A DNA stretch of 64,000 nt from Pyrrhoderma lamaoense. Taxonomy: Eukaryota > Basidiomycota > Agaricomycetes > Hymenochaetales > Hymenochaetaceae. The notes under the pieces were generated by a model. That model was not told the origin of the DNA. It ran no database searches and saw nothing but the letters and a program-made list of their open reading frames with translations. This document shows positions 1-64,000 of this stretch, one piece after another; position 1 is the stretch's first letter, and every line of letters begins with the position of its first letter. The stretch spans positions 248,001-312,000 of the forward strand of contig NBAZ01000021.1 of assembly GCA_002794735.1 (NCBI GenBank), written 5' to 3'. Position numbers and translations under genes: made by a program.

Positions 1-727
1 CCATCGAGACGGAACTCTATGAATCGAAAATATAAGCTTTCTAGTCATCCATTAGTGAAAAGTGATGAGATAAAAGTGCATGAGTCTGGTAGTGAAATCT
101 GAGATAATCACCGTAACCTGTATACTACATACAAAGCTTGTATACAACTGGGTACATAAAGTCTTTGGACACTCCGACTACCGACCACGCATGTACGCAA
201 TTCAGAAAATTTCCGGTTTCTTCCAATTAACATTCCAAATACAATGTTAAAGCTGGCAAGACACCACTACGTATAAAGAATTGAATTGAGAGGCAAAAAA
301 AGTCGTGATTGCGCAAAGATGTATACACTAGAGGGGATGGGAACCTCCTTCTTTTTTGGTGTCGAACACTTAGTACAGTTCAAAACAGCAATATGGAGCT
401 ACGGTCTTATCCGTCTTGTCTTTGCGTGACCTGAAGGAACGTTTGCAGACCGCTAAGATGTTAATTGAGAGTACAGTAATCTATGCATCGATGAAATATT
501 CTTTTTTGTCCTTGCTCAAAGATTGTGGGTTTTCATATCGTTGTCTCTTTCGTAATACCATTGTTGAAAAGCAATATACGAATACCAATCAAAATTGAGA
601 ATGCATATTGCATTTAATCATGCTTGTGCTCTAACTATACTCATTGCAAAACAAATAAACATGCTTTTAGATTTAAATAGTGAGGTAGATAGTCAAGGAG
701 GTAAAATAATTACTTCACAAGGACACA
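1..727. other. AT-rich upstream region, no supported gene
   Basis: Only short open frames without a recognisable family are present; the longest begins at TTG rather than ATG. The last part is presumably the promoter and leader of the gene starting at 728. I see no copy here of the palindromic element found upstream of WLKEP members 2 and 3. Confidence 0.5.
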
Positions 728-1474
728 ATGGCAGATAAAGCAGACCCAAGAAAAAATAGTACCCAGCAAGGCCGAAGGCTAATAACCAATCCGGCGGAAA
801 CTCGAACTGTTACTAAAATGAGCGCACCTTCTACTCCGGGTCTAAAACAGCCTGCGAAGGCTTCAAGTTCAGTTGCCACGGGTCCGGTTGCAGGAAGTTC
901 TTCAGATGGTACGCCTGTAACGCTTAAAAGGAAGTCAACTTCCGACAACAGTACTTCGAAGCCTATGAAACTTGTTCCTATTGCACCGGCGTCACAACCT
1001 AGGAAAGTAGAGCCTAAGCCTAAAGATCCATATACAGAAAGAGCAGATAAACTGAAAAAAGAGCAAAATCTCATAACAGATACGATCAAGAGGCGAAAAA
1101 GGGATAACCTCACATTTGGGCAGTATAAGAAGTATGATAGGGGAAGTATTTGGTTACTTGAGGAGCCATATAATGAAGATGCTGAAAATAGAGAGGAGGA
1201 GGAGCACGATGAAAGGTGTAAGATATTAGGATCTATTCGCATCGCACTAAGGGCACAAAGCAAGACTTTGTCAGAATACATATTGAATGAAAAAGCCATC
1301 AAAGATTTATTGAAAGAGGCACATGTAGGGGATGATGTAATGAGGAGAATCTCAACGTTATTTTCGGACGTGCAAGTTCAAGATTTAGGCAAAAAAACCA
1401 AGATCGAGTTTAATGAGGGCGTAAAATTACTTGAAAAAAAAATGAAAAAACGAAATCCTCAGAAGAAACAATAG
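728..1474 (+). CDS. WLKEP-family orphan protein, member 1
   Basis: Intronless frame of 248 residues starting at an ATG; function unknown. The first ~110 residues are Ser/Thr/Pro/Lys-rich and look disordered, with basic patches such as LKRKS that could be nuclear-localisation signals. A charged helical stretch follows, then at about residue 141 the family signature W-L-L-E-E-P followed by an acidic E-rich segment (NREEEEHDE) and an amphipathic C-terminal part ending in a Lys tail (EKKMKKRNPQKKQ). The same order of parts occurs in three more frames at 7.4-11.9 kb, although this copy is the most diverged. Repeated preservation of the signature in four places supports real coding sequence. I recognise no domain of known function; a DNA- or RNA-binding nuclear role would only be a guess from composition. 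Confidence 0.75.
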   Translation: MADKADPRKNSTQQGRRLITNPAETRTVTKMSAPSTPGLKQPAKASSSVATGPVAGSSSDGTPVTLKRKSTSDNSTSKPMKLVPIAPASQPRKVEPKPKDPYTERADKLKKEQNLITDTIKRRKRDNLTFGQYKKYDRGSIWLLEEPYNEDAENREEEEHDERCKILGSIRIALRAQSKTLSEYILNEKAIKDLLKEAHVGDDVMRRISTLFSDVQVQDLGKKTKIEFNEGVKLLEKKMKKRNPQKKQ

Positions 1475-2694
1475 GCAAGAACTCACAATTTCTTTTCAGC
1501 TTTGGACTGCCGAATGAACGACTGCATAGTCCGATGTAGCTGAGGGTTAGAAATACATGTTATTACTGATGAACTTGCTAATATAATGCTAATACTCATT
1601 TGCATATGCATCAACCATATGAACTTGCGTTCATAACTTCGATGAGCTTACAACATGACCGATCTACGTCCTTTAGCATACGATAAACAGGAAGATTGTT
1701 GACACGATATGATCTAGATGTTGCCTTACAACCACAACTTATATGTTAGCTACATGTATAACTACGTCACCAGTTTTTTTTTCTTCTTTTTGTTGACTGT
1801 ACACATACAATTCAACATCTAAGCTACATTATTGATTTTTGCATATTATGTACCTCACACATGATTTATACACTACTTACGACAGGATCTCGATCAGTTC
1901 CCAAGGCGTGTTGTAATCATAAATCTGAGTTACGGTAGCTTTGTAAGTAAAGATTTCTGAGACAGGGACAAGAAACATTAGTTTCAAAAGCTGAAGTAAT
2001 TTATAAGCCGATTAAACCATCATTTACCGAATTTGAATCTTTGTACACATTTTTAGTGACGTTTCTCATTCTAACAGTGGCAAAAGATGATAAGATATAG
2101 AGACACTGGCAAAGATGTTGTGAGTTACGGCATAGTGTGTCTGGATGAATTCTGCCAACTATGATAAGTAAGATAACAGTTTTATATATAGCCGAAGTAG
2201 AAAAAGTCATCAATTTAGGTGATTTCCCCCATCAGGCCCAGAGTATTTTGGCGTTTTACACCACATATGCTAAGACTGAGATAGCAAGAGTCTTGTTTCG
2301 GGATTTTTGACCTGAATATACTAGAAGTGAGACAATAGGGTAGACAAAAGCATCAGAATATGAAACCGTGCCCTATAATCATCCTAAAACTGACATGGGG
2401 CATTTCAATATTCTGTCTAAGAGTATTGTGTTGCTAGGCCCAGGTATTCAACAAAAATACATGATAACAATGTTTATATATGGATTATTTAATTAGTAAT
2501 GTCACGGAAAGTATAAACTATGATACATCTGCTTAATACTAAATAATAGTCGCTACGATGCTTGAAACTGAATTTGCTTCCTTCCATATAAATTAGTGAC
2601 GATCTAATTTCTCACGGCACTCAATAGGATTTTTTAAATTCTGAGCAAAAGAGTCTTGGATTAGGAGCCACGATACGTGATATCGAGTACAAAT
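1475..2694. other. Intergenic, nothing recognised
   Basis: AT-rich. It separates WLKEP member 1 from the 3' end of the minus-strand DUF6533 gene, so both genes converge here. Short open frames have no ATG start or no recognisable content. Confidence 0.5.
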
Positions 2695-4321
2695 TTATAT
2701 AAACTCCATATCGCTTAAACGTTCCTCTTGTCTATAAGTTGTCCCTTCGTGAACGCCGATCTCTGCTGCCTCCTTCAAATTATAGATCAGACGTCCACCA
2801 AGCAAGCTCAGAAGAACGATACTGGCATTCCCCAATCCAGCTAAAGTTGCTACAGTATATAGGTCAGTAAGCGGTAGAACGTGGTTCAATATACTTAGAA
2901 TGCCACAGCTGACGACTCTGGAAAATTCGTGCATGTTATAAGTCCGAATAACAACCAAAATGGAATAACCGCTTACAGAAGGTAGTAGATAGCTTGATCT
3001 CGGATAAGAACCTTGACGAGGAGAAAACCTCTGAAACCTGCAGAAATCATCCAGAACTCTTTCGCTTTATGCAATGCCAGGATCATAAACAGTAGTCCAG
3101 AAGCAGATACAAATACCCTGATAAGGTTGAGTTAATAGTATAATTGATATACCAGATCAAGGGATATCCCGTACCAGTCTGCAAGTGTAATTTTCCAGCT
3201 ATCACGAAAAGTAGATGCTTCTTCGACGCAAACTACTACTCCTGGTATTAGAACTGAGGCAAAAGCTAGATAGAAAATCAGCGCTATGGCTTCGTTGTAA
3301 CATAATTTGCTATACTTTGTGCGTTACGTTCTATCACTTCCATGAAAACAACAGTGAATTTCATGATTGCTTCAGCAGCTACTAGAGTCTTCAAAAAAAC
3401 TGCTAGTCTTTTATCTAAGGAGGATAAGTGCGCACATCCCTACATTCTTGTAGATTATGTCAAAAATTACACTCACTTTGAGCCCAAAAGGCTAGCACAC
3501 GTATCACTAATATATCTAGCGAAGAAACTTATACATCAAGCATATACTGATTAGACGTAAAACTTACAGTCCACGGTAACGACTGTAAACGCTTCTACTA
3601 TGCTGTTAATTCCGGCTCAGTCTTCTTGTAACTATACTCACGGGAGATGTTAAAACACCAATTAACGGAGCGACCTAGTCCAATATTCATATATGTACAT
3701 TATTTGTGCTGAATTTACGATGGCTCACACCTAGATACTAGGTAAGTGAACATCTTGCGCATGACAATTAGAAACCCCTACAGGCTTGTATATGCACTAA
3801 AGGAGTTCTCTTATAAAATAGATGGAGGTATGTGAGAAACCTGAGTTATAATTCAACTTGTCACTCACGAAGTGGTAAAGATATCGCTGCAACTATGCCG
3901 AAATATCGGTTCTATACTTAAGTTAGTAATCATGTCTTCTTGCAACTCGTCTGTCTTCATAGAACATACAATATAGAATACAAAGTCGACGAAGGAACGC
4001 GGCCTCTTCTAAAAATATGACTTGTTACGCAAACATTATTTCACGAGTTGATTAGTGATACTTACCCAAAAGTATTTAACCTTCATCTGTAGTTGGGCAG
4101 CTATCTCACGTTTGCAGATCTTAAAGATAGACGCACCTCTTTATCGATGGTAATACCTTTCAAATTCCACTCAGAATTGATAACATTCACATTCATAAAC
4201 GATATGCGTACTTACAGTAATCATGAATAATCAATGTTGCAGCAATCATAGCAATATATTGAACGATCGAGACTTCTCGCAAAAATACAGTTATAGCCTC
4301 TGCACGGGATTGAGAAGACAT
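2695..4321 (-). CDS. DUF6533 multi-pass membrane protein (copy 1)
   Basis: I reconstruct about 12 small exons giving ~290 residues with several hydrophobic segments. Exon 1 (4216-4321) encodes the start MSSQSRAE and the first membrane segment ending IIHDY; later exons give KYFWKRPRSFVDFVFYI, then NRYFG, VDYILVIRVLAFWAQ, LIPGVVVCVEE, a segment around FVSASGLLFMILALHKA, then VLIRDQAIYYLL. The C-terminus contains GGRLIYNLKEAAEIG and ends LSDMEFI. This pattern (first TM with an aspartate, NRY, R-x-W/F-A, IRDxxxYY, LLxNLKEA) is what I know of DUF6533 proteins, a basidiomycete family of unknown function. All junctions I checked keep the frame, including 3' splice sites preceded by CTAAC/TTAAC-like branch sites, so the gene appears intact. 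A second copy with matching exon pattern lies at 28.0-29.5 kb. Confidence 0.85.
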
Positions 4322-6477
4322 TTTTATCGGAAATGTTATCGAGAGGATGCCGGTAATAGTCACTTTTCCTGAGAAGCTGAGAAGTTGCAAAAAAATACTG
4401 GCTTAGTGTTCTACTAATTTATATGGGGAAGGCAATCTTGATGATAACAAGTATTTGCTTCTGATTAGCTACTGAATGACAATTTCGTTAGCAGTCGTCA
4501 GGATACGCTATCTGTAAGCCCCAAACGTATACATACCAGATCAGGATCTACAAGATCTAACCACATCAAATTTTGGGGACCATATTCTCGAAACGCTTCT
4601 TTTTCATTGAAGAGTTTGCATTTGTAGGGGGGAGTATTAATCAATAGATATCTCCCATCAGTTTTAGAGCCGGTTTATCCCATAGGGGTATATGTGACTC
4701 TCGTAACCTACTGTGGCAAATATGATATTTGAAACTTTATATATACACATAAGCGCTTCTTGCTCGAGTTTTCCTTATTGCTTGATTCTGCTAGTGTAGT
4801 AAGTACCACATTCAAAAGCACCATTGGTCGAATCTATATGCAAGAGTAAGAAAATTGCTTTGACTAATTTTATCTCATTTTCTGATCTGATCAAAATCGT
4901 GATGGAAATGTAAAAGAAGAAGACCGGGCACACGTCGGGGCAGCATTGATACACTTATACCAGCTATTGCCCGACGGCGAATGGAGACATCTTGTGGCTT
5001 AAAAATCATAATATACTTGTGGCATGATACGTAACTTTCAGAGTTCAAGGGAATTATACAAAAAACTTCTCGAATGATTTTACACATTCGTTGTCAGAGT
5101 CTTCGGAAGCCATGAAGAGTATCAGCGGCCGTGATATCGCACTTTCTAAGGCTGTATGACTATCTTAAGCGGTTCAATAAATCGCATTTATATGTGCACA
5201 TGTATTGGATGTATGTATACTAAGAGAACACGGAAGAAAAACCTGAAGAGAGTCGCTGACCGATGGATTTCTACATATGGATACTTGAGTGTTGGATGAG
5301 CCCAATAGTGGATATTCTTCTCTAGAGATCCCAGGATGAGTGCATAGCTCCTGGATCGGAGCTTGTGCATAATATGGAGTTAGTATCAAATGCGTCATAA
5401 GGACAGATAGGTGGATGGATAGGTGTCTCGCATAATAATGATGACGATGTGTTCCATCACTTTCCAGAGAGTAACGAGCTCGTATACTCGATATCACGAC
5501 ATTTTCTTTGGTTCTTACTTCTCATTCGGTATTTGTACATGTACATGCAGACTTAGTATCTGATAATAATATACTTCCCATTCCAAATTATACATGTATA
5601 AGGACTTTATTTTCCGGACTTGCATGTTTTCTGTTTGCATTTCGATCTTAATACTCAAGTGAACAAGCTACAGGATATGTTGTTGCAATTTAATCAGCTT
5701 GCATCTGCCTTAGCCTTTGTGCATGTAGGAAGGAAATTAGTCTTTGTTTGTGTCGGTTAAGTATTATTCCCACGGTAGGTTGACAGAGACTCAATGGTTT
5801 GGTTCTATGCAATTCACAACTTACTTCAATCACTGAAACACGTTTTTCTCTCATTCTTTACTTTGATCTCCCAATATCAATTTTTCTCGCTGTTTCATCA
5901 AAAATGGCAATCATTTTTCGGGGATATTCAACTAGGACGAAGACACTCACGTGGTGGTTTCCCAGTAGTTTATCTGCCAAATCGCTTACGCGACGAAAAC
6001 ACAATACGAGAACGAAAAGCTTTATAAAGGTGCAAGGGGCTGAATTATCTCTACTTACTATAGTGAGTCATGGCTCCTATTATGTACTGTGCTGTGCCGA
6101 ATAGTTTCATCACCTATGTTGAAGCCACCGCGTGGTGTGCACACGGTCAACGCGTCAAGTTTGGCTAATTTTTCTTTTCTGTTCACGTAGGCAAGCACGA
6201 GACCTTTGGTTCAAGCTTTATATCGCTATCGTACGAGTGATCTGTCGGGTAACGCACATAATAAAGAAACTGATTCACGAACGATATCTCATAGCGAAAG
6301 TGACTTTGAGGTTGTAGGCTTAGATGTTGGAGGATCCTTTGTAAGTCATTCGTTATAACATAGTAGCGTTATGCTCACGTGTATGCTTATGTGCTTGTCT
6401 GATTGATGAAAGGTTGACCTCCATGATCTTGGAGATGGTGAGTATTGTAGTTTACTAATCTAAGGTCTTAGGTATTA
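4322..6477. other. Intergenic; short ORFs only
   Basis: Promoter side of the DUF6533 gene, followed by about 2 kb with no recognisable gene. An ATG-started frame of 77 codons lies at 5794-6027 (+) and several overlapping frames lie at 5.2-5.5 kb (-); none shows a family motif, plausible splice partners or a copy elsewhere in the window. A degenerate membrane-protein gene cannot be excluded at 5.8-6.4 kb. Confidence 0.4.
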
Positions 6478-6888
6478 ATGACACATATCAACTCAGATAT
6501 GCTAAAAGCAGATGACCCATCTTGTTCACCTCCTACGACAGTATATGAGACGGATATATCTGGTATTGAAGATGATTTCTCATTTGCTACAGTCGAGGAT
6601 TATGTTTACGTATCGAAGGCTAGCGACAATTTTGCAACTGATGAAGCTGAGCTCGAATTCGGCTTCTTGGTAATGGACGAAAAGAATCCATATAAGTTCA
6701 GTACGGAGTCTCTAAGAGATGCTGGCAATCTACCTCTTGATGAGATAAATATAATTGAAGTACACAAACATTTGTCTGAAAGACTCTTATTCGGGGACGA
6801 TATGTCTTCTTGGCGCAACGAGAGCGGTGGGTCCGGAAGGCGACTCAACTTCGAACGCCGACCATCCAGTCTTCGAGTTGAGCTTTGA
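6478..6888 (+). CDS. Small acidic orphan protein
   Basis: Open frame of 136 codons from ATG to TGA, not recognised. The first ~60 residues are rich in Asp, Glu, Ser and Thr (ETDISGIEDDFSFATVEDY), and the C-terminus turns basic (GGSGRRLNFERRPSSLR). It has no membrane segment and no signal peptide. The preceding bases could hold a 3' splice site, so this may be the last exon of a longer gene. The opposite strand is also open for 80 codons, which lowers confidence a little. Confidence 0.45.
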   Translation: MTHINSDMLKADDPSCSPPTTVYETDISGIEDDFSFATVEDYVYVSKASDNFATDEAELEFGFLVMDEKNPYKFSTESLRDAGNLPLDEINIIEVHKHLSERLLFGDDMSSWRNESGGSGRRLNFERRPSSLRVEL

Positions 6889-7329
6889 GGGCATATTTAA
6901 TCACTTTCATAGTATACAGCGATAAATGTATGCTACTCATTATTTGTTTCATACCCGTTGCTTTGTTATATCTATAGTAATGTGCTGCTTATCAGGCTCT
7001 TTTTTATTCTACCTGATTATGTTGCTATTCTCTTCACCTCTCACTCACACTTTATCTTATACACAGAATCAATAACAAGTTATTATATACTCCTTCATAC
7101 GTAAGAATCGAATGATTGACCTGGTTAGCTAATAAGAGTTAGAGAGAGCTTCACAATTGCCATTTTCTTTTGCAAACTTACGTGTATGAGTATGCTTGAC
7201 CTTTTATTCAACTACTTCTCAGAATTAGTAATAAGCCTCGATATTTCACGATATTTGTTTACGTAATTACTATATAGACGCATCTTGGTGTATTATATTT
7301 GTCCATATTGCTAATTAATTTATGTTATT
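6889..7329. other. Intergenic before WLKEP member 2
   Basis: AT-rich, with no open frame of interest. It ends at the palindromic element at 7330. Confidence 0.5.
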
Positions 7330-7370
7330 GCAAAGCTCGGACACAGTTCAGACTTGTTCGGAGTATTGCA
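7330..7370 (+). promoter_or_regulatory. Conserved imperfect palindrome upstream of WLKEP member 2
   Basis: The element reads GCAAAGCTCGGACACA, a short spacer containing AGACTT, then TGTTCGGAGTATTGC. A nearly identical 42-base copy lies at 9846-9887 upstream of member 3. The two arms are imperfect inverted repeats (outer GCAA..TTGC, inner CTCGGACA facing TGTTCGGAG). It lies about 75 bases before the likely ATG at 7444. Conservation of this island inside otherwise unalignable AT-rich DNA suggests a binding site for a dimeric regulator or a core-promoter element; this is inference. Confidence 0.55.
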
Positions 7371-7443
7371 TGGGTGTAACATATAAGTACAATTATAACA
7401 TTATGCATTAGAGAATAGCATGCCCCATTTCTCGCGGATTAAA

Positions 7444-8376
7444 ATGTCAGACAGAAAGAAAATGGGAGATAACAGTACTCATCTAAAGCAGGGGCATTCA
7501 CATTTACAAGGTGCCAATTCAAGAAATTTTATGAGCCCAGCTCGAGCTCTAGGACTTCCTGCTTCTCTAGGTGACGTCGCGGGTGTAAATAAAAGAAGAT
7601 TATCAGGCATTAACACAGATAACCCTAGTTCAGGATTGGGAATGAAGATATCTACAAGCTCAAAAGTCTCCCCGTCTACTTCTAGCTCTCAACAAACGCA
7701 AAACAAAAAGTTGAAGACGAGTGAGGCGAGTACAGACAAAACTGTTACTGGTACAGATATAAGAGTTGGGTCACCAGTAGCAAAGACACCAGCAATAAAG
7801 AAAGGGAAAGGTAATGAGCCCCAAAAAGCTAAGCCTCCTAGGAAGACTGCACAGGAGCTGCAAGCTGAATTTGAAGCTGAGCTGGAGAAGCTCACGCCAG
7901 AAGAGAGAGCAGTGGCAATCTCGAAAGCAGAACATAAATTTATAAAAACTCTCGACATACATACCAAGAGATCGTTCTTTGTTAACAATGGCGATTTGAG
8001 AAACACGAGCTATTGGTTACTTAAGGTGCCGCGGTGTGATAGTAACACCAATAAAGAAAATGATGAATACGAATTCAGAAGGTCGCTACTGCTAGAAATT
8101 AATACCTGCATCTTCGAGCAAAAAAAACCTCTAGCTACGTATGGATTATCAACATGGATGTTAGAAAATTACATGAAAACATCATACAATAGCAGTACGC
8201 TCTATGAAGCCGCAAGAAGGCTTATAGTAGAGACAAGAGATAAGATGATTTCAAATAAAAAAGCAAAGAAGTTTTACAATGGAAAAATCGTAACTAAAGC
8301 TAAGGATCTATTACCCTTAATTGAACGAAGACTGAAGGATTTAGCTGTATCTGAAGCAGAGGAGAAAAAACCTTAA
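7444..8376 (+). CDS. WLKEP-family orphan protein, member 2
   Basis: Intronless, about 310 residues. I chose the ATG at 7444 (MSDRKKMGD) rather than 7420 because member 3 starts with the near-identical MSDRKNVGD. Residues 1-135 are low-complexity Ser/Thr/Pro/Lys with basic clusters (NKKLKTSE, KKGKG). A charged region follows (AELEKLTPEERAVAISKAE), which matches AELEKLSPEEKAIKISEKE of member 3. The signature SYWLLKVP lies near residue 190, then S-N-T-N-K-E-N-D-E-Y-E, then KKPLATYGLS and a C-terminal helical part with YNGKIV and ERRLKDL. No known domain is recognised. A shared upstream palindrome suggests common control with member 3. Confidence 0.85.
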   Translation: MSDRKKMGDNSTHLKQGHSHLQGANSRNFMSPARALGLPASLGDVAGVNKRRLSGINTDNPSSGLGMKISTSSKVSPSTSSSQQTQNKKLKTSEASTDKTVTGTDIRVGSPVAKTPAIKKGKGNEPQKAKPPRKTAQELQAEFEAELEKLTPEERAVAISKAEHKFIKTLDIHTKRSFFVNNGDLRNTSYWLLKVPRCDSNTNKENDEYEFRRSLLLEINTCIFEQKKPLATYGLSTWMLENYMKTSYNSSTLYEAARRLIVETRDKMISNKKAKKFYNGKIVTKAKDLLPLIERRLKDLAVSEAEEKKP

Positions 8377-9845
8377 AAAACACTACAAGTACGAGAAAAG
8401 ACGGGGCGCCTCTTTGGTGGTAGAGGCTCAGGCTCCCTCCCCAATAGTTCCAAAGCCAAATATTATGGAACCAGACGTGCCTTTATGTCAAAGGGAATTA
8501 AGTTCATATATATACGCGGATAACAATCTTTTCAAAGTATAGTAATACTGACTAAGAGTATATATACGGATATTATGAGATATGATTAATAATGAAGTAT
8601 GTATTCAGTATCATTATTTAGATGCAGCAGGTGCTAGCCATATTAGAAACTATATTCACATGCAAAGAAAACTGAAGCTAGCCTTTGCCCTCCACCCCCT
8701 CGAATCTTAGTGTCGAGCTCCTTTAGCTTCCTTACCCCTCCTCCCTCTCCCTTCCATCCTATTCCATCTCCCTTCGGACTGCACAAACGATATCAAGAAA
8801 TACTAATAGAAGAATGTGTATTTGAATGTGAATGCGTTCTTGAATGCGGAATTTTTATTTTTGGTTATACCAAACTAACGTAGGTAATACTTACTTATAC
8901 TTCTGCAAAGCAAGACGTTCGTAAGTGTATTTCTCAGTTAAGGATTTGCTCTTATACACGCGTGGAAGATCATAAATCAGCCATTCATTAAAAAAAGTTG
9001 GTAGAAAGGTGGAGGGCAAAGGAGAAAGGGAGTAATTGTATGTGTAGTTAACTAGTTGCGTCAACAGAATAAAGGTAAAGTAATGAATGGATATATGGAC
9101 GGATCGATGACTCTACTAGTGGTGGTGGTGATGACGACGTCCCCCCATCTCCTCTCGGATAGGAGAAATAAGATTCGTATGTACGAGATTCATAACATTG
9201 ATATCTCTATTACAGGTTTTTTACTCAACACGCTCATATATCAAACTATACATACGTGTGTATATTGTACATATTTGCATGAACGGCCTGAAAAGACAGT
9301 TCAAATATCGCCAATGGTGTGAGATATTTGTCCTCTTCATTCAAAGTAAAAAAAAGGAAAATTAATCATCTTGAAAGATAGAGAAAAGGTCATGGCAAAT
9401 GGCAAGAAAGAAGGTTGGTTCGCGGTTTAGTGGCCCATCTAGAAAGTGAGTATGAGAAACTCGATGAATCTGTTTAACCATTCTACACTGTGGTGAAATA
9501 TGGAAAATATAATAAGCCCACCAAAACTCCCAACAGCACTATTAAATGGCATTTTATGTCAATTCTCTTTCCTCTCCTCGTAAGTCATTATAAGGAAAGA
9601 CAAAAATAGTTAATACGTCGTAACCAGAAGATACCTTTACCTCATATAGAGAAGTAATGCAGAACTCTATAATTGCCACCCCTTTGATGCATGATGCAAA
9701 GCTAAGTGTACAATCGTACAAGATCTCGTACTTGGTGTATCTACCTTCCCAAAGCTCTTATTATAAGATAAAAAGTTACGTAACTAAACTAATTAGATAG
9801 AAAAAAAGGCATATTGGAATTACTCATGATGTGCATGTTACTTAC
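8377..9845. other. Intergenic between WLKEP members 2 and 3
   Basis: AT-rich, with a purine/pyrimidine-biased stretch at 8.68-8.78 kb. No supported gene; the frame at 9056-9322 starts at TTG and has no recognisable content. Confidence 0.5.
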
Positions 9846-9887
9846 GCAAAGCTCGGACACAAATAAGACTTTTGTTCGGAATATTGC
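9846..9887 (+). promoter_or_regulatory. Conserved imperfect palindrome upstream of WLKEP member 3
   Basis: Second copy of the element at 7330: GCAAAGCTCGGACACA, spacer with AGACTT, TGTTCGGAATATTGC. It lies about 135 bases before the ATG at 10022. The surrounding sequence is not alignable to the member 2 promoter, which makes the element stand out. Confidence 0.55.
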
Positions 9888-10021
9888 GTGAGATGCGAAA
9901 CAGTTTCTTGGTAGGTTATATAAAGACTAGATATCACTTTGTACTCTACGTGAGTCAAATCTTAATCCCCTCCTCATAATAATAATAATTTTCTTTTTAT
10001 CTCGCGTGAAGTAAAGACAAA

Positions 10022-11092
10022 ATGTCGGATAGAAAGAATGTAGGGGATCATCATAGTCCTCACCTGAAGCCAGGTTACTCATTTTCCCAAGGTGCTGCTG
10101 CTGGTGCTGCTGCTTCGAATAGCGTCATGAGTGCAAGTCTGTTTCCATTTCCAGAATCTCCTGCACCTCCAGATGACACGATAGGATCCAGCAAGAGAAA
10201 ACTATCAAGTGCTAGCACTGATATTCCTAACCCTGGAGTGGGAGCAAAGAAATCTTCTGCAAGCTCAAAAGTACCTCCGTCTACTTCTGGTTCTCAACGA
10301 GCACAGAGTAAAAAGCTGAAGCGGAGTGATGACACGAATACAGATCATCAGACTGCTGGTGCTGCTGGGGGTGGTGCTGTTAAGAGAGCTTCGTCACCGG
10401 GAGCAAAGAAACCAGCAACGAATAAAGGGAGTAGAAAGGCTTCACAGGCGCTCTACGAGGCTGAGCTGGAGAAACTTTCACCAGAAGAGAAAGCAATAAA
10501 GATTTCTGAGAAGGAGAACAGTGCGTTTGAGTATCTAGACAAGAGAACGAAGAGAGCGCTGCTTACTAACGATGGTAATGAAGCGAGTAACTCGAGATAT
10601 TGGTTACTTAAGGAACCTCGGAATGATAGTAACGTCAATAAAGAATATGATGAGTATGAGTTAAGGAGATCGATAATGCTTCTGATAAGGATATGTATCG
10701 GTCAACAAAAGAAACCTCTAGCTGAGTATGGACTGTCAATGAAGATGGTAGAGGATTATATGAGAACGCCGTTCGGACCAAGTTCGTTCTACAAGTCTTG
10801 TAAAAAACTTTTTGAAGAAGCATGGAGCCAAGCAATTAATAACAGGAAAGCAAATAAATATTACCATGGGCAACTCGTGAACAGGGTTAAGGATGCGATG
10901 CCTATAGTGGAACGGAAGATCAGAGAGTTGGAAGGATCTGAATTAGCGGAGAGAAAACTTGAAACGGAACGATCACTTGGTGGTGGTGGTGGTGTCATCG
11001 CAGAGTCGTCTTCTCCTCGCACAGCACAGCCAAAGATAGAGAAGAGAGTAGAATCGACTGTACATGCACTGCTAGTAGTACCAAGACCTTAG
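10022..11092 (+). CDS. WLKEP-family orphan protein, member 3
   Basis: Intronless frame of 356 residues from ATG (MSDRKNVGDHH). The N-terminal ~130 residues are low-complexity with an Ala tract (GAAAGAAAS), basic clusters (SSKRKLSS, SKKLKRSDD) and a Gly run. AELEKLSPEEKAIKISEKE is followed by the signature RYWLLKEPRNDSN near residue 192, the acidic NKEYDEYELRR, QQKKPLAEYGLS, and a helical C-terminus to about residue 325. The last ~30 residues (after GGGGGVIAES) look like out-of-frame translation. Another frame stays open from here into member 4 without a new ATG, so members 3 and 4 may be one two-domain gene split by small indels. Close to member 2 in sequence and promoter element. No function can be assigned. 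Confidence 0.8.
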   Translation: MSDRKNVGDHHSPHLKPGYSFSQGAAAGAAASNSVMSASLFPFPESPAPPDDTIGSSKRKLSSASTDIPNPGVGAKKSSASSKVPPSTSGSQRAQSKKLKRSDDTNTDHQTAGAAGGGAVKRASSPGAKKPATNKGSRKASQALYEAELEKLSPEEKAIKISEKENSAFEYLDKRTKRALLTNDGNEASNSRYWLLKEPRNDSNVNKEYDEYELRRSIMLLIRICIGQQKKPLAEYGLSMKMVEDYMRTPFGPSSFYKSCKKLFEEAWSQAINNRKANKYYHGQLVNRVKDAMPIVERKIRELEGSELAERKLETERSLGGGGGVIAESSSPRTAQPKIEKRVESTVHALLVVPRP

Positions 11093-11945
11093 CCGGTTCT
11101 TCCCTCAAGGCTAGTGCCAGTGGTTCATCATCGACGTTTCCTGGCCAAGTTAACTTTCAATTAGCAGTACCGAAAAGAGCTGTAGGAGAAGAGATTCGAG
11201 GTCTATCTCCAGCTTCAGCTAAACCTAGTATGAAATTGGTATCAGTTCGACCAAAAACTGGTTCACCAGCCTCAGTGGCGCCAACGACGACGACGACGAC
11301 GGCGGCGGCGGCGGCAGGGAAAGCAACAGCTAGTAGTACACTGAAAGTAGTCAATGCTCCCAAGGCTCCTCGGAAGCCTGCCCAGGAACCACAATCCGAA
11401 TCCAACGCTGGGCATAAAAACCTCCACCAGACGAACAAACAAAGAAAGCATCAGAACAAGACTGTGCGAGTATAACATCGCTCATGGCGTCTGTCAACAG
11501 ACCACATAACAATTATAGTAGGAAAGGATGTTGGGTGCTTAAGGAGCCCAAGAACAATAGTAATGAGAATAGAGAAGAAGAAGAATACTTGAAGCGAAAG
11601 GAATACGTACTTGCAGTGAGGTTCTCTATCAGCGAACTGAAAGAGCCTTTAAGGAATTATAGTCTATCTATTGCTGAGTTCGAAAGATACATGAAGACAT
11701 CGTTTGAGAGCGCTATGTTCTACTCTAACGGCATACAGGCTCTTCAAAACGCACAACATCAAGCTTTAATGGTTGACACAAAGACGAAGAAACGGAACAC
11801 TCAATTGTTGAACAAGATTAGAAAGGCTATGGATTTCGCTAGACCAAGGATGGAGGCATTAACTGAAGCCGATATAGCGAAAAGAAATCTTGGCACGAAC
11901 CCACAAGTTCAAGAGAAGATAATGAAGATATTTGGTAGCGGTTAA
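11093..11945 (+). CDS. WLKEP-family member 4 (frame interrupted)
   Basis: The coding signal is spread over two frames. The upstream frame (from ~11.1 kb, first ATG at 11230) gives a Ser/Thr/Ala/Pro/Lys-rich segment with (T)n(A)n and KAPRKPAQEP, similar to KPPRKTAQEL in member 2. The next frame resumes before the ATG at 11484 with PPDEQTKKASEQD, matching the PEEKAIKISEKE region, then CWVLKEPKNNSN, NREEEEY, KEPLRNYSLS and YMKTSF. The switch falls at a run of five A at 11416-11420, where one more A would join the frames. No independent start is obvious at the 5' end, so this could be the second half of member 3. Function unknown. Confidence 0.65.
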
Positions 11946-12264
11946 TTAAGGTGGGGATAAAAAAAAGGGGGAAAAAGAATAAAAAACCCAGTAAGGGAGT
12001 GGGGAGGTCTAGTTTTAAGATCCTCGGTGTAAAGACTTTAGAGGTAAAAAAGAATAGAGTCACTTACTGATAAATCTTATCAGTAAATTATATCTGCACA
12101 GTTGTGTATATTAGCTGGGATTATAAGACGATTAATCTTGAGAATAGGATATAATATTACACATAGAATGCAATCAACTTGTATTCATCTAGCAGGAACT
12201 CTACACACACGAGATAGTACATGTTAAAAAATGTTTTGTATTCCCCGAGGTAGTTTATGATGGA
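11946..12264. other. Intergenic, A/G-rich then AT-rich
   Basis: A purine-rich stretch follows the stop of WLKEP member 4. No gene or RNA signature is seen before the repeat copy starts. Confidence 0.5.
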
Positions 12265-13405
12265 TAAAAATGAATTTATCAGTACATACTATACACTACG
12301 TTTAAGCTACCGAAAAGGCCTCAATGGAACACCCAGAACCTGCGGCACTTTAGTGATTGATTCCTATTGCTCAAAAAGAATTGCGTAAGTACTCATGTAA
12401 TATGAAATAATATGAAATCTCTATCCGTTCACCGAGATTTTACTTCCACCGATAATGATCGATGACCGAGAAATCTCTAAAAAAAAACCTTGCAATCTCC
12501 ATCATCTCCAATCGAAAATCGGGGACCATCCAGCTTCCAGGTACGCGGGTTACTCTTCTCATTGCTGCATTCTCCCGCGAAACTATATGCTTAGTTATAT
12601 CTGGCAAGAAAGGAAGGTTCCTTGGACGTACACAAGAGTACTACCCGTCAGAGTTTATGCGCGTATCAGCCCCCATATATCCACGCACACAACCTAATCG
12701 GATTAATATCTTTGATACATTCATTTCTTCATAACCACATTCATCCAATCATCCTCGCAAGAACTCACAGACTCGTATTCAAAGGAATCGATCAGAATTG
12801 AAAGATATGATAAAGCCTAAAAGCAAGGTATACAAGTAATTCATGATTATTTTCTTACAAAATAATGCAAGCTACAACAGGAAATATATGTACATGTATC
12901 TGTAGCACATCCCGACCTGAGTCTTCCCTTACGAAAAAGTCTATCAGCGAAGAGTCTATATGGACACCAAACTACGCTTATGAGTTGTATCTTTCCAGGA
13001 GCTTGGTGTGTTAGACTATACAGATACAGATTACGGAAGTCATGAAACTGAAACTGAGAAGATATCGGATGAGAGGTATAAGCTAAACTACGAAGTTACA
13101 GGTACTGGAGTTATATTAGAACAGGTGATACGTGTGGTACAGGACAGCTATAATTAAAAAATAGAATTATGTGAGAATTCATTCATGAACTTCTTGTATC
13201 TATCATCCCGAGTTTGTTTCACTAGATGTTTATAGCTTCTTACAAAGTGGCTGCCCTTAGGTTATACACGTTCACAGTGGGAAGTGGAATGGATAGAGTC
13301 GTACCTGAAGGGAAAGAAAAAAAAACATAAACTCATTTTTATGGAGCTTCTGCAACAAGTGAAAACCACATCACTCGGTTTAGGTAGGTAAAAAAAAGAC
13401 TCAGT
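12265..13405 (+). repeat. Dispersed inverted copy of the 20-25 kb repeat
   Basis: This segment matches, in reverse orientation, about 21.10-22.22 kb and 23.53-24.68 kb. Landmarks in order are the GCGGCACTTTAGTGATT block, the TCCATCATCTCCAATCGAAA block, GGTACGCGGGTTACTC, CTCCCGCGAAACTATATGC, the TCCAGGAGCTTGGTGTGTTAG block, CTAAGCTACGAAG-like sequence and GAGTCGTACCTGAAGG. Small open frames inside it are not maintained between copies. It carries single-base and short indel differences from the array copies, so it is an old duplication. I see no terminal inverted repeats or target-site duplications that would name an element class. Confidence 0.8.
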
Positions 13406-14942
13406 GGGGGGCACGCGTTATGAACCATAACACCCCACCGACCATCTCTCACTCTCTCTCTTAAAGTCTTTATAGAAGCATCAGAATATCCGTGCTTCAG
13501 TGGAATTGATATCCACTACTTCCACTCTGTTATATCTGTACATCTTTTCTCTCATCTCTCTCAATCGTCCGACTCTTTAAGCTTGGGCGGGCGGGTAGTA
13601 GTAGTAGTAGTTGAGGATGAAGATGAAGATGATAGATAATGTAACTGAAAAAAAAATGAAGAATCTAATAACTAATTAAAAAAAAAAAAAAAAAAACATA
13701 TATAATATGATTTAGAGAGTTCACTCGTTAGATGAGATGAGAGGGCTTCTAAGCAGTGTACGGTGTACGGTGTACAAAAATGATTCCAAGACTGACTAAT
13801 CATCGGTAGGGTAAGGCGTAAAGTTAAAAAATTAAAAAGTAGAGAAAAAAAACGTGATATTACACGGTAAGTCGCCATCCCCCCACCCTCATCCCCATCC
13901 ATCTCAACCTCAGAACGATTCCCAATTCCCGATTCCCGATTTCCCGATTCCCGATGACAAAAACACACAAGGACCCCCTAATACGAACATATTTCTATTT
14001 CCCCTTTTTTTTACATTCAAATTTTAAATTTGAAAGGTTTTCTTTGTAACTTGTAACGTTAAGTATTCAAGGAATATAATATTAAAATTTTATTCATCAA
14101 TAATTCATCATCAATAATCATCAATTTTATCTAAGGCCTAAGGCCTAAGCGCGTCGCGCGCGTGGGGTTGTGTGGTGTGACGACCACCCTACTTTTCCGT
14201 TTTACTTTCTTCCCCCCTATCCCTTAGAATCAAAATCGATAAACTAACAGCGACGAGACTCGAGACATGAGCCTTGAGACACACACAAAGCAAAAACAAA
14301 AAAACAAGACAAAAACAAAAACAAAAGTAGCATTCTCTTTCTTTCTTTCACTCATCTATCTACAAGACGTACAACAAACAAACAAGTTCAGATGTAAACA
14401 GGAATCAGGAGGGGGGGGGTAACAGATAACAGATAACGAGTATCGAGTATCGAGGGGTAACAATAAGCAGTTAATAAGAAATGGTGAAGAAAAAGAAAAA
14501 AGTAACAGGAGAAAGGAAAAAAAGAAAAGAAAAAAAAGGAAGAAGAAATAAGTTGACTTTGGCTTTGGTTACAAGAGGGATTTTAATTCTATACAGGACC
14601 TTTCAAATGAAACAGGTAAAGCAGAAAGATAGAGGAAGGTTTTACATGATATATTCCAAACTCAGAGAGGAAAAAGAAGGAAAGAAAGGGGAGGGAAGGG
14701 AGGGAGGGGGGGTAAACCCGTGGATTCATTAACCCGAATCAAACCAAAAAAAACCCAGTTCAATTTACTTTTTCAAATTCTCCACGAGAGAAAAAAAAAG
14801 CGGAAGCGGAAGTAAGGAGGAAGTGGTAAAGAGAAGGTCGTCAAGAAGACGAAGAATAAAGTAAAAAAAAAAAAAAAAGACCCTCACCACCACCCCAGAA
14901 AAGGGAGAGAGAAGGGAGTTCCTTTTTTTACACTTCAACACT
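13406..14942. other. Low-complexity intergenic DNA
   Basis: Contains a GTA trinucleotide run near 13.60 kb, an A run near 13.68 kb, GTGTACG triplications at 13.76 kb, a GATTCCC-type tandem motif at 13917-13955, a CTAAGGC tandem with CpG-rich sequence near 14.13-14.16 kb, and purine-rich tracts. The ATG frame at 14481-14732 is almost purely Lys/Glu/Arg from purine-rich DNA, and I do not accept it as a gene. Confidence 0.55.
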
Positions 14943-16181
14943 TCAACACTCGACGGTAAACTGTAACTTCATCTCACTTCCCGAACCAACCGGGACACAC
15001 CTCACGCTTCTCATATCATCCACGATATAATGGGCACCACAATTCTCAATCTTGCTTCGCTCGTGACTCGTGCAGACGGCGATGACAGTCGCACCACTGG
15101 CCACACCGGCGCGAATCCCTGATGGGCTGTCCTCGAAGACGACACATCGCGTGCGTCAAACCCGAGGCAGTTGGCTGCGAGCAAGAATGGATCAGGTGCT
15201 GGCTTTCCGGCTTTTAGACGCTTGTCGTCTGCTGTGATCGTCACCGGAGGCGGTGTGATCCCTACACGAGTCATGGCACCATATGCTATATTTGATTGGT
15301 TCATTAGCACCACAAATTGTGACCAAACCTTTATAGAGAAAGTCGCGTACCATAAGTCTTTGCGCCTGAAGTAGCAACGGCATATCTTCCTGAAGGAATC
15401 GACTCGATCATGTTCTTGACACCAGGTAGGATTCGAATGCTTCGGTCCACACCGTCAGATTCGATCTCCCAAGCAGCCTCGATATCATGGACGACTTCCT
15501 TTTTGTCCTTTGCGGTCGACAACGTCGAGGCGATGGCATCATCCTCAAAGACGTCTACGTCAGTACCCTCGTGGAGTGTAGCCATGGCGAGCATGTTGTT
15601 CAGACGGGTAGCGAATGAGGGTCGACGAGCGGTATCAGACAGAGCTGCGACCTGACCAAAGGAGAACGAGGGCCGACCCGAAGCTGAGAAGGACGTCGCA
15701 CGAGAGGGCACAGCCGAGGACGAGTTCGATAATGCGGGAGTGGATAAGTCTGACAGGCGTCAGACGAACCCGTCCGGGAAGAGCTAAAGCTATCAGCTCT
15801 GCTTGTAGCTTTGGAGTTGTTCTTGCTCTTGTTGAATGCGTCGGCAAAGTCAAGGATGGTTTGTTCGAACCGGGAGACTTCTTCGTCCATCTCGTGTGGT
15901 TTGATCTCGGGACGGAAGTGGGATAGGTTGTCGATAGCACGCTTGCCGTGGGTGGCAGCAATGACATAGTCAGGGTCGAGACCGAGGTCTTTGGCAACCT
16001 TACCCCAGGCAGCCTCGACGGCAGCGATGCTGTCAGTGAGGGTACCGTCCTAGTTACGATAAAAAGATATGTCAGCAAAGTTGACATCGTCGAGTGGTGT
16101 GTAGTATTAAGTACTTACCATATCGAATAGGACGGCGTCGGCAGTGAAAGACTCGACACGCTTTTGTGGAGTAGTAGACAT
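14943..16181 (-). CDS. HAD-family sugar/glycerol phosphatase (two frameshifts)
   Basis: Three exons: 16119-16181, ~15351-16049 and 14943-15285, about 368 codons if two bases are restored. Exon 1 ends in AVLFDM and exon 2 begins DGTLTDS, forming the HAD motif DxDGTLxDS split by the first intron. Later come VIAATHGKRA, a long Ser-rich insertion, RILPGVKNMIESIPSGRYAV-type cap sequence with the motif II serine, and ADDKRLKAGKPAPDPFLL with the motif III lysine. In another frame follow VFEDSPSGIRAG and AHYIVDDM. This resembles fungal glycerol-1-phosphatase/2-deoxyglucose-6-phosphate phosphatase relatives. The frame breaks near 15755 (in the variable insertion) and near 15147 (just before VFEDSPSG); one base at each place restores it. 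A TATATAA box lies ~140 bases before the ATG. It is either an active gene with sequence errors or a recent pseudogene. Confidence 0.8.
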
Positions 16182-19100
16182 GATGAAGTGGTTGTTCGTC
16201 GTAGTCGTTTACTGGCGTAAAAGATGAAGAGAGTAGAGAAAGAAATAAAAAAACGGATGCAGATAAGAGCTTGAGAGTTGATTTGCGAGATGGGGATGAA
16301 AGGACGGGGCGCTTTGCAGTTTATATACGTCCGACATGGTTTGTAAGGGCTTAAAAAGCGGTCAAGCTGTGGCTGGCAAAGGACTAAGTAACGCAAAGGC
16401 GGACGATAAGTAAAGTTGTAACAAAAGGGCGGATAACGATTAGTCATCCACTCACTCTCGATGACTGTGGCTTGTTGAAGAAAAAACTCGAAGGGAGGAG
16501 CCATCTCCGGCGGGCGCGCTTCGAAAGGCACGTGTCTCATGTGCCCATAACTTCGGCAGCGCCACCTGTGACTTGCAGAGAAGAGACGAGTGATTCGCTG
16601 AAAAACCTTATCCCCACCGTGAGAACGCTGCCATATTTGGAGATGAACACCTATTAGTTGGCCCATCTTTCCTGTTTTGTGTTATCGCAACTCGCATTTG
16701 ACGGTCTTGTAAGAGGCAGACGTGCGGGCTTGCTCCATGCTCCACTCCCCTCATTTCCGAGGTCGGTTACGCACTTTGCGACCAGGCACAAGTGTCCCCA
16801 ATCCCCGTTTCTCACTCGTGTTTCGCCCATTGCTTTCTTCCCGCTCTTATCTCTTGTCATGGATGCTGCATAGCCCCATCCCATCAAATGTACCCAAATG
16901 AAATTAGTTAACGGAGAAAAAATGAGGTTTTATTTTATTTTAAAAAAAAATTCATTCTATAAATTCCCGCTAGTCTTCGTCTTAGTCTACTTCTTGTCGT
17001 CTCTTTGCGCGCTCACAGCTCTCGCGCGTACTCCACATTATTTTTTAATTACATGACAATTCTCACACGCGAGAACACAAAATAAGGAGCCTAGTAAGAA
17101 AGCGTTCTTTGTTCCTTTGCGGATGTGTGTGTATGCGTGAGAACGGGCGAAAGTCAACATGGTTCAACAGAAAGCTTGGAATGGAAATGGACTCACATTT
17201 ATCGCTCTCCCAATCCCTTTATCCGAGTGGATAAATCATAAAGCCACGCGTCTGTTTCTGTGTGTCTGTCTCCGCGTCATTCGACATTCAATTCAACGTC
17301 TGTACACGTCTCCGAACCATAGTTTGTTTGGAGCCCATCAATCTACTTTTACACGACCCCCCCCCCTTTCTTTTCTTTAATCATACTCATACTCATATTC
17401 AGGACATCCACAAAAACCAATGCACTTATTCATATGTGTTCTCCGTGCGTTACGTTAAACACCACCCACTCTCATCCTTTTCCTATCCCAAGTTTAGAAC
17501 TCAGGTCATCCCGGCGCGCACCCCCCTTGGTCATTGGTGTTACCTTACATCTATTCGTTCTAGATAAATGTAATAATAATACAAAAGAGTCTTCCTTTGC
17601 TCCCTCCGACTCCTCTCTTCCTTTCTTTTCCTTTTCTTTCATTAAACTTCAACTTGTCTTCTCTCATAAAACGTCCTCCTCCACCTCATATCTTTTCTCT
17701 GGTTGCACAAGCAAAAATAATAGTAATAATAGCAATCACGGGGGCGAAGGGCTTTTTTTTTTTTTTGCTCCAACGCCCACGCCCATCAAGTCCCCTCATT
17801 TTTTTTTCGCCTCCCCCCCCCTTTTGGTCAACAACTTGGAACTTCGCGAAGCGCGATGATCTTTGTTTCGTGTACTAGTACTTAGTACTTAGTACTTGCA
17901 TCATCCCTTTTCTTTTATTCTTTCTTTCTTTCTTGGCGGGGGTATAGGGGGGGGGGGGTCATTCATCCCCCTCCCTCCCCTCCCCCCTTTTTTTTCTTCT
18001 TCTTCTTCTTCTTCTTATGTTACTTTAGTTTTAAGTTTATTTCACAAGCTTTCCACTTTATATCCCCGATAAGATGACGAAAAGAGGGGAAAGAGGGAAG
18101 AAAGTCGTATGGGGGGGGGAGGCGGTATAGTTTCCTTCAAAGCATATCCAATATGATATATCCAATGTGATATATCCATATGTTTTTCTTTTCTTTTCTT
18201 TCTTTTTTTGTCCATCGTGATTAATGATCAATGATCATCGTCATCATCATCATCGCTCTTCCCTCCTACCTCGTGCGCCCCTTGCCGAATCTTCTTCTCT
18301 CTCTCTCTCTCTCTCTCTCGGCCCCCCCTCCCACACACACACACACCCTCAACACCCCGAATTCTCAAATAAGTAAATAACCTCTCTATTCGTTATCTGG
18401 GGGTTTTTTTCTTAAAGTCTTTTTTTTTTTCTTTTCCCATTTCTTCATCCCGTCTCCGTCTTCCCTCCTTTCGTTTCGCAAACACGGGATATAATTGAAA
18501 TTGAAATTGAAATTGAAATTGTTCAAATTTGTTTTTACCACTCCCTACCCTACCCTTCCTTCCTTCTCCCCCTCCCCCCCCCCACTCCCTCTCTTTTGTT
18601 CCTTAAGGACTGACTATTCTGTGATTGAGATGCTTGTTTCGTATAGGGAATGTTGTTTTCATGTAGGGCCTTCCTTTACCCCTCCCCTCCCCAAAGCTCG
18701 AAAGTAAGATAACCTTTTCATTTTTCTTACTTTGAGATAAGTGAACGCTGAGGTTTTGGATTGGGGTTGTGTATGTTGGCTGTTGTATATGTTGGCTGTT
18801 GTACATCCCTTTTTTTTTTTTTTTACTTCCTTACGGTTTTCTTTAGGGCTCGGGAATCGGGAATTGGGAATTGGGGATGGTGCGTGGGTTTGGGTTTGGG
18901 TGTATTGATCTCCTTCCCTCTCTCTCTCTAGAGTACACACACATATATATATAATATATATATAAGTATATATAAGTATGTATATATTTACGCACCTACG
19001 AGCTCAGACACGTCTTATTGTAAACCCGGTGAGTTCCCCTGATGTGGTCAGAGTTATAAGTTATAAATAAGTAAGTAAGTAAGTAAGTAAGTAAGTGAAG

Positions 19101-20169
19101 TCGACTTGAAAATACATGCATGCGTGCATGCGTAAGAGAGAGGAGGGAGGGAAGGATAACGGTAGCCGGTAGCTGGTAGTCGGTTCGGTATTTGTCTTTG
19201 TGTTTAGGTGGTATAATCATAAGCATTGTTGATATGTTATCTTATGTTATGTGGGGTTTTTTCCACAAGTTCCTTGCGTCCTTTTCTTTTTCTTTTTCTT
19301 TTTTTACTTGGTGGTCTTGGTGGAGTTTTTATCGTAATTTTTCTTACTTTTTTTATATGTATTGGCACATATATGTATGTATGTATATATATATCGTGCG
19401 CATGCGTGTCTTTTGTTCTCTGTTCCTCGTTCTTCGTTCTTCGTTCTTTTGGTCTTTTGGTCTCTTGTTTTTTTAATTTTTACCCTTGATCTTGTCATCC
19501 TCGCCCTGCCCTAAAACGATTAAGAAACGAATGATTTTTATTTTTCTTTTGCGGGAGGGAGGAGGGTGTAAAGAAGCTTAGCTCCTCGATAAGTAATGGT
19601 GATTCATCATCTTTTTACTATCACTATCACTATCACTATCACTATCACTATCTTAGTATGTGTTGCCTCTCGTGTTTTTCGTGGAATAAAAACAAAGAAA
19701 ACAAAGAAAACGAAACGAAACGAAACGAAACACGATGAACTTCGAGACTCGACTCGACTTTGAGGTTTAAACACGAAAGAGAGAGAGAGAGAGATAGTAC
19801 GAATGTGTGTTGGGGTTTCACTGTGTGATTATTGTCCCCCCCCCCCCCCCCCGACCCCTTCCTTCCCCCGGGGATTTTTTGTAATCGTTAGTAAATGGTA
19901 GACGGTACGCGTAAAACGTTTTCTCATGTATACTATTGGGCTATTTGGGCTTTGGCATGTTTACGACGATGAAGTAAGTCAGATGATTATGATATATCGC
20001 GGTTGTAGCTTGTTATTGTTGTTTCTTCTTTTTTTTTTTTTTTTTTACTGGAAAATGAAAATAAGAAAATAAGAAAAATGAAAAATGAAAAACAAGGACA
20101 GAAACACGTAGATCTAGAAAGTTTAGACAAGTTCTTACGGATGCTGGATTTTTGGGGGGTTATAGGGTT
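16182..20169. other. Microsatellite-rich, pyrimidine-biased region
   Basis: No gene supported. From 17.3 to 18.6 kb the plus strand is dominated by C/T tracts. Simple repeats include TTC (~17.997 kb), CT (~18.30 kb), AC (~18.33 kb), GAAATT (18493-18520), GTAA (19068-19096), ACTATC (19617-19652), GAAAC (~19.71-19.73 kb) and a run of 17 C at 19836-19852. A GGGAATC-type motif at 18848-18880 is the inverse of the one at 13.92 kb. Open frames are Ser/Pro/Phe-rich by-products. The C/T bias resembles fungal promoter leaders but no gene follows. Confidence 0.55.
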
Positions 20170-21275
20170 AGCTTGGACATACGTAAGCAACTCATACTTC
20201 ATACCACTCATCGTCAGGACACCTGATTAGGTTTGTTTATGTTCTCCTTAATCGGATTCTGTTGTAGTCTAATACACCAAACTCCTGGGAGTACCTCGGT
20301 CTGGCTGACTAGCTAAAGCATCGTAGTGATTAGAGATGTTCATGATATGTTTCTTCGAGGGGTATGACGTATCTCCACCCTCCCACACACACACACACAC
20401 ACACACTTCTCCTTTGATACTTTTCTTATCTTTGTGAGTAAGGTGTTGTGGATGTACTTGGACTCATCCCTACTTTGTGTGCTTTCCTAACTCTTAATTT
20501 TGTTTTGGCTTGTGGTTCGATAACCTCCCCAACGGAGGTGGGTTTTTTCTTTTTCTTTTGCTTGATCCGGACCACCGGTAGGTTCTTACGGGAGAGCTTG
20601 AGGTGGGGAAAGGGGGTAAAGGTGTCCCCTGATTGGTAGGATATGTATGGTATGTGGATAATTACCTATAGACTCTATTGTTGGAAGTTGTTGGAAGAAT
20701 TCTGAGGGGAGTGAGAGGAAGATTCGCTCGTGTGTAGATAAGTGAGAGCGAGTAGTGATGCGTCGTTTGTGTGTTAGAATAGAAGCGTCGGAGAAACTTT
20801 CTTTTTTTTTTATATTATAAATGAAACGTAAGTACCAAGTACGTGTACATTGTGGTACGTAGCTTCGCGGGAGAATACGTAGGAGATTGATCCACGTACC
20901 TGGGGGGATGGATAAACCAAGATTGGAATAGAGTTGTGAGGGTCAGATTCGGGATCGTGCCCTGCTATTCAGACCTCAGTAGGATTGGTTAATTCTCGGA
21001 GGTTGGATGGGGTCCTTTTCTAACCGCGATTTCGTGAGTGATAGTATAGTTACCAAAAAAGCAGTGGATATCAAATCACAGAGGCGCGGATATCTTGATG
21101 CATGCCACTGAGCTTTACCTACCGAGAGATGTTAGTTTTACTTGTGCAGAAGCTCATAAAAGTGAATTTTTGTTTTTTCCCTTCAGGTACGACTCTATCA
21201 TACACTGCCCATTGTGAATGTGTGTAGCCTAAGGGTAACACTTTGTAAGAAGCTTGAACACATCTCGCGAAATTA
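20170..21275 (-). repeat. Tandem array unit A1
   Basis: First (5'-truncated) unit of a non-coding tandem array. Landmarks are CACCTGATTAG, the block TCTAATACACCAAACTCCTGG at about 20.27 kb, CGCGGGAGAATACGTAGG, GATTGATCCACGTACCTGG, TTTACCTACCGAGAGATG and GCGAAATTAACTCGG at its end. It is closest to unit A2, and more distantly related to B1/B2. Contains an AC microsatellite near 20.39 kb. Confidence 0.75.
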
Positions 21276-22370
21276 ACTCGGAGGATTAGCACGATGCAGA
21301 TACAAGAAGTTTATGAAGGAATTCTCACATAATTCTACTTTTTAATTATAGGTGTCTTGTACCACGTATCACCTATTTCTATAACTCCGGTACCTGTGAC
21401 TTCGTAGTTTAGCTTATACCTCTCATCTGATATCTGCTCAGCTTTATGATTTCCTTAATCTGCATCTATAGTCTAACACACCAAGCTCCTGGAAAGATAC
21501 AGCACCCTAAGCGTAGTTTGGTGTCCATATAAGCTCTTTCGTTGATAGACTATTTCATGGGGAGGTAAGGGAAGACGCAGGTCGGGATATGCTACAGATA
21601 CTCTATTTCCTGTTGTAGCTAGCATTATTTTGTAAGAAAATAATCATAAATAACTTGTATTTCCTTACTTAAGGCTTTACTCATATCTTTTAAATCTAAA
21701 CAGATCTCCTTTGATACGAATCTATGAGTTCTTGCGAGGAATTATTGGATGAATGAGATTACGAAGAAGTAATGTATCAAAGATATTGATCCGATTAGGG
21801 TTGTATGTGTGGATAAGTGGGGAGATGATACGCGCATAAACTCTGACGGCAGTAGTACTCTTGTGTACGTCCAAGGAACCTTTCTTTCTTGCCAGATATA
21901 ACCCAGCATATAGTTTCGCGGGAGAATGCAGCAATGAGAAGAGTAACCCGCGTACCTGGAAGCTGGATGGTCCCCCGATTTTCGATTGGAGATGATGGAG
22001 ATTGCAAGGTTTTTTTTAGAGATTTCTCGGTCATCGAACATTATCGGTGGAAGTAGAATCTTGGTGAACGGACAGGGATTTCATTACTTATTATGAGCAC
22101 TTACGCGACTTCTTTTTGAGCAATAGAGATTAAATCACTAAAGTGCCGCGGGTTCTGAGTGTTCTGTTGATGACTTTTCGGTAGTTTAAATTGTAGAGTA
22201 TAGTATGTACTAGTGAATTTACCTACCGAAAGATACAAGTTTCATTAGTGGTGAAGATACGCATATGTATTCTTGTATTCACTCTTCAATGGCAATCTGC
22301 TACCTATCATTCATTACGAACATGCGAAATCCAGTGTAATTACATCATAAAAAAAGTTGGGCCACGTCCA
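21276..22370 (-). repeat. Tandem array unit B1
   Basis: Nearly identical to B2 and to the inverted copy at 12.3-13.4 kb. Landmarks are TCTAACACACCAAGCTCCTGG, GCGTAGTTTGGTGTCC, CGCGGGAGAATGCAGC, AACCCGCGTACCTGG, AAAGTGCCGCGGGTT and GCGAAATTGACTCAA. An open frame of up to 99 codons on the minus strand is preserved only in part between copies and is broken by indels in the 12-kb copy, so I treat the unit as non-coding. Confidence 0.8.
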
Positions 22371-22847
22371 CCGCGAAATTGACTCAATTAAAAAACGGCT
22401 CATACAAATAAAGACAAATAAAGTAATCAGCCGTTTGAAAATAGTTTTTTCTTTTCATGGTTCCGCTCTTGTGAATAAGCAGTGTCGTCATCCTTCGGTT
22501 CGATTTTCTCAGATTTAACATGCTATTTCACTTTCTCCCTTCCGAGATTGTGATTTTACTCCGCCAGATATCTGGTTTCCCTTACTCAAAATCGCAGTTT
22601 GTTAACTTGTACCCACGTATCATCCGTTCGATGACAGCTCCGGGGTACCCTTCTTCGTAGCAACTTATACTACTCATCTGCAGACTCCTGATTAGTTTTA
22701 TGTCCCCTCAATCGGATTCTGTAGTCTAATACACCAAGCTCCTGGGAGTACCTGCTATAGCATCCTGCGTTTGCGTGGTATTAGAGATCCTGTTAGTAGG
22801 CTAATTTCAATGAAAATAGTATTTAAGATAATTGGGACACGTTTTCT

Positions 22848-22878
<31 letters not shown>

Positions 22879-23690
22879 TTGATTCATGTATATCCCATCT
22901 CCTCTTTGTCGTTTCCTTATCTTGTGAATGAATGCTGTGGAGTAAACGGATCAGTCCCACTATGTGCTGTTTTCTTTGGCTTGTGGTCGATAACATCATT
23001 TAAAATTTTGCTTGATGTGGATTAGCAGGTTCTTATTGAGGGCATGAGGTGGAGAAGGTGTCCAATGGATAGGAGATGATAATTGGATAATTATCTATGG
23101 AATCTATTGTTGGAGAGCCCCGAGGTAGTAAGTTTCGCTCGTGCAGACAAGTGCTAAACGTGCAGTGATGCGTCGTTGTATATAGCTCAGAAGCATCGGC
23201 GATACTTTTTTTCTAAGAAAAAAACGTATGTACGAAGTACAATTACATTGTGATACGTAGTTTCGCGGGAGAATACGTAGGAGATTGATCCACGTACCTG
23301 GGGGGCTGGATAAACCAAGATTGGAATAGAGATGTGAGGGTCAGATTCCGGATTGTGCCCTGATATTCGGAGGTTGGATGGGGTCCTTTTTTAACCGCGA
23401 ATTCGTAAATAATAGTATAATTTCTTGGAAGTATTGGATATCGTATCACGGAAGCGCGGATATCCTGATGCTTCTATAAAGACTTTAAGAGATGTTCGGT
23501 GGGGTGTTTATGGGAGCATAACGTATGCCACTGAGTTTACCTACCGAGTGGTGTTAGTTCTACTTGTGCAGAAGCTCATAAAAGTGATTTTTTGTTATTT
23601 CCCTTCAAGTACAACCTATCATATATAGCTCATTGTGAACGTGTGTAGCCTAAGGGTAACACCTTGTGTGAAGCTTGAACACATCTCGCG
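22371..23690 (-). repeat. Tandem array unit A2
   Basis: Second A-type unit, related to A1 about 2.4 kb upstream. It contains a GT microsatellite at 22855-22878, the block TCTAATACACCAAGCTCCTGG near 22.72 kb, CGCGGGAGAATACGTAGG and GCGAAGATAACTCGG at its end. About 200 bases at its start (to ~22.6 kb) are also found after B2, showing that the array continues a little past B2. Confidence 0.75.
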
Positions 23691-25000
23691 AAGATAACTC
23701 GGAGGATAGCACGATCAGATACAAAAAATACGTTTCTTATGGAACTGAACTACTTACATCGTGATAGTTAGTTTATGAAAGAATTCTCGCGAATACTAGT
23801 TTTTAAATTATAGGTGTCTTGTATCACGTATCACCTGTTTTATAACTCCGGTACCTGTGACTTCGTAGTAGCTTATACCCCTCATCCGATATCTGCTCAG
23901 CTTTATGATTTCCTTAATCTGCATCTGTAGTCTAACACACCAAGCTCCTGGAAAGATACAGCACCCTAAGCGTAGTTTGGTGTCCATATAAGCTCTTTCG
24001 TTGATAGACTATTTCATGAGGAGGTAAGGGAAGACGCAGGTCGGGATGTGCTACAGATACTCTATTTCCTGTTGTAGCTAGCATTATTTTGTAAGAAAAT
24101 AATCATAAATAACTTGTATTTCCTTACTTAAGGCTTTACTCATATCTTTTAAATCTAAACAGATCTCCTTTGATACGAATCTATGAGTTCTTGCGAGGAA
24201 TGATTGGATGAATGAGATTACGAAGAAGTAATGTATCAAAGATATTGATCCGATTAGGGTTGTATGTGTGGATAAGTGGGGAGATGATACGCGCATAAAC
24301 TCTGACGGCAGTAGTACTCTTGTGTACGTCCAAGGAACCTTTCTTTCTTGCCAGATATAACCCAGCATATAGTTTCGCGGGAGAATGCAGCAATGAGAAG
24401 AGTAACCCGCGTACCTGGAAGCTGGATGGTCCCCGATTTTCGATTGGAGATGATGGAGATTGCTATTTTTTTTTTTGAGATTTCTCTCGTTATCGGTGGA
24501 AGTAGAATCTTGGTGAACGGACAGAGATTTCATTACTTATTATGAGCACTTACGCGACTTCTGGTGAATGATAGGGATCAATCACTAAAGTGCCGCGGGT
24601 TCTCTGGTTGTTCTTTAAAGTTCTTTTTCGGTAGTTAAAACGTAGCGTATAGTATGTACTAATGAACTTATCTACCGAAAGATACCAGCTCCTTCAGTGT
24701 AGAAGATACTCATATATTCTTTCAAATATTACCTATCATCTATTGTGAAGATGCGTAATCCGATGTAATTACATCATAAGAAAAGGTCCGCCACGTCTTC
24801 CGCGAAATTGACTCAAAAAACGGCGCATACAAATAAACACAAATGAAACAGCCAGCGTTTTCATGCTCCGCCCTTGTGGATAGTAGTGTCGTCATCCTTC
24901 GGTTCGATTTTCTCACTTTCCTACCTTCCAAATTGTGATTTATTCCGCCAGATATCTGGATCCCTACTCAAAATCGTAGTTTGGCGATTATACAAGTTAT
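23691..25000 (-). repeat. Tandem array unit B2 plus partial next unit
   Basis: Second B-type unit. From about 23.72 to 24.55 kb it is nearly identical to B1. From ~24.80 to 25.00 kb it carries the start of a further A-type unit (CGCATACAAATAAACAC, TCCTTCGGTTCGATTTTCTC, CGCCAGATATCTGG), matching 22.39-22.60 kb. A 149-codon frame on the minus strand spans much of B2 but has no counterpart of equal length in B1 or in the dispersed copy. Confidence 0.8.
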
Positions 25001-25650
25001 ATTTGGGATGTCATCAAGGTTTCTCGAAGTATGGTGTTGTTATGAGTATCTTCTATGCTATCTCCTAATCTGAGCTGGTTAAAACTTTGCACATATTCTA
25101 GAGCTTTGTATAGCATCGAGTCTTGGAGTCCAATTTGCAACTACAAAGAAGCAGAAGATCTTTAAAATACTGCATACTCGATCATGACGAACTAACTCTA
25201 TGACTCCTTCGCCTCCCTAAACCGTAAATTCGAAGTAGCTTATATGAGTGTTGAATCAAATTGTATACATCGTGTATCTCAACCTGATAGGAATGTTGAT
25301 AGGAGTGTTGTGCAGTTGATGTAAGATTGAGTAGATTATCCCTGCATATGCCCGAGGTAACACACACTTCAGCCAACTGACTTTCCGTTTCGTAATAACT
25401 GTAAAAAAGGGCGCTAGTTTCGAAGTGAAGCACATGTACATTATCTCTCAATCATCAGATATTATGTAATGCTTATGCATTAAAACTCATATCGTAGAAA
25501 TCCTAGTTATATTACAATGTATGTACTTGAGTTATCAAGCTTGTATAAAGGTGTATGATTTGAACATGTAGAAGTCTATGAGTATGTTGAATTACGAGTA
25601 CCATTCTATTGCATCCACAAAGATTTCTAGTTAAGAGCAATAAATACACA
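25001..25650. other. Intergenic after the repeat array
   Basis: AT-rich, with no recognised gene or repeat copy. Short minus-strand frames at 25.2-25.45 kb show no motif. Confidence 0.5.
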
Positions 25651-26402
25651 TTACTCTACGATGCTTTGATCCCTAGATTTTGTTCGTCGATGAGATGAGT
25701 CTTTCTTAGGCTTAGTACTTGTGGAATTTGTAGTTTTCTCTGAGCCCCCGTTAGCCTTCACGACCGCTTCTATTACATGCCCAAACATATGGTTTTTACT
25801 CTTCGCTATTCCAAAGGTTACTTTTACATCTCCTCCTGTAGTGGTACTAGTGTGAGTGCTCTTTCTCCTGCGCCTCCTACGATGACGTTCACCGTTTGTG
25901 CCTGAGGAAGCTATTGAAGCGTCACCTAAACCACGATCATGGGTACCACCAGCTTCAAGTTCATTATCATCAAAGAAGTTATTATCATCAAAACCTGGTT
26001 GCTCTTCTTCTATAGGAGGTTGTTGCTCCATAGTGAAGTCTCTTGGATTGCCACGTACGCTTGATCTGTTTGTGCCTGCGGAGGTAACAGACCGAGAACG
26101 ACTACGATCAAGTGGTGAAGGTATTGAAGGTGAACGGTACCCCTCAAGTGGCGGAGTTTGTGGAATCAAAGGGCTTAGATCCCTTTTAATCGACCCCGTT
26201 CTTCCCTCACTTCGAGGTCCCCTAACTGGAAGCACAAACTGATTTCCATTAACTGACGACGAAGGTGTCGGAGTTCTCCTATGCGAGGCTGAGTTCAGAG
26301 AAGTCCGACTGCCATTAACAGGCTTCGGGGCTCGATTATGCTTGAATCCCTTGATCTGACTGACCCCCTTGAGCGACGTTTCTCGGAATCTGTAAGCGAC
26401 AT
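25651..26402 (-). CDS. Basic Ser/Arg-rich orphan protein
   Basis: The minus strand is open for over 260 codons, from about 26.44 to 25.65 kb. Composition is Ser, Arg, Pro, Asn and Gly with RSRSRSVTS, HRRRRRRKSTH and KDSSHRRTKSRDQS near the end, typical of a disordered nuclear or RNA-associated protein. The only folded-looking part is near the C-terminus (VTFGIAKSKNHMFGHVIEAV). The long frame has no early ATG. An ATG at 26402 in another frame gives MSLTDSEKRRSRGSVRS, and a TATATAAAA lies ~60 bases upstream, so the true start may be there with a frame change near 26.3 kb. I recognise no family. Confidence 0.5.
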
Positions 26403-26442
26403 TGCTATACCCTTTTGTAGGTTTTTGTGGATTTTCAGTCAA

Positions 26443-27995
26443 AATTGATTGTCTCGAGTTTTATATACGAGAAATTGGACAGTTGCTATGCATGTTCAGT
26501 GCATCATTATGACGTTTTTGGCGAAAAGCACCCCTCAATATCATGAGCAATCTAGTTCTTTCGGAAAAGATTTCAAGGTCACTTTTGCATAAGTTCCCAT
26601 TAGAAAGAGTGTATATTATATATTAGTATGTTCTTTTTTTTGAATACTCTGATAATAATTAACTACTTTATTGCTCTAGTTTGCTATAGCGAGTCATTTT
26701 TGCACTCTATACAGCACGGTCCAGCCCAGCATACATTGCTCTTTTAGCAAATTTCATTACGTGAACAACCATAGATTATAGCTCAGACGGTAAAGTAACT
26801 GAAAGATGGTTATTGCATGATGCTCAAAGCAATGTTCTATTGCAAATCTTTCATGTTCCTTTGTACAGCCAACAAATTATTGCGTAGAATGGAAAGCGAG
26901 AGAGTTAGAGTATGCGTTTCGAGTAAAAGCCTCATAGAAATGATAGCATGGCTTAAAGCCAGCTGAAGATTTTGATGAGAAGGTATCGACTAGAGGTAGA
27001 CCTTACGCGCTAGTAAGACGTCGAAGGAGAATATCGCCCAAAAATAATCTGGGCATGTTTGGTTTTGGTCGGCTTTACCATATATAGAAGATACTTCTCA
27101 CATAACATTATGCACCAGTGGTGGACCGTATCTGAAATGATGGTAGGTAGTTAAGGTCCGTGAAATGACTAAAAGAAACCCTTTTGATACTCAATAATCT
27201 ATCATAAATCTTCTTTGCTATTCGTATAGCCCGCTGCCCGAACATTTCTCGCAATTGGCGTAAGTAACGAAAATTACTATTCTCGTAGGAATAGTGCACA
27301 GGCACATTACAAAAATAGGCATGATCTTGATGTCAGATCTTGTTTCATGATTAATGCACTGGGTTGATAATCTCCGTCGTACTTTTCTTACTCTTCCAAT
27401 TCGTTCTTCCGTTACTCGGGCGGTCGAAGTCCATGAGTCAGTGTTAATAAACCACCTTTAAAATAGTAAAATTCACGTGTACCTTGATGGCATGTAATCG
27501 ATCACTAGCTCAATCATACGATCTCTGGTCATCATTATCAAGGCTGTACAAAACATGCATACACCACTTTTGATACCACTACCATTGCTAACCATTGTGA
27601 TCAATTAAGTATCCCAAGTTGAACAAATTGATAACAGCTTCAATTCACACTATCTCCTAATCTATGAAGCCACTTCTCAACCATAAGCTAACGTATTTGA
27701 TATCACTTTGGATTCATGCTATCCATAACCAAAAAGCCCGAATAGACATTTTTAATTACCTGCATAACTTCGTCAACGCAACTGTACTCGGATCAAATCA
27801 TATGGATATTGATCTAGATAGGTACTGGCGCTTGCAACCTATCATTCGTTAAAGAAAGCACATCCATTCCATGATGAGCTTCAAAAGCGGAAGATCTGGG
27901 GAACTGGGCCTTCTCTCCTTATATCTACTTTAGAAAGTAAATCCCCAAAAGATGATTCTACTCCTCTGTAGACGTTATCACAAGAAGCGCATGAA
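26443..27995. other. Intergenic, nothing recognised
   Basis: AT-rich. Open frames at 27.1-27.3 kb (-) and 27.66-27.85 kb (+) have no motif. The end is the promoter side of the DUF6533 gene starting at 27996. Confidence 0.5.
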
Positions 27996-29546
27996 ATGAG
28001 TCTCATTGAACATATTCCGCAATATGTGGGACGATCTCGCCTTGGGCAATACTTCTTCATATCTATAAACACACTTTTGGTTTACGATTTCTGTGAGTTC
28101 CCCATTTCTTCACTCTTACCAATCGTACTGAAGCCATCAATTGGTAGTACTAACATTTAGAAAAGAAGTTCGTTCATATTTCTGATCAGTGCTTACATTT
28201 TACTGAAGTCACTGTCCTTGAAGGTGAAATATTATTGGGTAATTATCTCAGCGTTTGTATTCTATGTAAAGCTTCCAACTTTACATCTACTAGCGGAAAC
28301 CTCAAGGCCATGTAGACATATTGTTCTTTATAGTAAGCATAAGGAAGAAACTGGACTGTTTATACTTTTCTGATATTGTATCACATAGAACCGATATATC
28401 GGAGTCCTTGGTTCATGCACATTCCTCATATGTACACTTGAAATCCCTTGAGTATCCACATTGAGTATCTGATGGACTCACTTCAACAATAGATAATGAC
28501 CAACGTGCTACTATCTATCGGTAAGTACTCCGCATATTGAGTTATGCGTCATATTCAGCAAATACTCAACGTTCTATCAAGCTGTATGGGTTAACATACG
28601 CTTCTTTCTTGATTTGGTTGGAGTTTTTGACATATGGACTTAGGTCGGTTCGCAAAATGGACGACAGATATTGCGCGTGAGTAATAGTATATGGTACAAA
28701 GAACATCAAATGATGATAGTAACTACCAGAGATTATCGTCGTTGTCATTGTTGATTGTGAGCGGAAAACTACCTGCCAAATCATAATATTCATTCTTACA
28801 AGCAGTAAATAGACATTCTTGCGGTTCGGGTCATGGCTTTGTGTAGCAATGGTGAGGCCTCTTGTCATCTTCGTGTACCACGCCCATATATCTGTTATTT
28901 GTTTAGGCAAGACCATGAAGTATATGTTACGTTCATTAATCGCCGTTGAGGCAATCATTAGAGTTATTGTTTTCATCGTCCTTATGAACTGGGACCATGG
29001 TGCGATTTCGTTTATACCTATCTACAAGTATCTAATACTTGATTCCTTTAGTTGGATCTTCCTTTATAGTTCCTGGTGTCTCCGTGTGTAGCGATGTAAT
29101 GGGCCCTAAAGTCAATCTTCTAACACCCCCCTTATTTGATTGGTATGTTAATCTACGGAAGATAATATTTATGTTATTGAACTCTAGTAGGACGTTTGTA
29201 TTCCTCGTAGGTCTCATCCTTATGTGTATTTCGATCTTCAAAGCGAAACAGCATTGGGATTTATCCTCTGCATTACAAGGGACACCCCTAGTCGATGTCA
29301 TCATACGAGACCAAGGAATTTATTATTTTGTGTGAGTTATTACATCCTTCTTCCGATTTCAGGATCCAATTTTGAAAGGACCGAAGAGTGATATCTTGCA
29401 GTACTCTGAACATTCTCTGTAATGTGGTCGTTGAGAAGGATCCCACGCTTGGACAAGTTCTTGCTGGCCTCGGAAGTCCTTCGTTCCTATCTCTTTTGGG
29501 GAACCACCTATTCTTAAACTTACGGAAGCAGCAGAAAAAGGAATAA
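27996..29546 (+). CDS. DUF6533 multi-pass membrane protein (copy 2)
   Basis: A multi-exon gene with the same layout as the 2.7-4.3 kb copy. Exon 1 (27996-28092) starts MSLIEHIPQYVG, encodes a first membrane segment ending TLLVYDF, and ends in phase 1 like copy 1. Later exons give VKYYWRKPQGHVDILFFI, NRYIGVL, VVVIVDYILAVRVMALC, KTMKYMLRSLIAVEA, IVPGVSVCSD, VFLVGLILMCISIFKAKQHW, VDVIIRDQGIYYFV and finally LLGNHLFLNLRKQQKKE before TAA at 29544. The IRDxxxYY and LxNLRxxxxxE motifs are those of DUF6533. The junction between exons 1 and 2 and the exon around 28.5 kb are not fully resolved, and one intron near 29.15 kb could be either spliced or read through. It ends shorter than copy 1. Function unknown; likely plasma or internal membrane. 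Confidence 0.75.
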
Positions 29547-29793
29547 ACGGTGGGACAAGCCATGATGGGAGCCCTGCGAGTGCAATGGAGTTTGTTTAAG
29601 TTGAAATACATACGTTGCTTCTGAGCATCATAATATAATTCATGATTCATGAACTTAAATTCCAAAAATGTCACAAATGTCGACAGGCTGAGAGCAAACA
29701 CCCAAGTAAGTTTCGCATAGAAGCAGTCGTCAATTTGTCGCCTCTACGTAGGCCAATAGTCCTTCATTGATTATATGCCTTTTGCTGTCGATC

Positions 29794-29806
29794 TTCTCGA
29801 AAGTTC
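29794..29806 (+). promoter_or_regulatory. Heat-shock element upstream of HSP10
   Basis: The sequence TTCTCGAAAGTTC is a perfect three-unit heat-shock element (TTCnnGAAnnTTC). It lies ~160 bases before the HSP10 start codon. HSF1 binding to such elements controls mitochondrial chaperonin genes in fungi; its position here fits that role. Confidence 0.8.
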
Positions 29807-29966
29807 GGATGCGAATACATGATGAGTCAGCAGTACATAAGACGCGTGAATCCCGTTTTTTGCTTGTTGTCGTTATTCGTCCACCTCAATTCACTACCTT
29901 GTGTCTAGGCTTCGCTGCTCTAGTCTCATAACTTCATTTTCATTCACCTTCATAGACTCATTCCTA

Positions 29967-30600
29967 ATGGTCTGTCATTTACTAACTCATTCCAGTAGAA
30001 CTTGGATACTAAACTATACACTGTCACTTTCTTTTTCAGGCTTCTCAAGCAACTTTTAAGTCTATAAAGTCTCTCGTTCCTCTTCTAGACCGCGTTTTGG
30101 TCCAACGATTCAAGCCCGAAACCGTAAGTTTAATTTTGTTCTTTTATTCTCTGTACTTTGTGACGTCTTGTGCTTAATACATAACAAAACCAGAAAACTG
30201 CTTCAGGAATTTTCCTACCTTCAGCAAGCACAAGTAACCCGCTTCCTGAAGCTACCGTCATCGCGGTAGGTCCGGGTGCACCTGACAAGGATGGCAAGAT
30301 TGTGCCTACAAATGTAAAGGCTGGGGACCGTGTCTTATTACCAGGATGGGGTGGAAACGCAATTAAAGTCGGTGAGGAGGTAAGTAGAAATTCGCTGTTG
30401 TCAATAATCTTGAATTTTTGCTACTTCTCTTCTTTCTTCGCTCGTTACCTGGAGCCTCTTATGAAACTTCCATCATATCACGTGATATTTATTTCGATGT
30501 TTTATTAAAAGTCTATTTGATACACTTTACTGATACCATTATCTTTCAGGAATACCACCTCTTCCGTGATAATGAAATTCTTGCTAAGATTCAAGAATAA
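29967..30600 (+). CDS. HSP10: Mitochondrial 10-kDa chaperonin (HSP10/GroES)
   Basis: Four exons: 29967-29969, 30040-30123, 30194-30379 and 30550-30600, giving 107 residues, the usual size. The protein reads SLVPLLDRVLVQRFKPETKTA-like sequence, then the mobile-loop region GIFLPSA, EATVIAVGPGAPDKDGK, VKAGDRVLLPGWGGN and EYHLFRDNEILAKI, an unmistakable GroES fold. It forms the lid of the Hsp60 chamber in the mitochondrial matrix. All introns fall in phase 0. Exon 1 would encode only the initiator Met, using the unusual donor GTCTGT; without this splice the frame stops at once. An alternative upstream non-coding exon with another start cannot be excluded. Introns 2 and 3 have ordinary GTAAGT donors. 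A heat-shock element lies upstream. Confidence 0.95.
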
Positions 30601-31546
30601 ATGCAAAAAAATGCTTGGTCAGCCAGTAGCATATCCAAAACAGTCACTACTCGGAACTATTTGCTACTACTTTGAAAGGGTATTATGGGCTTAACTGAAG
30701 GATATAGTAGTTGGATATATGTTCTATGGGCTTCCTTCAGGTCTTTACATCCTTTACTCTTTGGTTCTTGGTATTAATAATATATTCCATTCTAATCTCA
30801 TTGCATTTTACATGATACACTTCCCCATTGTTCTCACGTCTTACGATGTTTTCAGAATTCACTCAAATACAAGAAAAAACTCTACTCAGTCAATTTTGTG
30901 TCCTGAAGAATTAATCTCTAAGAGAATCAAATCAGTTTCATATCGACTTTAAGCAGCTCTGAGGACTTCTATCTCAAATAACATCCATTGGTAGCCATGG
31001 TTTCATCTATCAAATAAAATAGGCAAACCGTTTTTCCCTGACTTACAAGTCAATCGAAAAAACAATTTCCCGGCAGCGCAGTTTCATCGGTGAGAACCCA
31101 TGTCTTTAGAGATGTTTTGAAGACCATGTTCATATAAAGCTTTTTTCTTGGCCGCCCATACTCGCCTTGATTGTATGTAAATAAAGAGTATGTAAGAAGA
31201 CCTAAGGAAAGAAATATATCCCCGTAAAGCCTTGGAGGAGATCGAAATGGAAATTGGTATTGCTATCTGTAATGTTACAAGTAGGCGAGTTAGCCGATCG
31301 CCTTTCTTCGCCGTTTAGAGAAAGAAGCAATTATTATGTCAAAGGAACATTATATACTAAGTAAATCTCAAACATGACTTTTGAGGGACGGCAGACGGAA
31401 GAGGTCAGCGACCCTTATAAGTATGCCGTTCCATTTGCCTTTCTTCTTTCTCCCCTTCACCTTCTCGGTGATTTTCCTAAATCTTCTCTGGAGGAAAGCC
31501 CACCTTTCACAGTAGTTTTTGCGTTTGTGATGCACTGTAGACGAAC
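30601..31546. other. Intergenic between HSP10 and DUF6534 gene
   Basis: HSP10 3' flank and promoter of the next gene. Short open frames only, with no recognised motif. Confidence 0.5.
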
Positions 31547-33099
31547 ATGAGTACTGAAACAGGGATTCCAGCACTGGATAATACGGTAATATTCCTTTTA
31601 TGGCATTACACGGAAGTATATTTACATTCTTATTTGCAAACAGATGGGGTGTCTGTACATAGCGACAGTGTGAGTGCTCCTTTTATCGAGACAGGCTTGT
31701 TTTCTCTAACACGAGTTTCTAGAGTGACGATGGGGTATGTCCAATTTTAAAAATACGGCGCGTTCTAGCGTCAGAAGATTCAACTCTATTTTAGACTTTG
31801 GGGCATGGGAAGTCTCCAAGTTTTTACCTATTATAATGTATGTCGCGGGAAACCGTCTTTAATTTTCGTCCCCCGAGTCGTTTGCTCAATCTGCGTGCCT
31901 TATAGCAATACCGGAAAGACCAAGCGTGGTTAAAACTACTGGTATTTCTAGTCTGGGCTTTAAATACAGCACACCAGGCCCTTACGATCTATTCAACGTA
32001 CATATATTTAATTTCACATTACGGTGATATCTCGTATCTGGATCATTATAATGCGTATGTGGTCTTACCTTTCATAATACTTGGGGGATAGAAAGTACTA
32101 ACTAGGTTGTAGTGCATTGAAGGCAACCATCATGTTCACTGCCATATCCTGCGGCTTAGCACAATCTTTGTATATCGTACGAATTTACCGGTGTGCGTAT
32201 TAGGCTGTGTTTTTTCTAAAAACTTTTCACTCATCGTGTCCATAGTGAGCCAGCACAATCTGTTTCTAACCGGTCTCATCACATGTCTCGTCCTAGCTCA
32301 ATGCACAATTACAACAGTGTACTATGCAAAAACTTACGACCTGGATACTTTCTCCGGCTTGCTAAACACTATTTATATTCCAAAGATAATCTCCGCTGTA
32401 GTAACTGGCACGGATGTTTGTATACTGGGTGTAACGGCATATTTACTGCATATGAGCAGGTCGGGCTTCTCACGCACTGAGAATGTCATAAACCGACTTA
32501 TTATTTATGCGGTCAATATAGGAATATTGACGTGTACATGCGCTATTTTGACACTCGTTTTTTGTTTGGTATATCCAACGGCGTTGATTTATATTGCATT
32601 TTACCTCACGTTATCTAGAAGTACGTATAACGTTTCAATTTTTATGAAATTTATTCGCTAACATTTAAATTAAAGTCTACATGGGTTCCATGATGGCTTC
32701 GTAAGTGTTTCGATTCTTCCACGGCTATATTGTTGTATACTTACTAATCGCTTTATTATAGTCTAAACTCCAGGAAGAGTCTTCGGGGAGATTTATTTGA
32801 TAGCTCGCCTGGTGATAACTTCGATTTAAAAAGGGTGGTAGGCCGTCGTGGTGGAAGTGCGTCAGGGCCTTTAAACATCAAGGTGGAAACGCAAACGGTT
32901 CAGTACAATGATTCCGAAGTGAATGAAGTTAGTTTATGATTTGCTTTTTTTCCAACGAATAAATGAAATTGAGCTAATGAATCTCACCCTGGATCTTCTT
33001 ATATTGCCGGCTGTCTAGTATGGAAGCGAAAGGAACAAGTCACCGGATCTTTCAGTTCAAGACCTCGAAGCAAATTATTCCAAACCTCAGGCCCTTTAG
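31547..33099 (+). CDS. DUF6534 multi-pass membrane protein (copy 1)
   Basis: Exon 1 starts at ATG 31547 (MSTETGIPALDNT). Following exons encode a membrane segment with LVFLVWALNTAHQALTIYS (~31.94 kb), ALKATIMFTAISCGLAQSLY, and a long exon (to ~32.63 kb) with TGLITCLVLAQCTITTVYY, VVTGTDVCILGVTAYLLH, SRSGFSRTENVINRLIIYAV and a final TM ending AFYLTLSR. The segment T-D-x-C-I...S-R-S/T-G-F-x-R-T-x-x-x-I-N-R-L-I is the hallmark of DUF6534. The C-terminal tail (MGSMMASLNSRKSLRGDLF, then acidic sequence) ends at TAG 33097 after a last exon with KSPDLSVQDLEANY. The junctions around 31.7-31.95 and 32.08-32.11 kb are uncertain and may hide a single-base error. Function unknown. Confidence 0.8.
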
Positions 33100-33451
33100 T
33101 AATGAGATATTGAGTATCCATACTCCCTTCCCTTTCTAGACTTATACTGTAGCAGCTGGCAGAGAATGCACATCTAGTAACATAGCTTATGCGTACATAT
33201 TACCGATTTCATGTCATGTAAACTTTCAAGTTTGTTATGAACATCCTCTATCGGAAGGACATACCGATGACTAACGACTCGCGAGACCCTGCATTGATTA
33301 CACGACGTATTTTTTATTTACATGTTTAAACGATGAGACGATTGACTACAACAGGTTGAGTAAGCATAATACTAGATATTACAATTTCAAATAGTGTAGG
33401 ACAACTTGAGAATTATATAGTAAACTAATCTAAGTATACTCCCATCATATA
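33100..33451. other. Convergent 3' flanks
   Basis: Short AT-rich gap between the 3' ends of the DUF6534 and MFS genes. No other feature is seen. Confidence 0.55.
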
Positions 33452-35680
33452 TTAAGCTGCATATCGACTCTTTGCTCGAATTCGAGCGCCGTATTTCCAG
33501 AAAAGCCATGGTCTACATGAAAACGGGAATGAGTCCCACAAACAGAAGGGGTAGAAAGGTTCACTCACGCAGGGCAACCTACTACAATCGCAAACGCGGC
33601 AAGAATTGTATCTCCCTTTCCATACCCCAGAGCATGATACATAGCTGGAGCAAATAATGGAAATCCGAAACCTGCAAGACTGCGCAAAAACGACACAGCC
33701 GCGAGCGCACTAGCGGCGTGTAATGTGAAGGCGTCGATAACGTAAGTCTGAATTGATTGGAAGTTAAGTACTATGCCCGCGCCCACACAAGCAAGCCCTA
33801 TATCTGGACCAATCCAGTGCTTATGTGTCTCTGCCGTCCAACCAAAAATGAGAAGTCCAATGGGAGGAAAATTGACCCAGGAACCATTGACGCTGAAACG
33901 GTTACAGTGAGTTAGTCAAAGTTAATTCAATTTACTGATATCTGTAAAACTGAAGGTACATACGTAAACGAAATTCGGGTTGACCAACTCCGCCATTTTT
34001 TGCCTTTAGATGTCTATAAATAGGGTCGAGCAAACGAGCGTTAATTTGACTGGCACCGGTAAGACCTACTCCCAACGCTAGATAATTCAGTCCTGCGATA
34101 CCAGCGGACTCGTTATACGTTTGCTCGAAGATGTCTGGTACCGTTGTGAGTATGAGATAGATAAGCCCGTAACTAAGATTGAAATGTCTTCAGCCTAAAA
34201 AATTTGTTAACTACGGATCAGATAACATCTTACACGAAGGCAATATAGACTCCTAAAAGTTGAATGATTGGTTCTTCCACAAATAACGCAAAGGGACGTA
34301 TTATCGCTTTTGCAAAAATCTCCTTCCAACTAGGTTAACCGTTGTCAGTATCGAATATATATATAAAAGACTAGTTATCGCTTACTGCCTGTTTTTTCCT
34401 TCAAAAGGTGTCCTTATTTGCCGAGTATTATTTGGATCAAGGGCTAGTTCCTTTCTTAATTTACTTGCCCTACGCTCAAGAAGAACGGGTGCAAAGGCTA
34501 TAGGTTTAAAAGAGATGTAAAACGGTGATTTCTTATCAATAGTAGACGTTACTTACTCTCTTTCAGGAAGAAAATTCCGAGAATCTGAACAACACCATCA
34601 GCGATTGATGTCGCCCAAAACTTGAAGATATATATCAGAACTGCATATTATTTGCGAGCGTAACATTACTTACAACCCAGCGCCAAGTGGAGAACCGAGC
34701 TATCCAAGCTCCACAGACAGGTCCAATCACAGGCCCAAGAAGGGGTGCAAGTGAGTAGATTGCAATGGCCTGACCCCTCTCCTCTGCACGCCAACAATCT
34801 CCGAGAACACCACCGCCAATCTGAGAAATTAGACAGAGTTCATAGCTTGAATTCGGGACAACTTACAGATAGCGGAGCACTCCCGCCTAAGCCCGACAGA
34901 AATCTGAAGGCAACAAGTTGTCCTGTATTCTGCGCCGCCCCACAACCAATATTCCAGGCTATTTCGTGTGTTTAATAGTTGTATAGTCTATAAATATATA
35001 CAACTAACCTAGGTACCACAAGTTCGCGATCTGTAAAACTCTAGATCGTCCATATAATTCTGATAGTGGCCCAAGGAATAGAGGACCGATGGCTTCATAT
35101 CGCCTGTTAATAATCGCTAAAATACTGTATGATGTAATGACATACCATAACCTAGAACAAAAACAGAGGTTGCCATAGCCAGAATTACATCGCTCGTGAT
35201 TCCAAAATCTCCAGCTAGTTGATTTGAAGCTGGAGCAATCATTGAGGAAGATACTGGAGAAATAAACGTGAAAGCAGAAATGATTATAGTCGCAATCCAT
35301 TTCTTTTTGTATGACCAACTATAATGATCGGATGTTTCGTTATTCTCAGTACATTGTTAGAGAATGAGCTAACCACACTTTAAAGGGTTACATGGGTCAT
35401 CTGGCCCATCCCAGTCAATTATTGTTACATCTTCTTTGCTTGCCTCAGAAAAGCCCGCTTCCAATGCTTTCGGATTAATGTTCTGCTGCACTGGAGTCGT
35501 AGACCTCGTTTGGGAGGCACTCGCTACTGGACTTTCGGTATCTTCTTCTTTACTTTTTTTCTCATGAAGTGGTACGTCTGCTGGTGTACCAATCCCAGCA
35601 AGGTCTGTCCTAGAGGCATTCATGTGACCTCGTATAGTTGATGAAGTAGAAGCAGCGGATTTCCTATATGAATCCGACAT
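33452..35680 (-). CDS. DHA1-family MFS drug/polyamine-type transporter
   Basis: About ten exons encode a ~550-residue, 12-TM H+ antiporter. The Ser/Thr-rich cytosolic N-terminus (from ATG 35680) ends DPCNPLNWSYKKKW, typical of fungal DHA1 proteins of the FLU1/TPO1/CaMDR1 type. TM1-3 carry SPVSSSMIAPA, LGYAIGPLFLGPLSELYGR (motif A) and GGSAPLSIGGGVLGDCW. LGPVIGPVCGAWI matches the antiporter motif C. The central loop has LERRASKLRKELALDPNN, and C-terminal helices follow FALFVEEPIIQLLG and LRSLAGFGFPLFAP. It ends FWKYGARIRAKSRYAA. The expected drugs or polyamines cannot be told from sequence. Around 33864 the frame changes inside the conserved MVPGSIFLPIGLL motif; one extra C there restores it. 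Confidence 0.9.
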
Positions 35681-36746
35681 CTAGACTGGCGGAAAAGGTA
35701 TGAGAAAGGCCGTGGGTTGAGTAGGAAACCAGCCCCATTGATATACAAGAACCTAGTAAGTAAAAGTCTATGTTTGAACAACCCGAGAGGCACTGGCGAG
35801 GCTGGTGACGCATAGAATCCGACGGCAACGAGTTCGGCATTTAAGGATATTTCTACACGGAGAAAGTTTATTTTTAGCCGAAGACCCTCTTCCGTGCCTT
35901 GACTAAATGAGGCTTACGTAGTTCCCATAAACTTCATCAGGTAATGGCCATTTACCAATCATGAATCTCCTATTTTTTTGATTTCCCCCATACTTGGATT
36001 AGATTTGTGTTTATAAACAAACTATTTACCCGTGGCTTAAGACTCCATTTTCCTCCCACTTGATAAGTATGAACTGTAAGGGCTGACCGATAAGCATCGA
36101 GTACAACAAAATACTTTTCACAACAACTGATACTGGGACCTGATTATCAGAATGTATAGCTTCTATCGATAGACTCTTGATGGCAAATCAAATGGAATCT
36201 AAGAAGCCACTTTTTTTACTCTTTCTAGAAATGGTATTTTAGATTCATAAATTTCTCGAAGTCTAAAACTACATCTGATAACCTTTAGACTCCGACACTC
36301 AGTTTCATCTTAAATGACGCCGGTTTCGACGAAAACCAGAAAATTATTAAATATTCCGTTATATAATATAGTGCGACTAGCTATCAAGACAAATTTGGAT
36401 TAAAACTGATATTTTAAGAAACAAATCAGCCTTTTTTCTCTTGCGGAGATCAGTCACTTACGCAAAATAAACAAGTGATAGGTTTAAATAAATATAAGCA
36501 TTTGATACCACAATCATATACTGAGCTAAGCTTATTTAAAGCTCCTATTAAAGTAAAATCTAGTATCTAGGAGAAGGTCAAGAAGCGAGGTGGGAGGATT
36601 CCGAAGCTATGATACAGGGCGAAAGCAAAAAACAAGAAATCTAATGATACAGTCTCTACCGTCGGATACACCAACGTATATATTTCCGATTTCAAGAATG
36701 ATGGAAAAGATTAACTGAGCAGCGATTAAACAAGGGATAATGTATA
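35681..36746. other. MFS promoter side, no gene
   Basis: AT-rich 5' flank of the transporter up to the 3' end of the DUF6593 gene. No recognised feature. Confidence 0.5.
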
Positions 36747-37505
36747 CTATTCTAGACGACGTCCACTCAAAAGAAGAGTTATAGCAACTATGCAAGGTTC
36801 GAGAAGGCCAGAGAGCAAAGCCTGTTCGCTCATCTCTAGATTGATAATATGTCTATTCTTCGTCGCAACTGCAAGAGGATTGCGACCCGGAGTCTGAGAG
36901 TATAGCTGAGTATATGGGTTAGCAATCAGGTTCAAATGCAAATAAATATATAAAATTAACAGCATTACTTACAAGAAGGGCTTCACCGTTCGGGCACCAA
37001 ACAAACCTGGTTCCCCTAACATCCATTTTTCTCACGGCTCTGAATAAATTCAAGAGAATGTTATTTTAAACTACATTTACTAAAGGTTTATATGAGAAAA
37101 GACTACTAACCTTCCGAAATTCGGATCCATCACAACCTGGAGCCATTCACTAGTAGGTGTCTTGGCGACCGAGTTTCGTACCTCAACTTTGGGTTGAGAA
37201 CCTGACCATTCTATGAGGGCGACGCTTTTACCGTCTGCATCATGGAAAGCGGTATAACCTGCCAAACGATCATTGGTAGAGATGTTCACAAGCTGATGAA
37301 CAGTCCCGTCCCTATGAGGTCCGACGACAACAGAGTTTAGAATCGTCGGATTCGGGTTTGTAAACTGGAAGTGTGTGGCTGCTCCTGCTCTGGATCCAGC
37401 TGCTGGAGTGCCAGTAGTCATTGGGAGTGCTCCATACACCGAGGGAGGGTTAGTTCCATTTCCCCGAGGGTCGTTGAGTATGCTCCTGCCCAACCCCCTG
37501 AACAA
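36747..37505 (-). CDS. DUF6593-domain protein
   Basis: Three exons are clear. The main exon (~37111-37505) contains NPTILNSVVVGPHRDGTV, a tryptophan-containing strand SVALIEWSGSQPKVEVR and SEWLQVVMDPNFGR. A middle exon (36973-37042) encodes KMDVRGTRFVWCPNGEALL and the last one LYSQTPGRNPLAVATKNR, ending LLSGRRLE. The order of short beta strands with ...W...R, then FVWxxNG, then a final P-x-A-V-A strand is what I know of the basidiomycete DUF6593 family of unknown function. The N-terminus is unclear: no ATG opens the main frame, a Pro/Ser-rich exon probably precedes it near 37.5-37.6 kb, and frame changes are possible. Likely cytosolic; the final segment is hydrophobic. Confidence 0.75.
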
Positions 37506-40279
37506 ATGGATTGCTGTGAGTGTACATTGGGAGTAGATGATACTTTCTCTAAAGGAACTGGGTAAGCTGGATTTATGTTTGGATGAGATCTAAAAAGGAT
37601 GGATGTCTTGGATATTGAGGCATATTTTCGAGCTCCCTTTATACAAGTTGGGCAAGATGGAATTTTCCTATCTGGTACTATTCAAATGCAAGAGTAGTTG
37701 CAGGAGCCACTGCCAGGATTAGGAGACGGCGTCGAGCCAGGTTGGGAAACCGGTATGCCCGAGATTCGATAATACTCGGTCTTCTGTTAGATGGTAGAAA
37801 GAATTTCAACATTTCATGACCGTGACATGAGAACGCTGAGAATAGTAGTCAATATCTCTCTTTCTATCTATAAATGTCGACAGTACCTTATTTCAATAGT
37901 CAGACTGCGAAACAGAGAACAGCCGTTAATAATCATCATTTTCAAAATGAAACAAGGTCAGCGAAGCAGCTGTGTCAATACAGTTCATTGCCGAGCTCGG
38001 CGATAAGAGGAAATCTCATCGAAGAATACAAGGATACCTGTAGTGGATGGTATGGATACGCGAGCGCAGTCTTTCTTTCTTAACACATATGTAGTCTCAG
38101 ATCAATCTACCAAAGGAGAACCGAGTTTTTGCCTTTAGATTTCCACGCGAGACCCACGCGTCACTGGACCGCCACAGGGATAGCCACGCCGTGTATGACC
38201 ATTGTCTTTCGTGAAAGAGAGAACACTTTTTAAAAGCCTTGAATCAGGAGGTACGCACGCCGCCACTTACGAAAATTTCATCCGTAGTAAATATACGTAC
38301 AGTAAGTTGCTTCTGTCACAGGGCAGGGATGCGACACATCCTTGACCTGAAAAAGAACGACACATCGTGATTTAAGATGCTCTTCGTATTAATATCTATC
38401 ATTCGATTCATTCCCAGATAGTACATCTGTAATAAATAATATATAGAGCACCAAACTAGAGTCATATTATAAGGAGGTCTATACGGCGATATACACGTAT
38501 GTCAGGCAGACTTCACGTGCAGGGTCAAGTAGCACAGTTTGTTTGTAATGGTTAGCGAAGCAGTTGAGATAGTAGTCGTGGAAATATCAGACTTTCGTGT
38601 TGCTATTAGAAATTATTAGTAAAAACACTTTAGTGAGAGGGTTCGTGGTTGATATGTTGATAGATTTGTGGAACTAGTTAATTTCGTTGATAAACACGCA
38701 ATTGCCAAATCAGGAAGTAACTGACTTTGTGATGTAAGAGTCATATAGCAACGAAAGATTGACGCTTCCCGATCGTTCTGCATAACCCCGCTGTTCTGCC
38801 ATCCACTAAGGTTTTTATACTTAAAAGTCTATTACTCAGCGAAAGTAATTAGTGTTCCGTAAGAGTTATTAAAAAGCACCCATATAAAGGTCGATATAAT
38901 TGATTGGGATGCAGAATAGTCACAGAAGCAGATAACCAGGTGTAGTGTGAACTCCGGTTCAATCGACTATCAAAACCTTGACCATGACCCAGTGTATGAT
39001 TAGTAACATCCATCAGCCTATACACTCCTATGGATTCAACGACATAGGCGCCTATAACCTCAACTTTCATACAATTCATTTGCATAGATCTTTCCTATGC
39101 TCCGACAAGCAACCAAAACAAGTGTCAAAATGCAGCCACTTCAGACAATTGAGATGAAACGTATTTTGATGCCTAGAAAAACCAAAGAGACGTAAGCAGG
39201 TGGGGAAGACTCATTTCACCAAGCTTAGAAAAACTCCGTTTGGAAGCACCAAAGAAAAATCAAAAATATGTGGGATATCAGCATGCTATTAACTTTCTGG
39301 ACCATAATGATCCGAGGTTGGTTGGTTGTGTATTGGTTGAAATAACATTAGATACTAAGATCAGAGGTGATTGTGTATCAGATCATCACGTGCCGTATGT
39401 TCGGATTCCGATCATTAAGGCTGATCCGAGTTTCTCGCTGTTGCAAAGACGAAATTACTGTAAGTTTGCTCTTCGTATGATTCTGACGAACAAATAACTC
39501 AGGAGTTCGAATACGTATATATCTCACGAACGTCAACTATCCTAGAATATGACTAAGCAGGCTACGCTTGGGCGCACTATTGAAACAAATTCCGAGGTTA
39601 ATCCATTATGTTTCTAGGTGATATCTCAGCCTAAAGAAGAATAAGGTCACTGTAAGTTGTATCAACTAATAGTCTAGAAAAGTCCCCGCATAATTAACGT
39701 AATAGTCTAATTGTCTCTTACGGCCGAAAAGGCCCTCAAACTCATGTCACATTTCTGTTTCACTCCGGTGCTACTATCGACCCTAACATGATGGGGGATG
39801 ATGGGTCTACTCTCGCTTGGTAAATATCTCAAGCCCTGCGATGCAAGCGGCTCATATTACTACTGTCTTATAGCTATAAATATGCGGACAAAACTACTAA
39901 GATGAGAGACATGTAGTAATTCCGAATTCTTTGATTTTGGCTCCGGCATGTCTAAGCAGCCTGTAATCATCCTGATAGCCAAGGTAAAATACTAATAGAC
40001 GTCTCATCTGTCCGATACACACATCTCGATTATTTGATAGGTAGAACAGTACCTGATAATCTTTGGTTGTATTGCTGATAATTAAAAACTGATATATAAA
40101 TTGTTGCATATCATCCGTTGATTCTACCATAAGATGCTCGGTAAATTACGAACATTCGTTTAGTTTTCATCATAATTGTAAGTCTAATGTTATTGGATAT
40201 AAATACGGGTAGTATCATCACCCTCTAACTCGATGTTAATAAGAACTTATGCAAGCACTGACAAGTTACTATCTGTCAA
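37506..40279. other. Intergenic with orphan short ORFs
   Basis: The first ~300 bases may hold 5' exons of the DUF6593 gene. Further on, ATG frames at 38849-39085 (-, 78 codons) and 39897-40130 (-, 77 codons) and a TTG-started frame at 39240-39497 (+) show no family motif. They are too weak to call as genes. Confidence 0.4.
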
Positions 40280-41819
40280 CTATTGGTATACCCGAATTGA
40301 GGCTATATCAAAAAATGCATCTTTGAAAGCGGCAGGATTCTCATTAACAAAGGCTGGAAAATATTAAGCCTTTGGGCACCATTCACACAGCATATATCTA
40401 TCAAGACGAGATCTCACCTTCACAAGTGCTAGGACAACCCGATGCTGCATATACAGACGGGCTGCCTGCCCAGTCACCACCTAGAGATGATAAATTATTG
40501 CCAAGCTTTCGACTTGCAAAATAATCTCACACTTACAAAAAGTGAGGTTGATTATGATGTTGTTATAGCCGAAATGTGAGCTTATGTCGCATTCGGAATT
40601 GGGGAAAAGTGCATCAGGTGTGCCCTGGATTTCAGGGAGTCAAGAAATTTTAATAATCTTTCGAAATTGGAAGAAGAAATGTTGTTACCCAGGAGCTTGT
40701 ATCAATGATTGGACTGCCATACACGATCTCAGCAGGTACAGAAGGATCATCCCTTGACCAGAAGAATAACCGTATGAATGTATCTGTACGCTCCATGACG
40801 TACCATCCTCCCCCAGCAGAATTGAACTGGGGCCATAACTATTTGTTTTTGCGTCTCGTACTCCACAGCCCTCGTTATAATTATCCAGCCAATAACAGTC
40901 ATTAGAGGTCATAGTTCTTCAGGATCATAAAGTTTAATACATATTTCCCATGGAGGATAAAAAAGGAAGGTGAAATACCCAGTCATAATCCGATTTTCGG
41001 GCATTGTACAATTATCAGTGGTATGAAGTGTCATTGAATTTGGACCTTGATCATTTACCCCTTCCAAGATATCAACCTATTATTAGTAGATGAACAAGAC
41101 TTCGCATTCATCAGAATACCGATTACGTACTTCTCCGAACGTAGGCCAATCGCTTTCGCCTGTTTCCCATACTGCAGGCCAAGTTGCGCACCCGGCTGGC
41201 ATATGACGGATGTCGAAACTGTAACATATTGGTTAAAATATATTTAGATAACAAGAAATAAGGAACTAAGTCGGGAAGGCATACACAGCAAGATGATGAT
41301 TATATGATTTTCTGCTTTGGATCCTCACACTGTTACGCCCAGGGCCGGATGAATTCAGTGTTGTAGTTGAGTCAGCACGCATGATGAATGAGTTGAAGCT
41401 GGCTGAAACGAGCCCATGTTCTAAGGCATAATTTTTATCAACATAGTTTACACGCCCATGTGTTGGGTCCGCTATCGCTTGAAAATCGAACGTAGAAAGA
41501 AAGTCGTATCCAATATATTTGTCCGCCAAATACCAGACCTTCTGCGTATCTGACGGATACCCCCCTATGGATACGGAAACCTTTGCGTAGTTGTTATTCT
41601 ATGTATTCATCCGAAACGGAGCGATAAATCGCTTACTGATACTGATACACCACTTCCGACTTGTGTAAAAGGTATAGCAGTTACTATGGGTGTTGGTAGC
41701 ACATCGCTTGGCAGAAGTTCTCCTAAGTCGAGATTTTGAGGTGTAAGATCTGAAGCAGCTGTAACTGCAACAATGATGAACTCAGTAAGAGCTAGAGAAT
41801 AAAAGGCTCTAAGAACCAT
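40280..41819 (-). CDS. Secreted GH16 endo-beta-1,3(4)-glucanase
   Basis: About seven exons, ~360 residues. The N-terminus MVLRAFYSLALTEFIIVAVT is a signal peptide, followed by a short Pro/Ser linker. The catalytic domain has YIGYDFLSTFDFQAIADPTH, GRVNYVDKNYA, SFIMRADSTTTL, VFDIRHMPAGCATWPAVWE and the GH16 active site GEVDILEGVN (E-V-D-I-L-E, nucleophile and acid/base), then MTLHTTDNCTMP, NEGCGVRDA, GGGWYVMERTDTFIRLFFW, INLTFCGDWAG and a C-terminus IASIRVYQ before TAG at 40280. This matches the fungal laminarinase-like group that acts on wall beta-glucans. At ~40830 a run of four C switches the frame between SYGP and FNSAGGGW; one more C repairs it. Otherwise the splice phases agree. Confidence 0.9.
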
Positions 41820-43591
41820 CCCGCAAGACTAGGGGGAGTTGCAGTCAGAGTAGCCATAATTCTTCTCTGACTGACAATATTAAACCTGTCAAGAAAATAT
41901 GAATATCAATTTAGTTTACATGAAGGCACTCTAACTATTCGGCTCCTGGGTATGGAGACTAAGTCACCGTGACGGAATTGAAAATATATGTACTGGATTC
42001 ATATTCACTACTAGTTTCCTTTTGAGGCTGCATGAAAAACGGATTATCTCCGTCAATGTCATCACAGGGATCTGAATATAAGAAATCGAAGTTCTATAAA
42101 TTGTGCTCTTTGCGAATGATGTAAGAATTTCTCACAATCATTGGTTCTTGCCGCGGGCTCAAGAATTGAATTGCTGTTAATCGACTTGTACCGACCCTGT
42201 ATCCAATACAATGTGCATCATTGTCAGACTTGACGAATGACCCAGAAGAATGTTTTCCATTGTAAGCACTCCGATACTTCTTTGGTATGAGTGTCCAATT
42301 GTGTAAGAGAGTTGGAAAATTCATTATATCAGTTTACAATGCACACTAAGAAGAAAACAGACCAAAATACAGGGCAGTTTGGAATATATAAACAGTCTAG
42401 AGATAAGGTATTTGCGATACTTACGTTGGAAAAATGGAATGAGACCTGATTCACAGTGGATACACTTCATCCGACTCGGATAAACACATACACACACATA
42501 AATTCAACGAATTCAGGTCTGGTATACACCTTAATTTTCATGGTAACAGTTATGGTTTTTTTTAATCAATGCTTATTACAAATGTCTAGACCTTCCATTC
42601 TAAAAGATAATAGATATGGGATCGCGAATGATCGTATCGGCGACCTCAGGGCTCTGCTCTAAAGGGATCTAGGTAAATCTGTTAATGTAGATCTTAGCCT
42701 CAGGTCTCCGCATGTAAAAATCCCTGTAAAAACCTCTTCTTTCCATATGGTGCGCTTAGTACATCATGAAGTTCGCGGTTCTTTTTAAAGCAATGCGCCA
42801 TCAATTGATGCGAAGCCCATAACACTAACTAGTGGGTTCGGGATTTGATCACGCGGGTATTTGGAGTTTTCACGCTTTAAAAAAATATTCAACACCTTTT
42901 TTTCCCTTTTTCTCTTTTTAGGCCTTCTATCAGTTCACTCCCAACGCTTCGGACAAGCTACACCTCCGAAACTATACGAAGCTCGCCTATCTCAGGGCAA
43001 TCCTCGTTCGTCCTGATCGTTGTGACCTCTCTCCTAAAGCCAGTTAGCCCTACAGAAATATAAATCGCGCAAATCCCATGCTTTAGAAAGTTCTACGCAA
43101 GTTGGTTTTCTTTTTCTATTTTTCTTTTGCTTCTTTAGCCGATCAATGAGATCCTTCACGGGTTATTCATCCATCGTGAACTTTGCTTTACATCTTACAT
43201 GTGCCCTGAAGTAAGCTATTAGGAATAATCTTCCGTCCCTTTGTGATCTTTTGGATCCCGTGCCTCAATTTGAGACTTAAGAAGAATCGCACCCCCGCTA
43301 TATACGGCTACGGGTTTGTACCCGTTACTATGTATACGTATATTTAATAGCCCTATCAGGGCTTATACACTTTTCTGCTTCTCTCATTTGATCCATCAAC
43401 GGTTATCATCCTTGCAAGCTCATAGAGAGGTATCTGCGTTCGCGGTTGGTTTGGAGGATATAAACCCTTTTCTGCCTTTTGAGGCAGAAGAATAAAAACC
43501 TCCCAGGACTCTTAATTCATTCTCCCTTCACCTTCTACGTTGGATTGACTTCAACGGCAAGGCGGGAGCGCCAATTACTGCAAATACAAAA
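41820..43591. other. Intergenic; short ORF and hairpins
   Basis: Promoter of GH16 on the left and of a DUF6534 gene on the right. An ATG frame of 76 codons at 42094-42324 (-) has no recognised motif. Three small perfect hairpins lie in the last 300 bases (listed separately). Confidence 0.45.
43310..43489 (+). promoter_or_regulatory. Three short hairpins upstream of DUF6534 gene
   Basis: Perfect inverted repeats: ACGGGT-TTGT-ACCCGT at 43310-43325, AGCCC-TATCA-GGGCT at 43349-43363 and TTCTGCCT-TTTG-AGGCAGAA at 43470-43489. A TATA-like GATATAAA lies just before the third, ~130 bases ahead of the start codon, so the third could sit in the 5' leader. Function is not known. Confidence 0.4.
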
Positions 43592-45524
43592 ATGGCGCTG
43601 ACAGAAGAGGAATGGCAGCAGGTGGTTTGGCTTCTTGGTCCTTGGGTTTGTAGGAATTTTTCTAGCTTGTTGTTTATCTCTATTAACGAGCAATTATCTA
43701 TTCAATACTTTCAACTGATGTTATAGATAATTGGCGGATTCCTTGATGTACTCCTCCAAGGGGTTCTACTTTGCCAGGTCGGAGTTTTTTTTGATGATGC
43801 AGATTCTGTAGTGTATTAGTATAACTGACGAGGCTTAATTTACTGGTTTAGTTCGTCAATTACTTCACGTATTATAAGGACGATAAAGCTCGGTTGCGGT
43901 GGTTGGTTATCATACTATTGATCATAACTACGCTGAAGTCAGCCCAAACTTTGTATGTCGAGTTTTTTCCACGGAGACTGGTGATGGTTGAGGCTTTATA
44001 TTACTAATTCGTCTGCCATCTTTAGCCTACTTATTTGGGAGCAGTCTATTGTCCATTTTTCTGATGTTGAAGACGCTATACTTTTGTCGTATACAAAATG
44101 GTGGCAAGTAGGGAATAGTCTTATGGTACGCGAATTTTCCCAGTTTCATTGTAAATTTCTTTGAGCTAAAAGCCCTTCTATAATAGGTCGCAACGATAGG
44201 CGCCTATGTACAATCATTCTTCCTCTATAGACTCCATTCAATATCCAGGAATCATTATACTGTGATACCAATTGCGACAATTCTTACTTTTGGTTACATT
44301 TCAGTTATTTTAGCAGTAAGTAATCGGCCAAGAAGTTTACATAGGATGGTATTAGGACATTCTTAATAAGCCGTTTTTTCTATAGACCTACTATACGGCT
44401 GTTTCGGAGTATCGAAAAATTGGGTATTGGTGTAAGTTCATATATTTCAACTCTCTACAAGTATCTTATTCATTTAGGTATATCTAGTTGCCGCGCACCT
44501 TGGTTGTATCTTCGGTTTGTTCATATCTGAAGTCATTGTGGCAATGGTTTTGATTTTAAATGATCTAACGCAGCCGGAGATACATTGCTTTCTTGCGCAA
44601 CGGCGTATGCTCTTTTGAAGGCCACTAGTCATCATGCATTAAAACAGTTTAGTGGGTTTAATGATATACTTAACTTGCTTCTGACACCCTTTTGCAGGAC
44701 AAACGACCTAATTCATGCCCTCATACGTCTGACGTTTCAGACTGCGGCACCAGCTGCATTATGGTATGTCGTTATTTGGATTATCATTTCCGCACACTTT
44801 CATTCATTTCTCATTTCTATTTCTAGTGCGATGTTCAACCTTATCTTCTCCCAAGTATACAAAGGCGAAGACAGGCTTCTATCAGCCGCTTTCAATATGC
44901 CTCTTCCTGTAAGTCTCTATCCCACTCACCCTCCTAGTGTCCTTCCAGGACGGTACTCATCCGCTGATTCCCTAAATAGAAACTGTACGCTATATCGATG
45001 ATGTGGACCCTTAATGCAAGGCGAACGATCCGCACCGTGCACTCTAGCGGAGGACAAATGACGAGTAGTGCTGAATTGTCTGGCCGGACTCGTAGGGTAA
45101 GTTGTATCAATAACAGAATAAATGCCTCTCTTACTCGCTTGCTTTTGTCTGTATTCATAAAATTTCTTATCTGACCCCTTTCGTCTTTCTTGAATCCGAA
45201 CAGCGCGAAGATCTTGAACTCGGTAGACTCGGGACGATACAGATTCGAACGGAGATTGAGACGAGTAGGCATGTCGATGTATGTTATTTCTCTTAAACTT
45301 TTATTCTCTACTCGTCTTCTTGGCCGATCGAAGGTGGCTTCGGACTTCTTTTCACTCGTCGTCTTAAGAGACGACTCGCTCAGACTCTCGTTTCCGTTGA
45401 TCAATTGACTAAAATCTATTTCTAGGACGAGCGTAGAATCGAATTTGGAGACGTGAAGACCACTTCCGAGATTGATGAACACGATTCAAGTCAAGACATT
45501 CCATACAAGGCGTCTGCCGTTTAG
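43592..45524 (+). CDS. DUF6534 multi-pass membrane protein (copy 2)
   Basis: I could join about 13 exons in frame into ~338 residues. It starts MALTEEEWQQVVWLLGPW; TMs follow in FLDVLLQGVLLCQFVNYF, WLVIILLIITTLKSAQTL, SLMVATIGAYVQSFFLYRL, ATILTFGYISVILA and LLSCATAYALLK. The second half has IHALIRLTFQTAAPAAL, FNMPLPKLYAISMMWTLNAR and a charged tail ending SSQDIPYKASAV (TAG at 45522). The SFFLYRLxxxS, xxLIRLTxxT and KLYxxSxxxxLNAR features are those of DUF6534. Compared with copy 1 the S-R-T-G-F-x-R-T loop is degenerate, but the gene is intact. Splice choices were forced by frame, for example the acceptor before FAAHLGCIF. Function unknown. Confidence 0.85.
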
Positions 45525-46159
45525 GTTTTGTGTAACTTTACCTTTTTTTTCTTTCTTCTTCTATGCTTGTATCAAAACGGGGATTTCCTTTTCTAACTTT
45601 ATTCTTAATGGACATTTTTCGAAGTCGATTAAAACTCGTGAAAGATAAAGAAACATAAAGAAATGATGTTTTTTCCCTTCCCCCCAATTTTTTCCCTTCT
45701 TTCTCATTCTTATGGTATATAGTCTTGGGGTACGGATTACGTTATGTACTGAGTAGAGATTGGGGTTTTTTGATTTAAAGAGTTGTAACACAAAGCCCAG
45801 CTGATTCTTGTTAGGCGCCGCTTGCTTTTTTCCTGTAGTAAACGTATCGAATATTATTCAATATATTGAAAAAAGAGTTGATGACGGAATACGAATTGTT
45901 GAAGTTGACGGATTGATAGTGACTTCATTGGAGGATCGGACGTTAGCGCGGCCGCAATCCGGGTATCGGGTACTTTCAAAGCCGGAGCTTCCCCAAAGGT
46001 TCCATATCACTCAGTCAGTGTTGTCATCATTTATTAAGACATGCATTGAAGCTGCTTAGACGACTACCACCAACCATTTTGGGTAGAGGCTCGAACGTAG
46101 GACTTTTTGGGTCTTGGGAATTGTCGACGATATCTTCATCATCATCAAGTGCATCGGTG
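45525..46159. other. Intergenic / promoter of thioesterase-like gene
   Basis: No gene supported. The plus frame is open for some distance upstream of the chosen ATG at 46160, so an earlier start via another exon is possible. Confidence 0.5.
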
Positions 46160-47455
46160 ATGTTTGGTACTGCAAGAGACCAAATTGTGAAATTCTTGAC
46201 CGCCGACTCGTCGCGTTCTGTCCTGCCTTTCGTGCCTCGGCCACTGCGGTTTATATTCCTTCTTATCTTATTGATTAATCTAAGGTCACTTCCTTTCGTA
46301 TGGCACCGTACGTATTGTCGACTTAGGATCCATAGTGTCTGGTTCTCTACTGACCTCTTCGCTCTGTACATCTGAATATCCAGTTCGAGTATTTAAACCC
46401 GTATTTGTGGCTCGGCTCAAAGCTTTAACTTTATGGTCTCCTAAGAAGAGGGAAGAATGGCTTGACTCTCTCTGTCCTGTTGGAGTGTCACCTTTCGCGC
46501 TTATGTGCACGTATGACTCCTGGGCCTCTCCGGATGAGAGTGACTACAACATTCACCTTAGTAATTCGTCGTATGCTAAACTAGCTGATATGGCACGTCT
46601 CAAGTTTGCTTTGGCACATTTCAGTACAGTGTTCAGAGATGATTGTTGGATTGCATTAGGCGCTACACATCTAAGGTTCATCAGGGAGATACCGCTTGGA
46701 GTCAAATATCAAATCAGGATGTATGTTGGCAGTTGGGACTCAAAATGGGTAAGCCCTCTTTTTTAAATTGACAACCCATTGGTTTTAGACGTGATTTAAT
46801 TGAAGCTGTGCCTTGTTTGTACTAGTTATATATCGTTGCACGTTATGTCAGTAAGAAGCCAAAGTCATCAAAGAAGCGGTCCGATAAACTTGTCGATGCA
46901 AAGACTGCTTTGAAGGACTCCGCTGCGTCTGGATCTGGATCATCGAACTCCATCCCAATTCCGTCTGTCCACACCCCCGGTTCTGATGGTTTACCAACAG
47001 ACCCTTCCAGGTCCGGCAGCGCAACTCCATCAGCAACTTCGGGTAGTAGTACAATCGTGAACGGAGGTTCCAAGTTACAGCCACTGAATCTGAAATCGCT
47101 ATTTGAAGAAGGAGAGGACGAAATACTTCACTGTATCGCCGTTAATGAATGTGTATTCAAACATGGTCGGATGACTGTTCCGCCCGAGCTCATCTTTGCC
47201 GCGGCGGGGTGTGGAAGTTCGCCGGAGGAGTGGGCCAGGGTGAATTCGTTGCGTAAGGAGAGAAGACAGAAGGAAAACAAGGGTGTAGAGGGAGAATGGA
47301 GTATGAGAGATCTGATGGGTGGGAAATGGCGTGAAGTTCCAGAAGGAGGACGGTGGTGGCAGGATGCGATGGGACAGTTTGAGGATGAGCGTTTGAAACG
47401 GCTCTCTGTGCTGCGTGGGTTACGAGAGGGAATGGAGACTGCTCGATATCTCTGA
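46160..47455 (+). CDS. THEM6-like hotdog thioesterase family protein
   Basis: Three exons: 46160-46307, 46384-46748 and 46826-47455, total 1143 bases and 380 residues, all in frame. Residues ~30-48 form a membrane anchor (FIFLLILLINLRSLPFVWH). The next part holds the family core: LRVFKPVFVARLKAL, YDSWASPDESDYNIHLSNSS (the D/N-x-N-x-H-x-S-N-S-x-Y signature of THEM6/acyl-CoA thioesterase-like proteins), ALGATHLRFIREIP and YVGSWDSKWLYIVARYVS. The C-terminal third has a Ser/Gly linker and a basidiomycete-type extension ending GMETARYL. The thioesterase substrate is unknown. I chose the first in-frame ATG; the frame upstream lacks another ATG. Confidence 0.88.
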
Positions 47456-47713
47456 TCCATCGTCACTTCGTAAAGCATTATTAATCCAGATTTTTATGTT
47501 ACATGCATAAATCTCTTCTTATTTAGACACTTTTTTTGTTACCAGATTAAATATAGAAATGTATATTTATAACTGCTGCTAGAGAAGCAGCACCATCATA
47601 TTAATAAATGCTGACTACACCTTTTTTTCTATTTTATCAAAATAAATTCAAAGTAAAAGTTGTTGTGTCGCAGCTAAGCTGTGCAGTCGCATTACATAAT
47701 CCATATTTCTTTG

Positions 47714-49472
47714 ATGTCCGGATACAGCCCTCAACTGTGTAACAGAGACTTGTTTAGAGACCAAAGGGGTGGATGGTCATCCAAAAACACCCAAAACAAC
47801 TCGTCGTCACTTATGAAATCTTGGGAGACAATAGCTCGCCGTCTCCTCTCCTTACGAAATAACTCAGACAGTAATCATTACGAGCTCCTTCCAGTCAACA
47901 ACGAAGATGACCGCCGTTTCCGTACTGCGCGCCCAACCTCCCCATCATCATCGTCGACGCGCTCAATTGTACTCGCCTTTATTCACCTTATAACCTTACG
48001 AAGATGTCTCCTGTTTGTTGTTTCTGTGTTTTCGCTATTATCTTTAGGTGTACTATGGTCTGGCATTCCTCCGAGTTATAATAACATTCGACGGTTTGAG
48101 AACAAGCTTCCGCAGCACAATAAAAATCTACCTTTTCCCGAGGGTCAAAACGGTGTGTATTTGAGGTTTCCAGAGCATCTCTGGGGACATGGTTTAAATA
48201 ACGTACTTCAGGAACAGTGAGTGTTCTAATTACTGGGCAAAAGAGATATCCTTACATCTGATGTTTGATTGAATCCGTGATCCCTTTCATTAGTATCCTT
48301 ATGGCACATCTTGCTTACCTCTCAAAGCGTTCATTTGTATTCGAAGAGTATACATGGTCAAAATCCCCTCTACCATACACTATTTATGATTTTGCTCTCC
48401 GTCCATCACGTATTCCTATGAATGCGTTCATATCCGGTCCCTCTGTGGGTGGACCAACTCCAGACCCACCACGCGCTGTTAGCGCGTCATTCTACGAAGA
48501 GATCTGTCCTTCTGAGAAACGTGTGTATCTTGACTCTGCAGACGCGCCAGATACACTCGACGGTCAAGAACTGACGAACTGGTGGGTCAACCTGCTCACT
48601 ACTTCGGAACAAACACGAAACGCGAGTTGCGTGGAAGTGGGCAACTCCCCTCCTGTGTTCTCCTGGTCCTGTTTAGCTCTGAGAAGCTGTTGACAGTCTG
48701 GGATTCGTTGAAGGAGAGTCCGGTGGTTAAGGAGTTTGCTTGGTCGCCGCTTGTGACTTCAGCTGTTGCGAGGAACATGGCTTTGTTGACGAGTGCGCCT
48801 CCGTCGAGCGTGTCGACTTCTAGGTCGGATGTTATTAGGGGTTTGGTAGCTATACATTTAAGAAGAGGCGATTATCGGAGGCACTGTCCAAGACTGGCGG
48901 AATGGAACGCGGTATACCAAGCTTACAACAAGTTCCCAGGGTTACCTGACACTTTCTCTCCACCTTCTTCCTCTTCTTCTGCTGACGAGATTAGTGAAGC
49001 AGACACGAATGGTGATGGTGTAGTGGACCATGAAGAGAAGGAGAGATATTATCTAAAACATTGTTGGCCGGAGGTGGATGAGATTGTTGAAAAGTTGCGT
49101 GAGGTGAGGAAGGATAGGCCGGACTTGCAGCGGGTGTTTGTGTTGACGAACGGATGGAGTTGGTGGGTTGATAGTCTACGAGAGGCATTGGTGGAAAATT
49201 CGAAAGAAGAGGAGAGGTGGACGGATGTGAGGAGTAGTATGGACGTTCAGTTGGATAAGGAACAGGAGTACGTGAATGCTGCGATTGATATGGCTATCGC
49301 GGAGAGGGCGGAAGTGTTTATCGGAAATGGGGTAAGTGCTCTATCCTTATTGTTATGTATGTTACGCACACTAATCGGACATGATATGATGTAGTTCTCA
49401 AGTTTAACATCAAATATTGTGATGTTAAGAATGGCGAAAGACATGGACCCTCATAGTATCCGTTTCTGGTGA
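47714..49472 (+). CDS. Fucosyltransferase-like type II membrane protein
   Basis: Three exons: 47714-48216, 48294-49331 and 49395-49472. After a Ser/Arg-rich cytosolic head, one membrane anchor (CLLFVVSVFSLLSLGVLW) is followed by a lumenal domain starting VYLRFPEHLWGHGLNNVLQE, then YTIYDFALRPSRIPMNAFI, AWSPLVTSAVARNMA and AIHLRRGDYRRHC, the HxRRGD motif of fucosyltransferases. The end is GNGFSSLTSNIVMLRMA and HSIRFW. It would act in the Golgi on glycoproteins or wall glycans; the donor GDP-fucose is inferred from fold similarity only. The exons sum to 1619 bases, one short of a multiple of three. The frame changes near 48665 between CVEVGNSPPVFSW and LFSSEKLLTVW, where one extra T restores ~539 residues. 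Confidence 0.85.
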
Positions 49473-50985
49473 TCTCACAACCCTCTCATCCCGCACCACA
49501 ATTACTCCTCATCTTCACCTCCTTATAATGTAATCTGCTCCTTACTTCCTCTTTTTTTTTCTCTCTCTGAATGGATGGAAAGAAATCAAGAAATTACGGA
49601 CTCGTATGTTGTGTTTTAGAACCCACATAACATCATTGTCTATTATATGGTTGACCGGAACGCTGATACACTTCCTGAGGGGAGGGAGGAGGGAATTATT
49701 CCATATTCCACTAACACTTCTCAGGTTTCACATCTTCACCACACACACACTCACACACTCACACACCTGCTTACGTTCCCTCTTATCTGTAACTTATTCT
49801 TTCTTTCTCTCTCTCCTTTTTTTTTCTTGAAAAGGAGGAGATAGAAGCTTGGAGTGACCTTTGACTATTTTAACTTTTTTCCCTTTTTTCTTTTTGGTTC
49901 GGTTTTAAGTTTTAGTTGTAGCTTTTCTGTAATGATTAACCTTATTATCATTTTACCCCCCTTTACCCCTTTACCTCCTTTCCCCCCCCCCCCCCCCCCT
50001 CTCTCTTCCTCCATCTTTTCCCTGCCCCTCCCTTTTCATCTTTTCTTTTCTTTTTTTGCTTATTCTTTCTCTCTCTCTCTTTTAGTTATTATAGGATTAA
50101 ACTTTGCTTATAGTGACACTAATAAGCGAATTAGATTATTCTCTTCTCTTCTCTTTCAACCCAATACCGATGAATAATAAAATAAGCTTAGCAGCCCGGA
50201 GGAACTTTGTCTCAGGAAGTAGGAAGTAGGAAGTGTGTGTGAAGTCTTGTTGCTAGAGTACAGTGGAGATGTAGTTGTAGATGTGTCTCTACTTCTTACA
50301 TGTACATGAGAAGTGTGGAAACAAGAGGACTTGGGAGTGTGTGTACATAAGACAGAGAGAGAGAGAAAAAGAAAGAAGGCAAAAACGATAAACCCTTTTG
50401 CCCTTTCCATACCTCTCAGACTCTTCAAACTCTTCACAAGTCCTACTCGTTAGTCGCTCGGAAGTCATCTACTCATTAAAGGGATAAAGTATAAAGAGTA
50501 AGAAAGGAAAAAAAACATAAGTATTAGTGATAGGTATAAGTATTAGTACAAGTTAGACAAACAAGCTCGTTAGAGAATAGAATGAATATTCAATAAGTAA
50601 TAAGTATAACGTGAGGACGTGTGCTTCGATTATTGATAGAGGGGGAGGGGGGATGTGCAATTAAGTCCAAAGAATCTAGTAGACTGTCCACGAGCAAGAA
50701 TTGGGGAGGAAGAGAGAGAGAGAGAGAGGAGAAGAGGATGGGGAATGGGTGTGAGTAAACATGAAAGTGTCGATAGTTGAAATTGTTTATGAGCAATAGT
50801 ATAGGAATCCCGAAAGTGTACACAACAAAACCCAGCGAAGATCAGATATGGAAAAGAAAGAAAAGAAACGGGAACGAACTACAACAGGAAAGAAAAATCA
50901 AAACTACGACGACGACAACAACAACAACAACATCATCATCACTATCAAAACACCACAAAATACTTGCGTATATTAATCTTAAACC
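49473..50985. other. Low-complexity region between convergent genes
   Basis: Contains a C run near 49.98-50.0 kb, AC/CA repeats near 49.74 kb, C/T-rich sequence to 50.1 kb and an AG repeat near 50.71 kb. Open frames are low-complexity by-products. No gene supported. Confidence 0.5.
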
Positions 50986-53900
50986 TTACATAACACGACA
51001 CTCTTTATCACCCGCTCTCTTCCCTTCAATGCCCATCTCGGCAAACGTCGCATACTTCGTTGGGGGTGTATGGTTCGGTCTGGTCTCCCCTACCTGAGCG
51101 TCGTTCTCGCTTGTCTTCTCCTGGATACGGGAGCAGGCACAGATGACGCTCTGGGCCCTACTGGTCTATTTTCACCACCCCACCACCAGTACCAGGATCT
51201 GTCAACCTATATCTAGGCCGATCCTCAAACTGACGTTGTTGCATAAAGGGAGCTTGTTGGTACGGTTGAGGCCCTCTCACACCCCCTGGTCCCATCATTG
51301 GCCCTGGACCAACTTGTGGGCGCGGGGAAGGACTAGGGCTCATATACCTCCCAGGCGGAGGGGGAGGAAGAGCTGAAAGTGACTCTCCTCGAGAATGTAA
51401 GGGCAGCTGTGGCTGAGGTGGTGGGAAACGAGCACCTTGCTGTGGGAGACCTGGACCAGGAGAAGGTGAGTTCCCCGCATTCATGTAGCCTCTTGACAGA
51501 GAAGCTAGAGTTGGGGCAGGAGAGTCTGCCACCCTTGGAATATCAAACCCGGATGGTGCAAAAGTACTGCCGTTTTCGGTAACATTGTTACTATAACCGT
51601 AACCATTACCGTCACGTACACCACCGACGTTTGTTGGCATCGCCGTTATAGGTATCGTCATTGATCTAGAAAATCCAGGATGATTTTGATCCAGCCCAGC
51701 TCCGTCGCTGATCACCGGTGAGCCCGACGTTGGTCCAGATTCTAATTCCAAAGCAGACAGCCTGCTCAAGGCTTCTTCCTCGCCTGTCTCGAGAGCCATT
51801 CTGTACCACTCTTTTGCACTTTGGAGGTCTCGTTTCCCGGCTGGTAATCCAATTCCGGCCTCATCGCAGTAGCCAATGGCGAACATCGCTTTCCCGAGTC
51901 CCTTCCTTGCCCTCGCTCCGCACATTCTCGAGCTCTCCGTTCGTCTTTCTCTATTCGGCCTGGCCCGTCATTAGAACCACAAAGGAACCATTTGCTGAGC
52001 GCCAAGTCAGCTTCTGCACCAATAAGTGTGTCTCCAGCATCGCAGCTCGCGAGTTCGTAGTATTTCACGCTCATCACAGGATCGTAACATCCTGATCCAC
52101 TTTCCTCCTTCCTCATCCCTTCCCCTTCCCAACTAAATCCAAACTCATATGCTCGTCCCAGCACAAGACTTGCACGTGCACATCTCAAGTACGCTCCTCG
52201 TTCTAGGAGAGAGTGAGCCTCACTTAGCAACATTCTTTCTAGCATTTGAGCTCTCGGTTCGACTCCTTCATCCCAAAATCCGTTGACATTGACGCTCACG
52301 ATCCGTCCTAGCATCTCCTTGGGTATCACTGGTATTTTGATTAACGTATCTTTCAGAGATGTAAAAATAGTTGGAGGGAGTAAAGTCTCCAGTGCGTGCG
52401 GGGGTAAAACGGCATATAGGAAGAGTATGGCAAGTACATATGTTGGGTGTGCAAAGTCTGCAGATGCGAGCGTCGCTGCACGATAGAGCATCCGGAACGC
52501 ACTCTCCATCTGTTCTACTTGTTTCGTGCCCCCTCCGTTTGAATCTGATAAAGATTCCAAAGAAGGGAAATTAAGCTCTCCAAAGAGTTGTGCTATTCCG
52601 ATTCCTGTGTAGTGTAATATACAAATGTAGTCAGTCGGCGATTACCAAAAATAAGAATTGAAAAAAAATAAACAATTTGAGAACGACGTACGGTAGACAC
52701 AACCGACATCTCCCCTCCACCACCCTCAGCTCCACGTTCAAAGCACATTCTAGCATGCGCCTTGTCTCCGAACGCCTCATAATCTCTTCCGAGACGATAC
52801 CATCCCTTTCCGCATCCCTTACGAGCGGCAGTTTCGAATTCTCTAAAAGCGTTTCGCTGGGAAAGTGCTATATGAGCTGGAAAAGCTCCCGAGGCGGTTA
52901 GGCATGCACGAAGGTAAAGAGCAAGTCCCGAAGGATCTTCTCCATCTTCAGCTTCTTCAGCGTCTAATGATACTCTCTTTGTTGTCTTTCGTATTCTCTT
53001 CCCTTTCGGAAACGTCCTTATCCGCCTCTTTGCTCTTCCCCTTTAACCCTTTTTTCTTCCGTGATGCTGATAGAGATGAAACAGGCGCTAGAGAGATGAG
53101 CATCGGAAGAGCGGTGTCTTTGATCAGTTTCTTCAATCTTTCGTCTCTCAACTTTGCAGGTCCTGAGGAGGGTCTGAACGCCGGTACAGGTAAAGGAGGG
53201 ACAACTAGCGGCTCTGGATCGACATCATCAGATGTGGCGACGGAGTGTGAACGTTTTGGTATGGATCGCTGTTCCTGTTCTCTACTTGCGAGCAAAAGAA
53301 CATCTTTGATCCAAATAAGTCTAGAGGCGGTCGATGCGGAAGGATTGACTATATCAGGAACTGCACGTTCGAGGGTGAGAAGGTCTGATATGGGAAGAGC
53401 GAGTTGTTGTTGTCGATGTTGTTGTTGTTTTGTTGTTGTTGTTGCTCTGTTGATTGATGTGATCGGCTGGTAACGACTTGGTTCGGATGCGGACTGATGG
53501 TGGGAAAAGAATTGATGCGTGTGGACGGAGGCAAAGGTGGAACGGGTGGGCGTAAAGCGGGAGTATTCGAAGAAGAACTTGGTCCTGGTTGACTAGAAGG
53601 AAATGGAGGATGCGGTGCAGATGCGGATACTCAACTAATCCCTGAACGGATTGTGAACGTAAAAAAGGTGGAAGATGGGTGAGACAGACGGAGGACATTG
53701 AAGACGTCAAGTCGCCAACTGTGAATGGTTGGTTTTGTGGGCCACTGGGTTGGCGCAAAGAAGGATGAGGGAGAGGGGGAGGTGACATTGCATGTCTAGG
53801 CAATTGAGGTTGACGAAAAGCAGGAGGTGGAGGGACTTGCATAGGTAAAGACGGCCCTGCAGTGGGTGGCCGAGAGTTTAAGTATGGCATCTGAGGAGAT

Positions 53901-54246
53901 GGAGAGGTACTATTGAAATTGGGCGGGACATGATTGGAGTTTTGGACGTAACGAATTGAAGCTGGCTGTTGATTACTGATTAACATATTATTGCCTTGCT
54001 GTTGAGGAAAGTACTGAGATTGAGGAAACGGTGGAGGAGGAGGAGGATTATAGTGACTGAGATGCATGTACTGGTTTTGGCAAGTACTCAGGCGAGGCTG
54101 AGAAGGGGAAGTCTATGATGTGTTGGTTAGATGGATGATAATGGTTAGGTTAAGATGAGCGGAGAGTGCATAGGATTAGCAGAAGAGAGACGTACGGAAA
54201 GAGCAAAGTGAGGCTTATGAGTGTGTGGCGGGTGTTGCGATAGCAT
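50986..54246 (-). CDS. SKT5/Chs4-like Sel1-repeat chitin synthase regulator (several frameshifts)
   Basis: Coding signal runs from ATG 54246 (MLSQHPPHTHKPHF) to TAA at 50986. The N-terminal third is Pro/Gln/Asn-rich. The ordered part starts LALPISDLLTLERAVPDI and SRLIWIKDVLLLA, followed by Sel1-type repeats: GWYRLGRDYEAFGDKAHARM, RMLYRAATLASADFAHP, SLVLGRAYEFGF, EADLALSKWFLCG, GKAMFAIGYCDEAGIG and DLQSAKEWYRMALETG. The C-terminus is Pro-rich and ends DKECRVM, a CaaX box as in Chs4/SKT5, which activates chitin synthase at the plasma membrane. Introns near 54.11-54.19 and 52.60-52.69 kb are clear. The frame changes near 53.63, 53.42, 52.97, 51.92 kb and again near the C-terminus. Because the repeats, linker and CaaX are all preserved, I favour sequence error over a pseudogene. 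Confidence 0.8.
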
Positions 54247-56104
54247 TGTTCCCTATTTGATGGACTAGGATTGGATCTATTCACTCACTCACTCACTCAC
54301 CCACTAGCGCCCTATTCGTGATGATAATCCACGCGTTGTTCGTTGTTAGTAACCTTCTATTGCTTCTGGAAGGGCAAGTCAGGGCAACGGAAGCTGTCAG
54401 CAATAACAACAACAAGAAGGACATCAGCCTTGTGCGTTTATTCTGTTGATGGGAAGATGGTGAGAGCGTCGGACTGAGCGCAATGGAGGGTCACGGTGGG
54501 ATATACCCAAAGGGGGGAAGCGAGACAGATCCACGCGCCATTGATTGAAAGGAGTTGGGATTGATGAGGGTCAACAAGTTGAGCGGATGATTGGAACTGA
54601 ACGGAAACGGAAACGGGAGAACACACTGGCTCTAAGCGATGAGAATTAAAGGGACCATCCTTCACTTCCGACGCACGCTCATTGGCCACAAGTGCTTAAT
54701 AAATCACGCATCGGCTCGACTCTTAATTCTTGCGACTTGTTTAAATACCTCACACGCGCATCTCGCAACTTCTCAAGTGTTTACTCAGTTACTGTTAGTC
54801 ACTCACTGGAGACAGTTTGTGCAATTTCCATACGATTGTTACACAATTAAACCCCGGATCCGAAAGTCCTAGCCGCGTCTTAGCTATCCACCTTTTTCCA
54901 CCTTATTCTGCAAGTTAGTCGTTCATAATCTCGCCGTGAAGTGGCTTTCGTTTCCTCAATGTCCGAAACTTCACTCCGCGCGTCCGTCGGGTCTTGGCGA
55001 GCGTAAGGACTTTAGAAAAGGAACTCAGGAAGTATAAAAATGGTCTTGTCTCCGGAGTACAGGTTTATGTTCTCGGAACGGGGGGGCGGAGTTAAAAAAG
55101 AAAACATAGATCGCCACTTGAAAATGTTTTTTTTGGCGAGGCTTGTACCTTCTGTGTTTGAAATCAAAGGAGATAATCTTTTTTTTTCTTTTTCTTTGCT
55201 TTGGCCACTGGAGAATGGTATTGTGGCTGCTATGTGTACGCACTAACATAACTATGTGTGTATGGACATTGGAAGGGTAGTGAGGATAAAGACTTTGGAA
55301 GACTTTGGTTTGATGCTATGTTCGTCGACGTCAAAAGATGATGTCATAGGTTAGTAACTTTTAGAAAACATTGATCTAAAGATGTAAATGTAAGTTCGTA
55401 GAATGAGCTAGATGTAGTTTTATATCAACGCCACTAGTCAAACAATGAATCATCCCTAGATCATATATCGTCGACTATGCGATACAAAACTCCATCCGCC
55501 ATCTAATGGAACAGGATATTGTATTCGTATTTCAAAGTATCCTCTTGTTCTCATAACTCATATTCAATAAGGTTTGAGTTAGATGTGCGTAGACGCAGAC
55601 TAGTCCCATAGCAACAACTTTGCGAGATTTGATGATGCACTATGGTCATCGAGTTTCAAGTCTTAGTCTACGAAGACGTGTTTTTTCTTTTTGTGTGCAC
55701 TGCGAATACAAAGGGAGTCCTCGTATAGGGTTAGGTGACTTTTGCTTACTTGGAGCCTCTGGGATTTAACAATAACATTGAGCTTCTATCTGAAAAAAAG
55801 ACTTGATCACTTTAAAAATAGTTTGATGGGTTAAAGTTGAAAATGTTAGATACTCTTTTTCAATGTGATGGCTCTGCTAGTTTAAAGAAATACGAACTAT
55901 AAAGCGCCAACTGCTAGTTTCTTTTAATACTCGACACCTTGTCCTTAAAACGAAATTCCCTTGAAACATCAATGTGACAAGTTGAAACTAAATTGCGCAG
56001 GAGCACACCAGTTTCTAATTTTGTATGTGGATATATAAATTAATTCCGACTATCTACTACTTTCAACCTTTTACCTTTTGGTAAAGAATCCCAAGCAAGT
56101 AGAG
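54247..56104. other. Intergenic, promoter of SKT5-like gene
   Basis: Includes an ACTC tandem run near 54.28-54.30 kb. Open frames at 54.44-54.87 and 55.03-55.25 kb have no motif. Nothing else is recognised. Confidence 0.5.
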
Positions 56105-56988
56105 ATGAAAAGGTTTACTAGCCGTAATAAGGATGGTAAAAACAGGAATCCTGAATCGCAGCCGTCAGCACCAGCAGCAGCGCCATCATCATCGACGGCT
56201 TCTACTTCTAGTAGCGCTAGTGCTAAGAAATCCCAAAAAGCTCCAAAGGCGCCTAAACCTCCCAAGCAAAATCACCCGAATACCGTATTTTAGAAGAATA
56301 TATAGCGAGTACGAGAGCGCAGAGAGGACCAAGTCCTGTAGTCGTTGACTCTCCGTTTGCTTTCACGCATGCTTCCTCTTCCCCTTCTTCGTCGCCTTCT
56401 TCTTCATTTTATGCCCACCTGCAGGTAGGAGGACTCAGGCTCAACAGACTAGTCCGTTTCCTTATTACTCTCATGGATTTGCTGAGTACCAGAGACGGAC
56501 GACTACTACCCCTGGTGGGCAACGGACGTACTCGACTGGTCAGTCTGCTCCTGCTCCTGGACCTACCCCTACCCCTGGACAGAGTACGAGTGATGGAGAA
56601 TTGACGGGAGCAGAGAACGATAATTCGGAAGTGAAAAGAGAGTGTGTTCGGATCAAGCAGATCCGGAGAACGTATCCTGGGATCTCGGAAGAGAGAAGAC
56701 GGGTACTTGAAGGTCTTGCGGCTCTCGTCATTTATGCGAACTCGACTTTGACGGATATCCTGAGAAGTAGTAGTGGTAGTATTGGTAGTGCTGGTGTGGT
56801 GGTGCTGGTGGTGGTAGTGGTGGGAATGCGACGTTCAGTTTGGAGGAGGTTAGGAAGGTTGCGGTTGATGAGCGGATACCTGTTGGTGTTTTGAAGAAGT
56901 GTGAGAGCTGTTTTAAGGCGTATGCTGGAGCGGGATCGTTAAGGAACCTCTTAGGGCTTTGGAGACGATTAAAAAGTCGGGGTAGGTA
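56105..56988 (+). CDS. Orphan Ser/Pro-rich protein, frame interrupted
   Basis: A first frame from ATG 56105 gives a basic, Ala/Ser/Pro-rich start (MKRFTSRNKDGKNRNP, then KKSQKAPKAPKPPKQN). After frame changes, coding-like sequence continues: GQRTYSTGQSAPAPGPTP, ECVRIKQIRRTYPGISEERR, VLEGLAALVIYANSTLTDIL, a Ser/Gly linker, then FSLEEVRKVAVDERIPVGVL, KKCESCFKAYAGAGS and possibly KEPLRALETIKKSG ending near 56986. The pieces look like one protein with a CxxC near the C-terminus, broken by small shifts at about 56.3, 56.8 and 56.94 kb. I do not recognise the family. It may be a pseudogene or a victim of the same indel errors seen elsewhere. Confidence 0.4.
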
Positions 56989-57445
56989 ACACTTTTGAAA
57001 ACTATCTGAGGGGTTCTTTGACTTGGAGAGGTTATGTGTGTATGTAGGCGAGCTTATAAGAATTAGTGAAAATATTCGAAGCGTAATGATACTTATATCT
57101 TAGATATGAATAACTTCGAAGATTCTTACCCCGTCCAAGTGAAGATTACATGAAGTAGGAAATAAGTATCAGAGAATAAAGATTCCTTGAGTATAAAGTG
57201 AAAACAGGCTAAGCTTTCTTAATTTCCAGAAGGGGATAACTAGAAGTGACATCATCATGATGGTATCGTTTTTATTTCGTTTTGTATCGAACGAAAAATT
57301 TATCTGTAATTGATATATCTCAGCAACACAAGGCTAGTTAGATAAATTAAGCTAAAAGTATAATATCCTATAACTCATCTCAGATATGTTGGCCAGAGTC
57401 TTGAAGAGGAGGAAAAATTCCGTGTACAGACTCTAAGAGAGAACG

Positions 57446-57454
57446 AAAAAAAAA
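57446..57454 (-). terminator. RNA polymerase III terminator of tRNA-Lys
   Basis: Nine consecutive T on the transcribed (minus) strand begin about 20 bases after the tRNA 3' end, as expected for Pol III termination. Confidence 0.75.
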
Positions 57455-57474
57455 GTTTCAAATTCCAAACATAT

Positions 57475-57576
57475 AGCCCACCGCGAGGGTCGAACTCGCA
57501 GCCTTCAGATCGCCTTATTTTATTATTCAAGACACTCGTAAGAGTCTGACGCTCTATCCGATTGAGCTAGGCGGGC
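57475..57576 (-). tRNA. tRNA-Lys(CUU) with 28-base intron
   Basis: On the minus strand the acceptor arm GCCCGCC (57570-57576) pairs with GGTGGGC (one G-T pair). The D arm is GCTC..GAGC with A-box TAGCTCAATCGG. The anticodon stem is TCAGA/TCTGA with loop CTCTTA-A, giving anticodon CUU. The T arm is GCGAG-TTCGACC-CTCGC. An intron of 28 bases (57511-57538) interrupts the loop at the canonical position 37/38. CCA is not encoded. All cloverleaf stems can form. Confidence 0.95.
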
Positions 57577-58145
57577 GATACTTTTTTCGACGACTACACT
57601 ACTCAGGACGTTTCTCTGCCATTTCTTTGAGTTTGATAGCTATTGTGATGATGATGATATAGTAATAATGATAATTATAATCCTCCTACTCGAGGATTAT
57701 TTTCTTTTGTTAGGTTTGCATATGTATGAATGTTGGTTCGATAAGAGACGTTCTAGTTATGAATCGGTGAATACGATGTTATCCTACGGGACTAGGTATA
57801 AGATGGTATTGAAAGCAGGAGGAAGAATGCGTGGTAATGGGCAGAAGGCTGGGTGGGATATATATTGCCAACTCTTACTTACCATTCCACCATGTTACTT
57901 TCTCAAAGGACTGAGGATCGTCTTACTAGCTAGCACTGATTACTCATTTCACAGTTTCTTGCGGTTGCTTATTCACAGAATGGAAGGATGTAAGTGTATG
58001 TACTCGTTGTGAAAAGAGAGGGAGAAGAGCCCATGTCTCTACCCTGAACGGATACTGCCGAAGCGCTGGAAAAAGATGGGGTCGGAGACTATTGACGACA
58101 GGGATCGGTGAGATGGGCACTGGTAGTAAGTAGGTAATGTTGTCA
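57577..58145 (+). CDS. Possible small Cys-containing orphan frame (weak)
   Basis: An ATG frame at 57668-58012 (114 codons) is hydrophobic at its start. Near its end another frame reads WKDVSVCTRCEKRGRR and, after one further shift, PCLYPERILPKRWKKMG. The CxxC plus basic residues resemble the tail of a small zinc-binding or nuclear protein and may belong with the orphan at 56.1-57.0 kb, but a gene spanning both would cross the minus-strand tRNA. No start can be fixed. Low confidence. Confidence 0.2.
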
Positions 58146-59891
58146 CATTTTAGAGTAGGGTTGATGGGTTACTTGGTGTATGTCCAGGAGTGAATTAAGC
58201 GAACCTTGATCTGATGGTATGTATGAGTTGGGAAACTTCAATGCGAGTTGGGCATGCTGTACCCTAATGACGTATTACAAATCACAGTCGTTGCATCAGA
58301 GTGGGTGGCCTTGCTTTAATATAGTTTAAGAGCGTTATATCCCTGATGTAGCGTTTGTATGCAAGATTGGATCTCTTCGTTTTCAAGTTTTGATGTAATG
58401 ACAACAGGATGCATAGATCAAATACTTATCTTTGAAATCCTATTAAAATTCTCTATGAAAAAATGAAACTTTTGGTTCATGTTGATAATAAGACTCAGAG
58501 TACGAACAACTGTAAACCTGATCAAGAACGTGTCCAGAAGTGAAAAAAAATCAGCGCTTGTTCTTGAGATAGAATATAAGAATGTGGCCAAAAATACTTG
58601 ACCCTTGATGATGAGACGAATTATTCGAAGTTCAATGTAAAGAGGAGGAAGACGGGCCGGGTTTTGCATAAACTTCAGCTTCTTTATTGATTCGAACGAC
58701 CAAAGATAAATTCGAAGTCTAGGCCGAGGGGGAGAGCAGATTAAGAGATAATCGAGAAAAAGAGAAGAAAGGACTGAGTTATTTAGATATCCCACAGATG
58801 CCGGTGTGAAGTAGGCTATTGAGATATTTGCTATAATCTGCTATTCTCCAATTCCTAACATGTCGGATAAATGATTTGAATATGTGATTGCGAGGATCCT
58901 TGCTTGCAGGAAAGGAATGCTTTGTACTGCTTTAAGCCTTGTGCTATGATGATAGTAATGAAAGGAAAGATTTGCGTATATTGATGAAAGGGAGGATGAC
59001 GAAAGGAAGCATTGAGGAGTGAATTGTGAAAGGAAGGAAACGGATCGGGTGGACGTTTTTTCTCAACCCGCGTCAGAGCGTTAACGGAGACCATGCGAAT
59101 GAGTTATAGAGGGCAACGAGGTACGAAGGAAGCCACAGAAGCCAAAATGGGGTGCATTACGACAGTTGTTTGTACCCATTGCAGTATTGCGCACGGGTTA
59201 GTAGCAAGGTGATGTATAGTAGATAGTACAGAATCAGGAGATGACTGAAACGAGTATCACGAAGAGATGGCCTCGGAGCTGACCTACTGCAAGTCCAGGA
59301 TCTACAGCCAGTTATGGGTGAAAAAGTGTGTGCGTCACCTTTTTACCTTCAGTTATATGGCCGAGGATGAGGTGGCATATCAATTCCGATTCCGATGCCG
59401 GAATTAGAGAGTTGTTAAGATGTCTATAAATGGTAACACGATTTAAAGAAATTCTATTCAACATTACATGTAATTGTTACTGTAACGATGTGTATCCAGG
59501 ATGGCTAACGTAGAAGCCAAGACTAGACTAGAGACTAGAAGCGAGCAACTAGAGGTTGCAAACGGTGACTCCCTCGTAAAAAATTTAGGGACAACCCCTA
59601 CGTTTCTCTCTATCCGTTCGCTTACAAGTCGACCAGAAACCCCATATTTACCAAAGTAAAAGGGTGGCTAACCCTAATAACCCCAATGAAACGTGTGTGG
59701 AACTCGAACGATGAAGCGGGGCGAGCCAATGAGAAAACGGGATTTGCGGAATAAGAATGATGGTACGACCCCCCGATATAGTTTCCCTGTCACGCCCCCA
59801 AAGAATCCCCTTGGTTATTTAGTCATATTATTACATTTTTACTTTGTACATGTTCTCATCTAAAATGTAATCTTCAATCTATTCCCTTCTC
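58146..59891. other. Intergenic, nothing recognised
   Basis: Frames at 58.4-58.8 and 58.86-59.09 kb (-) show no motif. The final stretch is the promoter of the gene at 59993. Confidence 0.5.
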
Positions 59892-59950
59892 AATATATAA
59901 CATCCCCCTCCCTCTCCGACGGACGGCCGCTTTCCTCCCTTCTCTCATAC
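59892..59950 (+). promoter_or_regulatory. TATA box and C/T-rich leader
   Basis: AATATATAA at 59892-59900 is followed by a C/T-rich stretch (CATCCCCCTCCCTCTCC), ~95 bases before ATG 59993. TATA plus pyrimidine tract is typical of strongly expressed fungal genes. Confidence 0.55.
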
Positions 59951-59992
59951 ACAAGCTTGTCTCTGCTCTCATCCTCCTCAAAGCCTATCAGC

Positions 59993-60361
59993 ATGTCTCT
60001 CTTCGCTCGTCGCGTCATCTCTACTACTCAGCGTGCTGTCGCACAGTCACAACGACGGGCTTTCCATACTCCATTCGCCGTTCTCTCAAGAGCTGCTTCT
60101 CCCGAGACCGTGTCCAGCTCTGCGTCGTTCTCACAGCAACAAGAGCAACTCTCGAGCGCGTACACTAAGCAGGCTTCTCCTGTTGAAGAGTCTATCAATG
60201 CGTCGAGTAATGCGACTTCATATGCTGCAGGAGCTGCTGATTCCCTGCCGAGGATACACATCGTGAGCGGTGACGCGCATCCTACCTACTCTAGAGGTCC
60301 TGCACCGGAGGTTTTAGAATCCGTACCAATTGGCGCTTACGCCGTCAGTGAACCGTTTTAG
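59993..60361 (+). CDS. Small mitochondrial-targeted protein of unknown function
   Basis: Single-exon frame of 122 residues from ATG 59993 to TAG. The N-terminus MSLFARRVISTTQRAVAQSQ is an amphipathic Arg/Ser-rich presequence, with RRAFHTPF as a likely processing region. The middle is Ser/Gln/Ala-rich, and the C-terminus APEVLESVPIGAYAVSEPF resembles the conserved P-x-G-A-Y-x-x-S-x-P-F/Y ending I associate with small uncharacterised basidiomycete mitochondrial proteins. The longer open frame upstream begins at TTG and is not needed. TATA and C/T leader sit directly upstream, suggesting strong expression. Confidence 0.7.
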   Translation: MSLFARRVISTTQRAVAQSQRRAFHTPFAVLSRAASPETVSSSASFSQQQEQLSSAYTKQASPVEESINASSNATSYAAGAADSLPRIHIVSGDAHPTYSRGPAPEVLESVPIGAYAVSEPF

Positions 60362-62955
60362 GTTCAGAGTAATCCTGTTGAAGCTTGTGTAAGGTATGCA
60401 TTCCTTGTTTCGTTATCAGCCTTGAATGCGTTTCTAAATTTTGTTGCGTTTATAAATACAATAGATGATTTAGAAATGGACCGCCCATGCGTAAAGCCTT
60501 TAAACGCATAACGTTATGCCATTGTGCTTGTGCGACCTCAGTTCCATGATTCTTGCTATTCAGTTTCTCTATGTTGTTCTTATCGCTTTTCTCCTTCATT
60601 CTCATCATGCGGCTGTAGTCGATGATGTTTCAGCCACCCACTCTCCCATTGCATCCGTTTGATCATTGCGTGTGTTTTATATGATCTGTGTACAGTATAA
60701 CATTTCTATCCTCCATCCCCTTTTTTCATTCTTATCTTGTTCAGAACTCGTTGTCTCTCATAAACTGATATGTGCTCATGACTCTTTTCTTTCTTTTTTC
60801 TTCCTTCTTCCTTTCACTATCTTGTCTCCCAGAAATATATAGATAATCGAGATCGGAAATGCGCTTTTTTTTTCGTAGTAAGAAATAATTGGCCGTCGAA
60901 CATATATACTTCTTGTACAAATATATCGAATATCAAAATAGACTTTGAACAAAACTCTATCGAATCATGATTGATCTCATCATATTTCTCTTCCGATTAC
61001 TCCCCACTTTGTTCCATTTGACGTTGACGTGAAGCATTGATGGTTGTAAAGGCCTGAGGTGGGCGTTCTGTTATCTGTTTAAGTCGATGAACTGTATCAT
61101 TAATGCTTTGACTTATGATTTACTGTTTGATGTAATGTTGTTGATCTACCTCTTCTACCCCTATACGTCATCTCTGCCTACTTATCACCTAGAACTAGAA
61201 AGCGGTGCATGCCGTGCTGAAATATCAGTTTTTTAAAATCATAATTATGGAACACAGCGGATTATGTGCTAATACACGTGAGTTTAGTTACTTTTTTTTC
61301 TTTCTTCTTTCTTTCTTACGAGTTACAGACGACATTATTATTATTATTGTTGTTGTTGTTACTTTGCATTGAGTTTACTTCATTGGGAGGTTTTGTGTAT
61401 TCTATACAATGCTTATCGTTTACCTTGTTATTCGATGTTTGTGTGTTATGGCTTGGAAGGTAAGGTCTGACGTCATGGTTCGCTGAGTCCCGCGGCTACA
61501 CACGTTTGTATACTCTTTTATCTTTATTTGGTAAGGGTCAATGCACTTTGCACTCGCTCAGCCCTTCGTTTATTTAATTGCGACTAACGTGTTAAGTTTT
61601 TGAGTGGCTGTAGAATGGTTGAGAGGAGGGGTGTTACATGTTATTTTATGGAAACTCGCTTTGGAAAGATTAATATTGTTTTCTTTTTTTTTTTTTTTTG
61701 CAACTGGAGTTCCTTTTTCTTGTTTTCCTGATTTATTTTATTTCAATACCGCTTGATTAGTGGATGATTGAAAAAGAAGGTAGTAAACTCTATCGTTCCT
61801 CTTTTTTTTTAAAAAAAAAAAACGTTTTACAGTTATGTCAGTATTTATTCCCTCCTCCCCTCTTTCTGAGATGTAACGTGTTTTGATGAACGATCAAAGT
61901 CAAATTCGTAACCCTGTTTTTTCTATTTTGTTCCCCCCCCCCTCTAGATCTGGGATTTTTCGACAACTTTGTGTGCCAACCACATAACTTGCAGGTGGTG
62001 ACATCACGACCTTTTCCTCCCCAGGCCGTAAACCACACTCTTTGATCTGGCTTACTAAATTAGTTCACATCCTCTTTTTTTCATAATGGATTTATGAATA
62101 CCGATAACGAATGAACGAACGAGTGTGAAGGGGGAGTTTGGAGGATGATGTGGAGGAACTGGCGATTCTACAGTTTGAGTGCTTTCGTGATGAAGGAAAG
62201 TATGATTACTTCATAACCCTGGATGGTCTCTACAAAAAAAGTGGATGCGATGGCTCAGAAGGTGTAGCCTTTTTGAGTATGACTCGTTACTGTTGGATTT
62301 TTAACGTTTTTAGCTTTGTTGAACGTGAAGAGTGGAGAGTTCTTGAATGTAGCGGCAAGTATGAGACGCATATAACCGATGTATGCTTGTTGTAACTTTT
62401 CCGTCGAGGTAGATTGAACGAGATTTGTCTCAAATGCTGGTGATCAGATTGGAATTTTGATATATTTTGTGTACTTGGAATGTCCCGAGTTGATAGTTAG
62501 AATGAAATGGTGCCTTCTCGCCAGGTGCAAAAAAGTTGCCCGGTCAGGGATAAGCTGAGGTAAAGGAAAAGAAGTGAGATTTGACTAGTTAATCTGAAAT
62601 ACTTCTCAGTCCTTGACGAGTCTGAAGCAAGATATTTATCATCTCATTGTAATAATTGTCGTCGTAGATACATGCAGAAGTAAATAGGCTCGGTATATTG
62701 AATTAAGATACATATAGCAATGGGGGATGGCAGAGGTTTGTCTTGGATTCTTGAAAGCGGGGTAAAAGAATATCGTAGGGGGGACAGCAAAGCTGGTGTA
62801 TTGAATACGAGAAGAAAAAATTAATCCTTTTGCATGCATTATAGTCAGAATTTCTTTTGAGAGAACTTTGCGTTAGTAAATTCTAGGTGCTCATTCTCCC
62901 CAAATTGATTAATTCTTTCAATTTTTGAGTAGAGCCAAGAAGCCGTAACAACATT
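60362..62955. other. Intergenic, T-rich, no supported gene
   Basis: Contains T-runs near 61.68 and 61.80 kb and an ATT/GTT trinucleotide run near 61.34 kb. The frame at 62138-62395 starts at TTG and has no motif. The 3' end of the transporter gene converges from the right. Confidence 0.5.
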
Positions 62956-64000
62956 TTAGTCTCGTTCTTGATCTTCTCGTTCTTCGTTGCGGCCTGCTAT
63001 TAAATCATCTACAGCGTTTTGCTTGTCGCTGAGGTACCAGTTTGGCATGAAGAGAGAAAGAACAATGGGGACCGCAGCAGTGACGATTCCAGCAATAACC
63101 ATGTTTTTCATAGTGTCATCATATGCTTTTATTATGTGAACTAGTTAGCCTAGATTTACTTCACAAGGTTTGAAGTAAGAAGCTTACCTTGAATCACTCC
63201 AATTCTGATCGGGTCATCTCTATCATATGACAAGACGTCTGTCACACTACTGTAAAGCTCCTCACGTAGCGTTTCGTTCACCTGGGGTAAGTACTTCGCC
63301 AGATTGTCCGGCATAGTATTCGACCAGATTGCCCCTGCTACCGCACTTCCTACAGCACCACCAATCTCTGTGAGTAAGAGAACAACAGCTGTAACTATAG
63401 CTACATCCGCGTGTGGGACGGAAGCTTGAGCTCCGACTTGCATTGCAACTGACGTGAATCCACCACCGAGACCCTGAAGGATTTGTGTCCATACAATTTC
63501 AACGGTGCTGCCATTTGCACCACGAGAGTGCAGCATCAATCCGCATCCACTAGACATTAAAAGTTAGCACTGACGGGGAGTAAGCGAAGAAAATTATAGA
63601 ACATACACAAGACGAATGACTAAACCAACGACTAGCCAGGGTTTGTAGTATCGGACGTAGTACATGAGACCTCCAGCTGTGATACCAAATATTGTCAAGG
63701 CAATTGTCTGGGTCTGCATGAAGTATGTTGCATCGAGTGTAGACCAAGGTTTGACGACAAGAACGAAACTGTATAGATATACGTATGTAAGATAGTAAGA
63801 GAACTACGTGTTTGATTCAGTCAGTATAGTAAGTAAAAATCGTGATACTGGGTACACTCACGAAATCAAAGAAACCAATCCAAGATGCGAGTACAACTGA
63901 GCGATTACGAAGCAAGCGAGGAGCGATAACAGGGCGACTAGCAAATATAGGATCCCAGACAGCAAACATGACTAGGATGACAAAGCCAACAACAATCATA
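62956..64000 (-). CDS. Siderophore-iron transporter-like MFS protein (5' part outside window)
   Basis: At least four exons are visible: 63862 to the window edge, ~63607-63803, ~63187-63552 and 62956-63124. The visible part covers the C-terminal half of a 14-TM MFS permease: WDPIFASRPVIAPRLLRNRS, VVLASWIGFFDF, YLTYVYLYSFVLVVKPWST, FMQTQTIALTIFGITAGGLM, ILQGLGGGFTSVAMQVGAQA, VTAVVLLLTEIGGAVGSAVA, then AYDDTMKNMVIAGI and a charged tail ending NEERQDQERD. LQGLGGG followed by QV.AQASVPHADVA and IGGAVGSA is typical of fungal SIT1/ARN/MirB-type siderophore transporters, which take up ferric siderophores at the plasma membrane. All visible splice junctions keep the frame. Confidence 0.85.

What the first reader, a model, noticed from the sequence alone, without database searches (positions are those of the whole stretch)
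728..11945. Tandem family of four unrecognised paralogs (WLKEP family)
Four frames share the same build: a long Ser/Thr/Pro/Lys-rich basic N-terminus, a PEE-K charged helix, the signature [YIC]W[LV]L[KE]xP followed by S-N-x-N-[KR]-E and acidic residues, a (K)PLxxYxLS motif and a helical basic C-terminus. Divergence is large in the N-terminus and small in the signature, as expected for a fast-evolving but functional family. No known domain comes to mind. Local expansion, basic nuclear-like composition and position next to a repeat array make it a candidate lineage-specific system (DNA binding, genome conflict or effector-like); the role is pure inference.
Basis: partly seen in the sequence, partly recalled or inferred. 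Interest (0 to 1): 0.75.

Follow-up and report, generated by a model that had tools for sequence, protein, structure and literature searches.

The report
Orphan tandem gene family in fungus
A fungal genome, probably of a mushroom related to the Hymenochaetales, carries at least seven related genes of unknown role in two clusters that look like selected protein genes but match nothing named in the libraries searched; this is a real but ordinary kind of novelty.

Summary
Four paralogous frames lie at 728-11945, plus strand, related far beyond chance. The four closest pairs give dN/dS 0.29-0.59 with upper bootstrap limits below 1, so these frames encode selected proteins. Two of seven, P4 here and C1c on C1, change frame at or near short homopolymers: decayed genes or assembly errors. 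The proteins have a disordered Ser/Thr/Pro/Lys-rich first third and a helical core with a conserved W-[LV]-L-x-x-P...N-[KR]-E loop (core pTM 0.76). Pfam, NCBIfam, PHROGs, PDB, viral contigs and the large protein set gave no significant match, though that last search was saturated. One neighbouring gene places the host near Hymenochaetales. Best reading: a lineage-restricted, locally duplicating family of intracellular, probably nuclear, helical adaptor proteins; the role is inferred. Secreted-effector and transposon readings find no support; genome conflict stays untested.

The parts
728..1474 (+). P1: most divergent member, 248 aa, single uninterrupted frame from ATG to stop
   Evidence: 21-39 bits to the other six members by phmmer
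7444..8376 (+). P2: 310 aa from the ATG at 7444 (an earlier in-frame ATG lies at 7420), single uninterrupted frame
   Evidence: 47% identity to P3 in the genome search; ATG positions read
10022..11092 (+). P3: 356 aa, single uninterrupted frame; the member whose structure was predicted
10457..10990 (+). core domain of P3 as modelled: helices around a poorly predicted signature loop (W49 to N61 of the core)
11095..11417 (+). Ser/Thr/Pro-rich stretch in another frame that looks like the N-terminal part of P4 (includes RKPAQEPQSES, like RKTAQELQAEF of P2); limits approximate
   Evidence: similarity to P2 and P3 read by eye
11418..11945 (+). P4: core part only, 175 aa; in a different frame from its apparent N-terminal part, the change lying at or near a short A run
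7330..7372 (+). upstream element of P2, starting 114 bp before the ATG, shared with P3; imperfect inverted repeat (by eye) containing CAAAGCTCGGACAC
9846..9890 (+). upstream element of P3, starting 176 bp before the ATG; 84% identical to that of P2 over 45 columns; the 14-mer CAAAGCTCGGACAC was found only at these two places in the genome

Best explanation
This is a genuine, probably lineage-restricted family of protein-coding genes that grew by tandem duplication in two places (C21 and C1) of a Hymenochaetales-like genome. Shown: seven loci, selection on the protein in the pairs that can be measured, a disordered basic first third and a helical core (as predicted), patches of near identity between neighbouring copies, and two copies whose frame changes. 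Inferred: the proteins stay inside the cell and most likely enter the nucleus (basic KRK/KRR and KKLK patches, hydrophilic N-termini). There the helical core, with its conserved W-[LV]-L-x-x-P...N-[KR]-E loop as contact surface, would bind a protein partner, while the Ser/Thr/Pro-rich tail would be the regulated, fast-changing part. Duplication and patchwise exchange among neighbours keep producing variants.
For: Seven loci, each recovered by all four member queries tried, of seven members (the weakest cross-matches have E 0.0013 and 0.0025). Pairwise 21-438 bits, no shuffled hit of 1400. dN/dS with bootstrap 95% range: P2/P3 0.29 (0.17-0.43), C1a/C1b 0.59 (0.42-0.85), C1a/C1c 0.51 (0.32-0.84), C1b/C1c 0.51 (0.31-0.82). 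AlphaFold2: P3 residues 1-131 almost wholly under pLDDT 50, helices between 137-181 and 207-320; core alone mean pLDDT 80.5, pTM 0.76. Near-identical patches (100-column windows): C1a/C1b 96-98% in windows starting at nt 195-345, C1b/C1c 94-98% in windows starting at nt 545-645, against 65-89% and 63-87% elsewhere, bar one 97% window upstream and one 44% window downstream in C1a/C1b. Basic patches and hydrophilic starts listed. The two clusters fall on two sides of one branch, support 94/93, just short of the tool's mark for a firm branch.
Against: No expression data. Nuclear localisation and partner binding rest on composition only; no predictor or assay was run. The C1 copies exchange patches, which disturbs their dN/dS, and the N-terminal part of C1a/C1b alone gives 0.80 with no interval computed. 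dS is saturated or very high for the deeper pairs, so P1 and P4 have no reliable dN/dS. Two of seven members change frame, which also fits slow decay. C1b shows two basic patches and the C1c core one, fewer than P1 and P2 (the N-terminal part of C1c was not in that list). Part of the C1b/C1c patch may be protein constraint: C1a/C1c also rises to 85-89% in windows starting at nt 545-595.
Confidence: 0.5

Rival explanations
1. A self/non-self or genome-conflict family (allorecognition, killer or drive element) whose variable N-terminus and exchange between copies create specificities.
For: Tandem copies, divergence and mosaic exchange; lineage-specific genes of Neurospora cluster with HET-domain genes and more than a quarter respond to perturbation of the mating locus (PMC10684091, abstract and section list seen).
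Against: dN/dS is below 1 in the four measurable pairs, also in the N-terminus (0.80 for C1a/C1b, 0.33 for P2/P3, no intervals computed for these parts), so no sign of diversifying selection. Neither cluster adjoins the mating-type candidates: homeobox hits are on C14 and at C1:2.699-2.707 Mb, about 0.4 Mb from the C1 cluster, and STE3 hits are on C2 and C3. The HET search rang nowhere, controls included, so it tells nothing.
Confidence: 0.1
2. A decaying orphan family: old duplicates drifting, of little present use.
For: P4 and C1c change frame; dN/dS of 0.51-0.59 within the C1 cluster is not strict.
Against: Five of seven frames are intact over 248-356 codons; P2/P3 dN/dS 0.29 (0.17-0.43) at dS 1.29; C1c's core shows a ratio no higher than that of the intact pair (0.51 against 0.59); both changes lie at or near 5-base runs, which also suits an assembly error.
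Confidence: 0.2
3. A protein family carried by, or taken from, a mobile element or virus: uninterrupted frames, multicopy, without known domains.
For: Uninterrupted frames in five of seven members; no named relatives found.
Against: Only two clusters; no transposon or viral domain; the spacer 1480-7395 matched only itself and one neighbouring gene's paralog, in a search that skips very common words and so cannot prove it unrepeated; no confirmed relative in two scans of viral contigs and no viral fold match at E <= 0.001 for the P3 model.
Confidence: 0.07
4. Conserved family of Hymenochaetales or wider Agaricomycetes that only looks orphan because the protein search was saturated (compatible with the best explanation except for 'lineage-restricted').
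For: Both family searches scored only the roughly 8000 candidates sharing most words (7993 and 7995), and low-complexity words can crowd out distant relatives; no related genome is held for comparison.
Against: The same collection finds agaricomycete relatives of a neighbouring gene, down to 53% identity among the 120 listed of 507, so relatives that close, if present, would probably have ranked.
Confidence: 0.3

Closest known systems
Lineage-specific (orphan) genes of fungi, e.g. those of Neurospora (PMC10684091, abstract and section list seen)
   Same: Few or no recognised domains, no relatives found outside
   Different: Here a family of at least seven with a predicted helical core in two tandem clusters; no HET neighbour shown; position relative to telomeres not determined
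Talin R13 / HIP1R THATCH helical bundles (2jsw, 1r0d)
   Different: Below the level that the tool's own note calls meaningful for helical bundles; 9% and 7% identity; no Foldseek match at E <= 0.001
Basidiomycete mating-type homeodomain proteins
   Same: Basic, nuclear, fast-evolving proteins (recalled)
   Different: No homeobox match in the family; the genome's homeobox hits lie elsewhere

Membership tests
Lineage-restricted (orphan) gene family | Frames are coding and under selection | tested here: met
   dN/dS 0.29-0.59, upper 95% limits 0.43-0.85, in four measurable pairs
Lineage-restricted (orphan) gene family | No relatives outside the lineage | tested here: inconclusive
   No hit in about 5.8 billion proteins at E <= 1 (four rows) and E <= 10 (seven rows), but the candidate lists were saturated; no related genome held
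Known protein domain family | Match over a curated cut-off in Pfam or NCBIfam | tested here: not met
   No match over cut-off for seven members in Pfam or four in NCBIfam; best E 0.0083 and 0.0086; no Pfam family matched more than 2 of 7 members even at E <= 1
Talin/THATCH-type helical bundle | Shared fold over the core | tested here: inconclusive
Transposon or virus protein | Element or virus domains | tested here: not met
   None over cut-off in Pfam and nothing under E 0.05 in PHROGs for seven members
Transposon or virus protein | Dispersed copies of the protein | tested here: not met
   Seven copies in two clusters
Transposon or virus protein | Repeated flanks or terminal repeats | tested here: inconclusive
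   Only the P1-P2 spacer was searched in the genome, by a search that skips very common words
Secreted effector | N-terminal secretion signal | tested here: inconclusive
   First 25 residues of the five intact members look hydrophilic by eye; no predictor was run
Mating-type gene | Homeobox or pheromone-receptor domain, or tight linkage to them | tested here: not met
   No such domain in the members; nearest homeobox hit about 0.4 Mb from the C1 cluster, no homeobox or STE3 hit on C21
HET-type incompatibility genes | HET domain in or beside the clusters | tested here: inconclusive
   No hit in the genome, but none in the 14 control genomes either

The most novel reading that the evidence does not exclude
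A previously undescribed helical domain, unique to one mushroom lineage, whose tandem copies exchange patches by gene conversion to produce variants used in nuclear or individual recognition.
Probability: 0.07. Interest if true: 0.65.

Novelty: new member of a known kind. Interest (0 to 1): 0.32.

Why it matters
If it holds, the family is a compact case for asking how an orphan protein gains a folded core and then diversifies: two clusters, intact and frame-changed copies side by side, and patchwise exchange. It also gives annotators a signature for a family that the libraries searched leave unnamed. By itself it does not change what is known of fungal biology.
Full report
WHAT WAS CHECKED. 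Translation shows them at 728-1474 (P1, 248 aa), 7444-8376 (P2, 310 aa), 10022-11092 (P3, 356 aa) and 11418-11945 (P4, 175 aa), all plus strand. Aligned, they share the W-[LV]-L-x-x-P signature, the acid run after it, and the helical C-terminal part; P1 departs from the S-N-x-N and PLxxYxLS motifs. By phmmer all 42 directed pairs among the seven family members score 21 to 438 bits, and none of 1400 residue-shuffled controls was reported at E <= 10. In 300 first-order Markov simulations of the first 13.5 kb the longest open stretch was 212 aa (mean of the longest 118), below the 254, 325 and 360 aa of P1-P3 stop to stop. The resemblance is not chance.

HOW LARGE THE FAMILY IS. Four of the seven members were used as queries against the whole genome (30.65 Mb, 72 contigs): P3, C1b, P1 and P4 (E <= 1 for the first, E <= 10 for the others). 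Each recovers the same seven loci, the weakest at E 0.0013 and 0.0025; beyond them only single matches at E 6.8 and E 1.7 appear. Besides the four here there are three tandem copies on contig C1, minus strand, about 3109460-3114362: C1a, C1b and C1c (L016: 2456-3433, 4440-5450, and 6416-6925 with 6913-7362). The searches score only the best candidates, so seven is a lower bound. In a tree of the seven cores the two clusters fall on two sides of one branch (ultrafast bootstrap 94, SH-aLRT 93, just short of the tool's mark for a firm branch), with P1 on a long branch and uncertainly placed.

CODING AND SELECTION. dN/dS (Nei-Gojobori, 500 codon bootstraps): P2/P3 0.29 (0.17-0.43), C1a/C1b 0.59 (0.42-0.85), C1a/C1c 0.51 (0.32-0.84), C1b/C1c 0.51 (0.31-0.82). 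Differences pile up at third codon positions (95, 88, 143 at positions 1, 2, 3 for P2/P3). Deeper pairs are saturated or have dS of 2.5 or more and say little. By part, without intervals, the ratio is 0.80 in the N-terminus and 0.45 in the core for C1a/C1b, 0.33 and 0.24 for P2/P3.

FRAME-CHANGED MEMBERS. P4's core is open from 11418, but the stretch that resembles its N-terminal part is open in another frame up to about that point; no convincing intron fits. C1c is split in the same way between its N-terminal part and core; middling intron candidates of 107 and 140 nt exist, yet comparison with C1b by eye runs straight through. Both changes lie at or near five-base runs. They may be pseudogenes or assembly errors; C1c's core is as constrained as that of its neighbours. 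I used the parts separately and mended nothing.

MOSAIC COPIES. The C1 cluster is a tandem of roughly 2 kb units that are 69-74% alike over their length. Identity in 100-column windows is uneven: C1a and C1b are 96-98% identical in windows starting at nt 195-345 of the coding part, and 65-89% elsewhere bar one upstream window at 97% and the last at 44%; C1b and C1c are 94-98% in windows starting at nt 545-645 and 63-87% elsewhere. The second patch may owe something to constraint, since C1a/C1c also reaches 85-89% there. Synonymous distance between C1a and C1b is 0.17 in the N-terminal part and 0.50 in the core. This points to gene conversion or unequal exchange among neighbours; no formal test was run.

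RELATIVES. No member reaches a Pfam cut-off (seven scanned) or an NCBIfam cut-off (four scanned); the best E-values are 0.0083 and 0.0086, and no Pfam family matched more than two of seven members. PHROGs (best E 0.05), PDB sequences (best E 0.087) and two scans of viral contigs give nothing significant. The protein collection gave no hit with four rows at E <= 1 or seven rows at E <= 10, but both times only about 8000 word-sharing candidates were scored, and low-complexity words may have filled that list. A neighbouring gene of the C1 cluster, which some source names call ribosomal protein L10, finds 507 relatives (120 listed) in the same collection, the best named being from Phellopilus nigrolimitatus (74%) and Coniferiporia weirii (75%), with one unnamed sequence at 99%. 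So fungi are covered and close relatives of the family would probably have been seen; distant ones are not excluded. On this one gene the host is near Hymenochaetales; the genus is not settled.

SETTING. To the left of P1 lies a gene with a MYND finger (L017 5359-5799, E 2.1e-9). Between P1 and P2 there is an open frame on the minus strand at 2.7-3.1 kb and a plus-strand gene of about 5.8-6.9 kb with a diverged paralog at C21:185.3-186.6 kb. To the right, minus-strand exons at 15.0-16.2 kb read FDM, an intron, then DGTLTDS, as in HAD phosphatases (motif recalled; read from the DNA; Pfam gave no hit). The C1 cluster lies between the L10-like gene and, on the other side, open frames that look like a cellulase, an EF-hand protein and a long repeat protein, judged by eye. 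Homeobox hits are on C14 and at C1:2.699-2.707 Mb, STE3 hits on C2 and C3: the clusters do not adjoin these loci.

UPSTREAM ELEMENT. P2 and P3 share a 45-column element (84% identical), an imperfect inverted repeat by eye, starting 114 and 176 bp before the ATG. Its 14-mer CAAAGCTCGGACAC was found nowhere else in the genome (2 hits, 0 in the backward control). A looser form occurs upstream of C1a and C1b, but the evidence for a common element is weak.

READING. The best-supported account is a probably lineage-restricted, tandemly duplicating family of intracellular helical proteins with disordered basic tails, under purifying selection where this can be measured, two of seven members with changed frames. 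A nuclear location and a protein-binding role for the core are inferences from composition and from the invariant loop residues. Whether the family serves recognition, regulation or conflict cannot be told from sequence. Orphan families are common in fungi (general knowledge, recalled), which is why the interest score is modest.

Noticed in passing
about 5750-7030 (+) and C21:185302-186599 (L042 about 5300-6600, -): A gene between P1 and P2 without Pfam match has a diverged paralog (68-69% DNA identity) about 67 kb away, near frames that look like urease by eye; it shows no relation to the family.
   Followed up: partly
L016, C1 cluster (units from about 1411 to 7352 of the reverse complement): Tandem 2 kb units with patches of 94-98% identity amid mostly 63-89%, as if by gene conversion.
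   Followed up: partly
7330-7372 and 9846-9890: Shared imperfect inverted repeat upstream of P2 and P3; its 14-mer was found only there in the genome.
   Followed up: partly
   Followed up: no
32113-32658 (+): DUF6534 domain (E 2.1e-10), a family of unknown function.
   Followed up: no
48534-49391 (+): GDP-fucose protein O-fucosyltransferase domain (E 2.3e-8).
   Followed up: no
57475-57576 (-): tRNA gene (Rfam, 52.6 bits), 102 bp, so probably with an intron.
   Followed up: no
L044 5939-7249 and 8396-8920 (-): Two similar AAA-ATPase-like stretches in tandem near the C1 cluster (named by eye).
   Followed up: no
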